A stretch of DNA of 64,000 bases from Polynucleobacter necessarius (GTDB lineage: Bacteria > Pseudomonadota > Gammaproteobacteria > Burkholderiales > Burkholderiaceae). The number at the start of each line of letters is the position of its first letter. The stretch's first letter is position 1. The notes below the pieces were generated by a model that was not told where the DNA came from, searched no databases, and saw only the letters and a program-made list of their open reading frames with translations. The position numbers and the translations under genes were made by a program. Below are positions 1 to 64,000 of this stretch, piece by piece. The stretch is from contig NZ_LT606951.1 in assembly GCF_900095205.1 (NCBI RefSeq), positions 1,598,262 to 1,662,261 on the forward strand, written 5' to 3'.

Positions 1-869
1 AAGCTGCTCGGGAATTGGAAACAGATACAACAGTTCGCAAAAAAGATGCTGATGTCAAAGTCCGTCCAGAAGCAGCTGTTAAAGGTATCACTCCAACACA
101 ACCTGCGCCGATTAGCCAACCGCGTCCTGCTCGCACTGAAAAAGTAGTGAAAGCAGAAAGCTCTGGTGGTTTCTTTGGATTTATTAAGAGCCTCTTTAGT
201 TCACCTCCAGCAGTTGAAGAGAAGCCAGCTCCTAGCAACAACCGTGGACGTAACCAAGGTCGTAACGGAGATCGCAATCGTGGTCGCAATCGTCGCGGTC
301 GTGGTCACGGTCAACGTGAACGCGGTGAGCGTACTGAAGGCGGTAACGAAGGAGCAAATACGCCTAATACAGCCGTATCAGTCAGCCCATTTTCAGGCCC
401 TCCAGCTGGAATGGCCGGCGCTTCTGCAAGCATGCCAATTCAGAATATCGTGAGTAGCTTTAGTAATGCAAAACCTGTTGCAGAAAAACAAGAAAGACCT
501 GAGCGCGCACCTCGTGCTCCGCGTCAATCGAATCGCTCTGCACAAGGTTCCACCCCAGCTCCAGCAAGCACACCAGCACCAGCAGCGGTAGTTGCAGCTG
601 TAGCAACCGTAGAGGTGATTACGAAGCCTGCACCAGAGCTTCCTAAAGTGGCATTTCAGGCGCTTGAAGAAACCCCATTGCATAGTGTTGTGCAATCAGC
701 AGGAATGATCTGGGTCGCCACCGACTCATCTAAGCATGCTGAAGCGCAAAGCCAGATTCAGGCAGAACCTGTGGTCCACAACCTTGGCAGAGCGCCTAAA
801 CCCGCTGCCCAACTTCCTGACGGGCCAATGGTTTTAGTTGAAACCGGCGGCCAAGAAAAAACGGTTTAA
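1..869 (+). CDS. rne: Ribonuclease E, C-terminal scaffold part (5' truncated by window edge)
   Basis: The reading frame is open from the first bases, so only about the last 288 residues are present. They are low-complexity and disordered: an Arg/Gly/Asn-rich basic stretch (RNRGRNRRGRGHGQRERGER) typical of the RNA-binding region of RNase E, then Pro/Ala-rich linkers, and a short tail with a VLVETGG motif. In this family the catalytic half lies upstream and this half binds RNA and degradosome partners at the inner membrane. No catalytic residue is visible, so the call rests on composition and on the neighbouring moaA, an order I associate with Polynucleobacter. A weak inverted repeat (891-925) follows the gene without a clear T-run. 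Confidence 0.7.
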   Translation, partial: AARELETDTTVRKKDADVKVRPEAAVKGITPTQPAPISQPRPARTEKVVKAESSGGFFGFIKSLFSSPPAVEEKPAPSNNRGRNQGRNGDRNRGRNRRGRGHGQRERGERTEGGNEGANTPNTAVSVSPFSGPPAGMAGASASMPIQNIVSSFSNAKPVAEKQERPERAPRAPRQSNRSAQGSTPAPASTPAPAAVVAAVATVEVITKPAPELPKVAFQALEETPLHSVVQSAGMIWVATDSSKHAEAQSQIQAEPVVHNLGRAPKPAAQLPDGPMVLVETGGQEKTV

Positions 870-962
870 GCTATCTAAAGCTTTTTCTCCAGACCGCCAT
901 TTATCCCAAAAGGATATTTGGCGGTTTGGCAGAAACCCTGTTTCACAGCCATAATTGAGAAT

Positions 963-2091
963 ATGGTTGAAAAAGCAATTCCCAAAGTGATTCCTATACG
1001 CACCGACGAAGGCAGAGGTCTAACTCCGTCTGTTGGCACTCATCTGCTTCAACCACATGGTCAAACCAAAGATACTCGCGGGCGTGCCTTAAGAGATCTC
1101 CGCATATCTGTAACTGATCGTTGTAATTTCCGCTGCACCTATTGCATGCCAAAGGAAGTATTCGATCAAAACTACCCTTATTTAGCTCATAAAAAATTGC
1201 TGAGCTTTGAAGAAATCGCTCGGCTGACCTCGATTTTCACTACCTTGGGTGTGGAAAAAATTAGACTAACTGGGTGGTGAGCCTCTATTGCGCAAAAACT
1301 TAGAAGTGCTGATTGAAATGCTTGCAAAAATTCAGACATCTGATGGTAAGCCCCTTGATCTCACCCTAACGACTAACGGCAGCATCTTGCGTAAAAAAGC
1401 TGCAGCATTAAAAGCTGCAGGACTGCAAAGGTTAACCGTCAGCCCAGATGGTCTAAACGATGCTATCTTCAAGAAAATGAATGATGTCGATTTTCCGGTA
1501 GCCGATGTGCTCGACGGAATTGCCGCAGCTCAAGAAGTTGGCTTTGAAAATATCAAAGTCAATATGGTGGTTAAAAAAGGCACAAACGATCACGAGATTG
1601 TTTCAATGGCCAAACACTTTAAAGGCAGCGGCGTCATTCTGCGCTTTATAGAATTTATGGCTGTCGGCAGTTCTAATGGTTGGAATATGGAGCAAGTGCA
1701 TCCGTCTAAAGAAGTCATCGCCAGAATTAACGAAGCATTCCCTCTAGAACCAATTGAAGCGAACTACACAGGTGAAGTCGCACAGCGCTGGCGCTATCTT
1801 GATGGCACGGGAGAAATTGGTGTTATTTCTAGTGTCACTCAAACTTTCTGTCATGAATGCACTAGAGCACGCATTTCCACCGATGGGCAGATGTATCTCT
1901 GCCTTTTTGCTAACGAAGGATTTGATTTTAAAACCTTGTTGCGCTCTGGAAAAAGTGATCTTGAGATAGCCAATGCCGTAATGAATACTTGGTCAACACG
2001 CGACGATCACTATTCAGAAATTCGGGGTTCAAACACAGCAACCCAATTATCCAATGACCGCAAGGTTGAAATATCATATATTGGCGGCTAA
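963..2091 (+). CDS. moaA: GTP 3',8-cyclase MoaA (one frameshift)
   Basis: Radical-SAM enzyme that turns GTP into 3',8-cyclo-GTP, the first step of molybdenum-cofactor synthesis. Seen: the radical-SAM cluster CNFRCTYC, then LTGGEPLLR after frame correction, and the C-terminal second cluster FCHEC followed by a Cys 14 residues on (YLCLF). The length of about 375 residues fits the family. The frame breaks in a G-run near 1272-1277: actgggtggtgag reads correctly only with one G removed. ATG 963 is preferred over the upstream in-frame codon at 918 because the protein then starts with a normal short leader. It abuts mobA (stop and start overlap at 2091) in a moaA-mobA-moeA operon serving the molybdoenzymes further along the window. 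Confidence 0.9.
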
Positions 2092-2691
2092 TGCTTTCCA
2101 CTAAAGAGATTACGGGACTCATTCTAGCGGGCGGACGCGCACAACGGATGGGTGGTATTGATAAAGGTTTAATTCCCTTTCATGGGCAACCGCTCATAGA
2201 ATCCACCATCGCTAGACTAAAACCTCAGACCCAAACCATTCTCATTAATGCAAACCGTACCATTACGAAATATGCTGCTTATGGTTATCCCGTCATCATG
2301 GATGAGGCGCCAGATTTCTCTGGCCCTTTGGCCGGATTTTCGGTCGGCCTAAAGACCTGTAAGACCCCATATCTACTGACCCCCCTTGCGACTCCCCTCT
2401 ACTTCCCAAAAACTTGGCTGAGTTATTAATTGCTGAAATGGAGCGCGGAGATTTTCAATTGGTATACGCCTCCAGCAAAGAGCTTGATGGCAAAGTTTGG
2501 GCGCAACCTGTTTTTTGCTTAATGCGTAGCTAGAAGATTCATTGAATCAATTTCTCGAAAATGGCAATCTCAAAATTGATCGTTGGTTTAAAGATTTACG
2601 TAGCAGCACTGTAATCTTTGATGATTCCCAAGCTTTCGCTAATGTGAATACACCTGAAGAATTGCAAGCACTAGAAGACACATCCATATGA
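2091..2691 (+). CDS. mobA: Molybdenum cofactor guanylyltransferase MobA (two frameshifts)
   Basis: Adds GMP from GTP to molybdopterin to make the bis-MGD precursor. Seen: the N-terminal nucleotide-binding motif LILAGGRAQRMGG with the following lysine (GIDKGL), DEAPDFSGPLAG, and after correction PPCDSPLLP, the PCDxP signature of MobA. The frame shifts within the C-run at about 2380-2390 and again at about 2527-2535. The corrected tail (RWFKDLRSS, NVNTPEELQAL) is the canonical family ending, giving about 200 residues, normal for MobA. The stop (2689-2691) overlaps the moeA start. MGD-type cofactor suits DMSO-reductase-family enzymes, none of which is in this window, so its client lies elsewhere. 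Confidence 0.85.
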
Positions 2692-3999
2692 ACCATTCCC
2701 CAAACGCACCCATCCTATTAACTTCGTCACTTCATGTGGATGATGCTCGCAAAGCTATTGCAGGATTGGTAAACGACCTCATTCAAGAATCAACAGCCCT
2801 TCAGGATTCGACTGCTATGGAAATGGTTCCTTTGAATCAAGCGATTGATCGTATTTTGGCGGTAGATTTACTCTCACCAATCGACGTACCAGCAGCAGAT
2901 AACTCTGCCATGGATGGCTTTGCATTTGATGGCAAATGTCTCGATACAGATAGCGCGGTTATTTCCTTGCGGATTGTGGGCACTGCCTTTGCTGGGAAGC
3001 CTTATGAAGGCACGGTTGCTCCTGGTGACTGCCTCAAAATAATGACTGGCGCTGTTATGCCTGTAGGTTGCGACACCGTCATTCCTCAAGAATTTACCAG
3101 CGCGATACATGAGAGCAGCATTGAGTTCAAAGACGATCAATTAAAGCCTGGTGAGAACCGACGCTTACGTGGCGAGGATCTTCAAAAAGGAAAACCAGCA
3201 ATTGCGACTGGCAGACTACTGCGCCCTCTTCTGACCTTGGCTTAGCCGCATCCTTAGGCGTAGCCTCGCTTTTTGTGAAGCGCAAACTTAAGGTAGCCAT
3301 TCTGTCTTCGGGCGATGAGCTTCGTGGCCTGGGCCAAGAATTAGATGCTGGCAGTATTTATGACAGAAATCGCTACAGTCTGACTGGCTTACTTAATCGA
3401 CTTAATTTAGACATCATCGACTGTGGGATTGTGCGTGATGATCCTACTGCCTTGAAGCAAGCCTTCATTGAGGCTGCAGGCAAAGCGGATGTACTCATTT
3501 CTTCTGGGGGTGTTTCGGTTGGTGAAGCAGACTTCACTAAACAAATCATGGAAGAGCTTGGGGATGTCGGCTTTTGGAAAATTGCGATGCGCCCTGGCCG
3601 CCCCATGGCTTTTGGGGTCTTCAAGCCAGTATCCGGAAATACACGCAAGACCCTCTTCTTTGGCTTACCCGGAAACCCAGTAGCAGTCATGGTGACGTTT
3701 TATCAATTCGTTCGATCTGCCTTGCTACAACTGAATGGCGCAAACCAAACAGAGCCACCGCTGACGCAGGCAATTGCTGAGGCATCCATTCGGAAAAGCC
3801 TGGACGCACCGAGTTTCAACGCGCCATCTTGGGGCGTGGAGCCGATGGGAAACCAACCGTCAGGCTGACTGGGAGTCAAGGTGCCGGCATTTTGAGATCG
3901 ATGAGCGAGGCAAATTGCTTTGTCATCCTCACCCACAATCAGGGCAACATAGCCGCTGGAGACTGGGTAGATGTAGCGCTTTTTGATGGACTGCTTTAA
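2688..3999 (+). CDS. moeA: Molybdopterin molybdenumtransferase MoeA (two frameshifts)
   Basis: Inserts molybdate into adenylylated molybdopterin, the last common Moco step. Seen: PAADNSAMDGFAF, the MoeA signature near residue 75; LRIVGTAFAGKPYEGTVAPG and MTGAVMPVGCDTVI; PGENRRLRGED; the MPT-binding motif SSGGVSVGEADF; and RPGRPMAFG with GLPGNPVAVMVTF. The frame moves once near 3222-3228 (gccctcttctgacc) and again near 3795 (cggaaaagcctgg, an A-run). The corrected C-terminus contains KPGRTEFQRAILGRG and ends NIAAGDWVDVALFDGLL at 3999, the usual ending. About 436 residues, normal for the family. It starts 4 bp inside mobA. No residue is missing apart from the shifts. Confidence 0.88.
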
Positions 4000-4011
4000 G
4001 ATTGCGTCATC

Positions 4012-4305
4012 ATGAAACTAACCAAAAAAGAACTAGCCTTTCTAGACCCGATGCACACTGCCAAAACCTTAGTTTTGGTTTACCTATGTTTTTCCGTACC
4101 AATCGTTTTATTAGCACTGTTTGTGGCCTTCATCCGTGATGGAGCGATTCCAGGGTTTACGGTGTTATCCGCACTCATTCTGAATGCACTTCTTGGATTT
4201 GGTTTGCTGTGGATTGCCTGCAAAGTTTACAACTGGGTAGCAGGAAAATTTGGCGGTATCGAATTAGCAATGCGTGAACTACCAGAAGAAATTGACGCGG
4301 AGTAA
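4012..4305 (+). CDS. Small two-TM inner-membrane protein (DUF3566-like)
   Basis: 97 residues with two clear membrane segments: about 20-42 (LVLVYLCFSVPIVLLALFVAFI) and 52-75 (SALILNALLGFGLLWIACKV). The end of the second helix and the tail, VYNWVAGKFGGIELAMREL, resemble the YN(L/W)VAxxxGGIE motif I know from DUF3566-type small membrane proteins, so both termini are probably cytoplasmic. It lies 12 bp after moeA on the same strand and could be its last operon member, but nothing links it to Moco. Function unknown. The ORF is intact and its codon use matches its neighbours. Confidence 0.6.
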   Translation: MKLTKKELAFLDPMHTAKTLVLVYLCFSVPIVLLALFVAFIRDGAIPGFTVLSALILNALLGFGLLWIACKVYNWVAGKFGGIELAMRELPEEIDAE

Positions 4306-4404
4306 TCCATCCTAATTCAAAGTTCATCTCATCAATAAAGCTGAGCAAGTACTTGGCTTTATTTTTTATCACGACCAAACTTTTAGCCCCGATAGACTTC
4401 AGCA

Positions 4405-5398
4405 TTAATCAAGCTCGGAGGTTTTTCCCTCAAGGGCTGAGCGTAAATTTTCAATCGCTAAATCAACCATTACTCTGCGAGTAGCTTCTGTAGCGCTGGC
4501 AATATGCGGAGCAAGCACCACATTACTCAACTTTAATAATTCAGGATGGACGGATGGCTCACCCTCAAATACATCTAGACCAGCCGCAAATATTCTTTTT
4601 TCTTTGAGCGCCTGAAGCCAGTGCAGCATCATCCACAATGCCACCACGGGCAATGTTTATCAAGGTTGCAGTCGGTTTCATGAGTGCAATTTCTTTAGCG
4701 CCAATCGTATGATGACTCCGAGCGCTATAAGGCAATACGAGCATCACATGCTCAACAGTACGAAGTAATTCTTCTTTGGAAACATACTTGGCACCATAGG
4801 CCTTTTCATCAGTATCTGATAGATGACTGCGATTGTGATAAATCACATTCATTCCAAATCCCAATGCGCGCTTAGCAATTCCTTGACCAATGCGCCCCAT
4901 GCCAATAATGCCAAGAGTACTGTGATGTAAATCCATGCCAAGTGGATTATTCACAATTGACCACTTGTCCCATAGACCTGCTCTTACCCAATGCTCAGAT
5001 TCAGTAATACGTCTTGCAGTTGCCATCAATAGAGCAAAACCGAAATCGGCTGTGTAGTGTCTGTTAATACATCTGGAGCATTGGTAGCCATTACGCCTGC
5101 AGCAGTGATTGCTGGGACATCAAAATTGTTATATCCCACAGAAATATTAGCCACAATCTTTAGATTTTCAGCGTGAGCTAATGATTTGCATCAATTCTTT
5201 CGCTACCTGCAACTCTAAAGCCCCTACAACCCCTGAGAGTTCTTTTTGCAACTCTTCTGGACTAAAAATCCGATCTTCTTAATTGGATCGCACCGCAAAA
5301 GTTTCCTCGAGTTTTGCTAAAGCCTCTGGAAATATGGCTCTTGCCACCAAAATTTTGGGTTTTGAGTTACTAGGCAGAGAATTTGACTGTGTATTCAT
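4405..5398 (-). CDS. D-2-hydroxyacid dehydrogenase (glyoxylate/hydroxypyruvate reductase type), frameshifted
   Basis: NAD(P)H-dependent reductase of the D-isomer-specific 2-hydroxyacid dehydrogenase family. Seen: LGIIGMGRIGQGIAKRA (Rossmann GxGxxG), VMLVLPYS, LINIARGGIVDDAAL (substrate/Arg region), GLDVFEGEP and VLAPHIASATEAT with the catalytic His. The N-terminus (MNTQSNSLPSNSKPKILVAR, ATG at 5398) is in another frame. Breaks are visible near 5275-5285, 5190, 5035 and 4620. Corrected length is about 330 residues, normal for the family. It is divergent from fdxA with about 127 bp between. Glyoxylate versus hydroxypyruvate preference cannot be told from sequence. On the coding strand the bases before ATG read cctcct, not a ribosome site, so the start is tentative. 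Confidence 0.82.
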
Positions 5399-5525
5399 AG
5401 GAGGAACTTTACCTCAACTAAATAGACCCTTTAGACCCTTTCGCCTTAAAAATAGGCCATTTCGGCTAAAATTAAACTTTTATAACCTAGCACCCATCTT
5501 TTGGGGCTCTTGAAACAAAACCACC

Positions 5526-5849
5526 ATGACTTACGTTGTTACTGAATCTTGTATCCGCTGCAAATACACCGACTGCGTTGATGTTTGCCCAGTTGACTGC
5601 TTCCGCGAAGGTCCTAATTTTTTGGTCATTGATCCGGATGAGTGTATTGACTGCGCAGTATGCGTACCTGAATGCCCGGTAAATGCCATTTATGCTGAAG
5701 ATGATGTTCCTGGTGATCAGCAAGCCTTCATCAAACTCAATGCTGAACTCTCTCCTTCATGGACCTCGATTACCAAGTCCAAAGCAGCTCTTCCAGATGC
5801 TGAGGAATGGAAAGATGTTAAAAATAAACTTGACCAGCTCGTAAAGTAA
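5526..5849 (+). CDS. fdxA: 7Fe ferredoxin FdxA
   Basis: 107-residue soluble electron carrier. Seen: the first cluster region [18 protein letters not shown] and the second [17 protein letters not shown], the pattern of the [3Fe-4S]/[4Fe-4S] FdxA type common in proteobacteria, plus the usual acidic C-terminal extension ([17 protein letters not shown]). Length and order are normal. It is followed 20 bp later by a ferredoxin-NADP reductase, its probable electron donor, so the two likely form an operon. The 5' region holds a short repeated AGACCCTTT (about 5424-5441) and a TTTTATAAC element that could be part of a promoter. The ORF is intact. Confidence 0.95.
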
Positions 5850-5869
5850 TTTACTAGCAAAAGAAATTT

Positions 5870-6916
5870 GTGTTGTACTCACCCACACAAACCAATGCCG
5901 TCATCATTGGCGCCGGTCCAGTGGGTCTTTTTCAGATCTTTGAATTAGGTCTGCTAGAAATTAAAGCGCATGTGATTGACTCACTCACCGAGCCAGGCGG
6001 TCAATGCATTGAGCTGTATCCAGATAAACCAATTTACGATATCCCAGCAATTCCAGTTTGCACTGGACGTGAGCTCACTAATAATTTATTAAGGCAAATT
6101 GAACCCTTTGACGCTCAATTTCATCTTGGTCAAGAGGTCACGAAGCTAGAGTCACAATCAGATGGTCGCTTTCTAATTAGTACCTCACAAGACAATCACT
6201 TTCTGAGCAAAACTGTATTTATTGCTGCCGGAGTTGGCGCTTTCCAACCCCGCACCATCAACCTTGAAGGTATAGATGCTTTTGTAGGGCAGCAGTTGTT
6301 TTATCACATTAAAAACCCAGAACAGTTTGCAAACAAGAGGGTGGTTATTTGCGGAGGTGGTGATGCAGCTCTGGACTGGGCCGTTCATTTTTCTGAAATT
6401 GCAGCCAGTGTTACTTTAATACACCGTCGTGATGACTTTAAAGCTGCGCCTAAATCTATTGCCAGAATGCGTGAGCTTTGCGCAAACCATCGAATGGAAC
6501 TTTTGATCGGACAAGTATCTGGGTACGAAGTGAAGAATGATCGACTGATAGAAGTTGTCTTCACTAATATTGATGGCGAATCTAAAAATATTCCCCTTGA
6601 TGATCTTCTGGTGCTCTACGGACTCTCACCTAAGTTGGGGCCCATTGCAGAATGGGGTCTTGATATCGATCGCAAACAAATATGTGTTGATACCGCTAAA
6701 TTTGAAACCAGCATTCCGAGAATTTATGCAGTAGGCGATATTAATGTTTATCCCGGCAAGAAAAAACTCATCCTGTCAGGATTTCATGAGGCTGCACTAG
6801 CTGCCTTCGCGGCAGCAGAATATCTAAACCCCGAAAAACAGGTTCAGCTCCAATATACGACCACCTCACCCAAGCTCCACAAAGCCTTGGGAGTCAAGCC
6901 ACCCACATTCGAGTAA
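5870..6916 (+). CDS. Ferredoxin/flavodoxin-NADP+ reductase, thioredoxin-reductase-like type
   Basis: 348-residue FAD enzyme that passes electrons between NADPH and ferredoxin. Seen: FAD-binding [18 protein letters not shown] near residue 10, [20 protein letters not shown], the NADPH-binding [17 protein letters not shown] near residue 160, and the C-terminal FAD motif [20 protein letters not shown]. There is no CxxC redox pair, which separates this group (Bacillus YumC type) from true thioredoxin reductases. Start is GTG 5870 (GTG-TTG-TAC), because no ATG is suitably placed before the FAD motif. It lies 20 bp after fdxA, which supports ferredoxin as partner. Intact. Confidence 0.9.
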
Positions 6917-6959
6917 GCTATCCTTTATTTGTTCATACATAACCACTTTTAGCCTATAT

Positions 6960-7754
6960 ATGCGTCAATACCACGATCTCATGAAAGAAGTCCTTGCCAA
7001 AGGCGTCCAGAAATCCGATAGAACTGGGACTGGCACGGTTTCTGTATTTGGACATCAGATGCGCTTTAATTTGGCTGAAGGCTTTCCGATGGTGACCACT
7101 AAAAAACTCCATCTCAAATCTATCATTTATGAATTGCTCTGGTTTCTCAAGGGCAGTACAGACAATAACTGGCTGAAAGAGCGTGGCGTATCCGTTTGGA
7201 ATGAGTGGGCCGCACCCGACGGCGATCTGGGGCCTATCTATGGTTATCAATGGCGCTCATGGCCAGCCCCTAATGGTCAACACATCGATCAAATCTCCGA
7301 AGTAGTAGAGACAATTAAGAAGAATCCAGACTCACGTCGCATTATTGTTTCTGCATGGAACGTCGCAGACATACCTCGTATGGCCTTGGCACCATGCCAT
7401 GCGTTCTTTCAGTTTTATGTTGCTGATGGGAAGCTGTCATGTCAACTCTATCAACGCAGTGCAGATATCTTTTTGGGCGTACCGTTTAATATTGCTAGCT
7501 ACGCCCTGCTGACGCACATGATGGCTCAACAATGTGATCTGGAGGTAGGTGACTTTATTTGGACTGGCGGAGATTGCCATTTGTATAGCAATCATTTAGA
7601 ACGGGTAGAGCTCCAGCTCTCAAGGGACTTCTTCCCATTACCCAAGCTCAATATTTTGCGCAAACCTGCTTCAATTTTTGATTACGAGTTTGAAGATTTT
7701 GAAATCGTCGGATATGAATCCCATCCACACATCAAAGCTCCTGTAGCTATTTAA
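6960..7754 (+). CDS. thyA: Thymidylate synthase ThyA
   Basis: 264 residues, the exact length class of the short bacterial ThyA. It methylates dUMP to dTMP with methylene-tetrahydrofolate. Seen: [16 protein letters not shown], the Arg loop [27 protein letters not shown], the catalytic Cys in [10 protein letters not shown] (about residue 146), the [16 protein letters not shown] phosphate/nucleotide site and [10 protein letters not shown]. All active-site residues I can check are present. It is followed 15 bp later by folA, which recycles the dihydrofolate that ThyA produces, a standard pairing. Intact ORF. Confidence 0.97.
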
Positions 7755-7769
7755 GAATCTAGCCCCCTT

Positions 7770-8258
7770 ATGACGCAACCTGCTATTTCTATGATTGTCG
7801 CGCGCTCGCGCAAACACGTGATTGGTCGTGACAATCAAATGCCTTGGAAGATATCTGCTGATTTACAGTTTTTCAAACGCGTCACTATGGGGCATCCTGT
7901 CATCATGGGTCGTAAGACTTGGGAATCTATTGGGCGCCCCCTGCCTGGACGTCGCAATATCGTCGTGAGTCGCAATGCCAATTTTCAACTGGCCGGAGCA
8001 GAGTTAGCTAGCTCATTAGAAGAGGCATTAAATCGCTTAAGCGATTTTTCTCGTGTGTTTGTCATTGGTGGCAAGCAGCTCTTTAATCAAGCTTTTGATA
8101 TTGCAGATCGGCTTTACATCACCGAGATTGATTTAGACATTGACGGCGGAGATACTTTCTTCGAGGTTCCGGATGCATCCGAATGGAAAGAGGTGGAGCG
8201 TACTCCAGGATCTGAGGGTGATATCACATTCAATTTCATTACGCTAGAGCGGAAATAA
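7770..8258 (+). CDS. folA: Dihydrofolate reductase FolA
   Basis: 162 residues, normal for chromosomal DHFR. It reduces dihydrofolate with NADPH. Seen: VIGRDNQMPWKISADLQFF with the active-site Asp and the WK loop, the NADPH motif VIMGRKTWESIGRPLPGRRN, and FVIGGKQLFNQA. It directly follows thyA and is closed by a strong intrinsic terminator that begins at its stop codon. Nothing unusual; ORF intact. Confidence 0.97.
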   Translation: MTQPAISMIVARSRKHVIGRDNQMPWKISADLQFFKRVTMGHPVIMGRKTWESIGRPLPGRRNIVVSRNANFQLAGAELASSLEEALNRLSDFSRVFVIGGKQLFNQAFDIADRLYITEIDLDIDGGDTFFEVPDASEWKEVERTPGSEGDITFNFITLERK

Positions 8259-8285
8259 AAAAGGACTCCGAGGAGTCCTTTTTTA
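8257..8285. terminator. Intrinsic terminator between folA and ppiC, probably bidirectional
   Basis: Perfect inverted repeat AAGGACTCC / GGAGTCCTT (8261-8269, 8272-8280) flanked by an A-run on the left and a T-run on the right, so it can work for folA (+) and for the convergent parvulin gene (-). Confidence 0.92.
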
Positions 8286-8297
8286 AGCCACATTAAA

Positions 8298-9124
8298 TCA
8301 CTGAACAACAATCTTTGCATCCTTAGCAATCTAACTTAAAAATTCATATTGCTTTCTTTGAGTCAACGCAGCACGAATAGCAGGCTTTGCTTGCTCTAGC
8401 GCAGGTGGCTTAGTCGATCTTTTATCTTCGAGCTTGATCAAATACCAACCTTGTTGCATTTGGATTGGGGTCTGTGAAACCTGGCCCTTAGCAAGACTAG
8501 TTAAGACGCTCGCTAACTGAGGGGTAACTTGCCCAGCTTGAATCCATCCTACCGCTCCCCCTTGAGCCTTATTGGGTGCTAAAGAAACACTTTTTGCTAC
8601 CTTATCAAATGACTCCCTTTTTTAATACGAGCCAATGCAGCCTGAGCATCCGCTTCTGAGGCAACTGCAATATCACTCACCTTGTATTCATTAATCATTC
8701 CCTGAGGGCCGAGGGATGCAATCTCATTTTTGTATTGAGCTTCAACATCGGCGTCTGTAACTGGATTTTTTGCCATGTATATAGAGAGCTCTAAATCCGC
8801 CAAATAATTCTGACGAATCATCAGCAATTGTGTACTGGCTCTTTCAGAATTCGCCAGACCATCCTTTTCAGCCTGTTGAGCAAGCAATAACACTTCAATG
8901 AACTTTTGAATTACAGCCTTACGCAACTCTGGGGAATCTTTTTGCCCCTGGGAAATGGCAACCTTAATACCCTGCTCCACCATGTCATTGGTAATAATGG
9001 TTCCATTCACAGAGGCTGCAGCATTGATTGGTAACCCACTTTGTTGAGCATAAGCGCCACATACAAATGCGCTGGTCAATACTCCAACAGCAATAAATGC
9101 GAATGAACAAGAGATTGAATACAA
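8298..9124 (-). CDS. Periplasmic parvulin-type peptidyl-prolyl isomerase (frameshift and in-frame stop)
   Basis: Periplasmic folding helper. Seen: an N-terminal signal peptide (FAFIAVGVLTSAFVCGAYAQ), a SurA-N-like region (ASVNGTIITNDMVEQGI, LLLAQQAEKDGL), and after a frame change near 8615 (a T-run) the PpiC core VAKSVSLAPNKAQGGAVGW, IQAGQVTPQLASVL and QQGWYLIKLEDKR. The frame then hits TAG at 8331-8333, yet the same frame continues IAKDAKIVVQ to TGA at 8298, which is how such proteins normally end. TAG is therefore probably an AAG codon altered by one base. The TTG start at 9124 is taken because it opens the signal peptide; an ATG at 9134 is in another frame. Confidence 0.82.
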
Positions 9125-9218
9125 AAGGTTTCATAAGGATTTAGTCTTTCTAATAATTAGCCTCAATATTAACAGCAGACATTCTGCGCACCCTAATACA
9201 CCAAGCTAAAATGCCATG

Positions 9219-9845
9219 ATGTGCGTTCAATACATCACTACTGTCAATATTGGTTGGGTTAAGTCCCACTTTGATCTTGACCTGCCAATGAGCAGCGTAC
9301 TTGAAGTATTTCCAACCTACCCCGGCCCCATCATTCTCAAAAGCCACAACACCAACCGAACCGCCATAGGTTTAGCGCGTTTTGGCCTGATACCTTCATG
9401 GGCAAAAGAGGAGACCTTTGGTAGAAAAACCTATAACACTAGGGTGGAGACGGTAGATCAAAAACCATCCTATAGACATGCTTGGTCGCAACGTCATTAC
9501 GCGTTAACTTTAGCGGATGCTTTTTACGAACCCTGCTATAAATCAGGTAAAGCAATACGCACTGCAATCAAACAAGCGAATCAAGAGCCCATGGCAATTG
9601 CTTCTATCTGGGATACCTGGACCGAGCCAGAAACCGGGGAACTCATAGCCTCGTTTTCAATGCTAACAATTGATGCAAGTGCTCACCCAGTAATGCAACG
9701 CATGCATAAACCTGAAGATGAGAAACGCACAGTAGTTCCATTAAAGCCCGAACTATTCGATGCATGGCTTAATGCAACACCAGAAGAAGCACGCGCCTTA
9801 CTTCATTTAAATTCAATGCCTGAGTTAATTATACTGTCTAGCTAG
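9219..9845 (+). CDS. SRAP-domain protein (YedK/HMCES family, abasic-site DNA-protein crosslink)
   Basis: 208 residues. SRAP proteins shield abasic sites in single-stranded DNA by crosslinking them through Cys2, exposed when the first Met is removed. Two ATG codons are adjacent (9216 and 9219); only the second puts Cys at position 2 (MCVQY), so I choose 9219. Other family marks: ARFGLIPSWAKEE, the YNTRVETVDQKPSYRHAW strip (canonical NARxETxxxKPxFR), ADAFYEPCYKSG (usual ADGFYEW), IASIWDTW, and HPVMQRMHKPE with the His that acts with Cys2. The second residue pair CV replaces the usual CG, and FYEP replaces FYEW. Intact. Upstream gap of about 94 bp. Confidence 0.88.
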   Translation: MCVQYITTVNIGWVKSHFDLDLPMSSVLEVFPTYPGPIILKSHNTNRTAIGLARFGLIPSWAKEETFGRKTYNTRVETVDQKPSYRHAWSQRHYALTLADAFYEPCYKSGKAIRTAIKQANQEPMAIASIWDTWTEPETGELIASFSMLTIDASAHPVMQRMHKPEDEKRTVVPLKPELFDAWLNATPEEARALLHLNSMPELIILSS

Positions 9846-9869
9846 GGAATTGAGTTTCTTCTAAAGACT

Positions 9870-10194
9870 CTAAAAACTAATGACGGGACTCATAGGCTGA
9901 TAGGGTTCAGCTGATTCCGCTTCTAGAGCCTCAGCCTCTTCCTCACCCTTCGATTGACTATAGTATTTCGAATCTATTGAAGGCTTCTTGGAAGGATCCA
10001 TTTGTTTTGCATTCGGAGCAACCGGTCAAAATGGACCCTCAACAGGAGTAAGAGGCTGACTATTAAACTCGTTGATCTCTTGCGGAGTATGGAGAGTATG
10101 TCTGCATTCCTGCGTTCGGCGAAGGGCTTTGAGCCCATGCGCAGAAGCTCATGAATAACGGGCAAGGGATTAATCCGATAAGGTATTTAGACAT
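9870..10194 (-). CDS. Small exported hypothetical protein, frameshifted
   Basis: Not recognisable as a single ORF, but three frames join into one plausible protein. The start at 10194 gives MSKYLIGLIPCPLFMSFCAW followed by AQ, a signal peptide with an AxA-like cut (CAWAQ). Then comes a short segment rich in Gln/Pro/Ser (NAGMQTYSPYSA, QEINEFNSQPLTPVEGPF) and a hydrophilic acidic tail (PVAPNAKQMDPSKKPS, SKYYSQSKGEEEAEALEAES) ending PMSPVISF at 9870. Frame changes are near 10085 and 10030. About 105 residues, probably periplasmic, no known domain. It lies between the SRAP gene and the divergent outer-membrane gene. Function unknown. Confidence 0.45.
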
Positions 10195-10254
10195 AGGCAC
10201 CATTGTAGGTGAGGTGGGTCATTTACTTTCCCTTCAATTAATTACAATGCCAAG

Positions 10255-11145
10255 ATGTATTTATATCGAGTCCTTGCGCTAGCCTTATTGCTGCTTCCAT
10301 CTATTTGCTTGGCGGTAGATTTGCAGCCCAATGATATCGTCGCGCCACTACCAGGCAAAAGTCATGCGATGTTTAGTTATCTCAATACAGGGAGCGGCAC
10401 TTTCTACAAAAATGGTTCGGCTATCTCGTCCAAACCCTTTGTCAGCCCCGATATCAATACTCAAAGCGCTATAGCTCGTATCAGTACGAGTTATTCCATC
10501 ATGGATTTGCCAGGGATTTCTTATCTCCAGATCCCCTATGGATCGATTAAGCCCACTGGATCTCTTGCAGAATATTCTGCAACTACTGGCTTTGGCGACC
10601 TCACCTTTGCTACCGCAGTATGGCCTTATGCGGACAGAGAAAAAAGGCGGTACTTTGGCATAGCTGGCTATCTAACTGCACCGACAGGAAGTTATAACAG
10701 TCAGCAAGTTTTTAATGTTAGCGAGAACCGCTATAAAACAGATATTCAAATGGGCTATCAGCAACCCATTATTGAAAATTTGGATGGGATGATTGCCGTC
10801 GACACGATGTGGTTTGGAGGCAATAGTCAGTGCGCTGCCGCGTGTTTCTCAACAAACAATACCTCGCTAAATCAGAAAATACTCACCACCACACAGCTTG
10901 GGCCTATTTATAAGATTAATCAAACCTACACTCTAGGTGCCTCCTATTTCTATGTGGCAAGTGGCGCCACCACAATTGGTAACACCTATCAAAACAATGT
11001 TGTGAATACACAGCGCTTGTTGCTGAGCGCTTTGGCACATTACCCATTTGGCAGAATCAGCCTTCAATACGGACGTGACATGGAAATTAAAAATGGCTTC
11101 ATTGAAACCCGTCGCTTGATCGTTCGCTACACAACCGAGTTTTAA
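10255..11145 (+). CDS. Outer-membrane beta-barrel protein, phenol MetA-pathway-like transporter family
   Basis: 296 residues with a signal peptide (VLALALLLLPSICLAVDLQP, cut after CLA about residue 20). The mature part alternates short hydrophobic and aromatic stretches ending in charged turns, and ends in a C-terminal aromatic residue (RYTTEF), the beta-barrel assembly signal. Family-like segments: GFGDLTFATAVWPY, YFGIAGYLTAPTGSY, QMGYQQPI and YTLGASYFYVASGAT, matching the pattern I know for the putative MetA-pathway outer-membrane family (PF13557). One Cys pair (SQCAAACFS) may form a loop disulfide. Substrate unknown. It stands alone; the convergent msrQ stop lies 5 bp away. Confidence 0.75.
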   Translation: MYLYRVLALALLLLPSICLAVDLQPNDIVAPLPGKSHAMFSYLNTGSGTFYKNGSAISSKPFVSPDINTQSAIARISTSYSIMDLPGISYLQIPYGSIKPTGSLAEYSATTGFGDLTFATAVWPYADREKRRYFGIAGYLTAPTGSYNSQQVFNVSENRYKTDIQMGYQQPIIENLDGMIAVDTMWFGGNSQCAAACFSTNNTSLNQKILTTTQLGPIYKINQTYTLGASYFYVASGATTIGNTYQNNVVNTQRLLLSALAHYPFGRISLQYGRDMEIKNGFIETRRLIVRYTTEF

Positions 11146-11150
11146 GTTTT

Positions 11151-11744
11151 TTATACTCGCTTGCGCTGGATAAGATGTTTAATCATCGGCAGTCGGCAGG
11201 CAAGCAGCATCAGTAAGACTGCGCCATAAATAGAAACTACCTCTAAATCATTTTTACCAGCCTTATGCCACCAGTAGTGAGCGATGGCAGTACAGGCAAC
11301 TACATAAATAAGCTTGTGTAATAAACTCCAGCGTCTTCCTAATTTTCGAACAGCCCATTGATTTGATGTCAGAGCTAAAGGAGTTAGCAATACTAAAGTC
11401 AAAAATCCCATAGTAATAAATGGTCTCTTCAAGACATCGCCCCACATCGACTGAATATCTAAGTTTTGATCTAACCAAAACCAAATTGAAAAATGAATAC
11501 AGGCATAAAAGAAGCAAAACAGGCCTAACATACGTCGCAACTTTACCCATGCAACATGATTAGTAAGCAAGCGCAATGGAGTCATCGCAAGCGTGATGCA
11601 TAAAAAGATTAGTGCCCAAGTGCCAGTTGAACGAATAATGAATTCGATGGGATTGGCTCCTTGGTCTTCATGAACACCAAGCCAGATCAAACGGGCTAGC
11701 GGTATTAGGGATAGCAAAAAGACGATTGCCTTAACTGAATTCAT
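11151..11744 (-). CDS. msrQ: MsrQ, heme b membrane subunit of the periplasmic methionine sulfoxide reductase
   Basis: 197 residues with about six membrane helices (e.g. TWALIFLCITLAMTPLRLL, MGFLTLVLLTPLALTS, LIYVVACTAIAHYWW). Seen: LRRMLGLFCFFYACIHFSIW and WSLLHKLIYVVACTAIAHYW with the conserved His residues expected to bind heme in YedZ/MsrQ. It carries quinone electrons to MsrP, which repairs oxidised Met in periplasmic proteins. In most genomes msrP and msrQ are adjacent; here msrP is 9 kb away (20918-21877) on the same strand, so they are not co-transcribed. Intact. Confidence 0.9.
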   Translation of the reverse strand: MNSVKAIVFLLSLIPLARLIWLGVHEDQGANPIEFIIRSTGTWALIFLCITLAMTPLRLLTNHVAWVKLRRMLGLFCFFYACIHFSIWFWLDQNLDIQSMWGDVLKRPFITMGFLTLVLLTPLALTSNQWAVRKLGRRWSLLHKLIYVVACTAIAHYWWHKAGKNDLEVVSIYGAVLLMLLACRLPMIKHLIQRKRV

Positions 11745-11817
11745 AAGCCATATTAAACGACCCTATTCATTATCAAACTAATAGGGTCGATTCATCAAAA
11801 ATAGCCTGAATTGATAT

Positions 11818-14048
11818 CTAAGCCAAACTCAACCCTTCTTTGCTCAGCGGAAAATTGCGAACGGACCCACCAATTGCAGCAAAAACTGCATTCGCAACTG
11901 CTGGACCAACGACACAGATCGTGGGTTCACCTACCCCACCCCAGAAATCATAACTAGGTACGAGAACGGTTTCAATTCTAGGGGTAGAGGCCAATTTCAG
12001 TAGTGGATAAGTATCTAAATTCTGCTGCTTAATGCGGCCATTTTCCACGGAGATCTCAGGCAAGAAATAGCCCCCAATGCCATCGCTATAGAACCTTCAA
12101 TTTGCTCACGAGTTAAGTAAGGATTAACTACATGCCCAGAATTTAAAGCAAAGACTAAACGAGTTACTTTCACTACATTATTCTGAACCGTCACCTCTGC
12201 TACACAAGCAGAGTAACTGGCGTAACCCATGAACTGTGCAATACTGCGAAACGTTCCTGCGGGCAAAGGCTTATCCCACTCTGCTTTTTAGTGGCAGCAT
12301 TTAGTACGCCTAAATGCTTTGGATGACTCTGCATCAGCGCTTGCCTAAATTGCACTGGGTCCTTTCCAGCCGCCTTTGCACACTCATCCATGAAGCATTC
12401 CATAAAAATGCCATTTTGATTTGTATTCACACCACGCCATGGACCAACAGGTACGTGGGTATTTTTCATAACGTATTCGGTTAAGAGTGTTGGAAAAGTG
12501 TAGCCAAGTTGTGCATCTGGTCCATTCTCATAAAAACCCTGAAGTTGACGCTCATCCTTACCATTCTTGATGCTTTGTGGGGCTAGGGTTGCTAATTGAT
12601 TGGCCAGCAACCTTAATATGCATGCCAGTGACATTTCCAGAACCATCAATACCCGCAGTCATCTTTGCCATTGCGATTGGATAATAGTAATCATGAGTCA
12701 TATCTTCTTCACGACTCCAAACTACTTTGACTGGGATGCCTGGGAATTTTTGCGCCACTTTAGCGGCTAAGGTTGTGAAATCCTGCGTTGATCCACAACG
12801 ACCTAAACCACAGCCAGAATCTAATTTATAAACTTCACAATTGGTAAGCGGAAATCCAGTGGCTTCAGATAATGCAGCTAATGAACCCTCTCCATTTTGA
12901 GTTGGCACCCATGCCTCTGCTCGATCGCCTGTGATTTTAACGGTAGCATTCATTGGCTCCATCGTGACGTGAGCACGATAAGGTGTGTAATAAATGGTTT
13001 CTACTTTTTTTGCGGCACTATTAAATAGCAGCAGGCGCATCTCCTACTTTGCGCTGCCAAAAATCACTTTGCTCATCCAGACCTTCACGCAACATTTTAT
13101 TAATGCCATCTTGTGAAACGGTAGCAGCTTTGCCTTCATCCCAAACAATAGGCATTGCATTCAGCGCGGCGTTGGCATACCACCAAGTATCAGCCACTAC
13201 AGCAACTGTGCTGTCCTTAATTTTGACAACGCCCTTAACGCCACGCATCTCTTTAATCTTGGCTTCGTCATAGCTCACTAATTTGCCGCCAAATACTGGG
13301 CAAGCCTTGACAGAGGCACAAAGCATCCCCGGGAGTTGCAAGTCAATGCCATATACCTTGGATCCATTGACTTTGTTAGCTGTATCAATCCGAGCATAGG
13401 GCTGCCCTGCTACTTTCCACTTTCGTGGATCTCTGAGGGTAATTGATTTTGGATCAGACGGAGTTAGGGTCGAAGCTAATTCAGCCACCTTGCCATAAGT
13501 TATTTTACGCCCCGTTGGCACATGAACAATGATGCCTTTATCCACCACCAGTTCATTAACGGGCACATTCCACTGATTGGCTGCAGCCTGCATCAACATC
13601 ATTCGCGCTGCTGCTGCTCCCCGACGAACATAGTCCTCAGAAATACGAATACCACGGCTACCGCCTGTACCATGCTCTCCCCAAACACGCTTCCGCGCCA
13701 AGCTTTGACCAGGAGTAGCGGATTGAGTTTTAACTTTCTTCCAATTGCATTCCAACTCTTCTGCTACCAACTGAGCTAATCCAGCACGAGTACCCTGCCC
13801 CATCTCAGAGCGGGCAATTCTGATGAGAACTGTGTCATCAGGTTTGATGCTAACCCAAGCATTTACTTCGGACTCTCCAACTTGAATAGGCGTATTGGGA
13901 TCATATATAGCTAGAGCCTGTGCATAAGCATCCTCAGGCAATGAGCCTCTACCCTCAACATCAAGCCACCACCAATCATGGTGCCCTTGATAATAAATTC
14001 ACGACGGGAAGAGTTTTCTAAACGAATAAACGGTTTATAAGTAGTCAT
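11818..14048 (-). CDS. Molybdopterin-binding subunit of a xanthine-dehydrogenase-family hydroxylase, IorB-like (several frameshifts)
   Basis: Large subunit of a two-subunit molybdenum hydroxylase of the isoquinoline 1-oxidoreductase/aldehyde oxidoreductase type. The N-terminus carries a Tat signal (SSRREFIIKGTMIGGG). Ordered segments: RIARSEMGQGTRAGLAQLVA, WGEHGTGGSRGIRIS, YGIDLQLPGMLCASVK, then in other frames NATVKITGDRAEAWVPTQNG, DSGCGLGRCGSTQDF, VVWSREEDMTHDYYYPIAMA, VGPWRGVNTNQNGIF, YLTREQIEGSIAMAL and the C-terminal GVGEPTICVVGPAVANAVF, whose Glu is the expected catalytic base. Breaks lie near 13955, 13030, 12600, 12240 and 12060. Corrected length about 740 residues, normal for IorB. 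Adjacent iorA-like gene upstream. Substrate cannot be inferred. Confidence 0.85.
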
Positions 14049-14058
14049 ATTTACCCCC

Positions 14059-14558
14059 TTACCCGCGAGTCGCTGGAGTGGCGCCGTATTGCGCTAAAAC
14101 ATCCACCAACTTCTTTTGACCAGAAGCCACATGGATTCCATCGCGAATCTTTTGGTAAGTACCGCAATGGCATAAATTTCCCATCGCATTATCAATGTCG
14201 GCATCGGTAGGCTTTGGATTTCTTTTTAAGAGGGCTGCCCGCAGCCATTATTTGACCAGGCTGACAATAACCACACTGAGGTACATCTGGAGCAATCCAA
14301 GCTTGCTGCACTGGATGCATAGAATTTTTAGATAAGGCTTCAATAGTAGTGATTTTGGCCTTACCGACTGCAGATACCGGAATAGAGCAAGAACGAACAG
14401 GCTCTCCATTGAGGTAAACGGGTACAGGCGCCACATTGCGCTACGCCACAACCGTACTTAGTTCCCGTTAACCCTACCACCTCCCGAATAGCCCATAACA
14501 AGGGCATATTGGGTTCCACATCGATATTTTGAATCTGCCCGTTAATATCTAACTGCAT
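14059..14558 (-). CDS. [2Fe-2S] subunit of the same hydroxylase, IorA-like (frameshifts)
   Basis: Small electron-transfer subunit with two [2Fe-2S] clusters. First cluster: [12 protein letters not shown] near residue 45, plant-ferredoxin type. Second cluster: [11 protein letters not shown] and, after a frame change, [14 protein letters not shown]. Frame changes are near 14437 and 14230. Start is ATG 14558, because GGGAGGC stands 5 bases upstream; the longer ORF from 14570 reads through that ribosome site. Corrected length about 165 residues, normal for IorA. It ends 11 bp before the large-subunit start. In this family the pair works with a membrane cytochrome c subunit, which I do not see here. 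Confidence 0.85.
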
Positions 14559-14701
14559 ATTGCCTCCCATGTTTTTCTTTTCAAATGACTATAAATCATT
14601 CTGATCTTTTTGCGCTTGCACATAAAACGCCTTTAGCCAAGCCAAAGCCCTATCGAATTGGGCGGTAATTTGCTATCCTAAAAGCTCATTTAAGGATAAA
14701 T

Positions 14702-14917
14702 ATGACTGAAGAAAACCAAACCCAGAACGACGAAGATTTTGACTTTGGGTGTGAGTGCGCAATGACCTTACTCAATGAGCCTACGGAAGATCGACTCAAT
14801 GACTTAATTGATGAACTTGATGAGGAGGGCATGATTTCCACCGAGGTAGTTTATGGCTTACTCGCCACCATCTTAATGAGCATGAACGAAGAAGAACATG
14901 AGGGCGATGAGCACTAA
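14702..14917 (+). CDS. Small acidic hypothetical protein
   Basis: 71 residues, about a third Asp/Glu, intact, with ATG 14702 after an AAGGA-containing leader (taaggataaat). Sequence features: a Cys pair in FGCECAMTLLNEP and an amphipathic stretch DLIDELDEEGMISTEVVYGL. No signal peptide or membrane helix. Its stop overlaps the stop of phhB, which converges. I do not recognise the family; the spaced Cys and acidity would fit a small metal-responsive or partner-binding protein, but that is guesswork. Confidence 0.6.
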   Translation: MTEENQTQNDEDFDFGCECAMTLLNEPTEDRLNDLIDELDEEGMISTEVVYGLLATILMSMNEEEHEGDEH

Positions 14918-15207
14918 TTGGCATTCATTACTTTATCGGCAAAAGCATCCATTGCTTTTGCCAACTGAACATCCAATGTAGTCAAAGCAGCGACTGAATG
15001 GGTGCTTAGTTGAACAGTTACCTTGTTCCAAGAATTTGACCAATCAGGATGATGATTAATTTGTTCAGCGTATTGCGCACTTAAAGTCATAAATTCAAAG
15101 GCTTGCTTAAAATCTACAAAAACAAATTCACGCGTAATCGCCTTTCCCTCAGCCAATAGTGACCACAAGGGAAGCTCTGCTACTACGTTCAATTCTTCAA
15201 TCTTCAA
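14914..15207 (-). CDS. phhB: Pterin-4a-carbinolamine dehydratase PhhB
   Basis: 97 residues. It dehydrates 4a-hydroxytetrahydrobiopterin (or related pterins) after aromatic amino-acid hydroxylation. The signature is complete: E-QIN-HHP-DWSNS-W, then nine residues to H (TQLSTH region) and D in TTLD, which matches the PCD pattern with the catalytic His pair. The N-terminal region FVFVDFKQAFEFMT is typical of the family. No phenylalanine hydroxylase gene lies in the window, so here it may act in other pterin chemistry, for instance with the Moco or folate pools. Intact; it converges on the acidic protein with a 4-bp overlap. Confidence 0.93.
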   Translation of the reverse strand: MKIEELNVVAELPLWSLLAEGKAITREFVFVDFKQAFEFMTLSAQYAEQINHHPDWSNSWNKVTVQLSTHSVAALTTLDVQLAKAMDAFADKVMNAN

Positions 15208-15218
15208 GATCTAAGCCC

Positions 15219-15945
15219 TTAAGTAGCGTTACTTTGTGATAGCTGCTTTAAATCTTCCGGATAAAGCCACCGCCACTCACCCTCAGCCAAATCAATAGGC
15301 ATGCGGTAGGCTCCAATTTCCGTGCGGTGCAACTTATCTACATGGTTTCCCGACCGCAGCCATCATGCGCTTGACTTGGTGATAACGCCCTTCAACGATA
15401 GTCATTGCCAACACGTGCTCTGAGATGATGTCGCATACGGTAGCAAAACAAGGCTTAGGGTCGTCATCAAGCACAACGCCATTGAGCAAGTGATCTATTT
15501 GCTTCTGAGTAATAGGTTCTGGTGTAGTAATTTCATAAACCTTCCCTATATTTTTCTTAGGAGTGGTCATCTTATGAATGAACTGTCCATCGTCAGAAAT
15601 CAAGAGCAATCCCGTGGCGTCATAGGCTAAACGCCCCACACACTGCAAGCCTCGCTCAACAAATGGGCTGGAAAGTAAACTATAAACGCTTGGATGATGG
15701 GTCGTTTTATGGGAACACTCATAATTTGCTGGCTTATTAAATGCGAGATAGGCCTTCTCGTGATACTCCCAATCCTTACCCTCTACATTCAGGATAAGCC
15801 CTTCAGTAGCAATTTTTTCTTCTGGGTCTTCAGCCAATTTTCCATTTACTTTAACTAGCTCTGCATACACCAAGTCACTGCAATAGCGACGCGTACCGAA
15901 GCCTTGGCTAAAGAGAATTTTTTCTAGAGAAATTGATTTTGCCAT
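15219..15945 (-). CDS. rsuA: 16S rRNA pseudouridine(516) synthase RsuA-like (frameshift; catalytic Asp reads as Ala)
   Basis: S4-like N-terminal domain (SLEKILFSQGFGTRRYCSDL, VNGKLAEDPEEKI) followed by the pseudouridine synthase core: YLAFNKPANYECSH, HHPSVYSLL, GLQCVGRLAYDATGLLLISD, IGKVYEITTP and VEGRYHQVKRMMAAVG. The frame changes near 15340 and ends QLSQSNAT at 15219; about 242 residues. The odd point is GRLAYD: family members have GRLD, whose Asp is the catalytic nucleophile. The Ala codon GCC (15625-15627) differs from GAC by one base. Either the consensus is wrong or the enzyme is dead. It lies 12 bp upstream of phhB's start in the same direction. Confidence 0.87.
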
Positions 15946-16047
15946 ACGTGAAAAAGCATACTACAGAGCTCATTCAAGTGTGGTCTGCCCTTGAATTTTT
16001 GAATTCATTATCATAGGGCACTAACGCGACCCCAAGACACTACAGCC

Positions 16048-16588
16048 ATGCTCTCTAAGCCAAAACCACGCTTCCTCCTTCACGCCCGAGAAATTACTTT
16101 TCAGGGTTACGCGAGAGAAGATGGCTTATGGGATATAGAAGGTCATTTAAAAGATTTCAAAACAACCCCCCTCCAAACCAGTGCAAAAGTTTGGCAACCA
16201 GGGGAAGCTTTTCACGATATGTGGGTTCGCGTAACGCTAGACCAAGATTTTGTTATCCAAGATATAGAGGTGGTAATGGATAGGCATCCTCATGCGGAAT
16301 GTACTGAAGTCATTCCTCCGATGGAGGGCCTGATTGGAGATCGTCTAGGCAGAGGTTGGCGCAAAACGATTGATACTCATTTGGGCGGAATTAAAGGCTG
16401 CACTCACTTGCGTGAACTATTGGTTAGCCCTAGCAACCGCAGCTTATCAATCCATTCCTGGAGCCTTCTTTGACCCAGAAGGCAAAAAGCCGCCGGCCTA
16501 TCTTGGAACCTGTAAATCTTGGAACTTCAATGGCCCAGTAGTGATGCGTGTTTATCCACAGTTTTATCAGTGGAAAGACAAGCCTTAA
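16048..16588 (+). CDS. DUF2889 domain protein (frameshifted)
   Basis: About 180 residues. Seen: ITFQGYAREDGLWDIEGHL, PGEAFHDMWVRVTLD, the acidic/basic VVMDRHPHAECTEV, LIGDRLGRGWRKTID, GGIKGCTHLRELL, then after a shift near 16425 ALATAAYQSIPGAFF and LGTCKSWNFNGPVVMRVYPQ. These are the landmarks I know for DUF2889, common in Burkholderiales, sometimes near aromatic degradation genes. The conserved His/Cys/Asp set suggests a metal-binding enzyme, but no activity is established to my knowledge. It ends 2 bp before the convergent SDR gene stop. Alone in its direction. Confidence 0.8.
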
Positions 16589-16590
16589 GC

Positions 16591-17363
16591 TTACAAGGCG
16601 CCTCGATGTATTGTCATACCGGCAAACAACTGTTGTACCGGCATCACTTCAAGAGCATTGATATTCATGTGCGCAGGTAATGTAGCAGACCAGTAAATTG
16701 CCTCGGCAATATCATCAGCACTTAAGGCGTGCACGCCTTCGTAGACTTTCTCTACTTTCGCATCATCACCTTTAAAGCGAACATTGGAATATTCGGTGCC
16801 CGAACTTAAGCCAGGCTCAGCGCAAGTTATCCTTATAGGGGTGCCAATCAAGTCAGCACGTAAATTCAGGCTGAACTGTTTTACAAATGCTTTCGTTGAT
16901 CCATATACATTGCTACCGGGATAGGGATAGTGTCCCGCTACAGACCCCACATTAATGATATGCCCTCTCTTGCGCTCGACCATTCCAGGCAAGAAAGCGC
17001 GGGTCATATGCACCAAACCTCAATATTAGTATCAATCATGCGATCCTAATCAGAGATATTCGCTTGATATGCGGGCTCCAAAACCCAAAGCAAGGCCCGC
17101 GTTATTCACTAAAACTGTCACCCCTGAAAATTCTGCTGGTAGCGCACTCACAAGTCCGTCCACTTGAGCGCTTATCGCAAACATCGAGTACCAGCAAGAG
17201 GAGTCTGTTTTGCTGTTCAGGCGGCAATGACAATTTTAGAGACTCCAATTTTTCTGCCCTTCTACCAACAAGCAACCACACGATGACCATGAGCTAAAAA
17301 TCGTCTAGCAGTTGCCTTCCCAAATCCTGCAGTTGCACCCGTAACTAAAACCGTATGTTCCAT
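16591..17363 (-). CDS. Short-chain dehydrogenase/reductase, YdfG-like (frameshifts)
   Basis: NADP-type SDR. N-terminal frame from ATG 17363: HTVLVTGATAGFGKATARRF with the TGxxxGxG cofactor motif. Middle fragments are in other frames (LPPEQQNRLLLLVLDVCD, VLVNNAGLALG-like sequence near 17090). The intact C-terminal part carries HIINVGSVAGHYPYPGSNVY, then YGSTKAFVKQFSLNLRADL with the catalytic Tyr-x3-Lys, PIRITCAEPGLSSGTEYSNV and a SADDIAEAIYWSATLP. This is the pattern of YdfG (3-hydroxy acid/serine dehydrogenase, malonic semialdehyde reductase). Breaks near 17260, 17160 and 17020. Corrected length about 250 residues. Neighbour upstream is an isochorismatase-like hydrolase. Confidence 0.85.
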
Positions 17364-17386
17364 ATACTCTCTTTGGTCTGCATTCA

Positions 17387-17986
17387 TTATTTAATCTTTT
17401 CAATTCCATTTTTAATTAACTGCAAGACATTTTTAATTAACTGCAAGATATTTTTAATTAACTGCAAGATATTTTTAAATTGAGGGTGATTAGAATTCTT
17501 CAACCACTCAAAAATAATCATCTCTATGCTGAGCATCGGAATACTCTGCGCTCTCATGCGCTCTATAGCCAGAAACTTATCGCTAGGCGCTCTACTTCCG
17601 CAAGCATTAGGTATTACTGCTACCTCATACCCATTTTCCTTTAACCCCAATGCAGTTTGCATTAGGCAAACATGGGTTTCGCAGCCAGCTAGCACTATCT
17701 GATTAATGAGAGGATTAGCTTTTTGAATTGCCCCCACCAAACCGCTCTCTACTGCATTAAATGAATGCTTCAATACTGTTTGATTACAGTAATTCTTAAT
17801 TCGCTCATCATTTGGGCCGAGACCTTCAGGATTTTGCTCAGTCCCCAAAATAGGTATATCCAAAAGTCTTGTGAGCTCTGCCAAAAATATTGCACCACCC
17901 AGCACAGCATTTCCCTCATCAATGCTAGGAAGTAAATGGGTCTGATAATCAACTAAGATGAGCGCACTAGTAGCAGAATTAAACAT
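17387..17986 (-). CDS. Isochorismatase-family cysteine hydrolase with a repeat-bearing C-terminus
   Basis: 199 residues. The core has the Asp-Lys-Cys triad of the family: ALILVDYQTHLLPSI (Asp), VLKHSFNAVES (Lys) and VLAGCETHVCLMQTALG (Cys), closest in pattern to YcaC-type hydrolases. Natural substrate unknown. After about residue 168 the protein leaves the fold and runs as three copies of KNILQLI, made by a 21-bp DNA repeat, ending KNGIEKIK; this is a Lys-rich amphipathic tail not normal for the family. It ends 24 bp before the SDR start and begins 8 bp after the tetR stop in the same direction, so the three may be co-transcribed. Intact ORF. Confidence 0.85.
   Translation of the reverse strand: MFNSATSALILVDYQTHLLPSIDEGNAVLGGAIFLAELTRLLDIPILGTEQNPEGLGPNDERIKNYCNQTVLKHSFNAVESGLVGAIQKANPLINQIVLAGCETHVCLMQTALGLKENGYEVAVIPNACGSRAPSDKFLAIERMRAQSIPMLSIEMIIFEWLKNSNHPQFKNILQLIKNILQLIKNVLQLIKNGIEKIK
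17408..17473. repeat. 21-bp tandem repeat, about three copies, in-frame inside the hydrolase gene
   Basis: Unit ATTTTTAATTAACTGCAAGA(C/T) at 17408-17428, 17429-17449 and 17450-17470, nearly identical, with the start of a further copy (ATTTTTAAA). Period 21 keeps the frame and encodes the KNILQLI heptad repeat. Confidence 0.95.
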
Positions 17987-17993
17987 GGGACTG

Positions 17994-18683
17994 TTAAAGT
18001 TCTATTTTCTTAGCGGTCTTGGGTAAACGAAGAGCTAAATTATTAAGGTAATGCGCAATTAATTCGTCTGCACTTTTGCCGAATATGCGAATGCGGCCGG
18101 TATGGTTTAGAAGTAACACCCCCACTATATGAGCAAAGATAGCAGTAACTTCAACATCTATCTCTTTATCAGTGAAACCTAAGTTACTTAGTGCCAACTC
18201 TTGAGGACGCATTGCATCTTTCAGTCGAGCATTTAGCTCTGAGTCCCATTCGTTTGTCAAACCACGCGGTTTCATACCCTGAAAAAGGTAAAAACCTAAA
18301 TCTAAATCACGAGGATTGTCTCGATAAAATTGATGAAAGGCTAAGACACTTTTTTGCAGCTCATGAAAGTGATTTTTCGATGCGCCCACATCATCCAACG
18401 AAATAGCAACATCGGCCTGTTGGATAAAGTCGTTTAGACGTTCTAATGACTCAGCAAGTAAAGCACCATAAATCTCTTCCTTGCTTCCGAAGTAACTGTA
18501 AATAGCACCAGCCGTATAGCCCGCGCGCTTAGCAATCTCTCGCATGCTGACGGCTTCCAAACCGAGCTCAATGAATACAGATCTAGCAGCGCTCAATATG
18601 TGACTGCGCTTCACCTCGACAAGGGCCTGTCGACGAAGATCCTGTGCTGAAACGGAGGGCTGATTCATACTTGAATTATACAT
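17994..18683 (-). CDS. TetR-family transcriptional regulator
   Basis: 229 residues (or 224 from ATG 18668). N-terminal TetR HTH: HILSAARSVFIELGLEAVSM, REIAKRAGYTAGAIYSYFGS, KEEIYGALLAESLERL. The C-terminal ligand domain has LGFYLFQGMKPRGL and a hydrophobic helix AIFAHIVGVLLLNHTGRIRI. It is divergent from the HpaB/AbfD-like gene; a perfect palindrome sits between them, so it probably represses both itself and that gene. Start choice is open: no clear ribosome site for either ATG, and ATG 18683 lies next to TATAAT. The effector is unknown. Intact. Confidence 0.9.
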   Translation of the reverse strand: MYNSSMNQPSVSAQDLRRQALVEVKRSHILSAARSVFIELGLEAVSMREIAKRAGYTAGAIYSYFGSKEEIYGALLAESLERLNDFIQQADVAISLDDVGASKNHFHELQKSVLAFHQFYRDNPRDLDLGFYLFQGMKPRGLTNEWDSELNARLKDAMRPQELALSNLGFTDKEIDVEVTAIFAHIVGVLLLNHTGRIRIFGKSADELIAHYLNNLALRLPKTAKKIEL

Positions 18684-18694
18684 ATGTTTATATT

Positions 18695-18711
18695 ATTGAA
18701 CAGCGTTCAAT
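18695..18711. promoter_or_regulatory. Probable TetR operator
   Basis: Perfect inverted repeat ATTGAAC-AGC-GTTCAAT (7-bp arms, 3-bp centre) in the 87-bp gap between the divergent tetR and HpaB/AbfD-like genes. Size and placement are those of a TetR-family operator controlling both promoters. Confidence 0.75.
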
Positions 18712-18770
18712 TTATGTGTATGATTTGCCTTAAATCCCATTTTTACGCCAATTTCTTTGTAGGTATCCAC

Positions 18771-20361
18771 ATGAGTCAAAGCACCTCCCAATTTATGAAC
18801 AGCAAGGACTATCAAGAGTCTTTGCGGGCACTAAAACCGACTGTTTATGCGATGGCCGACTCATCGATTCCGTTGCAGACGAGCCTTCTCTTAAGCCTGG
18901 GGTTCAAGCATTAGGCGTCACCTATGCCATGGTTCATGATGCTGCGTTAGCACCGTTAATGTTGGCAGATCAAGATGGAAAATCCGTGCCACGCATGCTA
19001 CACATTAATCAATCATCCGGCGATCTACTGAATAAGTTAGAAGCGGTACGTGTGCTGTGCCAAGAAACAGGCTGCGCACAACGCTACTTAGCGCATGATG
19101 CTTTGAATGCGCCGGGGCAAGTAAGCGCTCGTATTGATGATGCAAAAGGCAGCAACGAACATCGAGCGAAGTTTTATGAATACCTCTCTCATGTGCAAAA
19201 AAATGATCTCGCTTTAGGGATTGCCATGACAGACGCGAAAGGTGATCGCTCACGCAGGTCGCACGAGCAAGCAAACCCGGATACTTATGTTCATATCGTT
19301 TCTCAAGATGCAAAAGGGGTAGTCATCTCTGGTACAAAAGCCATTGTGACTGGCGGGCCCCCTATATGCATGAGTTCTTGGTAATGCCTGGACGCAATAT
19401 GACGAAGGAAGATGCAGCTTTTGCAATCTGTTGTGCCGTTCCAGTCGATGCCAAAGGGATTACGATTGTCGCGCGGCCAGCAGGTCGGCCAGGCGATAAG
19501 GTAGAGCACGGTAAACCCTTGTTCTCCAGCAAGTATGGCCAATCCACTGGCGCGGTAATTTTCGATAACGTATTTGTAGCCTGGGAGCGTGTTTTTTATG
19601 CTGGTGATTGGGAGCATTCCAGCGTATTGACATATAGCTATGCATCGTCATAGCTGTATTGCCGCACGAGCTGGCTTTGGAAATCTTTTAATCGGCGCAG
19701 GAGTCTTGATGTGTGAAGCCAATGGCTTGGATCCAGAAACCAAATCCAATCTCCGCGATCCCATGGTTGAGTTAATCAAGATCACCGAAGGATTTTATGC
19801 TTGTGGTGTTGCCGCTAGTGTTTATGGCACACAAGATCCTTACAGTAAATCTTTTATGCCTGAACCAGTATTTTCTAACATTGGCAAACTTTTACTAGCT
19901 ACCCAAATTTATGACATGCACCGTTTAGCTCATGAGGTATCTAGTGGGTTAATCGTAGCCCTACCGGGACCTGATGAGGATCACAATCCTGCAACGGCCG
20001 CGCTACTTTGGCAGAAGAGAGGTATTGCGCGCCAATCCAGCCATACCCTATGACAAACGTATCGAGGTAGCAAGATTTATTGAAGATCTCACAGCCTCAT
20101 ATCAGGGTGGATGGTATTCAGTCATCAGCCTTCATGAGGGCAGATCTCCTACAGCAATGAAGCAAGAGATTTATCGACAGTACCCCCATTGGCAATAAAG
20201 TGGAACTCGTTGAACGTCTATTAGATCGTGGCGTACTGACTAGTAGCGAAGAACGCGCCATCACCAAAAATAAACAGCCTGGACGCTGCTGTGATCAGGG
20301 CTGTAGCGCACCGGGTCAAGCCGTCATGGTTCCGCTACCAGAACCAGGGCGAAGAACTTAA
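18771..20361 (+). CDS. 4-hydroxyphenylacetate 3-hydroxylase / 4-hydroxybutyryl-CoA dehydratase family flavoprotein (five frameshifts)
   Basis: FAD-binding acyl-CoA-dehydrogenase-like fold protein of the HpaB/AbfD family. Segments in order: NSKDYQESLRALKPTVYADG, VTYAMVHDAALAPLMLAD, VLCQETGCAQRYLAHDALN, ALGIAMTDAKGDRSRRSHEQ, VVISGTKAIVTG, YMHEFLVMPGRNMTKEDAAF, VARPAGRPGDKVEH, SSKYGQSTGAVIFDNVFVAW, HRHSCIAARAGFGNLLIGAG and a Cys-rich end (GRCCDQGCSAPGQAVMVPL). Frame changes near 18853, 19357, 19637, 20025 and 20187. Corrected length about 530 residues. Compared with the [4Fe-4S] ligand set I recall for AbfD (Cys99, Cys103, His292, Cys299) only the first Cys and the His appear; the other two align with Tyr and Ala. 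Clostridial-type dehydratase activity is therefore doubtful. Divergent tetR suggests inducible use. Confidence 0.8.
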
Positions 20362-20918
20362 TTGACTGTTTGGGAAGTTAATTCGAGCTTACGAATATCA
20401 AACTGTTGACTTTGCAATCGCTGCAGTATGTCATCGTAAGCTCGCTGATTGATTTGCGGAGTTCTAGACAAAATCCAGAGGTATTCACGACGTGGGTCAC
20501 TAACAACCGCCCGTTGATATTGGCTATCTAGATCAATGATCCAATAATCACCCCACACCATAGGGATAAAAGATAGCCAAGCTGGTGCAAATCTGACTTC
20601 TAATTTTGGAGAATCTTTCGCTCCAACCTGACGCGCTACACCCTCCGCTTCAGACACAGTGCCATCAGCGATTTTACAGCTATTGAGTACTTTTAAATTA
20701 CCATCAGGTCTGACTGTATAGACTGCCTTGGTATTGCTGGCACATTTCTTTTGAAACCAATTGAGATATTTAGCAATCTCGTACCAAGTACCCAAATACC
20801 GCTGCACATCCAAAGTAGGAATCGTTTTTACAGGAACATCTGATCCTTGTGCATGAGCAGAAAAGCTAAAAATAAATATGCAAGCACTAAAAAGTGCCAG
20901 ATATATTTTGCTCATCAC
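20358..20918 (-). CDS. Lipocalin, Blc-like, exported without a lipobox
   Basis: 186 residues. Signal peptide (YLALFSACIFIFSFSAHAQG, cut after AHA). Lipocalin motifs: YLGTWYEIAKYLNWFQKKCA (GxWYEIA), then EVRFAPAWLSFIPMVWGDYW, IIDLDSQYQRAVVSDPRREY and LWILSRTPQI, the conserved Blc order. E. coli Blc is an outer-membrane lipoprotein; here the cut site lacks the lipobox Cys, so a soluble periplasmic protein is likely. It binds lipids or other hydrophobic molecules in the family. Its start codon abuts the msrP stop (20918), so it is translated as part of an msrP operon. It converges on the HpaB/AbfD-like gene with a 4-bp overlap. Intact. Confidence 0.88.
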   Translation of the reverse strand: MMSKIYLALFSACIFIFSFSAHAQGSDVPVKTIPTLDVQRYLGTWYEIAKYLNWFQKKCASNTKAVYTVRPDGNLKVLNSCKIADGTVSEAEGVARQVGAKDSPKLEVRFAPAWLSFIPMVWGDYWIIDLDSQYQRAVVSDPRREYLWILSRTPQINQRAYDDILQRLQSQQFDIRKLELTSQTVN

Positions 20919-21877
20919 TAATAGTATTTCTTTAAATCCATACCGCTATACATGCTGGCAACTTGCTCACCATAGCCATTAAACATTTGCGTTTTAATCT
21001 TAGGAGCAAATATTCCCTTGGGATCTCCGATACGTCTTTCGGTAGCCTGACTCCAACGTGGGTGATCCACCTCTGGATTTACGTTGGAATAGAACCCATA
21101 TTCACGCGCATCAAATTGATTCCAGCTGGTTTTTGGCATTTCTTCTGTAAACCGGATTTGACTATCGACTTAGCGCTCTTGAAACCATACTTCCATGGAA
21201 CCACGATTCGAACGGGGCTCCATTCGGTTTTGGCAAGACCTCACCGTATAAGCCAAAAGTAAGCAAGGTTAATAGATTCATGGCCTCATCCATGCGTAAG
21301 CCTTCTCGATAGAGCCAATTAATAATATTGCTTTTTACCCCGGGCATTTGCTTGGGATCAGCTAGCGAAATAAACTCCACATACTTTGCCGAACCAAGGG
21401 GCTCTACTTTATTAATGAGCGTTGATAAGGAATAGCCGTCCCACGGAATTACCATTGACCAACCCTCTACGCAACGCATGCGGTAGATTCGCTCTTCCAT
21501 TGGCGCCAACTTGAGGAGCGCATCCATATCGAGGGTCATTGGCTTTTTACCAAACCCTCTATCGAGATAGTCCACGGACGAGTTTGCAAACTCTCGGCAT
21601 TGGCTGCCGGATCTGCCTTATCAGTCCCAAACTCGTAAAAATTATTATAGCTCGTAACGTGTTTGTATGAAGTTAAGCCATCTTTATTCGCAAATGCGGG
21701 ATTGAGAGTGGCAGCCAACTTATCTGGAGTAGCAGCCAGCGTCTGCCTAGAGAACCATGGTGCAAAGGCCATACCAAAACCGCCTGCGGCAGCAGTCTTA
21801 ATAATGCTTCGGCGGTTTTCAAATACAGCTTGAGGAGTGATGTCGCTAGCAAGAATGGTCTTATCAATAAAACGCAT
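20918..21877 (-). CDS. msrP: MsrP, periplasmic molybdopterin methionine sulfoxide reductase (frameshifts)
   Basis: Moco enzyme that reduces Met sulfoxide in periplasmic proteins. Tat signal: [20 protein letters not shown]. Core: [50 protein letters not shown] (the Cys in RCVEGW is the expected Mo ligand), [13 protein letters not shown], then [20 protein letters not shown] and the terminal [12 protein letters not shown]. Frame changes near 21550 and 21145-21160. Corrected about 320 residues. ATG 21877 is chosen over GTG 21883 because GAGAGGTG sits 4-11 bases before it. Partner msrQ is at 11151-11744. Followed at once by a lipocalin. Confidence 0.9.
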
Positions 21878-21932
21878 AAGCACCTCTCGTAAATGTAATG
21901 AATCTATTGTGCTGCCAATAAGAATTTCTTGC

Positions 21933-22345
21933 TTACGATTGATGAGAGCGTATTTTATTCATCAAATCTAGGCTATATTTATCCATGCCACCGACGACTT
22001 CAATCAGGGGAGGATAGTCTCGAGTAAGCGCTTCCCCACCATAAAAGCGTAATAGCGCAATTAGGGTAACTGCGCTCTGCGCTCTCACGATCTCCAAGAG
22101 CTCTACGCGATGATGACCCCGCTTATCGTCTTGGATGCGCGCCTCCAGGCCTTCATTACATCAGCCCACTCACCCTCAATAACTTGTCCAAATTGCTGGT
22201 TGTCATACAAGAGAATGCCGGTAATGCCGTTCTTCTTATTAAATGTACGAGCTGGATCCAAGAGTTGCATTAAACCAAGAAAAGAAAAGTCCGAGACTGC
22301 TTCGCTCAGATAACTCAACTCTATAAGGTCTTTCTGTTTAGCCAT
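21933..22345 (-). CDS. BLUF-domain blue-light photoreceptor (frameshifted)
   Basis: About 137 residues, a BLUF domain with a short cap and no output domain. Seen: LIELSYLSEAVSDF (Tyr of the hydrogen-bond switch), FNKKNGITGILLYDNQQFGQ with the FAD-contacting Asn and the switch Gln, VIEGEWADVMKAW, then after a shift near 22125-22135 QDDKRGHHRVELLEIVRAQS and a C-terminal stretch ending MNKIRSHQS at 21933. The usual DxRH motif reads DDKRGHH. Stand-alone short BLUF proteins normally act by binding a partner. It sits between msrP and icd with no obvious partner gene. FAD is the chromophore in the family. Confidence 0.85.
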
Positions 22346-22364
22346 GATTCTGGAAGGTATATGT

Positions 22365-22397
22365 CATAAAAAAGACAAACCCGAGAGTTTGCCTTTT
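22365..22397 (-). terminator. Intrinsic terminator of icd
   Basis: On the minus strand AAAGGCAAAC-TCTCGG-GTTTGTCTTT followed by a T-run: a 10-bp stem with one G-U pair, 25 bp past the icd stop. Confidence 0.75.
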
Positions 22398-22421
22398 CAA
22401 TACTAGACTAAATTACCGTTC

Positions 22422-24656
22422 TTAGCCTCGCGCTGCTTTCAAGGCTGCATTGAAAGTAGCGCTAGGACGCATTACCGCCTTGCACTTCTCAGGGTCTGCT
22501 ACATAGTAACCACCAATATCAGCATGCTTGCCTTGAACTGCCTTGAGTTCAGTTGTAATCTTCTGCTCATTTTCAATCAAAGATTTAGCTAAAGGTGCAA
22601 AGTAAGCCTGCAACTCTTTATCTTCGGTTTGAGCGGCCAAAGCCTCAGCCCAGTACATGGCCAAGTAGAACTGGCTGCCGCGGTTATCCAGCTCACCAGT
22701 ACGTGGTGAAGGTGACTTATTGTTATCTAACAATTTGCCAGTCGCCTCATCCAAAGTGCGAGCCAAAATCTTGACTTTTTGGTTGCCGGTCTTATTGCCG
22801 ATATCCTCCAGAGAAACAGCTAAAGCCAAGAACTCGCCAAGTGAATCCCAACGTAGGTGATTTTCTTCTACCAGCTGCTGCACATGCTTAGGAGCAGAAC
22901 CACCGGCACCAGTTTCAAATAGACCGCCGCCAGCCATCAATGGAACGATAGAGAGCATCTTCGCACTAGTACCAAGTTCCATGATTGGGAATAAGTCAGT
23001 GAGATAATCACGCAAAATATTACCTGTCACAGAGATCGTATCTTTGCCGCGAATCACACGCTCTAAAGTGTAACGCATTGCGCGAGTCTGGGACATGATC
23101 TGAATATCCACACCTTCAAGATCGTAATCTTTGAGGTAGGTCTTCACCTTCTTAATCAATTCAGCTTCGTGTGGACGGTACTCATCAAGCCAAAATACCG
23201 CTGGCGTATTAGAGAGGCGCGCGCGATTGACGGCCAACTTCACCCAGTCACGAATTGGAGCATCTTTACATTGACACATACGCCAGATATCACCCTCTTC
23301 AACATTTTGCTCGAGTAACACCGTGCCATCATCCGCAACGATACGAGCTGCACCCGCCTCAGGAATCTCAAAAGTCTTATCATGTGAACCATACTCTTCA
23401 GCTTGTTGAGCCATCAAACCTACGTTAGGCACTGTACCCATCGTAGTTGGATCAAAATTGCCGTGAGTCTTACAGAAATTAATCATTTCTTGATAGATGC
23501 GAGCAAAAGTACTTTCTGGAATCACTGCTTTGGTGTCATGCAAACGACCATCTGCCCCCCACATCTTGCCGCCAACACGAATCATCGCTGGCATAGAAGC
23601 ATCCACAATCACATCACTTGGTGAATGGAGATTGGTAATACCTTTGGCAGAGTCAACCATGGCCAATGCTGGGCGATGCTCATGGCAGGCATGTAAATCT
23701 TGAATGATTTCTTCGCGTTTAGATTCTGGCAAGGTCTTGATTTTTTCATACAGGCTACTCATACCGTTATTGGCGTTCACACCCAATTCTTTAAACAACT
23801 TTGCGTGCTTTTCAAAAGCGTCTTTGTAGAAAATCTTAACTGCGTGTCCAAATACAATGGGATGAGAAACCTTCATCATCGTAGCCTTAACGTGCAAGGA
23901 CAACATCATGCCGGTTTTGTACGCGTCTTCGATTTCTTTTTCGTAGAACTCACAAAGTGCTTTTTTACTCATATACATGCTGTCGATAATTTCACCAGCT
24001 AGCAATGAGACCTTAGGCTTGAGGACAATCGTCTTGCCACTCTTAGTGACCAAGTCCATCTTCACATCGCAAGCCTTAGTCATCGTCATCGACTTTTCGC
24101 TAGAGTAGAAGTCGCCACCATGCATGTGAGATACGTGCGTGCGGGAAGCCTGGCTCCACTCACCCATAGAGTGTGGGTTTTTACGAGCGTAGCGCTTTAC
24201 TGCAGGAGGGACTCGGCGGTCAGAGTTACCTTCGCGCAATACTGGGTTTACAGAACTACCTAAGCAATTGAAATAACGGGCACGAATAGATTTTTCTTCG
24301 TCTGTTTTTGGATCTTCAGGAAAATTCGGGATCTTATAGCCCTTAGTTTGCAATTCTTTAATGGCTGCAAGTAACTGTGGGACGGAGACACTGATGTTTG
24401 GCAATTTAATAATATTGGTGTCAGGCAACAAGGTCATCTTACCGAGTGCAGCCAAGTTATCGGGAACTTGTTGCTCTGGTGTGAGGCAATCAGAAAACTC
24501 AGCCAAGATACGTGCAGCAACAGAAATGTCACTCTTCACAATCTCTACGCCGGCAGGTGCCGTAAAAGTACGAATGATTGGCAGAAATGTGCAAGTCGCC
24601 AAAAGCGGCGCTTCATCTGTCAGCGTGTAAATAATCTTTGATTTCTCTGAAGCCAT
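22422..24656 (-). CDS. icd: Isocitrate dehydrogenase (NADP+), monomeric type
   Basis: 744 residues, the length class of the monomeric (IDH-II) enzyme, unrelated in size to the 45-kDa dimeric form. It oxidises isocitrate to 2-oxoglutarate in the TCA cycle. Seen: [20 protein letters not shown] at the N-terminus, [95 protein letters not shown], and [20 protein letters not shown]. These are strongly conserved blocks of the family. Start ATG 24656 follows GAGGAAAC. The 5' leader contains a terminator-like hairpin. Intact across 2.2 kb. Confidence 0.97.
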
Positions 24657-24676
24657 GAATGTTTCCTCAATATTGA

Positions 24677-24706
24677 AAAAATTACAGGGTCAGGTTTTTA
24701 CCCTGT
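24677..24706 (-). promoter_or_regulatory. Terminator-like hairpin in the icd 5' leader
   Basis: On the minus strand ACAGGGT-AAAAACCTG-ACCCTGT is followed by AATTTTTTC, then the icd ribosome site and ATG 28 bases after the stem. A 7-bp GC-containing stem with a T-run inside a leader could be an attenuator, or a terminator of transcription arriving from upstream. No leader peptide was identified. Nothing else is apparent in the rest of the 234-bp gap. Confidence 0.5.
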
Positions 24707-24890
24707 CGCTCTCAAATCCACATTTAGCAAGTCGCTTTTAGCGCACCAATTGCCTATGGCGAGACCACCATTTTAAATCATCGAGCTTGGCAAAAATGAT
24801 GGTTTTGCACCTGAAAGACCCCAATAAAGGCCAATTTAAGGGAATCCACCAAGACAGCCGAACTCACAAATACACCGTAAACTGCAAGTC

Positions 24891-26081
24891 ATGACTAGCA
24901 GACATCCTTTACTCAATAAAAATTTGGTTCTGCTAATCGTTTGCCAAGGTCTATTCCTAACCAATAACGTCACATTTATTGCTATTAATGGTTTGGTGGG
25001 TCTCAGCCTAGCACCGGCCAGCTGGATGGCCACCCTCCCCGTGATGGGCTATGTTGTTGGAGGTGCCTTTTCAACCTCGATTGTGGCTAAATCCCAAAAC
25101 TATTTTGGACGCAAGATCTCTTTTCAGCTTGGCTTAGTCGTTGCAATGCTTTCTGCCCTCTTATGCGCATATGCTGCTGTGAGTCATAACTTTTGGCTTT
25201 TGATTGCAGGCACTTTCATTGCGGGCTATTACAGCGCCAATGGTCAGCTTTATCGCTTTGCTGCTGGGGAACTCACAGAGCTCAAGCAAAGCGATAAGGC
25301 CATATCTTGGGTTTTAGCTGGAGGCATCTTAGGAGCGGTAATTGGACCCAATCTGGCGTCCTGGACAAGAAATCTATTCGAAACCGCCTTTTTGGGGGCC
25401 TATCTCACCCTATCGATTGCCGCATTGATTGGTATCTTTGTGATGCAGTTCATCCACTTTCCCCGTGAGTCAAAAACGAAGCACTCGCTGACAGATGGGC
25501 GCCCTCTAAAGGAGATCCTGAAGCAGCCCGTATTCATGGTGGCGATTATTGGTGCCGCCTTGGGGTACGGGGTCATGAATCTTCTAATGGCCGCCACACC
25601 TCTAGCAATGCAGGTTTGTGGGCTACCATTTTCCGATACTGCCTTAGTGCTCGAATGGCATGTGATTGGGATGTTTGCCCCAGGATTTTTTACGGGATTA
25701 TTGATTCAGAGGTTTGGCGCCTTGAAAATCATGTCCGTCGGAGTTTTGCTGAACTTCATGTGTATTGCAATCGCACTTACTGGTACTGATCTGCATCAAT
25801 TCTTTATGGCCCTATTTTTACTCGGGGTCGGCTGGAACTTCTTGTTTACAGGAGCCACTTCATTAGCAATCACCGCCTATAACCCGAATGAGCGCGATAA
25901 AGCACAGGCTGCCATTAACTTTTTCGTCTTTGCAACGATGGCCTTTACCTCCTTTGGCTCAGGAGCACTAGTGACTACTCATGGTTGGAGCATCCTAAAT
26001 TGGGGCTCACTCATTCCTGTAGCAATCAGTGGAATAGCCATTTTCTGGCTCGCACAGCAGCGCAAAAAGTCACGAATATAG
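24891..26081 (+). CDS. Major facilitator superfamily transporter
   Basis: 396 residues with about 11-12 membrane helices spread over the whole length (first LVLLIVCQGLFLTNNVTFIA, last SLIPVAISGIAIFWLAQ). Between helices 2 and 3 stands KSQNYFGRKISFQLGLV, the MFS loop motif (GRK). A cytoplasmic centre (FPRESKTKHSLTDGRPLKEI) divides two six-helix halves. Conserved helix 8-11 region: LLGVGWNFLFTGATSLAITA and AYNPNERDKAQAAINFF. Pattern is close to YhjX/YnfM-like drug or metabolite MFS proteins. Substrate cannot be told. Divergent from icd; single-gene unit. Intact. Confidence 0.87.
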   Translation: MTSRHPLLNKNLVLLIVCQGLFLTNNVTFIAINGLVGLSLAPASWMATLPVMGYVVGGAFSTSIVAKSQNYFGRKISFQLGLVVAMLSALLCAYAAVSHNFWLLIAGTFIAGYYSANGQLYRFAAGELTELKQSDKAISWVLAGGILGAVIGPNLASWTRNLFETAFLGAYLTLSIAALIGIFVMQFIHFPRESKTKHSLTDGRPLKEILKQPVFMVAIIGAALGYGVMNLLMAATPLAMQVCGLPFSDTALVLEWHVIGMFAPGFFTGLLIQRFGALKIMSVGVLLNFMCIAIALTGTDLHQFFMALFLLGVGWNFLFTGATSLAITAYNPNERDKAQAAINFFVFATMAFTSFGSGALVTTHGWSILNWGSLIPVAISGIAIFWLAQQRKKSRI

Positions 26082-26140
26082 AACTAAGAAGCTTTTGATA
26101 GCGGCAAGTTAAACAATATGTTTTGAGGCTTTAACTTCAG

Positions 26141-27097
26141 CTAGTTTTGATCATTCATGGCGATTGCCATATATACCGGCTTTCCGCTTTGCGATTGTGT
26201 CGCCGCCGCCTCATCAACAAAGTCTAAGCGAAATAAACAAATCACCTTTTCCAATTCTTCTTGCTCAACTAGCTCTTTATTGTATAGCTTATTCAGTATT
26301 TCAGTAGCAGCTGCATTAAGACCGACATGCCATGACCACTTAGGATCAGTAATTTGCTGCATTGGCGTAATGCGCACGACAACACCTAAAAAATGGTTTA
26401 TCCATTTCTCTAAGATGCGACAAAAACGATTAATGAGCTCATGGCCAAAATTCAATTGCACAGCCAAATCAAAATCTTCGTTTCGATTCCAATACTCATT
26501 GGCATTGTCCTCATGAAGGACATCTAAATCAGCAGATCGCATCATCATAGGTTTACCCTTGAGCAAATCCATAATATTTCAGTATCCCCAGCTTGCACAT
26601 TGCGCGCAACCACCTCATCATCTGCACCCATCACTATGCCATCTTCGATGACACTAATCTTCTGAGCTCTAAAAAAGCTCGCCCATATGGACATCTAAGG
26701 GATGTGCCTCATCCCCAAGGATATGCCTTACAAAAATTTGGGCTAACTAAGATACAAATAATGGCGGGACATCAACACCATCCCCTATAAACAGGCTCAT
26801 GTAAAAAGCTTCCAATGAGCTCGCCGATAACAAGCGTGATCGATAACGCAACCAGACGCGGTAGTTCTCCTGAATGTCCTCGTCAGCCATAGTGACAATC
26901 TCACTCTCAGTCACATCAGATCGGGAATTTGTAGTTAGACGTTGGTGTAAGGTACGCTCCACCGGACAAGACTCAGGCACCAGCTTTAACTCGGGTCTTG
27001 ACAAATAGGTTCGCAAAAAGTCGTCTGTCACCAACAATTGGTTGTCAGGACTTACATCCAGAGTGCTAAATCCAGAATTTACCCAATAATTTGTCAT
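26141..27097 (-). CDS. DUF6352 family protein (frameshifts)
   Basis: Soluble protein of about 315 residues in two main frames. N-terminal part from ATG 27097: TNYWVNSGFSTLDVSPDNQL, YLSRPELKLVPESCPVERTL, SEIVTMADEDIQENYRVWLR and SLEAFYMSLFIGDGVDVPPL. Middle: QIFVRHILGDEAHPLDV, LFRAQKISVIEDGIVMGADD. C-terminal part: MMMRSADLDVLHEDNANEYW, RNEDFDLAVQLNFGHELINR, WHVGLNAAATEILNKLYNKE and a tail KPVYMAIAMNDQN. These blocks match what I remember of DUF6352 proteins in Burkholderiales. Frame changes near 26750, 26680 and 26560. No catalytic motif is known to me. Convergent with the MFS gene (60 bp apart). Confidence 0.7.
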
Positions 27098-27183
27098 GTG
27101 CTTTAGCTTCAGTTAGATTGCCATCAGTGTTTCAGGGCTCAGAATATGCTAGCCTCTCAATTTGCGTGAAATAGGAAAACATC

Positions 27184-27533
27184 ATGAGCGAACTTAAGAA
27201 AATCGATACCGTTGTAGGTGATGGCAAAGAAGCGGCAGCCGGAAATCATGTAGATGTCCATTACACACAGGGTGGCTCTATGACGAAAACGCTCCTAACC
27301 ACAAAGGCCAGAAGTTTGACAGCTCATTAGATCGTGGCCAACTCTTTAGCTTCCCCTTAGGCGCTGGACATGTTATCAAGGGCTGGGACGAAGGCGTAGC
27401 TGGTATGAAGATTGGTGGGAAGCGTACGCTCATTATCCCCTCAGAAATGGGTTATGGTCCACGTGGAGCTAGAGGCGTAATTCCCCCTAATGCCACTCTA
27501 GTGTTTGATGTGGAGTTATACGGCGTTAACTAA
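27184..27533 (+). CDS. FKBP-type peptidyl-prolyl cis-trans isomerase (frameshifted)
   Basis: Compact cytoplasmic FKBP of about 116 residues without a signal peptide. Start [20 protein letters not shown], then [20 protein letters not shown] after correction of a small insertion at tacacacaggg (about 27263-27270), then [60 protein letters not shown] and [12 protein letters not shown]. All active-site aromatics expected in FKBPs are there (Y, F, D, V-I, W, Y, F). It catalyses prolyl isomerisation. Followed by an intrinsic terminator. Divergent from the DUF6352 gene. Confidence 0.92.
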
Positions 27534-27556
27534 TCACGCTAGTGATGGCGGGGATA

Positions 27557-27583
27557 CAAAAGCCACCCTTGGGTGGCTTTTTC
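27557..27583. terminator. Intrinsic terminator after the FKBP gene, probably bidirectional
   Basis: Inverted repeat AAAGCCACCC-TT-GGGTGGCTTT with A-run before and T-run after, between the convergent FKBP and lytic transglycosylase genes. Confidence 0.9.
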
Positions 27584-27612
27584 AATTAGCTAAGTAAGCT
27601 CTGAACTAAATC

Positions 27613-28605
27613 TTAAGAACGCAAATCCTTGCCGTTCAATGTCAGACGATTAGTAGAACGGTTTTGACATAAGCCAATCAGACGATTTCTTTCAGCCATT
27701 ACCTTATCGGAATAGCCGCCATCATCATCTGCATTCGCTGCGCCAACATAGTACTTCAAACCATTGCGCAAAGAACCGGCTGTGGCAATCAGGTATTTCA
27801 AGATATAAGCGCCAACACGAATATTCACTTCAGGCTTAGTAGCCTCAGTAGTTCCACCAAAGATTGCATATTTATCTTTATGCACAGAAGTCATCACTTG
27901 CATGAGTCCTTCAGCACCTGCATGGCTCTTGGTATTCGGATTGAAATTTGACTCTATCGCTATCACCGCCAATAAAAGCACTGGATCAATGTTGACTTCT
28001 TTAGCAATCAAGATAGTTTTAGAAACATATTCCTCTATCTTGGCGCGATCGAGGTTGTATTTTTTCTCGTAGAAATCAGCGACAGCGCGTTGATTTTGAA
28101 TAGAGCCCATTAAATTACTATCCAAAGCTTGAGGATCTATCTTTGAAGTCGGGATGCGATCAGACAAATGCGAGATGGATTTAACCTGCAATTGCGCAAC
28201 TGATGGCATTAACAAGGCAACCGTTTGCGGCTTAGCCCTCTCAAAGCCTGGGGCATTAGCGGGTTTAGACTTGTTGTAGATGACGGCAGCAATATTGTTG
28301 TCGGCAGTTTGGGCTACAACCGCTTCGTGTGCTTCTATAGTTTGATTGAGCATTCCAAAGCCATTACTCCAAACAATGTGACGCGCTTCATCAGGAACCA
28401 AAATGCGAGCAAGATCAAAAGCCCCAGCACCCGTACCATTGCCAGACAACCAAAGTCCAACCACCATGAAAACAGTAACAACAAGTAAGCCATTGATGAC
28501 TCGATAAATCGGAGCCATAGCGTGAGAAAGCAGTTCTTTGGCTGTCAGCACATTCGGCTGGACGCCCTGCATTTCGTTCAAATTGTTAGATAGACATTTA
28601 CTCAT
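27613..28605 (-). CDS. Membrane-anchored lytic transglycosylase (SLT domain)
   Basis: 330 residues. A cytoplasmic N-terminus is followed by one membrane helix (IYRVINGLLVVTVFMVVGLW, about 33-55), a linker of about 130 residues, and a C-terminal SLT domain: LLLAVIAIESNFNPNTKSHA with the catalytic Glu, GAEGLMQVMTSVHKDKY, NIRVGAYILKYLIATAGSLR and LKYYVGAANADDDGGYSDKV. It cleaves peptidoglycan glycan strands non-hydrolytically. The N-terminal anchor makes it an inner-membrane, periplasm-facing enzyme rather than an outer-membrane lipoprotein Mlt. Intact. Its 5' side faces a 365-bp AT-rich gap shared with a divergent nuclease gene. Confidence 0.9.
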   Translation of the reverse strand: MSKCLSNNLNEMQGVQPNVLTAKELLSHAMAPIYRVINGLLVVTVFMVVGLWLSGNGTGAGAFDLARILVPDEARHIVWSNGFGMLNQTIEAHEAVVAQTADNNIAAVIYNKSKPANAPGFERAKPQTVALLMPSVAQLQVKSISHLSDRIPTSKIDPQALDSNLMGSIQNQRAVADFYEKKYNLDRAKIEEYVSKTILIAKEVNIDPVLLLAVIAIESNFNPNTKSHAGAEGLMQVMTSVHKDKYAIFGGTTEATKPEVNIRVGAYILKYLIATAGSLRNGLKYYVGAANADDDGGYSDKVMAERNRLIGLCQNRSTNRLTLNGKDLRS

Positions 28606-28970
28606 TCATTTTTTGCGAGACCACATATAACTAAAATTTAGATCTATATTGCATCGCAATATTTAAAAACATGGGTCATCCTAAGAAGTTTTTTATATCA
28701 AGTCAAGAATATAAGAATAAAAATCCATAACTTTTTAATCTATAAATTCGGGAGATCCCTAATATGGACATCCTGCTTGCTATATAGTTCAATTAAATCA
28801 ATTACTTATAGAGGTTAAGAGCCACTAATTTCACTCTATAAAAAAATCCCTGAAACATGACTTTTTTACGATTTGAAATAAAAATTGCGTCTCAACAACC
28901 ATACATCTAGTGTTTTGAAGAGCTTTAACTAGTAGTACCAGATATCTCCGACAAGTCCTACCCTAAAACC
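28606..28970. other. 365-bp AT-rich intergenic region between divergent genes
   Basis: No ORF worth keeping, no RNA gene and no clear terminator. It holds the two divergent promoters, but I could not pick convincing -35/-10 pairs because nearly all of it is A/T-rich. Confidence 0.6.
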
Positions 28971-29996
28971 ATGAGAATCCTTCGCAAACTCTTTGCTCTC
29001 GTAGCACTAACACTGTCTTTAAATGCATTTGCACTTTTTGATGACTGCAAAAATCTCTTTCCCAGCCAGACGATCCCTAGCAGTAGCCAAGCAGGTCGCG
29101 ACCTTTGCTTTGATGGCTTCGCTGTCTTTTACTCCCCGAACGATAAGAAGCCAATATATACAGTTGAGAAGCTCAATAAAGATCAGCTTTCCGCCCCACA
29201 CCCTCGCAGAAGCAATCAATTCTATGAAGAGGCCAGACTTCCTTTTTCGGAAAGATCTCTACTCTCCGATTACCGAGGAAGTGGCTATGACCGTGGCCAC
29301 AATGCGCCCGCTGGAGACATGAGCAATGAACGCTCAATGGCTCAATCATTCTCTTTGGCCAATATGATGCCTCAGGCAAGACAAAACAATCAGGGTATCT
29401 GGGCGAAGAATGTAGAAAAACCAACGCGGGCATATGTCAAAAGAGCAACCGGTGATGTTTATGTCTTTACTGGATCAAGCGGAAAAAGTGGCAGCATAGG
29501 CAGAGGTCAAGTCACCATTCCAAGCCACCTATATAAGCTGGTGTACGACCCCATCAAGAATCATGCTTGGGCGTATTGGATAGAAAATACGAATGAAGCA
29601 AGGATGTCGCCACCGATTTCCTACGCTAAATTAGTCCAAAAAACAGGGATCGACTTCCACCTGCTAGTTGGCGAAGAAGCGAATGTAGCGCTCAACAAAA
29701 CATTAGAACCCCCAAAATCAAAGGAGCCAAGGACTCTGATAGGAGGTTGGTACCCAGTATTTTTTGATGAGCATTCCACTAATAAGCTCAATAGCGTCAT
29801 CAGTAACATCAAAGTAGGCAAAGTCGAAAGTATTCAGGTTCAATACGACCGTAATGAAAATTTGGCAAAACAGATTGCGTCACAAATTGAATCTCAAACC
29901 AAACTTCAGGCAAACCTCTTGCAAAGTAGCCCGCCAGAATCTACAACGGTAAGCTACGAACACAATCGAGTTACTCTCATCGTTCGCTCAAAGTAA
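28971..29996 (+). CDS. Exported DNA/RNA non-specific endonuclease (NucA/EndA type)
   Basis: 341 residues. Signal peptide LFALVALTLSLNAFALFDDC (cut after AFA). The beta-beta-alpha-metal core: LLSDYRGSGYDRGHNAPAGD with the DRGH catalytic motif, MAQSFSLANMMPQARQNNQG with the metal-binding Asn, IWAKNVEKPTRAY and GDVYVFTGSSGKSGSIGRGQ, VTIPSHLYKLVYDP. After about residue 230 comes an extra region of about 100 residues (IGGWYPVFFDEHSTNKLNSV, then a Gln/Ser-rich helix with repeated SQIESQTKLQ) of unknown role. In the family these enzymes use extracellular nucleic acid as food or degrade foreign DNA. Intact; 3' end overlaps the DUF3820 gene by 9 bp. Confidence 0.92.
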   Translation: MRILRKLFALVALTLSLNAFALFDDCKNLFPSQTIPSSSQAGRDLCFDGFAVFYSPNDKKPIYTVEKLNKDQLSAPHPRRSNQFYEEARLPFSERSLLSDYRGSGYDRGHNAPAGDMSNERSMAQSFSLANMMPQARQNNQGIWAKNVEKPTRAYVKRATGDVYVFTGSSGKSGSIGRGQVTIPSHLYKLVYDPIKNHAWAYWIENTNEARMSPPISYAKLVQKTGIDFHLLVGEEANVALNKTLEPPKSKEPRTLIGGWYPVFFDEHSTNKLNSVISNIKVGKVESIQVQYDRNENLAKQIASQIESQTKLQANLLQSSPPESTTVSYEHNRVTLIVRSK

Positions 29997-30230
29997 TTTA
30001 GATTTCGCTTGCAATCCATGAGCATGCTGTATCGGTGCCAATAGGCCACGCAAGCTATTGTGATCAAGGGTATGCATTAGCTCCAGTAATTGGCCGAGCT
30101 CACCCTTTGGAAAACCTTCGCGAGCAAACCAAGCCAAGTAATTTCCCGGTAAGTCCGCTAATGCACGTCCTGCGTGCTTCCCGAAGAGCATTTTCATTAA
30201 GACTAGTTTTTCTAAAGATTCGGGGTCTAT
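29988..30230 (-). CDS. DUF3820 family small protein (apparent ATA start)
   Basis: Recognised by KMLFGKHAGRALADLPGNYL and AWFAREGFPKGELGQLLELM, the DUF3820 pattern (FGKxxGxxLxDLPxxYLxWFxxxGFPxG). An ATG at 30197 gives 69 residues but starts immediately before the motif. The upstream residues DPESLEKLVLMK are the usual family N-terminus (typically MDPExLxKL), and at the expected start codon the sequence reads ATA (30228-30230) preceded by a stop. So the true start is either ATA, an altered ATG, or the shorter form. Function unknown; often linked to RNase H-like or exonuclease C-termini. Convergent with the nuclease. Confidence 0.75.
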   Translation of the reverse strand: MDPESLEKLVLMKMLFGKHAGRALADLPGNYLAWFAREGFPKGELGQLLELMHTLDHNSLRGLLAPIQHAHGLQAKSKLL

Positions 30231-30303
30231 TTAGAAATCTTACAAGTAAAAAATAAAAGGCCTACCAATTTCGCCATTATTTAAGTAATGGTCATTTTCT
30301 TCA

Positions 30304-30350
30304 ATTGAGAATCATTCTCATTTGATGTTATATTGAGAATCGTTCTCAAT
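30304..30350 (+). promoter_or_regulatory. Two Fur-box-like palindromes
   Basis: Box 1 TTGAGAATCATTCTCAT (30305-30321) and box 2 ATTGAGAATCGTTCTCAAT (30332-30350, 8-bp perfect arms). Both match the GAGAAT-n-ATTCTC core of the ferric-uptake-regulator operator, centred 28 bp apart and ending 26 bp before ATG 30376. They probably place the next genes under iron repression. Confidence 0.88.
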
Positions 30351-30375
30351 TAGAGATTTTTTCAATCCATTTTAA

Positions 30376-31290
30376 ATGACTATGAAATTGACTATTAAAA
30401 GACTTGTAGCCTTTAGCATCTTTCTTGTTACCGCCCTTCATCTCTCTTTTGCACATGCTGGAGAAGGGGTGTTTGGCTGGATCTATACCCTCGACTTACA
30501 ACCCAAAGGTAAGCTTGAATTTGAGCAACGCCTACAACTGAACCAAATCCAGGCGTCAGGATCATATGACGCATGGACGGCACGAACTGAGCTCGAATAT
30601 GGATTGACCAATGATTTACAAATTGCTGGATACATCAACTCTTACTACACCAGCGCAAATCAAAATTACACCAACCAAGAGGCATGTGGCGATGCTCCTA
30701 CCTGTACAGGTGGCTATGGAGTCCCCTCTTCTCATGATCCCGCTACAGCCTATAAAAGGGGTGGGATCGAGGGTGGATCACTAGAAGCAATCTATCGCAT
30801 CACTAACCCGGTGACTTCACCAGTTGGAGTAGGGCTCTATCTTGAGCCTACCTGGGGAAGAAATAAGGATGAGCTTGAGGCTATACTGCAGTCAAACTTT
30901 ATTGATGATCGACTCATTTTGGCGGGTAACGTTGTGGCCGCCAATGAGCGTTTGAAGTTTATTGAAAACGACAATGTACCTGAATCGATGCTGGATTTTC
31001 TAGTAGGCGCAAGTTATCGATTTGCTCCCAAATGGTCTGCTGGGGTGGAGGCTCGATTTCATAACGACTATTCCGAGTTGAATTTACGCAATCAGGTTCA
31101 ACGAGCTACCTTTGTAGGCCTCAATATCCACTACGCTGCAAAAAATTGGTGGGTAACTGGTGCTTGACGCTACCAACTTGCCGGTGGAACCTGTATGGAC
31201 GGAGGTGAAGCAGAGTGCTCGAACACGCGTGTATGGGATAGTCACTCGGTGAATGAATTTATTGTCAAAGTTGGCTGCCCCTTAAATTAA
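30376..31290 (+). CDS. Fur-controlled outer-membrane protein, DUF6662-like (in-frame TGA)
   Basis: 304 codons with a signal peptide (FSIFLVTALHLSFAHAGEGV, cut after AHA). The mature sequence looks like a beta-barrel: YTLDLQPKGKLEFEQRLQLN, ARTELEYGLTNDLQIAGYIN, GVGLYLEPTWGRNKDELEAI, LVGASYRFAPKWSAGVEARF and FVGLNIHYAAKNWWVTGA, in line with DUF6662 as I recall it. At 31165-31167 there is TGA, but the frame continues RYQLAGGTCMDGGEAECSNT to TAA at 31288 with a barrel-like end. The normal text here would be GAWRYQL, so TGG to TGA is the likely change. Two loop Cys pairs (EACGDAPTCTGG; TCMDGGEAEC) may be disulfides or metal sites. Role: probably iron-related; unproven. Confidence 0.75.
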
Positions 31291-31318
31291 TTGGAGAGTA
31301 ATTAATTGGAGAGCAACT

Positions 31319-31493
31319 ATGGAAATTCAAAATTTATTAGTTGGTGCCCTATATTTGGTGAAGTTTCAATCCACGCAATGTCCATCAGCAAGAGGAAGAG
31401 CATTGCTGATGTTTGATGTATTAGCTGAACAACAAGACTTGGATCCCAATATTCAAAATTTGCTATGAGGCGAATGACTTACTCGCCACCTAA
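31319..31493 (+). CDS. Small cytoplasmic-looking protein in the Fur locus
   Basis: ATG 31319 with GGAGAG 6 bases upstream. Read strictly it gives 49 residues to TGA 31466: MEIQNLLVGALYLVKFQSTQ, CPSARGRALLMFDVLAEQQD, LDPNIQNLL. One base shift at 31463 would extend it with YEANDLLAT to TAA 31491, which looks like a natural helical ending, so a single indel is suspected. No signal peptide; one Cys. Two copies of AATTAATTGGAGAG-like sequence precede it (about 31287-31313). I do not know the family. Same strand and close spacing suggest it is part of the Fur-box unit. Confidence 0.55.
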
Positions 31494-31538
31494 TACACTC
31501 GCCACATCAATTGATACTCATTACTTTATTTTAAAAAT

Positions 31539-32096
31539 ATGAACTGGAAACCCAATCCACTCGCCATTCTTGGTCTGGCAATGATGAGCGCGCCCATCAT
31601 TGCTCAAGCAAAAATTTATGTTTCAGCGGAACAGGCCCAAAAAATTCTTTTCCCAAATAAGACCCTAAGCAAGAATCCCATCATCATTACAGAAGATCTA
31701 CAAGACAAAATGCGAGCTGCATCCAGTATTCGCCATGCATTTCAAGGTGAACGCATCTGGAAAACATCGGATGGTAGCTGGCTCGTCATTGACGAAGTCA
31801 TTGGCAAGCATGAAATGGTTACTTATGCAGTAGCTCTCAGCCCAACTGGCGCCATCTTAGGAATTGAAATTCTGGAATACGTCGAATCTTATGGGTACGA
31901 GGTCGCAGAACCGCAGTGGCGTAGGCAATTTATTGGCAAAACAGTCAGCAACCCCATTAAGCTCAATCAGGATATTCAAAATATTGGTGGGGCAACACTC
32001 TCCTGCAAGCACATTACTGATGGCGTGAAACGTGTAACAGTCCTATATGACTTGGCGCTAAAAAATATGTCTACCAAATTCATCGGCGGGAAATAA
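31539..32096 (+). CDS. Periplasmic FMN-binding protein (ApbE substrate)
   Basis: 185 residues. Signal peptide LAILGLAMMSAPIIAQAKIY (cut after AQA). The C-terminal FMN-binding domain has ILGIEILEYVESYGYEVAEP, WRRQFIGKTVSNPIKLNQDI and NIGGATLSCKHITDGVKRVT. In this family the Thr of the (S/G)GATxS motif receives FMN through a phosphoester bond, made by ApbE. The next gene, 7 bp on, is apbE, which supports this. The first Gly replaces the more common Ser of SGAT. Role of the flavin: one- or two-electron transfer in the periplasm, plausibly reduction of ferric iron given the Fur boxes. Intact. Confidence 0.88.
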   Translation: MNWKPNPLAILGLAMMSAPIIAQAKIYVSAEQAQKILFPNKTLSKNPIIITEDLQDKMRAASSIRHAFQGERIWKTSDGSWLVIDEVIGKHEMVTYAVALSPTGAILGIEILEYVESYGYEVAEPQWRRQFIGKTVSNPIKLNQDIQNIGGATLSCKHITDGVKRVTVLYDLALKNMSTKFIGGK

Positions 32097-32103
32097 GTTT
32101 TAT

Positions 32104-32925
32104 ATGGTTCGTTGCAAGCCATTGCTTGACACCTACGTAGAGGTATCGATTGATGAATCCGATAGACAGATGGCGGTTGATAACGCCTTTAGGGCTATTC
32201 AGATTGTTCATGAGCTCATGGGGTTTCGTAACCCACAGAGCGAATTGAGCCGAATCAATCGCCAGGCTCATATTGAGGCAATAGAAATTCATGCCTGGAC
32301 TGTGCAAGTTCTAAAGATTGCTAAAAAAATCCACCAGAAATCTCAAGGACTCTTTGATTGCGACATCGGACATCGCTTAGTTGCAGCAGGCCTATTGCCA
32401 AGTCATATCACTTTCCAAAATCATCATTTAGGTGGCATTGCAGATATCCAATTTTTAGCGCCTGATCTGATAAGGTCTTTGCGTCCAGTCTGCTTAGACC
32501 TTGGTGGAATTGCCAAGGGCTTTGCAGTAGATATGGCCGTCAGAGTGCTGATATCAGAGGGTGTTCAGTCAGGCATAGTCAATGCAGGTGGAGATCTACG
32601 AGTATTTGGCAATACTTCTCGACCCATTCAGATTCGTAACCCCTTCTTACCAAATACAACGCTTGAAATTGGTTCGTTGAAAAATGGTGCAATTGCAACT
32701 AGCAGTCTTTACTTTGCAAAAAGAGATCGATTGCAAAGCCACATCATTAACCCCTTTGCGCAAGACGCCACCGGGATACACGTTGATGTGAATGGTTCCT
32801 TTTCCATTCTTGCAAAAGAATGCGTCTATGCTGATGCACTTACTAAGGTTTTGGCTCTATCCAACAATGCGCATCACCCTTGCTTCAAATACTTCTCAGC
32901 GCAAGCGTTAAGGATTACTGCGTGA
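32104..32925 (+). CDS. apbE: FAD:protein FMN transferase ApbE
   Basis: 273 residues. It splits FAD and attaches FMN to Thr/Ser of exported proteins with Mg2+. Seen: LLDTYVEVSIDESDRQMAVD, FRAIQIVHELMGFRNPQSEL, DIGHRLVAAG, VCLDLGGIAKGFAVDMAVRV (the conserved LGGIAKG), SGIVNAGGDLRVFG (GGD) and IATSSLYFAKRD (TS, metal site), plus HIINPF in place of the usual HIIDP. No signal peptide is visible; the start at 32104 is only a few residues before the family's first conserved block, so the protein as read is cytoplasmic or its leader is missing. Located directly after its likely substrate. GTGA overlap with the next gene. Confidence 0.92.
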   Translation: MVRCKPLLDTYVEVSIDESDRQMAVDNAFRAIQIVHELMGFRNPQSELSRINRQAHIEAIEIHAWTVQVLKIAKKIHQKSQGLFDCDIGHRLVAAGLLPSHITFQNHHLGGIADIQFLAPDLIRSLRPVCLDLGGIAKGFAVDMAVRVLISEGVQSGIVNAGGDLRVFGNTSRPIQIRNPFLPNTTLEIGSLKNGAIATSSLYFAKRDRLQSHIINPFAQDATGIHVDVNGSFSILAKECVYADALTKVLALSNNAHHPCFKYFSAQALRITA

Positions 32926-33365
32926 GCCGACTTGGAAAAATGTCCAACTGGCAAAAATCCTTCGTAATATGCGGCATGCTTACCTGCTCCATTGCTGGGC
33001 TACTCTATCTACTAGGGCATCAATTTCATATTCAACGAGCTATTCTTGGTAAGCATCACATTTTGGTTGCACATGGTGTTGCAGTAATGCTTGCCTCCCT
33101 AGCACTCGGTTCGGTCCTGACTTTTCATATCAAAGCAGGATATCAGTCAAAGCGCCGGTGGATCAGCGGCTTTAGTCAGCTAAGCTTTTTAGCTGTGTTG
33201 CTCATTTCAGGCACCCTACTTTACTATGGCCCTGAAGAAATACGCGATTGCGTCATAGACACACACTGGATTGCAGGTTTAATTTTCTTCGTTATATTTT
33301 TAATTCATGTAATGAAAAATGATGAAACTAGTCTTCCCCTAAGGAGAGGTCAAAGAACTTATTAA
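32922..33365 (+). CDS. Four-helix membrane protein, possible heme b carrier
   Basis: 147 residues from GTG 32922, which overlaps the apbE stop (GTGA); ATG 32940 is an alternative. Four helices: SFVICGMLTCSIAGLLYLLG, ILVAHGVAVMLASLALGSVL, GFSQLSFLAVLLISGTLLYY and THWIAGLIFFVIFLIHVMKN. His residues sit at helix ends on both sides (HHILVAHG, FHIKAG, DTHW, LIHVM), the arrangement of DUF4405/cytochrome b-like proteins that move quinol electrons across the membrane. It would fit as the electron feeder for the FMN protein two genes upstream. Heme binding is inference only. Intact. Confidence 0.65.
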   Translation: MSRLGKMSNWQKSFVICGMLTCSIAGLLYLLGHQFHIQRAILGKHHILVAHGVAVMLASLALGSVLTFHIKAGYQSKRRWISGFSQLSFLAVLLISGTLLYYGPEEIRDCVIDTHWIAGLIFFVIFLIHVMKNDETSLPLRRGQRTY

Positions 33366-33389
33366 ATCCGTCTTAATATAAAATAAATA

Positions 33390-34212
33390 ATGGATTTTTC
33401 ATTATTGCTGAGCCCTTCTTTAGGACTAATGGTGGGCCTAGTAATGGGGCTCACTGGCGCTGGCGGCGGAATTCTTTCTGTGCTGCTCTAGTATTTGCTC
33501 TTCATTTGAATGTTGCAGAAGCTGCCCCCATCTCTCTTGCAGCAATTACCCTAGCATCAGGAGTGGGTGCATTGCTAGGGTTAAAGAATAAGATTCTTCG
33601 CTATAAAGCAGCTGTACTCATGGCGATATTTGGGCTGGTACTCTCGCCAATTGGGCTTATGGGTATCGCAATGTATTCCAAATGCGCCTCTATTGATTCT
33701 CTTTAGCCTCACCCTCTTTTATGTGTCTATTCGCTTATATCGACAAGCGTACAAGGAATTGCGCGGCATATCCGATTTTGAAGATATGCCCCCACCACCG
33801 TGTTTGCTAGATGCTTCTAGAGATAAGCTCACCTGGAATATCCCCTGTGCCAGAGCGCTTATGCTCTCCGGCGGATTAGCGGGTTTTCTTTCTGGACTCC
33901 TGGGGGTAGGGTGGAGGTTTTGTGATCGTGCCAGCACTGAAGCGCTACACCGATTTACCGGTGAGCTCTATTATTGCCACCTCTCTAGGCGTTCTAACCA
34001 TTATTGCCGGTGGAGGCACTATTTTTTCTGCCATCTCAGGAAATCTGAATATCGCTATTGCAGCACCTTACGCAATAGGATTCTTATTTGGCTTAATCAT
34101 AGGAAGAGGCTTAGGTAAAAGATTAAGTGGGCCAAGATTGCAACAAATTTTCTCGGTACTGACATTTAGCGTTGCCATCAGCTTGATCATTAAAGGATTT
34201 AATAACTTATGA
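33390..34212 (+). CDS. Sulfite exporter TauE/SafE family permease (frameshifts)
   Basis: About 270 residues in four frame segments. Start MDFSLLLSPSLGLMVGLVMG, LTGAGGGILSV (family GxGGG motif); then EAAPISLAAITLASGVGALL; then YVSIRLYRQAYKELRGISDF; then ALMLSGGLAGFLSGLLGVGG, VIVPALKRYTDLPVSSIIAT, TSLGVLTIIAGGGTIFSAIS and LGKRLSGPRLQQIFSVLTFS. Two homologous halves with GGG motifs and eight helices, as in TauE/SafE. Frame changes near 33485, 33680 and 33912. The family moves organic anions, sulfite or cofactors; substrate not inferable. It overlaps the next gene by 4 bp (ATGA) and is part of the same unit. Confidence 0.85.
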
Positions 34213-34772
34213 AAAAGCCTTTAGCATCATTGGTCTATATTCTTATATTCAGTTTTTTAGGAGTTCTGCTGATGTCTATTACCAAGCCAAATACTTTTCT
34301 CTCTAGCTCTGTCAGCGCTATCTCAGGAACGGTCAGCAATTTCAATAATGAAATTCTGGAATACGTCAATCCAGAAAAGCCAACCCACGATCATTCATCG
34401 GTATATTACAAACGCTTTTTCATCTCAAAATTTAATTTAGAGAATAAAGTCATTGAGGCGAAGTTTTCATCCCCCATGAAGATTGCCGAAGGGGACCAGA
34501 TCACGGTATCGGGATATCAAAAGGACAACGCTTTTCAGGTTCTAGCCTACAGCAACCAAACACAAGACGTCATCAACAATGAAAGCTGGATCGTTCTGTG
34601 TTTTGGCGCCCTCTTTTTCTTTGCAGTAGCAATTGGCTTACTCAATAGCGAACTGGTGCTTGAGGGTGCAATCATTCCAAAACTCTTTTTATTTGGATTC
34701 ACCCTAGTTGCGCTGTATATGGGTTACCGTGCGTTACTGATTCGTGAGGCAATCAAACTCCTGTCTAGTTAG
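34209..34772 (+). CDS. Membrane protein with periplasmic domain, unknown function
   Basis: 187 residues. One N-terminal helix (LASLVYILIFSFLGVLLMSI), a periplasmic domain of about 100 residues containing KPTHDHSSVYYKRFFISKFN and KIAEGDQITVSGYQKDNAFQ, and two C-terminal helices (WIVLCFGALFFFAVAIGLLN; LFLFGFTLVALYMGYRALLI). The IAEGDQITVSGYQK segment looks like an OB-fold strand pair, and the HDH triplet could bind metal. No family recognised. ATGA overlap with the permease ties them together in translation. An intrinsic terminator follows, so this is the last gene of the Fur-box locus. Intact. Confidence 0.6.
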   Translation: MKKPLASLVYILIFSFLGVLLMSITKPNTFLSSSVSAISGTVSNFNNEILEYVNPEKPTHDHSSVYYKRFFISKFNLENKVIEAKFSSPMKIAEGDQITVSGYQKDNAFQVLAYSNQTQDVINNESWIVLCFGALFFFAVAIGLLNSELVLEGAIIPKLFLFGFTLVALYMGYRALLIREAIKLLSS

Positions 34773-34801
34773 CCTGCATCGTAATCAAAGTCCCATATAT
34801 G

Positions 34802-34833
34802 CAAAAAGCCCTTATTTCTTAGGGCTTTTTTAT
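34802..34833. terminator. Intrinsic terminator, probably bidirectional, ending the Fur locus and the liv operon
   Basis: AAAAAGCCCTTA-TTTC-TTAGGGCTTTTTTA: 9-bp or longer stem with A- and T-runs, between the convergent units. Confidence 0.92.
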
Positions 34834-34855
34834 TACCTACCGCTCAGATCACTAA

Positions 34856-35590
34856 TTAGTGACCAGTAGCACCACCCAAATATGCTGCTTTCACAGCAGG
34901 GTCGTGCATCAACTTATCCGCAGGTCCATGAGTAGCAATCTTGCCGTTCTCAAGCACATAGCCGTAATCCGCCACATTTAACGCCGCAGCAGCAAACTGC
35001 TCAACCAACAACATAGTTACACCTTGCGACTTCAAATTGGAAATAATCTTAAATACTTCCTCCACCAAGATTGGTGCGAGACCCATTGATGGCTCATCCA
35101 AGAGAATAATCTCTGGATTTAACATCACAGCACGGGCCATTGCCAACATTTGCTGCTCACCACCAGATAGCGTTCCAGCTAATTGATTGCGACGCTCTTT
35201 AAGACGCAGGAACATTTCTAAAGACTTTTCCAAGTCATTCTTGTGATGTCGCCCTTAGAGCGACTTCCCGTAAAACGCGGAAACGCGCCCAAGAGTAAAT
35301 TGTCGGTCACAGACATCGTCGTAAATACGCGGCGACCTTCTGGACTATGCGCTAAACCCAAGCGAGCGATTTTATGAGAGTCGTAACCATCAATTTTTTC
35401 GCCACCTAGAGTGACTTCACCCGCAGTGGGCTTGATCATGCCAGTGATGGCACGCATAGTAGTCGTTTTGCCTGCACCGTTTGTGAGCACCAATCAAGGT
35501 AATGACTTGACCCTTAGGAACATCAATATTGATGCCGTGGAGGACTTTTACCTTACCGTAGCCTGCTTCAAAATTCTTAATAGATAACAT
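34856..35590 (-). CDS. livF: Branched-chain amino-acid ABC transporter ATP-binding protein LivF (frameshifts)
   Basis: Second ATPase of the LIV system. ATG 35590 gives MLSIKNFEAGYGKVKVLHGI, then the Walker A region AGKTTTMRAITGMIKPTAGE, KIARLGLAHSPEGRRVFTTM (LivF-typical PEGRRVF), the ABC signature AGTLSGGEQQMLAMARAVML, Walker B IILLDEPSMGLAPILVEEVF and TMLLVEQFAAAALNVADYGY. It ends YLGGATGH. Frame changes near 35486 and 35228. About 243 residues, normal. Last gene of the minus-strand liv operon. Confidence 0.93.
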
Positions 35591-35620
35591 GGTATTTACC
35601 GATTCAATATGTTCTAGTGA

Positions 35621-36484
35621 TTAAGTACCCAAGTAGGCATGAATCACCTTCTCGTCTGCCTGAACTTCAGCTGGTTTACCTTCTGCAATCTTTTGATCGA
35701 AGTCCAATACAGAAACGGTATCGCAAACTGACATCACCACATCCATATGGTGTTCAATCAGGATGAAAGTAATACCGCTATCGCGGATCTTACGAATGAT
35801 GCGCAAAAGCTCTTTGATATCGGGCGCCGTTAAACCTGCAGCCGGCTCGTCCAATAAGAGCAACTCGGGATCCAATGCCAAGGCACGTGCAATCTCGAGC
35901 AAACGTTGCTTATCATATGGCAAATTACGCGCTTCTTCATTAGCCAAATCATCCAAACCCACGAATTTGAGAAGCGCCAAAGCACGCGCATACGCATGCG
36001 CATCAGCCTCTTCCTTCTTATAGCGTGGAAGATGCAAAGCAATCTCCAACATATTGGATTTGAAGGTGTGATGCAAACCAACTAAAATATTTTGGATGGC
36101 GGTCATTTCGCCGAAAAGTTGTACGTTTTGGAAGGTACGCGCAATGCCAGACAAAGCAATGTCAGAAGACGTCTTGCCAACAACACTTTCGCCAGAATAC
36201 AAAACGTTACCAGCAGTTGGCACATAGATACCTGTCAAGACGTTCATCATGGTGCTCTTACCGGAACCGTTAGGACCGATCAAGCCATGAATCGTGCCAC
36301 GCTTAATGCTGAGATCAACGTTGTTCAAGGCTTTCAAACCACCGAACTGCATTAATACGGAATCAACTTTTAAGAGTTCTTCGCCAGTATTTTGATTGGC
36401 AACGGTGCTGATGAAGCTGATCGAGCTATCCACTTCCTCATGCTCGCCACCACGGGTTGTTTTAGCTTTTCGCAAAACCAACAA
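35621..36484 (-). CDS. livG: LivG-type ATP-binding part of a LivM-LivG fusion
   Basis: ATPase domain: LLKVDSVLMQFGGLKALNNV, Walker A HGLIGPNGSGKSTMMNVLTG, IARTFQNVQLFGEMTAIQNI (LivG-type RTFQNVxLF), the signature region NLPYDKQRLLEIARALALDP (LPYxxQR in place of LSGGQ, as usual in LivG), Walker B LLLLDEPAAGLTAPDIKELL and TFILIEHHMDVVMSVCDTVS. No ATG lies at a normal place before the domain; the open frame extends about 45 residues upstream (KAKTTRGGEHEEVDSSIS) up to the permease end. In Burkholderiales these two proteins are often one polypeptide, and that is the best reading here. It cooperates with LivF, LivH and the binding protein. Confidence 0.9.
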   Translation of the reverse strand: MLVLRKAKTTRGGEHEEVDSSISFISTVANQNTGEELLKVDSVLMQFGGLKALNNVDLSIKRGTIHGLIGPNGSGKSTMMNVLTGIYVPTAGNVLYSGESVVGKTSSDIALSGIARTFQNVQLFGEMTAIQNILVGLHHTFKSNMLEIALHLPRYKKEEADAHAYARALALLKFVGLDDLANEEARNLPYDKQRLLEIARALALDPELLLLDEPAAGLTAPDIKELLRIIRKIRDSGITFILIEHHMDVVMSVCDTVSVLDFDQKIAEGKPAEVQADEKVIHAYLGT

Positions 36485-37529
36485 TACCGTTTTGCAAGTA
36501 ATAAACCACCAGCAAAATCATGAAGCTAAAAATACTGAGGCGCCAGTCGGGAGACAGTGTTCAACCAGAATGAAAATGCTGCTAAACCAACTACGCTAGC
36601 AATAGGGATTGCCACACGTCTTGGGGTGGTAATTTTCTTGGAAAGGGCTAGAGCGGCACCAGCCACCACAACGATTGCAATAATCGAAGCCACGATTCGG
36701 AACAGGTTGATATCGTCCAAAAGCTTTGGTAACAACACGATAATGGCCGCACCAATCACTGCGCCCAGACGTGACTTGCGGACCTATAATGATGCCGAGC
36801 AAGAAGAGCACAGCTAATTCATTGTTATAGGTGTTTGGTGAAATATATTGCTCTGAGTATGCATATAAGCAACCCGCTAAACCAGCAAAACCAGCACTGA
36901 TCACGAATGCAATGACCTTAAAGCAATAAACAGAGACTCCCATACAGTCACAAGCAATTGGGCTATCACGCAACGCTTCGAACGCACGACCAATTTGTGA
37001 CTTCACAAAACGATCAACAACAATCAAAGAAAGAATCAAGATGATGCATACCATCCAGAAATACTCTGCCTTAGTCATTGGCACGCCCATAAGGTCTGAC
37101 TTTGGAATCTTAATACCCAAGGACCTTCGGTCATCCAAGTCATCTCATTAATCAGAATCTGTGCATCGTTCCAAAAGCCAAGGTCACCATCGCCAAATAA
37201 GGACCGATAACCTTTAGAGCAGGCAAGGCCAAGATGCCACCGAAGATAAAGATCACGATGATGGATGCAGGAATGGTTCCCCAGATAGTCCATCCGAAAT
37301 GGAAATACAAAACACCGGCTGTGTAGGAACCAATTCCGAAAAGAGCGGCATGGCCTAAAGAAACCTGACCAACATAACCCACCACGATATCCAAACCACA
37401 TAACAAGATGGTGTAGATCAGAATCGTTTCAACTAAGTGAATGTAATACGGGTTATGAATAAACAACGGCAGGCAAAAAAGCGCCGCTATAGCAATTAAT
37501 ATAGGTAATAGAGACTTCAATTTCATCAT
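36485..37529 (-). CDS. livM: LivM-type permease part of a LivM-LivG fusion (frameshifts)
   Basis: Inner-membrane permease. ATG 37529: MMKLKSLLPILIAIAALFCL, IYTILLCGLDIVVGYVGQVS, LGHAALFGIGSYTAGVLYFH, ALKVIGPYLAMVTLAFGTM; next frame VPMTKAEYFWMVCIILILSL, GRAFEALRDSPIACDCMGVS (the EAA-like permease loop), SAGFAGLAGCLYAYSEQYIS; then MIGAAIIVLLPKLLDDINLF, DWRLSIFSFMILLVVYYLQN and GIVGF. Frame changes near 37160, 36785, 36545 and, at the fusion joint, a T-run at 36481-36488; without the last one it would stop at 36472. The segment KKITTPRRVAIPIASVV between late helices is typical of the Burkholderiales fusion. It overlaps livH by one base. Confidence 0.88.
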
Positions 37530-38413
37530 TAAACTTTCTTAATTGCAGATTTGCCAAAGAGACCAGAGGGTTTGTATGCCAATACGAACAATAACAAAAT
37601 TAAACCTGGCACATCTTTGTAACCAGTCGAGATATAGAAACCGGTAGCAGTTTCGACAATACCCAGGATCAAATCACCCACAATAATTCCAAGATCGCTA
37701 GAAAGGCCGCCAATAATCGCTACAGCAAAGGCTTTCAAGCCCAGTGCGCCACCCATCGTTGCACCAGTCAAAGCCAAAGGCGCAATGAGAACTCCCGCAA
37801 ATGCAGCCGTTAAAGAGGAAAGTGCATAAGAGAAAGTAATTACTACGCTGGTATTAATACCCATCAAACCGGCAGCATCGCGATCATTTGCAGTAGCAAC
37901 CACTGCTTTGCCGTAAATTGTTTTACGGTTGAAAAATTCCACCAATAACATCATGACTAATGCACCAACAACCACCAAGATTTCCATTGGCAGGATATTC
38001 GCGCCCAAGAAATTCATTAGTTCCATTGGTAATGGAGATGGGAATGGCAAAGCATCACGTCCCCAGATGTTTTCAGCTACGTTCTTAAAGATAATGCCGA
38101 GAGCGATCGTAGATATAACCCAACCGAACTCAGATTTAATTTTGATTGCAGGACGCACGCCAATGAGCTCGACGAAACTTCCTTGCAACATACCGAACAA
38201 ACAAACTACAGGAATCATTACTCAATAGTTCATACCAAAGATATCCACGCAGGTCAGACCGACCAACGCGCCTAACATGAGGGCCCTCACCTTGACCGAA
38301 GTTTAATGTGCCAGATGTAGCAAATGTGAGCTGAAAGCCGAAAGCGATGACCGCGTAGATCATCCCCTCCCCACCGCTATGCCGCTTGAGAGGATTTGTG
38401 CAAACATGTCCAT
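37529..38413 (-). CDS. livH: Branched-chain amino-acid permease LivH (frameshifts near the N-terminus)
   Basis: Second permease. ATG 38413: MDMFAQILSSGIAVG, then MIYAVIAFGFQLTFATSGTL, NFGQGE, MIPVVCLFGMLQGSFVELIG, SEFGWVISTIALGIIFKNVA, RKTIYGKAVVATANDRDAAG (EAA-type loop), VVITFSYALSSLTAAFAGVL and LGLKAFAVAIIGGLSSDLGI. Frame changes near 38365, 38285 and 38225. Corrected about 293 residues, the usual size. It forms the membrane channel with LivM. Order on the minus strand: binding protein, livH, livMG, livF. Confidence 0.92.
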
Positions 38414-38469
38414 GTTATTGGCCTAATTATTCTTAAAACTGTTTTATTAACGAATCCAACATTGTAAGC

Positions 38470-38497
38470 AAAATGCCGCTTTTTGGGCGGCGCTTTG
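38470..38497 (-). terminator. Attenuating terminator between livK and livH
   Basis: On the minus strand GCGCCGCCC-AAAAA-GCGGCATTTT: a GC stem followed by a short T-run, 60 bp after the binding-protein stop. Probably lowers permease expression relative to the abundant binding protein. Confidence 0.65.
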
Positions 38498-38556
38498 TTT
38501 TTTCAATTGTTGCAGTGCAAAATAAATAATTATTTTGCCCGCTTAATTAAATTAAA

Positions 38557-39741
38557 TTACTTCTTTTTCGCTATTGCATCTTCAGCGTTCAAGAACTCAA
38601 CACGACCATTTTCAACTACGCCCATCACCACATCTTTCATTTTGATAGCGTCGTGATCAGAGGCAGAGAATGGTTTGTTATAGGTAATAACAACGCCATC
38701 AACTGGCGTCTTCAGATCTTGCAAAGCAGCCAAGATCTTTGGTCCTTCAGTGCTGTTTGCTTGCTTGATCGCTGCAGCCAAGAGGTAAACAGAGTCGTAA
38801 CCTTGAGCAGCAGAAACTGGGGAAGCAATGTTGTTATTTTTTGGCTTGAACTCTTTTAAGTAAGCCTCTTGGAAAGCCTTACGCTTTGGCGTTGTAGATG
38901 GAGACTGAATGTAAGTTTGTGGCATTGTTGCGCCGTCACCGTTCTTACCTGCAGTATCAATAAAGCTAGCCATAGACAATGTCCAGCTACCGATCATAGG
39001 TTTTTTCCAACCTAACTTAGCCATACCGTTAGCAATTTGAGCTAACTCCGGTCCAATTGCATAAGTCAAAATTACCTCAGCGCCAGCATTTTTTGCCTTA
39101 AGCAATTGTGAAGTCATATCAACGTCACCAATGTTGAATTTCTCAACTGCTACTGGTGTTACGCCATAGGTCTTAAGCGCCTTCTCTAAGTCCTCACGAC
39201 CCAACTGGCCGTAGTTTGTAGAGTCAGCCAAAATGGCTACCTTCTTCAAGCCGCGCTTCTCAACCGTTTCTTTAGCGACCAATGGCGCTTGAATATTGTC
39301 AGGCGCAGCATTACGGAAAACATAGTTTTCAGCTGCATTTGGGAGCTGCTTAGTCAAAATAGAACCAGTAGCAACGTTATTCATTACTGGAATCTTTGCG
39401 TCTTGATAGAAACGTTGGGATGCCAATGCAACACCAGTATTGATGTAACCCAAAGTTGCAACCACTTTTTCGTTGTTAATCAACTCTTGCGCAATTTGCA
39501 CACCACGCTCATTTTTTGCTTCATCATCGAGCTCTACCAAGACAATCTTGTTGCCATTAATACCACCGGCAGCATTGATTTCTTTTGTAGCAAGACGCAC
39601 ACCATCACGCATACTCACGCCCATTGAGGATGATCCACCAGTGAAGGGGCCTGCAACACCAAGTTTGATATCGGCAGCGTAAGCGCCAGTTGAGAGCATT
39701 GCAGTAGCAGCTACTGCAAAAATGTGACGACGAATATTCAT
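38557..39741 (-). CDS. livK: Branched-chain amino-acid ABC transporter periplasmic binding protein
   Basis: 394 residues. Signal peptide RHIFAVAATAMLSTGAYAAD (cut after AYA). Periplasmic-binding-protein type I fold: IKLGVAGPFTGGSSSMGVSM, LATKEINAAGGINGNKIVLV, ATLGYINTGVALASQRFYQD, ENYVFRNAAPDNIQAPLVAK, KKVAILADSTNYGQLGREDL, AEVILTYAIGPELAQIANGM and AQGYDSVYLLAAAIKQANST. The first and last blocks are standard for LIV/amide-type binding proteins. It delivers ligand to LivHM. Ligand could be Leu/Ile/Val, or amides or urea, as the subfamilies are hard to separate by eye. Intact. Confidence 0.93.
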   Translation of the reverse strand: MNIRRHIFAVAATAMLSTGAYAADIKLGVAGPFTGGSSSMGVSMRDGVRLATKEINAAGGINGNKIVLVELDDEAKNERGVQIAQELINNEKVVATLGYINTGVALASQRFYQDAKIPVMNNVATGSILTKQLPNAAENYVFRNAAPDNIQAPLVAKETVEKRGLKKVAILADSTNYGQLGREDLEKALKTYGVTPVAVEKFNIGDVDMTSQLLKAKNAGAEVILTYAIGPELAQIANGMAKLGWKKPMIGSWTLSMASFIDTAGKNGDGATMPQTYIQSPSTTPKRKAFQEAYLKEFKPKNNNIASPVSAAQGYDSVYLLAAAIKQANSTEGPKILAALQDLKTPVDGVVITYNKPFSASDHDAIKMKDVVMGVVENGRVEFLNAEDAIAKKK

Positions 39742-39885
39742 AAAGTCTCCATGACTAAAAATTACTAATTAATAAATGCTTTTTTATAGGTAAAACTGAA
39801 TCGAACAGTTATCTTACTGTTAACACAAAGGCAAAAAAAAGACTTTATATTAGGATTTTACATTAGGCCTGGAAACCATGGGGGC

Positions 39886-40801
39886 CTACCTTTTCAGACT
39901 GCGCTCAATATTTGGCCAAAAAAGGTTAATGATTAACCCAGCAATCACTAGACTAGCTGCCAGAATCTTCCAAAGCGGTAGTGGCTCGCTTAAAAAATAG
40001 GCTGCTGCCCCCCCATACCAAAAATGGGCACTAGTAATGGTGCAGGCCCCACTACCGCTGCTGAATGCTTAGAAAGCAACCAGGCCCAAGCTGCATAGCC
40101 AAAAATGGTATTAGCCCATGATTGCCATAAAACCCCTGCCCATGCCCATGCCCCTACCGGCGCAGATGTTATGGCGGTACTCATATTGTCCAAACCGCCC
40201 TCAAACACAAAAGAGATGGCAAACAAAAGGGGAATGGCGAATGCACTAGCCCAAACCACATAAGAAAGCATATTAATAAAATCGGCCCTGCGGCTAACTG
40301 TATTAGCAATCCCCCAAGAAAAACCACAAAAGACGACCAATATCAGGCCCATAAAAGTAGTTGTCGCATTGGTGTGCAACGCAATAATGACTAAACCAGC
40401 CATTGCAATCAACACTGCCAAAGCTTGATAGAGGCGCAAGCGCTCTTTAGCAAACAGCATCGCAAAGCCAATCGTGAAAAACACCTGTGTCTGAATCACA
40501 AGAGAAGCTAGACCAAGGGAGATGCGTCCATTAATCGCAAAATACAAAATCCCGAACTGCCCCACTCCCACTGCTAGGCCATAAATGCAGAGATTGACCC
40601 GGGACACTTTAGGTTTTGGTAAAAAAATACCAATGGCAGCAAAGTAAATGTATAGCGTAGCGCTGCAAATAAAAATGGCGGAAAAGCTTCAAGCGATAAC
40701 TTAATCACTACAAAGTTTGTACCCCACACTGCCACGATAGCTAGTGCCAGCAATAAATGACTAGTAGGTAATGTGTAACTTTTCTGCGGCGCTTTATTCA
40801 C
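39886..40801 (-). CDS. EamA/DMT-family exporter (frameshifts)
   Basis: About 300 residues, ten helices in two EamA repeats. Seen: LLLALAIVAVWGTNFVVIKL, FPPFLFAALRYTFTLLPLVF, YGLAVGVGQFGILYFAINGR, ISLGLASLVIQTQVFFTIGF, FMGLILVVFCGFSWGIANTV, AWAGVLWQSWANTIFGYAAW, LLSKHSAAVVGPAPLLVPIF and the end WKILAASLVIAGLIINLFWP. The WGTNF in helix 1 is the hallmark of RhaT/EamA-type exporters (EamA: Cys and metabolites). Frame changes near 40600 and 40010. GTG 40801 is chosen because it overlaps the stop of the upstream GMC gene, which implies coupled translation. Confidence 0.85.
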
Positions 40802-42419
40802 AGGTGAGCAATTCCGCCACGCGCTCAGCAATCATCATCGTAGGAGCTGCGCTATTACCCGATGTAATGGTTGGCATCGCAGATGCATCTACCACACGCA
40901 AATGATGTATGCCCCGCACACGCAACTCAGAGTCGAACACAGCCATCGGATCATCGTCGCGACCCATCTTACAAGTACCTACTGGGTGGAAAATAGTAGT
41001 ATCAACACCGCCCGCAGCTTTAACTAACTCATCATCTGTTTGATATTGCACGCCTGGCTTATATTCTTCAGGAGAGCATGACTGCAGAGCAGCTTGATCC
41101 ACAATACGACGAGTTAAACGCAAGGACTCTACTGCAACCCTCCGATCCTCATCGGTTAACAAATAATTTGGGCTAATGACTGGTGGCGCTTCTGGATCAG
41201 TTGAGGTAATGTGTACACTTCCACGGGAAGTGGGGCGCAAATTACAAACGCTTGCAGTAAATGCATTAAACGAACGCAGGTCTTCACCAAACTTTTCTAA
41301 TGACAAAGGTTGTACGTGATATTCCACATTGGCGCTCTTTTGCTCTGGCGAGCTATATGCAAATGCTCCGAGCTGTGAAGGCGCCATTGACATGGGCCCA
41401 GAGCGTTTCAATACATACTCCAAGCCAATCATCATCTTGCCCCAAAACGTATTGGCTTTGGTATTTAAGGTCTTAATGCCGCTGACTTTATAAACCATGC
41501 GGAGTTGTAAATGGTCTTGCAGGTTTTCGCCAATACCAGGCAGATCAGCTATCACTGGAATACCGAGCCGATTTAAATGTCCAGCAGATCCAACACCGGA
41601 ACGCTCTAAAATTTGCACACTACCAATTGCACCTGCGCACAGTAAAACTTCTCCACCTTGCTCAACTGCACAGAGTGCTTCTGCTACAACGCCATTTTTT
41701 TGTACTCAACACCAAAACATTTTTTAGTTTGTGGATCGATCTTTAGCTTGATCACTATCGCTTCGGTCGGAATAGTGAGATTGTCTCGTTTAGCTGCATC
41801 CCTTAAAAATGCCTTAGAAGTATTTAGGCGTCAGCCTGCTCGCTGACTCACATCAAAATACCCTACTCCAAAGTTATCTCCACGATTAAAGTCATCGGAA
41901 GCTGGTATCCCCGCCTCAACAGCAGCCTCTTTAAAGCGATCCATAATTGGCCAGCGAAGACGCTACTTTGAAACCGTCCCACCCTCCACCTTTGCTATGC
42001 CACTCATTGGCAGCACTGTGATAGTCCTCGAATGTCTTGTAACGTTTAAGTGCGTTTTCCCAAGACCAAGAATCATCGCCAGTAGCTTGAACCCAAGAAT
42101 CGTAATCACCTGCTTGGCCACGCATATAAATCATGCCGTTAATGGATGAACATCCACCTAGGACGCGCCCACGGGGATATAACAAAGAACGACCATTCAG
42201 ACCTTTTTCAGTTGCCGTCTTAAAGCGCCAATCGGCTCTCGGGTTATCTATGCAATATAAATATCCTACTGGAACATGAATCCAGATGTAGTTATCGTTT
42301 TTGCCAGCCTCAATTAATAGGACTTTCTTCTTGGGATTTTCTGTTAAACGCTTAGCCAACATACAGCCAGCGCTACCTGCCCCAATGATGATGTAGTCGT
42401 AAGTGTTTGCTTGAGTCAT
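40794..42419 (-). CDS. GMC-family FAD oxidoreductase, choline-dehydrogenase-like (frameshifts)
   Basis: About 540 residues. FAD domain: YDYIIIGAGSAGCMLAKRLT, KKVLLIEAGKNDNYIWIHVP, YPRGRVLGGCSSINGMIYMR and DDSWSWENALKRYKTFEDYH. Substrate half: MQILERSGVGSAGHLNRLGI, DLPGIGENLQDHLQLRMVYK, FNAFTASVCNLRPTSRGSVH, TTIFHPVGTCKMGRDDDPMA with the catalytic His and TITSGNSAAPTMMIAERVAE with the partner Asn. Frame changes near 41960, 41840, 41790 and 41695. ATG 42419 opens the FAD motif closely (MTQANTYDY). Oxidises an alcohol, but which one is unknown. Translationally coupled to an EamA exporter downstream. Confidence 0.88.
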
Positions 42420-42551
42420 ATATTGCATCCAGAAATCTGTCGCTTTGTTATTGCTTATTTGCACTCCATTATTTACCAATACAAAATTTCAGGTATTTCT
42501 TGTCATTTTTATTGATTTGTTATAGAGTCATATTTGATCTAATATTAGATT

Positions 42552-42854
42552 ATAAGAATTACCTTTAAAAGACCATTTGCTCAGTTTGTTAAAAAATCTA
42601 GAAAACCACTTCAACTGGCCATTGAAGACAAAGTTGAGGAAATTTGCAACGCACCGGAACTAGGGGTAAAAAAAGAAGGAGATTTAAACGATGTCTACGT
42701 ACATAAGTTTTACTTCAATAAGCAGCAATATTTGATGGCCTACCAATTTGAATACGATGCAAATGAGCTCAAACTAGTTTGGATTGACTTTTATCAAATT
42801 GGCAGCCATGAAAATTTTTATACACAGCTTAAAAAACTTATTCGAATTAGTTGA
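42552..42854 (+). CDS. RelE/ParE-superfamily toxin (HigB-like), apparent ATA start
   Basis: Open frame of 100 codons: RITFKRPFAQFVKKSRKPLQ, LAIEDKVEEICNAPELGVKK, EGDLNDVYVHKFYFNKQQYL, MAYQFEYDANELKLVWIDFY, QIGSHENFYTQLKKL. The pattern Phe-x3-KK, G(D/E)LxxxxVHKF, YLMAYQF, GSHENFY is that of RelE-fold mRNA interferases of the HigB type. No ATG, GTG or TTG precedes the fold; the codon at the expected start is ATA (42552-42554), one change from ATG. It is followed 39 bp later by an HTH protein, the usual toxin-first order of HigBA-like modules. Confidence 0.75.
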   Translation: MRITFKRPFAQFVKKSRKPLQLAIEDKVEEICNAPELGVKKEGDLNDVYVHKFYFNKQQYLMAYQFEYDANELKLVWIDFYQIGSHENFYTQLKKLIRIS

Positions 42855-42893
42855 GTTTTTGCAATAACCGTAAAGAAAAATAAGAGTCTAATC

Positions 42894-43211
42894 ATGAATC
42901 AATCCATAACAGCAGAGGAAGCATTTGCTCAAGTTAAAAAAATGTCTTCCAAGGAGAGGGTGAAGTTTTTCTCCCTCATTGCTATGAATGCATTTAAGGA
43001 ACCAGACCTCGGTCATGAGCAGGTATTTGGGCACTTGAAAGAGGATACCTTCTCCGCAAACGAAGCTGCTGAGTACTTAGAAATTTCTATTTCCACTCTG
43101 CGACGCCATGTACAAGCAGGAAGATTAAAGCCCTCCTCAATCATTGGGCGCAACCAACTATTCTCCAGCTCAGAGTTGCGTTTATTTAAGCAAAAACTGA
43201 ATAAGGAATAG
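42894..43211 (+). CDS. HTH antitoxin / excisionase-type DNA-binding protein
   Basis: 105 residues, intact. The N-terminal half is helical (TAEEAFAQVKKMSSKERVKF), probably the toxin-neutralising part; the C-terminal half is a MerR/excisionase HTH: FSANEAAEYLEISISTLRRH, VQAGRLKPSSIIGRNQLFSS, SELRLFKQKL. Position directly after a RelE-type toxin gives the functional call. It would bind the toxin and repress the pair's promoter. The module lies between convergent/divergent chromosomal genes with no other mobile marks. Confidence 0.78.
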   Translation: MNQSITAEEAFAQVKKMSSKERVKFFSLIAMNAFKEPDLGHEQVFGHLKEDTFSANEAAEYLEISISTLRRHVQAGRLKPSSIIGRNQLFSSSELRLFKQKLNKE

Positions 43212-43243
43212 CCTGTTAATGTAATACCCTCTAAAATGAGGGA

Positions 43244-43772
43244 GTGCATATTAATGAGAAGAATCGCACTCCTAAGCTTGTCGATGCTGATGAGGGGCCA
43301 AGCAAGTCCGAGCTAAAGCGCCAAATGACTGAACGCCAGAAATTGGCAGAAGTTTTAGCTGCTCTCAGTAGCGACGCCTTAAAAACGATTCCGCTAGATG
43401 AGGCAATCAAAGCCGCTATTGCAGAAACGAACAAAATTAAAAGTTTTGAAGCCATTCGTCGCCGTAAACAATACCTTGGCAAGTTGATGCGCTTTTTAGA
43501 CGAAGAAGAACTCGAGGCAATTCAGAAACGCTTAGATACTATTTCAGGGTGTCAGCAAAGCGGAGACCACCAAACTCCATTTTCTAGAAAGCTATCGCGA
43601 TCGTTTGATTGCGAACGATGAAGCATTTACTAAGATGATTGAACAGTATCCAGAGATGGATATTCAGAATATGCGCACTTTGATCCGAAATGCTCGTCGT
43701 GAAAAAGAACAAAACAAACCGCCTAAAGCTTATCGAGAAATCTTCCGCGTTCTGAAGGATATGGGTCTATAA
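43244..43772 (+). CDS. darP: Ribosome-associated protein DarP/YjgA (DUF615), frameshifted
   Basis: About 175 residues. Seen: PKLVDADEGPSKSELKRQMT, ERQKLAEVLAALSSDALKTI, PLDEAIKAAIAETNKIKSFE, AIRRRKQYLGKLMRFLDEEE, then after a shift near 43545-43555 TTKLHFLESYRDRLIANDEA, FTKMIEQYPEMDIQNMRTLI and RNARREKEQNKPPKAYREIF. These are the DUF615 blocks. In E. coli DarP assists late 50S ribosome assembly. The GTG at 43244 is directly preceded by GAGGGA, too close for a ribosome site; ATG 43254 is out of frame, so the start is uncertain and may hide another indel. Confidence 0.9.
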
Positions 43773-43793
43773 ACCTTGAGCTAGAAGGAATTT

Positions 43794-44807
43794 CTATCCA
43801 GCGATAGAAAAATAGTTAGCAACAATAATGCTGCTAACTACCACACCACACATGATCGCTATTGCCAATAGGCCACTTTCGTGGGCACGCCAGCCAAACG
43901 CAATATAGAGTGTGTTTGCCAGCAGAATGAAGGCAAAATGATCGCTTACTTCCCCAGGCAATGACTTTTATAAGCTCTTCTGTTCAAAGCCCTTCGGGTA
44001 TTGAGTATTGCCCCATAAAAATAAGGCAAGCGCTACAAACCAAGCTAAGAAATTTCTTAACCAAATTTGCTGAAGTGAAGCAGCCGCAATCACGAATCCA
44101 ATCAAGATTAATGCAGCCTTTGCCAAACGCTTCACTCTTGTATCCTCAAATTGGCTAGCTAAATACGCTAAAACACCTAAACCACAAGAGCCAATAAAGT
44201 AAATGAAATATGCCTCATAGCTACTTAAGCGGTTAAAAAATAACAAGGAGCTCACTACCAAAATTCCAATCAGCCAAATCAATGCTTGATATCCTGGAAA
44301 AGAAATAAATAAGATGGCCAATACTGAATAAAGTTGCCAATCTATGGCTACATACCAAGCGCCCGCTGAAATCGAATCGAGACCTAAAATCCCCTGAATA
44401 AAAAAGAGGTGCGCTAAAAATTGTCCGAGAGTTTCTGACTGGCCTACAAATTCATCGTTTACCCAAAAACGAGCAATATAAGCACACGCGATCGTAAAAA
44501 TAAGTGCGGCAGCATAAGGGCCCAAATAAGCGTAGGTAACGATTCAATATCAGCTTTAGTAAGCCGTGAGCACTAAATTTAGTATTAGCATATCGACTCA
44601 AAGACTGTGCAGCGAGATATCCAGCCATGACTAAAAAATCTGGACCGCATAGCGGCCGTATTCAAATAGCCAAGTCATCAAGCTTGGTAAGACCAGTCTG
44701 GCATCTTCAGCAATTTGCCCATAACTGGAGAGATGATGCAGGATGATCAATAAGGCCGCTAGGACCTTCAAAAAATCAATCAGAAAAAGTGGCTGTGCTT
44801 GCTTCAA
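43794..44807 (-). CDS. Acyltransferase family 3 membrane protein (OafA/YrhL-like), frameshifts
   Basis: About 337 residues with ten helices. N-terminal signature LFLIDFLKVLAALLIILHHL with the conserved catalytic His region; YAVQIFLVMAGYLAAQSLSR; then PYAAALIFTIACAYIARFWV, GAWYVAIDWQLYSVLAILFI (W-x-x-x-x-EWQLY type motif with Asp), YFIYFIGSCGLGVLAYLASQ, LRNFLAWFVALALFLWGNTQ; then LIKVIAWGS and, back in the first frame, SDHFAFILLANTLYIAFGWR ending VANYFSIAG. Frame changes near 44665, 44535, 43975 and 43945. The family O-acetylates surface polysaccharides or other glycans. TTG 44807 is a tentative start. Confidence 0.78.
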
Positions 44808-44820
44808 AAAATGTTTTTGA

Positions 44821-44996
44821 TTACTTCGATTTAGTCTTGCCCATTAAAGATGCTAGCAAGGGGTTGGCACTTGCTAGTTCTTTTTTGGATTTTGCCTTCT
44901 CAGCAACTCCGAGCTTTGGCGCTTTTGCAGCATTTTTCATTCCCTGCGCAGTTTTCAAAGCTAAATTCTTATAAAGATCGGTTTTTTCATTGCCAT
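44821..44996 (-). CDS. Small Lys/Ala-rich hypothetical protein (one-base break)
   Basis: From ATG 44996 (MAMKK) one A added to the A6 run at 44982-44987 gives a 58-residue protein: KTDLYKNLALKTAQGMKNAA, KAPKLGVAEKAKSKKELASA, NPLLASLMGKTKSK. Without it the ATG-started ORF is only 39 residues (44940-44821). It is strongly basic (Lys/Ala-rich, helical), so nucleic-acid binding is conceivable; family unknown. Stop lies 13 bp before the acyltransferase start, same strand. Confidence 0.4.
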
Positions 44997-45039
44997 GATG
45001 AAGGCTCTTTGTTCTGATATTACGAATTCAATGACTGGA

Positions 45040-45621
45040 TTACTTAGTCAATGAGCGTACTGCTAAGCCCATGAATAACAATGACCAACCCTGCAGCAAC
45101 AATAGCTCGATCGCAATCAACATGCCTAGTAGCCAGAGGCTAGATTCTGGGTAACCATTCATGATCAGCACACCCATCAAGATAGAAATCGCTGATGATA
45201 AAACCATCCAAAACCATTCGCGAAAGTGACGATGCTGAAATGCGGAAATCAGGCGCAATACTCCGGTCACAAAAAAGATCGCTGCCAGCCACAAAGTAAT
45301 GGCTTCAAGTGCCGGTATTGTAAATGCCCAAGTAAAGATTGCAGCCACGATATAAATAGCCGCTAAAGCCAATTGCACACCTATGCTTTTCCAACCTTGA
45401 GATTTCAGCGCATGAGCGCCCTGCAATACACCGGCAGCGAATAAGAAGATACCTAAGACATTGACAGAAATAAAAGAAAATAAAGTTTGGCCTGCAATAC
45501 CAATCATGCCAAGCACAATAAATAAAATTCCCAGACCAATTAATGCTCCAGGAATTTTGGCGGCCGCACCTAATACTTTTGTGCGGATCTCTTCGATTTG
45601 AGCATTTGATAATTCGGTCAT
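45040..45621 (-). CDS. hdeD: HdeD-family membrane protein
   Basis: 193 residues, six helices arranged as three hairpins: GALIGLGILFIVLGMIGIAG, TLFSFISVNVLGIFLFAAGV, GVQLALAAIYIVAAIFTWAF, ITLWLAAIFFVTGVLRLISA, FWMVLSSAISILMGVLIMNG and LWLLGMLIAIELLLLQGWSL. The alternation of GxxxxxxG helices, FQHRHFREWFWM loop and NGYPESSLWLLG is the HdeD (acid-resistance membrane protein, DUF308) pattern. Function is poorly known even in E. coli. Intact; alone in its transcription unit. Confidence 0.88.
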   Translation of the reverse strand: MTELSNAQIEEIRTKVLGAAAKIPGALIGLGILFIVLGMIGIAGQTLFSFISVNVLGIFLFAAGVLQGAHALKSQGWKSIGVQLALAAIYIVAAIFTWAFTIPALEAITLWLAAIFFVTGVLRLISAFQHRHFREWFWMVLSSAISILMGVLIMNGYPESSLWLLGMLIAIELLLLQGWSLLFMGLAVRSLTK

Positions 45622-45678
45622 AAAAATACTTTCTTGTTTAATGAATGCAATTAATTAAATCTAATGCTTGCTGACAGA

Positions 45679-46491
45679 TTACAAGGCGTCAGCAACGGAG
45701 TCTATAAATTCACGTACCGTACGATTAAATATTTCTGATTGTTCAATATTCGATAAATGAGCAGCTTGTTCAATAATCACCATCTTGGAGTGATCTATGA
45801 GGCGATGCAAAACAATGCCTTGATCCACGGTACACGCGGATCATCGCATCCTGATAAGACCAGTGTTGGCATCTTAATCTTTAACAACATTGTACTTTGC
45901 GCCATATCTCGGACGGCCCTTCCATAAGCGATATAGCCATTGAGATTGGTGTCTAAGATCATTTGGCGTACTTTTTCGATCTCTTGTGGAGCGCGCTCAA
46001 TAAAAGCAGCAGTAAATCAACGCTTGATCGTGCCGTCGACTAAACCAGCAATGCCTTGGGCGCGGGCAATTTCAAAACGCTCTTCCCATAAACTTCGTGG
46101 CGGCATTTCTGAAGCAGTATTACAAAGCGATAAAGAAAGGATACGCTCGGGATAGCATGCACCTAATTGCTGACCAATCATACCGCCAATAGATAAGCCC
46201 ATAAAGTGAACCTTCTCAATCTTCAGGGCGTCTAGTAATCCAATCGCATCATCTGTCAATTGAGCAATAGTGTAAGGACCATCGTTCACGCCGGATGCAC
46301 CATGACCTCTTGTCATAGCGCAATATGCGGTAACGATCTGCTAGTGCAGCCACATTGCCATCCCACATGCTGCCATTAGCCATCAAACTGTTTGCCACCA
46401 ATAAAACAGGGCCGTTTTCAGGACCATCAAAACGATAAGCAACATCTACCCCATTAACCTTCACCGTCTTTACGTCATGCAATTGCGTCAT
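45679..46491 (-). CDS. pcaD: Alpha/beta hydrolase, 3-oxoadipate enol-lactonase PcaD-like (frameshifts)
   Basis: About 265 residues. ATG 46491: QLHDVKTVKVNGVDVAYRFD, PVLLVANSLMANGSMWDGNV, ALADRYRILRYDKR; next frame RGHGASGVNDGPYTIAQLTD, DAIGLLDALKIEKVHFMGLS, IGGMIGQQLGACYPERILSL with nucleophile Ser in GLSIGG, SLCNTASEMPPRSLWEERFE; then MPTLVLSGCDDPRVPW and HLSNIEQSEIFNRTVREFI with the catalytic His. Frame changes near 46315, 46010, 45830 and 45735. Family role: hydrolyses beta-ketoadipate enol-lactone in protocatechuate/catechol degradation. No other pca gene is near, so the natural substrate may differ. Confidence 0.8.
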
Positions 46492-46579
46492 TAATCTCCA
46501 CCCTATTTCTCATTATTTATGTATTTTTCAGAGCATGTTAGATTATCTAACGAAACTATAAAAATACTAAGGAGACACC

Positions 46580-47580
46580 ATGTTCACATCCCTCAATTTG
46601 GGATTGCCTAGCCGCAAGCTCAGCAAAATTATTCTGGCCGTGTAGGTCTATCTTTTGACATGGCATGTAGTTTTGCGCAAAACTATCCCAATCGCACAGT
46701 TAAAATGATTGTTCCCTTAACTACTGGGTCCGGTGCTGATATTGCGGGACGCGTGGCGACTAAAAGCCCTTCAGAAACCTGGAAACAATCGGTCATTATT
46801 GAAAACCGTCCTGGTGCTGGCGGCTTGATTGGCACTGGTGTCGTAGTGAACGCCGATCCTGATGGATACACCTTATTAGTTCAGTCAGCTTCATATGCAA
46901 CAAATCCTGCAATTTATAAGAAGCTGCCTTATTTGACCCCCTCAAAAGCTTAGTTGATGTTGCCATATTGGGGCAAACACCTTACGTGATAGTCACTTCA
47001 GCCGATGGTCCTTATCAAACGATTCGGGATTTGGTGATTGCCGCCAAAGCCAAGCCAGATGAAATTACTTTTGCATCTGCTGGTGTTGGCAGCTCAACTC
47101 ACCTTGCGACTGAGTACTTTAATCAAACGATGGGCATCAAGCTCATTCATGTTCCCTATAAAGGATCACCCGAAGCTATTCAGGACGCTATGTCTTGGTC
47201 GCACCGCTTTTTATATGGCGCCCTTAGATACTGCTATTGGACAACTAAAAGGCGGTAAATTGCGCGCCCTTGGAGTAACCAGCAAAATGCGTAACCCTGC
47301 TGTTCCAGAGATTCCGAGCGTTGCAGAACAGGGCTATGCCAATTTTGAAATTGGTTTGTGGTTTGGGGTGTGGGCTCCAGCCGCCACTCCAAGCGCTATA
47401 GTTAAAAAGATTAATCAAGATATTAATCAAGCAATGCAAGATCCTGAAGTCAAAACCGCCTATGAAGGCAAGGGGATCAAAACAACGCCCATGAGCCCTG
47501 CAGAATTCTCAAAATTTGTTCGTGAAGAAATGGGCAAATATCAGAAGATTGCCAAGGAAGCAGCGATTGAGCCGCAATAA
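46580..47580 (+). CDS. Bug-family (TctC-type) periplasmic solute-binding protein, frameshifts
   Basis: About 325 residues. ATG 46580 with AAGGAGA upstream. Signal peptide reconstructed across two small frame changes at 46637-46662 (SKIILAV then GLSF, ACSFAQNYPN). Core: YPNRTVKMIVPLTTGSGADI, AGRVATKS, VIIENRPGAGGLIGTGVVVN, DPDGYTLLVQSASYATNPAI; then VDVAILGQTPYVIVTS, FASAGVGSSTHLATEYFNQT, KLIHVPYKGSPEAIQDAM; then APLDTAIGQLKGGKLRALGV and GVWAPAATPSAIVKKINQDI. Frame changes also near 46940 and 47200. Bug proteins are very abundant in Burkholderiales and bind carboxylates. No TctAB permease is adjacent; the next gene is a dicarboxylate-lactonase-like amidohydrolase, hinting at an aromatic-acid breakdown product. 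Confidence 0.88.
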
Positions 47581-47590
47581 CTTTGCACCG

Positions 47591-48477
47591 TTGTGCCAAG
47601 CGCCGAACGCTGAAGTACGCCCACCACTACTGACCCTTCCTGCAGGGTCAGTTGACCGTCATGCGCACGTATGCGGACCCACTAGTCAATTTCCCTACGC
47701 TCAAGAGCGCATCTATACACCACCCGATGCCACTCTCGAAAGCTATCAATCGCTCTTACAGATGCTCGGAATTGATCGCGCGGTCCTAGTTCAACCCAGC
47801 GTATACGGCACTGATAACCGAGCACTCTTATCCGCACTGCATTTAAGTCCGCAGCAATTTCGGGGTGTAGCGGTAATCTCTAACGATCCCAAGGCAACTA
47901 GCGATCAAGAGCTCGCCGACTTTTGCATGCGGCAGGTGTTCGAGGGCTACGTTGCAATATTGTAGATATCGCCAATAAATCCGCCGGACTCCCGCTTGAG
48001 CAACTACGCAATTTAGCAAAGCGTATTCAACCATTCGGTTGGCATCTCGAGCTACTCATGCATGTAAATGAATACCTCAATCTTGCTAAGACTTTTGAAG
48101 ATTTTCCTGTAGAACTGGTATTTGGTCACTTTGGCTATAGCCATGCCAAACATGGGATTGCCGATAAAGGATTTCAGGGACTACTAGAGCTCATGAAAAT
48201 CGAGCGTGCTTGGGTCAAAATGACGGGTCCTTATCGTATTTGTGATGGCAATCTTCCGTACCAAGATATGCACCCATTCAACGATGCCGTTCTTAAGGTA
48301 AACCCCAATCGTTTAATCTGGGGCAGCGATTGGCCTCATGTCATGGTGAAGAAGCAAATGCCACACGATGCGGATCTGTGCGACCTTCTAGGGGCATGGG
48401 TACAGGATGCCAATTTGCGAAAATCCATACTGGTTGATAACCCCTGTATTCTGTATGACTTTCCGGCTTATCAGTAG
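47591..48477 (+). CDS. Amidohydrolase, 2-pyrone-4,6-dicarboxylate lactonase (LigI)-like, frameshifted
   Basis: About 295 residues, metal-dependent TIM barrel. Seen: PAGSVDRHAHVCGPTSQFPY (HxH), YTPPDATLESYQSLLQMLGI, DRAVLVQPSVYGTDNRALLS, FRGVAVISNDPKATSDQELA, then after a shift near 47930 AAGVRGLRCNIVDIANKSAG, ELLMHVNEYLNLAKTFEDFP, LVFGHFGYSHAKHGIADKGF, WVKMTGPYRICDGNLPYQDM and NPNRLIWGSDWPHVMVKKQM. LigI-type members open the lactone ring of 2-pyrone-4,6-dicarboxylate. Start TTG 47591 is tentative; it lies 11 bp after the Bug stop, so one operon. Substrate is open. Confidence 0.82.
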
Positions 48478-48561
48478 CCAATGAATCAATACATCACGGG
48501 CTACGGATCGCAATTCAATTAATTTAGCAATCAAGATTAAGAAAACAGAGTAGAAAAAGAT

Positions 48562-48787
48562 ATGGATACCACTCTCACAGTGATTTTAGGCATTGTTGCC
48601 ATGTTGCTACCCCTTATTGTGGGTCGCCTTTTTTGGAAATGCTTTGATCATTATTTTGGAAGAAACGATGAAGCGTATATGGATACGCTTGGAATACTTT
48701 CTGAAAAAAATTGGCTCCACCGTTTTAATTGCTTTCATTATTCTTTGGATTGGTATGAGCCTAGTTTTTAACGGCAACGGCTCGTAA
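48562..48787 (+). CDS. Small two-TM membrane protein (frameshifted)
   Basis: Two overlapping frames join into about 74 residues: MDTTLTVILGIVAMLLPLIV, GRLFWKCFDHYFGRNDEAYM, then FLKKIGSTVLIAFIILWIGM, SLVFNGNGS. Two helices with a charged loop of about 25 residues. The change of frame is in the AAAAAAATT run near 48697-48705. It is 4 bp before the next membrane-protein gene, so both are likely co-translated. No family recognised. Confidence 0.5.
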
Positions 48788-48791
48788 ACAC

Positions 48792-49163
48792 ATGAACGAT
48801 CAATTAAAAACAATGCTTCTCAAAGCAAAGTTGAACTTTGCGATTTTGGGAGCCATTCTGATCATTGCCGTTCTGGGTAAATTTATTAATCCAGAATTGA
48901 CCAATAGCATTTTTATAACAGCTGATCAGTTAGTGTCGGATCTTTACATAGTATTTATTGCGATCACCTTGGGCGCTTTTATTCCGAATTTCAAACTCGT
49001 TGCTTTCGGATCGATTGTCGCCTTTATTGGCACGGCCATATTGATTCGGTTGGGCGTATTTACTTATCTCACCACTGAATATGTATTTGCAGTGCTGATC
49101 GTGATTCTAGGCTTTGCCTCTATTGCTAATCTTTACAGGCACTATCGAGAGTTTGGACTGTAA
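48792..49163 (+). CDS. Four-TM hypothetical membrane protein
   Basis: 123 residues, intact. Helices: LNFAILGAILIIAVLGKFIN, LVSDLYIVFIAITLGAFIPN, LVAFGSIVAFIGTAILIRLG and VFAVLIVILGFASIANLYRH. Few charged residues apart from both ends; no conserved catalytic motif visible. It follows a two-helix protein by 4 bp and is closed by an intrinsic terminator. Function unknown. Confidence 0.55.
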   Translation: MNDQLKTMLLKAKLNFAILGAILIIAVLGKFINPELTNSIFITADQLVSDLYIVFIAITLGAFIPNFKLVAFGSIVAFIGTAILIRLGVFTYLTTEYVFAVLIVILGFASIANLYRHYREFGL

Positions 49164-49173
49164 TCGTCAAATA

Positions 49174-49202
49174 AAAAAGCCCCAACAAAAGGGGCTTTTT
49201 TA
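49174..49202 (+). terminator. Intrinsic terminator
   Basis: AAAAGCCCC-AACAAAA-GGGGCTTTT followed by TT: 9-bp stem, 12 bp after the membrane-protein stop. Confidence 0.9.
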
Positions 49203-49241
49203 TCACATCATGCTGCCATTTTAAAAACTCGTATCCTTGGC

Positions 49242-49403
49242 TCAATTTCTTTTAGCTACACGCATATCAAATTCTGATTGCAAATTAAGCCAAAAGCGTG
49301 GCTCCATAGAAAAAACAATCCTAAACGCAATGCTGTATCAGCGGTAATAGGTCGGGCTCGTCAAAAAGCCCGCAATTAGGCTGAACGCCTGTAATTTTTT
49401 CAT
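49242..49403 (-). pseudogene. Remnant of a HigA-type antitoxin
   Basis: On the minus strand a start with good ribosome site (GGAGACACAAAATG) gives MKKLQAFSLIAGF, after which frames shift but the text RARPITADTALRLGLFF then MEPRFWLNLQSEFDMRVAKR is readable to TGA at 49242. TADTALRLxxxFxxxPxFWLNLQxxxDxR is the second half of HigA/VapI addiction antitoxins. The N-terminal HTH half is missing and there is no higB beside it, so this is a decayed fragment. The rest of the 430-bp gap between the terminator and cysI shows nothing else, apart from an AT-rich stretch at 49430-49590 that must hold the cysI promoter. Confidence 0.65.
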
Positions 49404-49595
49404 TTTGTGTCTCCGGTCTCTGTAGTTTTATTGTTTTATTTGTTGCAATACTGGGGGACTTTTACCCCTCTGAGGCTATTGAAGCAGATTTTTGGGCATA
49501 TTCAGGGATTTTCATGTCTATATATGTTTTTAGCTATATAGAATCAACTTTTAATTATTTGTGGAAATATCTACGAAATATGACAATAGCGGACT

Positions 49596-51309
49596 ATGTA
49601 TAAATGCGATGCTATTGACCAAACCCTTGTAGATCAACGGGTTGCCCAATTCCGGGACCAAGTTGCCAGACGCTTGAACGGCAGCTTAGCCGAAGAAGAA
49701 TTCCGCCCATTACGTTTACAAAATGGTCTGTACCACCTAACGCCATGCGTATATGTTGCGTGTTGCCATTCCTTATGGATTGTTTAATTCAAAACAATTG
49801 CGCACACTCGCACTCATTTCTGAAAAGTATGACCGTGGTTATGGTCATTTCACAACGCGTCAAAACATTCAGTACAACCGGGTAATACTCGAGGACACTC
49901 CCGATATTTTGGCTGAGCTTGCCAAAGTAGAAATGCATGCAATTCAAACTTCAGGCAACTGTATTCGCAATATTACGAGTGATGCCTTTGCAGGCGTTGC
50001 TGCGGATGAATATGTGGATACACATCCGATTTGCGAGCTGTTACGCCAATGGTCTACTTTGCATCCAGAATTCGCACACTTGCCACGCAAATTTAAATTT
50101 GTAGTCAATGGCGCTAAAGAAGATCGCACCGTATTACTCTGTCACGATGTAGGTATCGAGCTTAAGAAAAACCCCAATATTAATAATGGCGAGCTCACAG
50201 CGGATATCTATGCTGGTGGTGGCATGGGTCGCACACCAATACTAGGCGCACTCATTAAGCAAGATTTACCTTGGCAAGTATTGCCAAGCTATCTCACTGC
50301 ATTACTGCGTGTCTATAACCGCTTTGGCAGGAGAGACAATCTCTATAAGGTTCGTATCAAGATTTTGGTAAAGGCATTAGGCCCAGAAGAGTTTGCTCGC
50401 CAAGTAGAAGGTGAATGGGCTCACATTAAAAATGATCAGGACAATTTCATACCAGCAGAGTGGGAACGTGTAGCAAAACACTTTACAAAACCAGCTTATA
50501 AAAATTTACCGGCTCTCACATCTAAGCAGGTTATCAACCAGGCAAATGAGACTGAGAAAGCTGCTTTTACACGGTGGTTAGAACGCAATGTGAAACCTCA
50601 TCAAGTTTCCGGCTATGCCAGCGTCATTCTGTCACCCAAGCCTCATGGTACGGTAGCCCCTGGTGATGCCACGACTACACGGATGTATGCCATAGCTGAC
50701 TTAGCAGATCAATATAGTTTCGGTGAATTACGCGCCACACACGAACAAAGCTTAGTACTGGCTGATGTTGAGCAAGTAAAGCTTTATGAGCTTTGGCAAG
50801 AAGCCAAAAAGCAAAAAGTTGCATTACCCAATGTCGGACTACTCACCGACATCATTGCTTGCCCAGGTGGTGACTTCTGCTCACTCGCGAATGCAAAATC
50901 ATTGCCGATTGCTAAGGCTATTCAAGAGCGCTTTGATGACCTCGATTACTTATTTGATCTAGGCGACATTAGCTTGAATATCTCTGGCTGCATTAACTCT
51001 TGTGGTCACCACCACGTTGGCAATATTGGTGTTTTAGGAGTCGATAAAGACGGTGAAGAGTGGTATCAAATTACGCTCGGGGGCGAACAAGGCAATGATG
51101 CGTCGATTGGCAAAGTCATTGGGCCTTCTTTCTATGCAGATGAAATTCCTGATGTGATGACCAACATCATCAATACTTACGTTTCACAACGCAATCCAGA
51201 AGAGTCTTTTATTGAGGCATATCGTCGCTTAGGCGTTATTCCATTTAAAGAGGCGGCATACAAGAACGCCAAGAAAAAAGATAAAGAAGCCCAAAGAGAG
51301 ACGACGTGA
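49596..51309 (+). CDS. cysI: Assimilatory sulfite reductase hemoprotein CysI (one frameshift)
   Basis: About 571 residues. It reduces sulfite to sulfide with a coupled siroheme-[4Fe-4S] centre. N-terminus MYKCDAIDQTLVDQRVAQFR, FRPLRLQNGLYHLTPHAY (frame change near 49745), then MLRVAIPYGLFNSKQLRTLA, YGHFTTRQNIQYNRVILEDT, IQTSGNCIRNITSDAFAGVA; first cluster DIIACPGGDFCSLANAKSLP and second LNISGCINSCGHHHVGNIGV, the Cys-x5-Cys and Cys-x3-Cys ligands. This single-polypeptide type in Burkholderiales sits beside DUF934 and usually cysH/D/N; those latter genes are not here. Overlaps the next gene by 4 bp (GTGA). Confidence 0.95.
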
Positions 51310-51882
51310 GCTTAACCAACACCACTTCACATCAATCCATTTTGCATTTTCCAAAAGATGGCAAGCCATCACTTGCTGACAATGCATGGCAAGCATGGAG
51401 CGGTAGCCAAGATGAGGGTGGATTGCCAGATTTAGATCATGGCGCTCATAAAGTCTTGGTGCTATTTACTTGGTGGCTGGAACATCATCATGAAACTGAT
51501 GTGATTACCAAGGCTCAGAATGGTCAGATTGGCGTTTGGTTTGCGGCCGATGATGACATCCTAAAACATGCAGATGTGATTGAAGCTGGCAAAACAATAT
51601 GGCTATTGGTGGCAGCCCATTTCCCAATCTTTAGAGATGGTAGAAGCTTTAGTACAGTAAGCCCTCTTGCGCGACCGCTTTGACTGGCAAGGTGAAATCC
51701 GAGCAATCGGTGACGTCTTGATCGATCAACTATTGCAAGGCGCACGTGTTGGCTTTGATAGTTTTGCTCTACGTTCAGATCAACTTCTCGATGTGGCATT
51801 AAAGCAATTTGATCTATATACCGTCACCACCCAAAACAGCTGGCGCGGTAAACGAACCACCTTAAGTGCTGAAGCAGCCTAA
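51306..51882 (+). CDS. DUF934 protein linked to CysI (frameshifted)
   Basis: About 190 residues. Seen: DGAHKVLVLF-like segment reading GAHKVLVLFTWWLEHHHETD, IGVWFAADDDILKHADVIEA, LLVAAHFPIFRDGRSFSTV, then after a shift near 51655 LRDRFDWQGEIRAIGDVLID, QLLQGARVGFDSFALRSDQL and FDLYTVTTQNSWRGKR. FPxFRDGRxxS and ExRAxGDVLxDQL are the DUF934 hallmarks. These proteins almost always follow cysI in beta- and gammaproteobacteria and are thought to help sulfite reduction; mechanism not known to me. Start GTG 51306 overlaps the cysI stop. Confidence 0.9.
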
Positions 51883-52759
51883 TAAGTCAGCACAAATTAT
51901 CATCGTGATTCATAACAACACCGCCAACTCTACTACTAACCCTACACTTGGAAAAGTGTATTTGATAGGCGCTGGTCCTGGTGCGGTAGATCTCATTACT
52001 GTGCGTGGTGCCGAGCTTTTAGGACAAGCAGATATTGTGTTTTATGACGCCTTAGTTGACCCAGAAATGCTGACACTCTGTCCTCAGGCTATTCTGGTTG
52101 AAGTTGGCAAACGTTGCGGCAAACTTTCTTCCGCCCAGCAGTTCATTAATAAGCGTCTATTAGATGCCGCCCAAAAACATCAAGTGATTGTGCGCCTCAA
52201 AGGTGGTGACCCAATACTGTTTAGGCGTGCCGATGAAGAAATTAGCACGCTTCAGCAACATGGCATTGCAGTAGAAGTGGTGCCTGGCATTACTGCAGCC
52301 TTAGCAGGCGCAGCGAGTTTGCAACAATCTTTAACCTTGCGTGGCATTTCTCGTAGCGTGGCATTTATTACGCTAGCTTAAGGCACCGAGAATGTAAACC
52401 AAGGCACGCCATTGTCTCATCCTAGTGCAGATACCTTGGTCTACTACATGGGCCGCAAAGATGCTGCCCGCATCGCCCAGCAACTGATTAAACAAAGTCC
52501 CAATCAGAAGAAGAACACTCCTGTACACATCTTGGAAGCTGTAAGTACTCCACGTGAGCGCCTGTGGACGAGCACATTACAAGAGTTGGCAAATGGTCAA
52601 GCAGATCAATGGTTTGATAGCAACTCGCCCACATTAATCATGATCGGTGAAGCCTTAAGAAACAGAACGCAAGAACCAAATTTACAGAGCTCTAGCTCCG
52701 AAATCGACAATAGCTTGCAGGACAGCCAAGTCGTCGCCCACAGCGCTCGTCGCGCGTAA
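51866..52759 (+). CDS. cobA: Uroporphyrinogen-III C-methyltransferase CobA/SUMT (in-frame stop)
   Basis: About 297 codons. It methylates uroporphyrinogen III to precorrin-2, the precursor of siroheme. Seen: LGKVYLIGAGPGAVDLITVR, GAELLGQADIVFYDALVDPE, ILVEVGKRCGKLSSAQQFIN, KRLLDAAQKHQVIVRLKGGD, PILFRRADEEISTLQQHGIA, VEVVPGITAALAGAASLQQS, LTLRGISRSVAFIT; then TAA at 52379-52381, and the same frame goes on GTENVNQGTPLSHPSADTLV, YYMGRKDAARIAQQLI, LEAVSTPRERLWTSTLQELA, PTLIMIGEALRNR. TCA to TAA would explain it. Start may be GTG 51866 or GTG 51905. Its last 78 bp overlap cbiX on the other strand. Confidence 0.9.
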
Positions 52760-53045
52760 TTGCACGCCGGGAAACTTAGCTCGGCACTCTTCGAGCAGCA
52801 CCGGAAAATCATTTCTTAAGTGTCCTCCCTGACCAAAGAACACTGGTGCGATCGTCACATCGCTAGCGCCTTTAGTATTTAGAGTTGCTACTGCCTACTC
52901 CAGTGAAGGCTGCATCATCTCCAAAAAGGCTAACTCCACAGGAGTATCTGGATACTGCTCCTGCCAAAGCGCTCCTAGGCGATCAAAAGGCTCGCGCCAA
53001 CGCTGATCACGCGCTCCGTGACCAAATAAAAATAATGGCTTTCAT
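52682..53045 (-). CDS. cbiX: Sirohydrochlorin chelatase CbiX/SirB-type (frameshift and in-frame stop)
   Basis: About 120 codons on the minus strand, easy to miss because it is broken. ATG 53045 gives MKAIIF, then one base shift at the T-run (53028-53034) gives FGHGARDQRWREPFDRLGAL, WQEQYPDTPVELAFLEMMQP, SLE-TAG-AVATLNTKGASD, VTIAPVFFGQGGHLRNDFPV, LLEECRAKFPGVQLRATSAV, GDDLAVLQAIVDFGARAL. GHGARD, ELAFLEMMQPSL and PxFFxxGGHLxxDxP are the CbiX short-form signature with the metal-binding His pair. The TAG probably replaces CAG. It inserts iron (or cobalt) into sirohydrochlorin and so completes siroheme synthesis next to cobA and cysI. Its 3' end is antisense to the cobA end. Confidence 0.8.
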
Positions 53046-53167
53046 GGATAGCTATACACTCTCATTATGAAGATTTTGCACAGGCTAAAATTTGCCCCTA
53101 GTGCTGATTAACAATAGCTTAACCCGAATTCCTAGTACACACTGATCTTTCCCTTCTAAGCATACAT

Positions 53168-54187
53168 ATGACAACTCTACTTAGCCAAACATGGTTCATT
53201 ATTCTGATGGGCGCAACTCTTATTGGGGGGTCCTTTCCGCCGTTCACCATGCTGAAGTCATAGCCCACAAAACTGGTGAGCCATATGGCACTTTAGTACT
53301 TTCCATTAGCGTCACGATTATTAAAGTGTCATTAATTATCTCGATGATGCTTACAGGCCCTGAAGGTTCAGAATTTATTGCACGTGATGCCGTGTTTGCA
53401 ACCGTCATGATTGTGATTAATGGCGTGATTGGTTTATGTATTTTTTTGGGTGGTCTCACTCATCATGAAATGAGTTTTCGCAATGAAGGAACCAACTCTG
53501 CTTTAGCCGTACTTACTGCACTAGCGACATTTATTTTAGTAATGCCAACTGTCACCGTGAGTACGCTCGGACCTGACTTTACAAGAAGCCAATTAGCTTT
53601 TGCTGGCATTGCTTCATTTGCTCTCTACATTGCATTTTTATTTTTTCAAACTGTCACGCACAGAGACTATTACCTTCCAAAAACAAAAGAGAAGAAGACG
53701 GATAAGAATGTTCATGCTCTAAAGCCAAGCAATCTGAAAACGGGTGTCAGCGCAGTACTGTTGATTCTTTCCTTGATTACTGTTGTAGGTCTTGCAGAAT
53801 TACTAAGCCCCACCATTGAGAAAGCGGTAGATGCTGCTGGTGCACCCAAAACGATTGTTAGTATCGCTATTGCACTCTTGGTATTGATGCCTCGAGGGAT
53901 TTGCTGCTGCTAGAGCAGCAAAAGCCAATCGCCTGCAAAGTAGTTTGAACTTAGCCTTAGGTTCTACATTGGCCAGTATTGGATTAACTATTCCCACAGT
54001 GGCTGCGATTGCGATCTTTTTCAATCTGCACCTCAACTTGGGTATTAGCGACTTAAATATAGTCTTAATGTATTTAAATTTCTTTATTGGCGCATTAACC
54101 CTGGCCATTGGTAGAACCACCCTACTTCAAGGCGTTGTTCATTTAATTATCTTTTTTGAATACCTTTTCCTTTCTTTAGTGCCCTAA
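53168..54187 (+). CDS. chaA: Calcium/sodium:proton antiporter ChaA (frameshifts)
   Basis: About 340 residues, cation/Ca2+ exchanger family. ATG 53168: MTTLLSQTWFIILMGATLIG, then VLSAVHHAEVIAHKTGEPYG, TLVLSISVTIIKVSLIISMM, LTGPEGSEFIARDAVFATVM, IVINGVIGLCIFLGGLTHHE, MSFRNEGTNSALAVLTALAT, FILVMPTVTVSTLGPDFTRS, YLPKTKEKKTDKNV loop, AEGFAAARAAKANRLQSSLN (after a shift near 53900), LALGSTLASIGLTIPTVAAI and RTTLLQGVVHLIIFFEYLFL. The AHKTGEPYGTLVLSxSVTxIE repeat motif normally has Glu after VTII; here it reads Lys (TIIKVS), a point to check. First shift near 53226 (G-run). Confidence 0.88.
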
Positions 54188-54357
54188 AGTAACTAATTCA
54201 AAGATAACTTCATGGATGTGAATCGAATGACGGAGATCGTTAATCTATAACTATTTGATTAATATAAGTTTTTTAATAACATCTTGTAAATAAATAGCTA
54301 TATTTTTTAGTAAAAAATCTATTTATTTGAAAAGAATCACCTTCTTTTTGAGATAAG
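54188..54357. other. AT-rich gap after chaA
   Basis: 170 bp without a convincing ORF, RNA gene or terminator. Composition becomes clearly more A/T-rich from here to the O-antigen operon. Confidence 0.5.
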
Positions 54358-54788
54358 CTAGAGGACAGAAGTTTTTGGATTGGTCTCAATAACACTATTT
54401 TGAGCGCTCTCACCGTAATAAATTTCGCCTCCAGAAGAAAAATAAATGTATTTAATACCTCTTGATGGCCAACTCATTAATCAGCCGAAATGCTGGCTCA
54501 GCAACCCAGATTTCTCTCCCGAACAAAAGCATTATAAGAACTTGATGGAATAAGGCTAGATGCAAGATTAATGACGCATTCAATTTCAAATTCCTTAATA
54601 AGACTAAGGACTAATTCAACATTAGCGCAGTCTAACTGATGGACCCTTAATACCCCATCACCACCAATTAACTGAAAAACAATATTGTCATTGAGATCGG
54701 CAATATGAACGACGTGTTCCGCTCCACACAATGTCTTGGCGAGATTCAAGCCTAAAAAACCACCGCCACCTATTAAGAGGATATTCAT
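54358..54788 (-). pseudogene. Truncated NAD-dependent sugar epimerase (GalE-like) remnant
   Basis: ATG 54788: MNILLIGGGGFLGLNLAKTL (Rossmann GxxGxxG, in which one residue reads G for T/A), VVHIADLNDNIVFQLIGGDG, LSLIKEFEIECVINLASSLI, PSSSYNAFVRE; then with a frame change near 54512 and another near 54465 the text FRLINELAIKR, YIYFSSGGEIYYGESAQNSV, IETNPKTSVL, stop at 54358. About 143 codons: the first half of a GalE-type SDR, ending just where the YxxxK active site should follow. The rest is absent. A remnant left at the edge of a polysaccharide cluster. Confidence 0.7.
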
Positions 54789-55313
54789 AAAATTAGACTA
54801 TGCATACAATTATTTTTTACCTGACACTAGGATGATACCTTCATTGAATAAATTATGGGGTAGATGTTTAATACACATGAAAATCAGCTTACCGATAATT
54901 GTTAAGGTAATGCAATTAATGTACTTCAACACAAATGAACGCATTAATATAGACATGTTAAAAAAGAAAAAAGTCATAACAATTGTCTACAGGGAGGTTA
55001 TTAAATACTAAACCTACTATCTAGCAAATGAGTGCAGGCAGTCAATAAAGTAAGCCAATGCAAATAATTACGGCAAGAATGCAATCATAGAATACAGCAT
55101 CAATGGGTCCGATAATATAAAAGTGCTTAAGCCTATAAAAAATTTTGGCGCATTAAGTATTAAGTATTAATGTAATCTATTTTTTCTATCTGATCGACAT
55201 ACATCTATACGCTATTAAGTAGTTTTTTGAACATAGTGGGTACGGTGATTAATTATCAAAAATATACTGGGAATATATCGAAATCCGTTTACACGCTGAG
55301 GACACCCAAAGTC
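54789..55313. other. 525-bp AT-rich region, no gene
   Basis: Very A/T-rich, several direct TTAAGTATTAA-like repeats (55147-55160 ATTAAGTATTAAGTATTAA). A 91-residue plus-strand ORF (54736-55011) has no family resemblance, no ribosome site and runs over the epimerase remnant, so I do not call it. A weak hairpin AGGAC-n7-GTCCT (55299-55315) lies at the end of the O-antigen operon. Confidence 0.55.
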
Positions 55314-57260
55314 CTAGGAATAATTATTTAAACCCTTTAAATAAATCCAATCTACAACCCCTCCGAGTGGTTGATAACCAGGCACCAATTGCGCCAATAA
55401 ATCTCGAATTTGAACCGGGTCTCCAGCAGCATCTAAGAAACTTTTAAGCTCTACCAGTTTCGACTCTAGCTCACCCCATGCTATAAAGTCTTCATGTGCC
55501 TTCATGATTCTAGGATGTCCAGTGGGCATAGGGTTATCTCCAATTAACAACTCTTCATAAAGCTTTTCACCTGGTCGCAAACCTATGACCTGTATCTCAA
55601 TGTCTCCATCAATATTAAGCTCATCTTTTACAGAAAAGCCAGATAGCTCAATCATCTTTTTAGCCAAGTCCATAATTCTTACTGGTTCACCCATATCTAA
55701 TACAAAAACATCGCCTCCAGAACCCATCGCGCCAGCCTGAATGACCAATTGAGCTGCCTCAGGGATGGTCATAAAATAACGTGTTATTTTTGTATCAGTT
55801 AACGTAATGGGACCTCCAGCAGCTATCTGCTGACGAAACTTTGGCACAACCGACCCAGATGAATCTAAAACGTTCCCGAACCTGACCATAGAAAATGTTG
55901 TCCTAGTTTCTGTAGAAGACAAGGCCTGTAAGATATTCTCAGCAAGCCTCTTAGTCGCCCCCATGATATTTGTAGGGCGTACGGCTTTATCCGTACTGAC
56001 CAATACAAAATTTTTGACCTGATGCCTAGCTGCACACTGCGCAGTAATTAATGTACCAAATATATTATTTCTTATACCTTCAGCCGGATTATGCTCCACT
56101 AAAGGGACATGCTTATAGGCGGCAGCATGAAAAACTGTATTGGGATGCCATGCGCTAAATATAGAATTTATTCTTGCCTCATCGCAGACGGAAGCAATAA
56201 GAGGAATAATTTCAATAGGGTTTTCGTCATCTTGATTTGTAGAATTTAAAAGCTCTTCGTAAATTTGGTATAAAGCAAACTCACTTTGTTCAACCAACAA
56301 TAAAACTTTTGGTTTAAGCAAGAAGATTTGTCTAGTCAACTCACTTCCAATAGATCCACCTGCACCTGTAATAAGCACCTTACTATTTGTAATATTCTTA
56401 CCTAATAATTCTGAGTTTGGATGAACGGCCTCTCTTCCTAACAAGTCATCAATATCAAGCCAACGCAAGTCGGATATAGTCACCCTCCCATGGGCTAAAT
56501 CCGACATGCTAGGCAAAGTCTGCACTAATAGCCTTTGGTTCAAAATGGCATTCAGAATTTCATTGCGTCTTTTTCTTGAAGTAGAAGGAATTGCTAAAAG
56601 TACCCTATGAACATTTTTCCGCCGCTTTAAGTGCGCCAAACATTCAGGATTGTGCACAGGAAGGCCATTCAATGTTTGCCCTTGAATTTTACGATCATCG
56701 TCCAAAAAACCTATGACGATCATTTCCGTACTATGAGCCAAAGCAGCAGCCAACTGACGCCCTGAAGTTCCAGCGCCATAAATCAAAGTTTTAGGCAAAT
56801 TAGTTCTATAAAAATTATTTTTATACAGACCACCTAACCAGTAACTTACTAAAGCCCTAGAGGCCCCTACAGCCAATAAAATTAAAATCGGTTGAATAAT
56901 TCCAATGGTGCGAGGAACACCTAGGACGCCATAGACTGTAAATATCAGAAAATATAAAAAGCCATAAATAATTACAGACTTCGCAACTGCTAATAATGCT
57001 GTCCAACCCGAATATCTAAAAATAGCTCGGTATAGGCCAAAGACACCAAAGATTGGTAAAGCTAATATTAGAGAAACAAAAACTGCAGGCATCGGATCCC
57101 ACTCAGATTCCCCTGTTAAAGCAATCCACTTACCAGTTCGCAGATAAAAAGAAAGTAATACTGTCAGTACACATAGAGATGCGTCAAGAGCAATAGCCAT
57201 GGCACGCTTGACCACTCTAGACAAATGAAGTGTAAAGTTTGTTAGATCCTTAAAATCCAT
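55314..57260 (-). CDS. Membrane-bound nucleotide-sugar 4,6-dehydratase (CapD/WbpM/PglF type)
   Basis: 648 residues. Four N-terminal helices (AIALDASLCVLTVLLSFYLR; FVSLILALPIFGVFGLYRAI; YGFLYFLIFTVYGVLGVPRT; IGIIQPILILLAVGASRALV), a CoA-binding-like Rossmann domain (LIYGAGTSGRQLAAALAHST, VIGFLDDDRKIQGQTLNGLP), then the SDR catalytic domain KVLITGAGGSIGSELTRQIF, NTVFHAAAYKHVPLVEHNPA, FVLVSTDKAVRPTNIMGATK with the Ser-Met-Lys arrangement of inverting/retaining 4,6-dehydratases. It converts UDP-GlcNAc to the 4-keto-6-deoxy sugar, here likely for a second 6-deoxy-HexNAc. Last gene of the operon. Intact. Confidence 0.93.
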   Translation of the reverse strand: MDFKDLTNFTLHLSRVVKRAMAIALDASLCVLTVLLSFYLRTGKWIALTGESEWDPMPAVFVSLILALPIFGVFGLYRAIFRYSGWTALLAVAKSVIIYGFLYFLIFTVYGVLGVPRTIGIIQPILILLAVGASRALVSYWLGGLYKNNFYRTNLPKTLIYGAGTSGRQLAAALAHSTEMIVIGFLDDDRKIQGQTLNGLPVHNPECLAHLKRRKNVHRVLLAIPSTSRKRRNEILNAILNQRLLVQTLPSMSDLAHGRVTISDLRWLDIDDLLGREAVHPNSELLGKNITNSKVLITGAGGSIGSELTRQIFLLKPKVLLLVEQSEFALYQIYEELLNSTNQDDENPIEIIPLIASVCDEARINSIFSAWHPNTVFHAAAYKHVPLVEHNPAEGIRNNIFGTLITAQCAARHQVKNFVLVSTDKAVRPTNIMGATKRLAENILQALSSTETRTTFSMVRFGNVLDSSGSVVPKFRQQIAAGGPITLTDTKITRYFMTIPEAAQLVIQAGAMGSGGDVFVLDMGEPVRIMDLAKKMIELSGFSVKDELNIDGDIEIQVIGLRPGEKLYEELLIGDNPMPTGHPRIMKAHEDFIAWGELESKLVELKSFLDAAGDPVQIRDLLAQLVPGYQPLGGVVDWIYLKGLNNYS

Positions 57261-57287
57261 AAATTGCCTGCTTTATCATGGTCATAG

Positions 57288-57902
57288 TCAATGAGAGACC
57301 CCTTTTTGATGAATGACCGCAAGGAACGTTAGCCATAGTATTTTTATATCAAAACTTAAAGATTGATTCTGAAGATACTCCGCGTCTAAAGAAACTTTTA
57401 CCGCAATGGGTAACTCATCGCGACCGTTAATCTGAGCCCAACCCGTAAGACCGGGCCTCAGAACTTCAACGCCGTGTTGAGTTCTTAACTCAATTAAATC
57501 CTCCTGATTAAATAATGCAGGACGAGGTCCTACAAAACTCATATCCCCCAACCAAATACTAAAAAGTTGAGGTAATTCATCTAAGCTTGATTTACGTAAA
57601 AAGGATCCAATTGATGTCAAATAAGTTGATGGATCACTTAAAAGATGAGTTGCAACCTCAGGAGTATCAATACGCATTGTTCGAAACTTGGGCATCGAAA
57701 ATAAAAGATTATTTTTGCCAAATCTTTTTGACCAATAGATTACCGGACCAGGCGAGGTAAAATAAACTGCGATAGTTACTAGCAAAATTGGCACAAACAG
57801 GATTATTGTTGCCGCTAATACCAAGGCTAAATCGAAGCCACGCTTGACCATATTAAAAGAGTAATTTGGTATACGAAAACATCGTACTAACTTTTTGACC
57901 AA
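57288..57902 (-). CDS. Initiating sugar-phosphate transferase (polyprenyl-phosphate glycosyl-1-phosphate transferase)
   Basis: 204 residues, the short form with a single N-terminal helix hairpin (LALVLAATIILFVPILLVTI). Core: YFTSPGPVIYWSKRFGKNNL, FSMPKFRTMRIDTPE (KFRTM), LLSDPSTYLTSIGSFLRKSS, LDELPQLFSIWLGDMSFVGP, RPALFNQEDL and RPGLTGWAQINGRDELPIAV. These are the catalytic DE(L)PQL and PRP motifs of the WcaJ/WbaP/PglC fold. It loads the first sugar phosphate onto undecaprenyl phosphate. The start overlaps the 2-epimerase by 16 bp. Small PglC-like enzymes commonly accept bacillosamine-type sugars; acceptor here unknown. Intact. Confidence 0.92.
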   Translation of the reverse strand: MVKKLVRCFRIPNYSFNMVKRGFDLALVLAATIILFVPILLVTIAVYFTSPGPVIYWSKRFGKNNLLFSMPKFRTMRIDTPEVATHLLSDPSTYLTSIGSFLRKSSLDELPQLFSIWLGDMSFVGPRPALFNQEDLIELRTQHGVEVLRPGLTGWAQINGRDELPIAVKVSLDAEYLQNQSLSFDIKILWLTFLAVIHQKGVSH

Positions 57903-59014
57903 ACTGTACGATTAATATGGTCCGTATAACTCATTACGATTCTCAAAATTTTCTTAGATACCGAGCCTGCTTCATAGTCCGCTACAGGCAAAAGAGCTCT
58001 TTTGCCATCTTCATACTGATCTGTTATTACTTTTACAGCATCTAAAACGCGTTCGCGCTTAAGACCAGACATAATCAAGGTTCCCACATCCATACCCTCC
58101 GGTCTTTCATGGGCATTGCGAATCGTGATAGCTGGAAGATTCAGCAAAGATCCCTCTTCTGTAATAGTTCCACTGTCGGAAACTACGCAAAAAGCCTCCG
58201 TTTGAAGCTTGTTGTAATCAAAAAAACCGAATGGTTTTGCATATTGAATTAATGAATTCATGGGTTTATTTTGCAATGCATCTAGACGTTTTTGAGTTCT
58301 GGGATGGGTAGATACTATGATTGGGAAATGATATTTCTCGGCTAATCCATTTAAAGAATCAACCATATCCATCAGATTCTGAGGGTCATCGACATTCTCT
58401 TCTCGATGCATGCTTACAACGAAATACTGTCTACGCTTTAGGCCGAGCTTCTCTAAAATATTGGACTGCTGTATTTTCGGCATGTAGTGATCCAGCACTT
58501 CACGCATATGGGAGCCAGATTTAATAATTGTCTCTGGCCTAATTCCCTCGGCAATCAAATAACGTCTAGCATGCTCTGTCAGGACCAAATTAATATCACT
58601 CAAATGATCAAGGACCTTACGATTTAACTCTTCGGGCACACGTTGATCAAAACAACGATTGCCCGCCTCCATATGAAATACTGGAATCTTACGGCGCTTA
58701 GCCGAAATAACAGCCAAGCAAGAATTGGTATCTCCGTACAACATTACTGCATCCGGCTTTTCCAGCTCCATTACACCATCAGATTTTTCAATTACTCTTG
58801 CAATCGTTTGTGCGGCATTATCGCCAACAGCCTCTAAAAAGCAATCTGGTTTCCGAATGCCTAGCTCTTCAAAAAAAAGGTTATTTAACTCGTAATCATA
58901 ATTTTGCCCAGTATGAACAAGAATATGGTTCGTATGCTGATCTAATTCTGCAATAACCCTACTCATCTTGATAAGTTCAGGTCTAGTACCTACAATTGTC
59001 ATTACCTTAAGCAT
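57887..59014 (-). CDS. fnlC: UDP-HexNAc C2-epimerase (FnlC/WbjD type, WecB family)
   Basis: 375 residues. Seen: KVMTIVGTRPELIKMSRVIA, HTNHILVHTGQNYDYELNNL, FFEELGIRKPDCFLEAVGDN, VMLYGDTNSCLAVISAKRRK, IPVFHMEAGNRCFDQRVPEE, NRKVLDHLSDINLVLTEHAR, YFVVSMHREENVDDPQNLMD and CVVSDSGTITEEGSLLNLPA. WecB-family fold; the HTGQNYDYELNNLFFEELGIRKPD run is what I remember as specific to the FnlC/WbjD branch, which acts on the 2-acetamido-2,6-dideoxy-L-talose form to give UDP-L-FucNAc (or the QuiNAc analogue). It overlaps fnlA by 8 bp. Intact. Confidence 0.88.
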   Translation of the reverse strand: MLKVMTIVGTRPELIKMSRVIAELDQHTNHILVHTGQNYDYELNNLFFEELGIRKPDCFLEAVGDNAAQTIARVIEKSDGVMELEKPDAVMLYGDTNSCLAVISAKRRKIPVFHMEAGNRCFDQRVPEELNRKVLDHLSDINLVLTEHARRYLIAEGIRPETIIKSGSHMREVLDHYMPKIQQSNILEKLGLKRRQYFVVSMHREENVDDPQNLMDMVDSLNGLAEKYHFPIIVSTHPRTQKRLDALQNKPMNSLIQYAKPFGFFDYNKLQTEAFCVVSDSGTITEEGSLLNLPAITIRNAHERPEGMDVGTLIMSGLKRERVLDAVKVITDQYEDGKRALLPVADYEAGSVSKKILRIVMSYTDHINRTVWSKS

Positions 59015-60017
59015 TTAACTCTTCCCGAATGAAATCCAACTTTAATAATAAATTCTTTATTTGCTCAACATTTAATTGATTAGTATTGTGAGAGGTGTAG
59101 TCATCAAACTGAGCAATCTTTTCCTCTCCCTCACTAAAGAATTGGGCATAGTTTAAATCTCTGTTGTCAGCAGGGATTCGATAATAATCACCCATATCCT
59201 CGGCTTTGGCCATTTCTTCCCTAGAAATCAGCGATTCATAGAGTTTTTCGCCATGGCGCGTGCCTATAGTACGAACCGGAGATTTAGCACTAAATATCAG
59301 CCTGATTGCTTCGGCTAAATCAGCAACTGTAGATGCTGGCGCCTTTTGTACAAAAATATCCCCCTGCTCACCATGTGTAAACGCATAAAGCACAAGATCG
59401 ACCGATTCTTCAAGAGACATCAAAAAGCGGGTCATATTAGGATCGGTAACAGTTAAAGCTTTTCCTTCTTTAATTTGACTAACAAATAGCGGGATGACGG
59501 ACCCCCTAGATGCCATTACATTGCCGTAACGAGTGGCACAGAAAACAGTCTCTTTTTCAAGCTGGGTACGTGCTTTAGCCACCATTAATTTTTCTGCCAT
59601 AGCTTTAGAAATACCCATAGCATTAATTGGATAAACTGCTTTGTCGGTACTTAGCACAACTACTCTCTTTGCTTGATTGGCGGTTGCAGCGTTTAATACA
59701 TTTTCAGTTCCTAGTACATTTGTTTTCACCGCTTCAATTGGATAGAACTCACAGGATGGAACCTGTTTTAGTGCAGCAGCATGAAACACATAGTCAACAC
59801 CTTTCATAGCAGACAAAAGACTGTTGTAGTCTCTAACATCGCCAATATAAAATTTGAGCTTAGGATTATTTAAAGCAATTCGCATTTCTTCTTGCTTTTT
59901 TTCATCTCGACTAAAGATCCGAATTTCACGCACGTCCGATTCAAGGAAGCGCTTTAAAACGGTCTGACCAAAGGATCCAGTGCCGCCCGTAATCATTAAA
60001 ATTTTATTTTGAAACAT
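59007..60017 (-). CDS. fnlA: UDP-GlcNAc 4,6-dehydratase/5-epimerase (FnlA/WbjB/CapE type)
   Basis: 336 residues, SDR fold. Seen: NKILMITGGTGSFGQTVLKR (TGxxGSFG), RIFSRDEKKQEEMRIALNNP, LKFYIGDVRDYNSLLSAMKG, VDYVFHAAALKQVPSCEFYP, VVVLSTDKAVYPINAMGISK with Met-x3-Lys instead of Tyr-x3-Lys (as in the 4,6-dehydratases), FCATRYGNVMASRGSVIPLF and RTIGTRHGEKLYESLISREE. It makes UDP-2-acetamido-2,6-dideoxy-beta-L-arabino-hexos-4-ulose, first step of the L-FucNAc/L-QuiNAc route. It overlaps the reductase gene by 14 bp. Intact. Confidence 0.92.
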   Translation of the reverse strand: MFQNKILMITGGTGSFGQTVLKRFLESDVREIRIFSRDEKKQEEMRIALNNPKLKFYIGDVRDYNSLLSAMKGVDYVFHAAALKQVPSCEFYPIEAVKTNVLGTENVLNAATANQAKRVVVLSTDKAVYPINAMGISKAMAEKLMVAKARTQLEKETVFCATRYGNVMASRGSVIPLFVSQIKEGKALTVTDPNMTRFLMSLEESVDLVLYAFTHGEQGDIFVQKAPASTVADLAEAIRLIFSAKSPVRTIGTRHGEKLYESLISREEMAKAEDMGDYYRIPADNRDLNYAQFFSEGEEKIAQFDDYTSHNTNQLNVEQIKNLLLKLDFIREELNA

Positions 60018-60882
60018 GCATTACCTCTTGAGATTTGTGCATTGACTTTATTAATTCTGTCCAATTAGGCGCACGGTAACCAGTAATATTACTAAATAGA
60101 TCAGAATTTAAAGATCGATTAATAGAAAGTTCATCATTACCGATGATCTTAATATTTTTTCCGTACTCAATAGCAATTAACCTTAATAGATCATACTTAC
60201 CTATGGGTAGCGCACCAACATGATACAAGCCATGCAAAGAAGGTCTAGGTATTACGTAGTCCCTTATGACCTCTGCAAAAACAATATTTGGCAAACCAGA
60301 GAAAACCGCCTTTTTAAAGCCAGTGCAAGAACCTTCTTGCGATAAAAACCATTCAAGCAACCCGTAGGAACTTTGTAACTCATGACCTATTGTAGAAGTT
60401 CTCAAAGTAACTGTATTTGGATAATCCAAAACTTCACCTAGGTATTTTGTTTTACCGTAAACATCGACTGCATCGGAATGATCAGACTCTACATAGTTGC
60501 CGCGGGATCCAGAGAAAATACAATCCGTACTGATATGTATTAATCGAGCATTGCATAGCTTACATAAATCGGCTAAGCGATGTGGAAGCAAGGCATTCAG
60601 CGGGGCGGCTAATAAAACATCGTCCGCCTCCTTGTGATGTTTCGTCAATCCAATACAGTTAATTACAACATTTGGCCGAACTTCTGAAAATATTCGCACC
60701 AAGGCAGTTTGATCCAAAATATCACTGCACACTATCAAATGCTTTAACTGCTCTTCATTAAAGAACTCTTTCCATCGAACCGAACGAATTGAGCCATAAA
60801 CCTCATAAGCACTCTCATTACTTAGCACTCGAAAAATTGCGCTGCCAATCATACCGCTAGCCCCAAACACTAATATCTTCAT
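60004..60882 (-). CDS. RmlD-like NDP-sugar 4-keto reductase (WbvR/QnlA-like)
   Basis: 292 residues. SDR: MKILVFGASGMIGSAIFRVL, LIVCSDILDQTALVRIFSEV, RPNVVINCIGLTKHHKEADD, LCNARLIHISTDCIFSGSRG, NYVESDHSDAVDVYGKTKYL with the Tyr-x3-Lys site, GEVLDYPNTVTLRTSTIGHE, GLLEWFLSQEGSCTGFKKAV. This is the RmlD reductase plan. The canonical L-FucNAc reductase (FnlB/WbjC/CapF) is about 370 residues with an extra C-terminal cupin domain; that domain is absent here. This points to the RmlD-type reductase used for UDP-L-QuiNAc. It overlaps the glycosyltransferase gene by 4 bp. Intact. Confidence 0.82.
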   Translation of the reverse strand: MKILVFGASGMIGSAIFRVLSNESAYEVYGSIRSVRWKEFFNEEQLKHLIVCSDILDQTALVRIFSEVRPNVVINCIGLTKHHKEADDVLLAAPLNALLPHRLADLCKLCNARLIHISTDCIFSGSRGNYVESDHSDAVDVYGKTKYLGEVLDYPNTVTLRTSTIGHELQSSYGLLEWFLSQEGSCTGFKKAVFSGLPNIVFAEVIRDYVIPRPSLHGLYHVGALPIGKYDLLRLIAIEYGKNIKIIGNDELSINRSLNSDLFSNITGYRAPNWTELIKSMHKSQEVMHVSK

Positions 60883-62120
60883 GTCGATAATTTTCCTTTC
60901 TTGGTGCTAATTATTTCTAAATGATTAATGAGTTGATCCACCAAAATATCATGATCAAAATGGGCTTGATAATAAACCCTTCCATTTTCTCCGATTTGCT
61001 TCCGCTCTTGGGCAGACATTCGATACAAAGATAAAATTGCACCAGCAAGCACAACTGGATCTTCAGCAGGAGTTGAAATTCCAGACCCTGACTCAACGAC
61101 TATCTTGGCACCCTCTCCGTTTAACGATGCAACTATTGGCTTACCCGATGCCATATAAGCCTGAATCTTATTAGGTACAGTAAGCGCAAAAATAGGCTCA
61201 TTAGTCAGAGTAACGAGCAAAACTTCCGCTTTCTGCAAATATCCAGGCATAGCCTCGACTGGAAAACGCCCCGGAAGATATAAATTACTCAAACCTAGAT
61301 CGGTAACTTTATTCTTCAACCACTCCCATTTGCTTCCGGTTCCAAATATAACAAACCGAATTTCTGGCACCTCTTTAAGCAATACTGCGGCTTCCACAAT
61401 AGTTTCAACAGCTTGAGCAGCCCCAACATTACCGGCAAAGATCACTGGAAAACCGGTTTCTAATGATTCAATTTTTTGCCACCCCCCCCCAAATACAGGC
61501 GTCTGAGCAAAACTAGAATCAACGGAGTTGGGATAATAAATTATCTCTTTACCGAGAGCCAACTCAGCAACAGCGCCCTCAAAAGCATGGGATTGAACTA
61601 AAATTAAATCGCTAGTTCGATAAATCCAGCGCACTATTATTTCTATACACCTCAGTATTAATCGGGACTGAACATACCCTGTAGCAGACAAGCTTTGAGG
61701 CCAAAGATCCTGCACCCATATGACTAATTTTTTGCCTTTTAGCCATGAAATAAATACTGCGGGGATTGCTAAAAGAATCGGAGATAAGCCGTAGACGAAT
61801 ACAACATCATATTTTCGCTTGCGCAAAAGTAATGGCCCAAAAAGAACCCCCGAGACAATAAAAGATAGATAATTTAAAGCGAGCTTTAAAGAGCTATTTT
61901 TTCCCCTAGGATAAAGTGGCACTCTAAAAATGGTTGCACCATTCCATGACTCCGATAGGAAACCGCTCGCTTTATAACCTGGAAAAATATCACCATCCGG
62001 ATAGTTGGGTTTACCTGTTAAAACATCGACCTCTATACCTCTTTCAACTAGAGATTTGATTAGCTCATTAATTCGAAATCCTTCAGGCCAAAAATATTGG
62101 CTTACTACCAATATTTTCAT
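60879..62120 (-). CDS. wbuB: Glycosyltransferase family 4, WbuB-like
   Basis: 413 residues, GT-B fold. N-domain: MKILVVSQYFWPEGFRINEL, IKSLVERGIEVDVLTGKPNY, PDGDIFPGYKASGFLSESWN, LKLALNYLSFIVSGVLFGPL, VIWVQDLWPQSLSATGYVQS. C-domain: FPVIFAGNVGAAQAVETIVE, FVIFGTGSKWEWLKNKVTDL, LYLPGRFPVEAMPGYLQKAE and VPNKIQAYMASGKPIVASLN. The VSQYFWPExFRIN start and VQDLWPQSL are the pattern I recall for WbuB, the L-FucNAc/L-QuiNAc transferase next to fnlABC in E. coli. Function from context is therefore likely the addition of this sugar. ATGA overlap with the neighbour upstream. Intact. Confidence 0.85.
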   Translation of the reverse strand: MKILVVSQYFWPEGFRINELIKSLVERGIEVDVLTGKPNYPDGDIFPGYKASGFLSESWNGATIFRVPLYPRGKNSSLKLALNYLSFIVSGVLFGPLLLRKRKYDVVFVYGLSPILLAIPAVFISWLKGKKLVIWVQDLWPQSLSATGYVQSRLILRCIEIIVRWIYRTSDLILVQSHAFEGAVAELALGKEIIYYPNSVDSSFAQTPVFGGGWQKIESLETGFPVIFAGNVGAAQAVETIVEAAVLLKEVPEIRFVIFGTGSKWEWLKNKVTDLGLSNLYLPGRFPVEAMPGYLQKAEVLLVTLTNEPIFALTVPNKIQAYMASGKPIVASLNGEGAKIVVESGSGISTPAEDPVVLAGAILSLYRMSAQERKQIGENGRVYYQAHFDHDILVDQLINHLEIISTKKGKLST

Positions 62121-63439
62121 GCTAGCCCTAGATCTGAGTTGTTAACGATCTTCAGTAAAAGTTTTTCAAGCTCAACTGATTTTAAGCGCCGAGACAATCC
62201 CTGAACAAAAGAATGATTCCTCTTAGAGCAATAATTACCTTCTCGCAAAATATTCAACGCTAGTTCAATTGAATCTGCTTCCTCTGAAATTACCAAATCC
62301 ATCCCCGCTCGCCTAATATAGGTAGCAGCCAAAGCTTTTTCATTTATCTCAGCAATAATTGGCTTATTGGCAGCCAAATATTCAAAAAGCTTAGTCGTCA
62401 GTACACCGCGAGCGCTATGAGAAGAAAAATCTGAAGTCTCGATGAAAAATAGTGCGTCAGCGTGCTGCATTGCAGCTATTGCCTCAACATAAGGAAGTTG
62501 TTGGCATATTTTGATATAGGGTTTGACCTCTGATACTTGCCGAGTGATTGCTTCAACTAAAAGACTGGAATCACCGTAAAACTCAGCAATGATTTTCTTG
62601 CCAGGCTTGGCGTTAATTTTTACTAGAGCCCTGAAAAATCCCATAGGAATTCTGTCTTGAGTAATCGTCCCTAAATAGCGAATGATTATTTCCTTGGAAG
62701 AAGGAGCCATACTCATTTCTTGAAGATGATTCCCGTTTGTTGCCTCAAAAAGAGTGTCCTCATATCCATTTTCAATGCAACAAACCGAGGGATGAAATTG
62801 CTGGTAGTACTCCTTCATTGGCGCCGAAATTGTTACAACTGCATTTGCAGATTTTAAAAGCCAGCGCTCTAGACAGAGCTCTTGTTTTTGAAACCAAGGT
62901 GAACCAGATTGAATATGGCTTCCGCTAAACTGATCTCGATAATCTGCAACCCAGGGTCTTAAAAACCTTCTTTTTACAATCAATCCAGCCAGATGAACGG
63001 GCCATGGTGGACTAGTAGACATTACAACATCTGCGTTCACTAGTTCACTCCGAACATTTTTATCTAGCCACGGATACATAAACTGAAAAGCATAAACTAA
63101 TCTATGGTCAATCAATTGGCCGGTCTTTCTTGCTATAGATCGCTTCAATCGAAGGAGAAAATTACCCATTGGAGATCGATTGTTTTTAGCACCCTCAATC
63201 ATCTGAAAACCCGAGGATGTAGATAGAGATGCTGAGACTAATCCAAAGCCATTTAATTCATATAAACGAACATAATCAGGCACATCTTCTGTCAGCAAGC
63301 CATCGCGACTAGATTTTTTGGACGATATGACGCAAATTTGGTGACCCATTAAAGAAAGGTAGCGAGCAAAAGACTGAATTCTTCTTACGCCTGATGAATT
63401 AAGTGGAGGGAAATAGTGAGCGAGAAATACGATCTTCAA
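62117..63439 (-). CDS. Glycosyltransferase, GT4-like
   Basis: 440 residues. MKIVFLAHYFPPLNSSGVRR, IQSFARYLSLMGHQICVISS at the N-terminus (the YFPPxxSSGVRR opening common in exopolysaccharide GTs), NADVVMSTSPPWPVHLAGLI, RRFLRPWVADYRDQFSGSHI, LLKSANAVVTISAPMKEYYQ, then the acceptor/donor C-domain IIIRYLGTITQDRIPMGFFR, FFIETSDFSSHSARGVLTTK and LFEYLAANKPIIAEINEKAL with the usual EYLAxxKPII block. Sugar specificity unknown. It is translationally coupled to wbuB (ATGA) and follows the polymerase-like gene by 25 bp. Intact. Confidence 0.87.
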   Translation of the reverse strand: MKIVFLAHYFPPLNSSGVRRIQSFARYLSLMGHQICVISSKKSSRDGLLTEDVPDYVRLYELNGFGLVSASLSTSSGFQMIEGAKNNRSPMGNFLLRLKRSIARKTGQLIDHRLVYAFQFMYPWLDKNVRSELVNADVVMSTSPPWPVHLAGLIVKRRFLRPWVADYRDQFSGSHIQSGSPWFQKQELCLERWLLKSANAVVTISAPMKEYYQQFHPSVCCIENGYEDTLFEATNGNHLQEMSMAPSSKEIIIRYLGTITQDRIPMGFFRALVKINAKPGKKIIAEFYGDSSLLVEAITRQVSEVKPYIKICQQLPYVEAIAAMQHADALFFIETSDFSSHSARGVLTTKLFEYLAANKPIIAEINEKALAATYIRRAGMDLVISEEADSIELALNILREGNYCSKRNHSFVQGLSRRLKSVELEKLLLKIVNNSDLGLA

Positions 63440-63464
63440 TGAATTTGCCAGTCTTAATAAATTT

Positions 63465-64000
63465 CTATGGGCCTATTATCTGATGCTTTAAAGGGAAAAA
63501 ATATGCAACTATTAATAAAAAAATAAGTCCATTACTAAGCAATACCCCGGGAAGTCCACCCATTGATAACTGGAAAACAAAATAATAGAAACACGCTAAT
63601 AAAGCTGGGTTACTCAATAAGATTACATATATTGTAATTAACGCTACGATGAAAGAATAAAAAATAACTCCAAACCATCCAAAATTAACAAAAGCATCTA
63701 TCCAAAAATTTGTATTCGCAGCAGCAGTTGCTGGAGCACCGCCACCATATTGAAACTTAAAAACTTCTTGCTCAATTTTAAAATTAAGCTGCCCAGTTAT
63801 TTTGGATATAAAAGAGCTCCCTTTGCCAAGCAAGTACTCTCCATTCAGGCGCAACTCAAAATAGGCCAACCAATCATAAGCAGTAACATATGGAATCCAT
63901 AAAACTCTATTAAGAAAGTATGGAACTCTTCCGGATCCAAAAACAAAATACTTATCAATATTTTTTTCAGTATTCGCATAATAAATTAATTGATCATCGA
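63465..64000 (-). CDS. O-antigen/oligosaccharide polymerase-like membrane protein (Wzy-type), 5' cut by window edge
   Basis: The frame is open from the window end down to the stop at 63465, giving the last 178 or so residues. Periplasmic-loop-like segment: DKYFVFGSGRVPYFLNRVLW, IPYVTAYDWLAYFELRLNGE, YLLGKGSSFISKITGQ; then TAAANTNFWIDAFVNFGWFG, VIFYSFIVALITIYVILLSN, PALLACFYYFVFQLSMGGLP and GVLLSNGLIFLLIVAYFFPL. The ANTNFWIDAFVNFGWFG stretch is typical of Wzy polymerases and of O-antigen-polymerase-like proteins (D-x-x-x-x-FGxxG). Low-similarity family, so the call rests on topology, that motif and the operon. Confidence 0.78.
   Translation of the reverse strand, partial: DDQLIYYANTEKNIDKYFVFGSGRVPYFLNRVLWIPYVTAYDWLAYFELRLNGEYLLGKGSSFISKITGQLNFKIEQEVFKFQYGGGAPATAAANTNFWIDAFVNFGWFGVIFYSFIVALITIYVILLSNPALLACFYYFVFQLSMGGLPGVLLSNGLIFLLIVAYFFPLKHQIIGP

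Follow-up and report, generated by a model that had tools for sequence, protein, structure and literature searches.

Gene content of the locus

The locus described here lies within a 64-kb window, the whole stretch of DNA that was analysed, and comprises two palindromes followed by seven genes on one strand (Table 1).

Table 1. Features of the locus (positions within the window)
Feature	Position	Strand	Evidence
Fur-type box 1, TGAGAATCATTCTCA	30306..30320	none	exact site, 7-1-7 palindrome; counterpart sites in genus
Fur-type box 2, TGAGAATCGTTCTCA	30334..30348	none	7-1-7 palindrome; two sites at 23/30 genus loci
DUF6662 outer-membrane barrel gene	30376..31290	+	PF20367, 35 bits (cut-off 27)
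Shortened small ORF without known family	31319..31468	+	ORF at 12/30 genus loci; no Pfam match
FMN_bind protein, signal-peptide-like start, GGATLS	31539..32096	+	PF04205, 35.9 bits (cut-off 22)
ApbE flavin transferase; signal peptide not evident	32104..32925	+	PF02424, 138 bits
Putative 4-TM diheme cytochrome b, starting with GTG	32922..33365	+	DUF4405, 19 bits, sub-threshold; invariant His; hydropathy
TauE/SafE permease region, frame-broken	33390..34212	+	PF01925, 45 bits, 3′ part
Membrane protein, no known family	34209..34772	+	no Pfam match above cut-off

The first gene was confirmed to encode a DUF6662 barrel, as proposed in an earlier note on this DNA, but its reading frame as read stops at 31167 with an in-frame TGA (31165-31167). 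Relative L032 has TGG at this place, and homology continues beyond it to 31287, with a TAA at 31288. A search against solved structures gave nothing relevant for the barrel, and no publication on DUF6662 was found in a literature search of partial coverage. The small protein noted before recurs as an ORF in the genus but is shortened here: beyond a place where it differs by 2 bases from relative G002, its usual last ~10 residues are missing. For the TauE/SafE gene the family match stands, but the region contains three frame changes and no open frame. Indels are also present in the neighbouring liv genes, the assembly contains many of them, and an RNase E/G gene elsewhere in the genome looks split. 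Assembly errors are thus likely. Gene junctions with an overlap or a gap of at most 8 bp number three instead of the four claimed, namely FMN-ApbE (7 bp), ApbE-cytochrome (4-bp overlap) and TauE-last gene (4-bp overlap). The strong terminator reported at the end of the gene row is visible as a stem-loop with a T-run at ~34803-34832 but was not called by the terminator scan.

ApbE attaches FMN at the threonine of an I(S/G)GAT motif. Both an FMN_bind protein with GGATLS and ApbE itself were confirmed by Pfam matches. A flavinylation motif of the S/TGAT type is present in 114 of 114 FMN_bind homologs, one of which has L in place of I, and we infer that the FMN_bind protein is a putative covalent ApbE substrate. 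The genome contains only this one ApbE match, and apbE sits at the FMN_bind locus in the window as well as in relatives. A hydrophobicity threshold at the N-terminus was passed by 25 of 29 FMN proteins as compared to 1 of 29 ApbE starts.

The His-bearing 4-TM protein was also found as described, with DUF4405 (PF14358) matches below the Pfam cut-off (19 and 21.6 bits versus 26.7). His51, His69, His115 and His129 are invariant across an alignment of 72 of 95 sequences (the window protein plus sets of 23 and 71, both sets having been length-filtered beforehand with two broken ones left out). The four histidines are compatible with a predicted diheme cytochrome b; among solved structures a weak match to heme A synthase was obtained (E 0.083). 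The suggested route from a membrane heme b to a covalent FMN protein is supported at the level of sequence, by these histidines and the flavinylation motif.

Conservation of the core and its neighbours

Judged by sequence comparison, the conserved core of the locus is the DUF6662 barrel, the FMN_bind protein, ApbE and the 4-TM protein, and it is found in 30 of 37 genomes of the genus. The DUF6662 barrel is confined to genomes with the FMN gene (13/13), at most 415 bases away from it. In other Burkholderiales, FMN-ApbE-cytochrome mostly follows a porin gene and a MauG-like peroxidase gene. A search with a sequence from another genus confirmed 529 loci there, and a CCP_MauG-family gene lies 5′ of the core at 69 of the best 80 of these. 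No CCP_MauG match was obtained in any of the 37 genus genomes, so that a MauG-like peroxidase relay was rejected for this genus. Two individual loci show further neighbours: a ferritin-family gene adjoins the second core copy in G008, and hemP stands at the start of L199.

The two last genes of the window behave differently. TauE lies 3′ of the cytochrome at 19 of 30 genus loci, and at 15 of 30 an ArsR gene and a persulfide-dioxygenase-like gene lie on the other strand between cytochrome and TauE. Its neighbours in relatives are ArsR, persulfide-dioxygenase-like and SQR-like genes, i.e. genes of sulfide oxidation. TauE occurs at none of the best 80 of the 529 other-Burkholderiales loci and was not found at the G002 locus. 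In G026, barrel-TauE-last gene and FMN-ApbE-cytochrome are separated by ~1.3 Mb, and each half retains Fur-like sites upstream. The last gene is present in 14 of 37 genus genomes and in 0 of 24 others. On these grounds both TauE as a part of the system and the 3-TM last gene as a core member were rejected, and the proposal that TauE moves an anion or chelator within the system was not borne out. The earlier note had regarded homologous loci without co-occurrence of the genes as evidence against a common system; such loci were found for TauE and the last gene, but not for barrel-FMN-ApbE-cytochrome.

Fur-type sites and iron control

The two palindromes upstream of the barrel gene were confirmed, and no other exact TTGAGAATNRTTCTCA site exists in the window. 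An exact TGANAATNATTNTCA occurs at two places in the 1.93-Mb genome, one being box 1 and the other lying upstream of a HiPIP-like gene; box 2 differs from TGANAATNATTNTCA by one mismatch. Of 30 genus loci, 29 have one or two Fur-type sites upstream. For the other Burkholderiales, 11 of the best 80 of 529 loci were dropped (FMN as first gene, or first gene <350 bases from the contig end), and 42 of the remaining 69 have such sites as compared to 15 of 2956 control windows. Fur itself is encoded in the genome (163 bits, cut-off 146). At DUF6662 loci outside the genus a Fur-like site is present in only 3 of 9 cases, and the classic 19-base Fur pattern has no match in the window with up to 3 mismatches allowed. 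The boxes flank and overlap the highest-ranking promoter-like site (-35 at 30305, -10 ending at 30334); promoter-like sites as a class, with 8 found against 9.9 expected, do not exceed chance in this region. Overall, the two palindromes appear to be genuine Fur boxes, and the operon is apparently Fur-repressed and switched on under iron shortage, as had been suggested before.

Linkage to FeoB

An iron-related role gained support from a gene that was not part of the earlier proposal. feoB lies directly 3′ of the core at nine of the best 80 of the 529 other-Burkholderiales loci, at six of which a FeoA-like ORF is found between core and feoB. Within the genus, FeoB is present in 25 of 30 genomes with the core and in 0 of 7 without it; the five core-bearing genomes without strong FeoB are G003, G012, G028 (78% complete), G031 and G032. 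In the wider set FeoB was found in 23 of 28 genomes with the core, five having no strong FeoB, and it is also frequent in genomes that lack the core (66 of 152). None of these co-occurrence counts takes phylogeny into account. For the wider set, six weak FMN matches (E 1e-17 to 1e-11) counted as core-negative, and scoring them as core-positive gives 26/34 versus 63/146 (p 5e-4). When the intermediate FeoB match of G056 is counted, the figures for other orders fall to 5/5 versus 6/19 (p 0.011). The feoAB genes of the genome studied here are located elsewhere than the core, with a Fur-like box 45 bases upstream of feoA.

Proposed function

Feo carries ferrous iron, and iron is mostly ferric in oxygenated water. 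The reductase that supplies Feo from inorganic iron is called unknown for Bradyrhizobium in the available part of PMC10760861, and for Polynucleobacter asymbioticus that of PMC6629928 names uptake of ferrous iron, as by FeoAB, as the only kind known. We lean, with some reserve, towards the view that the core would be a Fur-repressed periplasmic ferric reductase module supplying FeoB. At low iron, release of Fur from the conserved boxes would allow production of the barrel, the FMN protein, ApbE and the cytochrome. The 4-TM cytochrome would accept electrons, probably from quinol, and pass them via two putative b hemes, one held by His69/His129 on the cytoplasmic side and one by His51/His115 on the periplasmic side (pairing and sidedness as predicted), to FMN placed by ApbE on the threonine of I(S/G)GAT. 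The FMN protein may then act as the periplasmic reductant of Fe3+ or of its small chelates. The DUF6662 barrel could admit the substrate or dock the reductase, which is the least certain step. Fe2+ would finally enter via FeoAB, whose genes lie at another place in the genome and have a Fur-like box of their own. The partners of the core in many other Burkholderiales would be a porin-like barrel and a diheme protein of MauG type, and in some cases feoAB follows immediately. About as likely as not is the broader proposition that barrel, covalent-FMN protein and 4-TM diheme cytochrome form a distinct, widespread and Fur-controlled assimilatory ferric reductase of Burkholderiales, as the electron-supply half of Feo uptake.

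Several points count against ferric reduction. P. asymbioticus is said to be unable to use Fe3+ (PMC6629928, available in part and citing another paper), ApbE shows no evident signal peptide, yet its substrate is apparently exported, and the MauG-like gene in other Burkholderiales points to a possible alternative acceptor. The module could deliver periplasmic electrons to a different acceptor under Fur control, as a quinol peroxidase or an antioxidant arm shielding the cell while Fe2+ is imported. The MauG-like diheme protein would receive electrons from FMN and hand them on to H2O2, and in this genus another acceptor would have replaced it. The frequent CCP_MauG-family gene before the core speaks for such a role, but the genus keeps core and boxes without any CCP_MauG, and the feoAB linkage is explained less directly; we regard it as rather unlikely. 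It is still less probable that the flavin protein is an iron-sparing carrier which, under iron limitation, takes the place of an iron-rich periplasmic one (cytochrome c or HiPIP) in routine redox maintenance, with no iron reduction of its own. Flavin is iron-free, the operon is apparently Fur-repressed, and the other exact Fur-type site of the genome precedes the HiPIP-like gene. However, the proposed cytochrome itself requires two hemes, a barrel is linked to the FMN gene, and FeoB linkage and co-occurrence stand against it. A single system of all seven genes, also moving an anion or chelator, appears very improbable: the shared strand and short gaps in the window and the downstream position of TauE at many genus loci would fit, but the opposite-strand genes between cytochrome and TauE, the absence or separation of TauE elsewhere and the narrow distribution of the last gene argue against it.

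If the ferric-reductase reading is true, it would account for the iron supply of FeoAB-bearing freshwater bacteria in oxic, ferric water and would give roles to DUF6662 and the DUF4405-like family. The ties of such a Fur-controlled module to feoAB, through co-presence, Fur-like boxes and in some cases gene order, make the gap in the supply of Feo testable.

Comparison with known systems

The types of parts are already published, namely flavinylation clusters, DUF4405 cytochromes and PepSY or FsrB reductases. No paper on this gene set was found in the literature, coverage of which was partial; the novelty is narrower than claimed earlier and does not extend to ApbE with DUF4405 cytochromes or to Fur-repressed ApbE clusters (PMC11334425 and PMC8238504, both available in part). 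In the accessible part of Huang et al. 2024 (PMC11334425), heme b is shown in one member of the ApbE-linked DUF4405 cytochromes, which like the protein studied here are small membrane proteins with four key histidines encoded beside apbE. They differ in having six TM segments and a flavodoxin-type substrate, whereas the window protein has four, scores below the cut-off and occurs with FMN_bind and a barrel. The preprint PMC10979944, in the text available, mentions no TauE, Polynucleobacter or beta-barrel. PepSY-like DUF2271/DUF4198 flavinylation clusters, as described in part of Meheust et al. 2021 (PMC8238504) and for Caulobacter in part of PMC3751524, are likewise Fur-repressed and combine ApbE, a membrane heme protein and proposed iron reduction, but use a PepSY membrane protein and a DUF2271 substrate; neither PepSY nor DUF2271 had a Pfam match in the nine window proteins scanned. 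The nearest working analogue is FsrB-FeoAB of Bradyrhizobium japonicum, with periplasmic ferric reduction followed by FeoAB. FsrB, however, belongs to COG3182 and acts on ferric siderophores, and a covalent flavin protein is not mentioned in the accessible part of PMC10760861.

The window FMN protein shares family and motif with RnfG/NqrC (RnfG 7zc6, E 2.5e-8), but remains far under the NCBIfam cut-offs (21.7 bits versus 102; 17.2 versus 144), and Rnf/Nqr genes were found neither in the window stretch nor in the set of genes looked for at the loci of relatives. The diheme enzyme BthA of Burkholderia belongs to the CCP_MauG family, as does the gene before the core in other Burkholderiales; it was rejected as the same locus, being described in the available part of PMC6405878 beside a phosphatase gene and with no flavin operon, and the family being absent from the genus. 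fciTABC/feoABI was rejected as well, no flavin parts being described in the accessible portion of PMC9047314. A text search of a study on Feo evolution (PMC8749426) found no mention of FMN, flavin, ferric reductase, gene neighborhood or Burkholderia. In Bifidobacterium, both apbE and a protein that binds FMN are important during chelation, which the authors read as Fe-S repair by ApbE in the available part of PMC5449479.

Gene set and conservation of the operon

The region downstream of two Fur-type palindromes holds seven gene features (see table), four of which, encoding an outer-membrane barrel, an FMN_bind protein, ApbE and a 4-TM putative diheme cytochrome b, form the core of a flavin/heme operon that is conserved and carries Fur-type boxes. 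This operon most likely serves Feo uptake as a ferric-reductase arm.

Features of the region, in gene order, and of other stretches of the same genome (L089, L090, L195)
Feature	Position	Observation
Whole region	30304-34772	Two Fur-type palindromes, then the seven features below
DUF6662 outer-membrane barrel		In-frame TGA; TGG at that place in relative L032
Small ORF	31319-31468	Family-less; shortened in this copy
FMN_bind protein
ApbE	32104-32925	Only ApbE match in the genome
4-TM protein (cytochrome)
TauE/SafE region		Three frame changes
Last membrane protein
liv genes (neighbouring)	34859-37529	Many frame changes and indels relative to L032
RNase E/G gene	L089:6171-7374	Appears split in two
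Fur-type palindrome	L090:5429-5443 (genome position 1680429)	Only other exact palindrome of the genome
ORFs after feoB	L195:36-1125	Short ORF and exported barrel-like ORF lacking a Pfam match

Because the liv genes also carry indels and the RNase E/G gene looks split, indel errors in this assembly are likely, and gene loss was therefore not concluded from this genome alone.

Among 36 other genomes from the genus, 29 have the FMN protein; 30 loci were read in them, two from genome G008. By tblastn, the FMN gene was found at all 30, the barrel at 29 (missing at L056), ApbE at 29 (missing at L055, which stops short) and the cytochrome at 27 (missing at L055, L060 and L061). The core gene order is the same throughout, with a few loci broken. 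The second locus of G008 (L057) is a complete barrel-small ORF-FMN-ApbE-cytochrome operon adjoining a ferritin-family gene. In intact relatives the small protein has about 59 amino acids with two mostly conserved cysteines; seen in L032, L056 and others, it keeps its place beside the FMN gene even after the core has moved (L056). The ApbE fold begins at the protein start with no evident signal peptide, here and in the genus relatives, and the presumed substrate has one: a hydrophobicity threshold at the protein start was passed by 1 of 29 ApbE proteins vs 25 of 29 FMN proteins. This is not explained by the usual picture of periplasmic flavinylation.

Outside the genus, a pattern scan yielded at least 529 confirmed relatives, and the best 80 were kept as named loci, mostly titled Burkholderiales or other betaproteobacteria. 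There, the genes ahead of FMN, ApbE and cytochrome are those for a MauG-like diheme protein (PF03150) and for a porin-like barrel that scores below Pfam cut-offs. Among these best 80 of at least 529 loci, FMN was found at 80, ApbE at 78, the porin at 77, the cytochrome at 74 and the MauG-like protein at 69, some contigs ending early; DUF6662, TauE, SQR and the last gene were found by tblastn at none. Since either a DUF6662 or a porin-like barrel stands ahead of the same FMN-ApbE-cytochrome genes, the inner core does not vary, and two types of outer-membrane part occur. In 180 evenly drawn Burkholderiales genomes, a DUF6662 profile detected the barrel in 13, every one of which belongs to the 28 genomes that match FMN strongly (Fisher 1.7e-12, not corrected for phylogeny); the barrel is always within 415 bases of the FMN gene and shares its strand in 12 of 13.

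Fur-type boxes

The two palindromes that the earlier note had placed ahead of the operon are present, and counterparts occur at 29 of the 30 genus loci (two at 23, one at 6; consensus of 15 bases, 14 fixed, at least 11 matching); the locus without a site, L050, is one whose barrel start was extrapolated. At the named loci, a Fur-like site (10 or more of the 12 fixed bases matching) lies within 300 bases upstream in 42 of 69 testable cases, compared with 15 of 2956 length-matched control windows drawn from these loci; for DUF6662 loci outside the genus the count is only 3 of 9. In the window, box 1 overlaps the -35 element of the best promoter-like site and box 2 follows its -10 element, a layout as would be expected for Fur repression; the number of promoter-like sites in the region is not above chance. 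The genome encodes a Fur protein (163 bits, cut-off 146). The only other exact palindrome of the genome sits close to folE, about 100 bases ahead of a HiPIP-like gene.

Link to FeoB and proposed mechanism

At nine of the best 80 of at least 529 named loci, feoB directly follows the cytochrome gene, with a FeoA-like ORF, read by eye, in between at six of the nine; at two Derxia loci feoB lies about 2.8 kb upstream. The hemP gene stands at the start of locus L199. FeoB was strongly matched (FeoB_N, E below 1e-49) in 25 of 30 core-positive genus genomes vs 0 of 7 core-negative ones (p 7.7e-5). The same search in 24 other genomes gave 5/5 vs 5/19, or 6/19 counting an intermediate match in G056, and a FeoB-specific domain in the set of 180 gave 23/28 vs 66/152 (p 1.6e-4). 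Against the link, these tests detected no FeoB in five core-positive genus genomes and in 5/28 of the wider set. The genome carrying the window has feoAB, and 45 bases ahead of feoA lies a Fur-like box. As TonB-type receptors are also encoded (three matches), Feo is not the sole conceivable iron route. Also against the ferric-reductase reading, one Polynucleobacter species is stated, in the available part of the source, to be unable to use Fe3+ (PMC6629928).

Exactly four histidines are among the invariant columns of 72 aligned cytochromes, and hydropathy places them towards the ends of helices 2 and 4. With the N-terminus inside, His51/His115 would lie on the periplasmic side and His69/His129 on the cytoplasmic side, suggesting a two-heme transmembrane wire. 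The motif [IL]xGAT[LM]S, the place where ApbE attaches FMN in this family, is present in 114/114 homologs of the FMN protein read. We infer that electrons would pass in the direction quinol, heme, heme, FMN, ferric iron, with quinol as the putative donor and ferric iron as the putative acceptor, and that the resulting Fe2+ would enter through FeoB; the barrel's part is likewise presumptive.

A description of this gene combination was not found in literature searches. In the parts of the cited papers available, heme b is shown for a six-TM DUF4405 protein often paired with apbE (Huang et al. 2024, PMC11334425), iron reduction is proposed for Fur-repressed PepSY-type flavinylation clusters (Meheust et al. 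2021, PMC8238504), and a Caulobacter DUF2271-DUF4198-ApbE cluster is listed in an iron-response table (PMC3751524). The nearest working analogue in these texts is FsrB with FeoAB of Bradyrhizobium (PMC10760861). Compared with the DUF4405, PepSY and FsrB systems as described there, the present one has another membrane protein and another flavoprotein substrate, and it is also set apart by its barrel and by direct linkage to feoAB.

TauE and the last gene

The earlier note had counted TauE and the last gene in a seven-gene system. Co-occurrence in relatives upholds this for barrel, FMN, ApbE and cytochrome (27-30 of 30 loci) and fails for TauE (19/30) and the last gene (14/37 genus genomes, 0/24 others): both adjoin the system rather than belong to it. 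Between cytochrome and TauE, 15 of 30 genus loci have two genes on the opposite strand, one for an ArsR-type regulator and one with a metallo-beta-lactamase fold that resembles the dioxygenase part of Blh (persulfide-dioxygenase-like), and TauE was not found at the locus of G002, the closest genome by FMN identity (90%). In G026, the usual site keeps barrel, TauE, last gene and two Fur-like sites, and the small ORF, FMN, ApbE and cytochrome are found some 1.3 Mb away by contig coordinates, preceded by one Fur-like site. TauE was rejected as a member on the intervening genes, the lack of a TauE match at G002 and the separation in G026; the last gene was rejected on its distribution and on the same separation from FMN-ApbE-cytochrome. 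An SQR-like gene is additionally present at 3 of 30 loci; both enzyme names rest on NCBIfam matches below cut-off. The ArsR/dioxygenase-like/SQR-like/TauE module is presumably one of sulfide oxidation with sulfite export. At L033, L034 and L037 this module is inserted 3' of the cytochrome gene, its extent varying among relatives.
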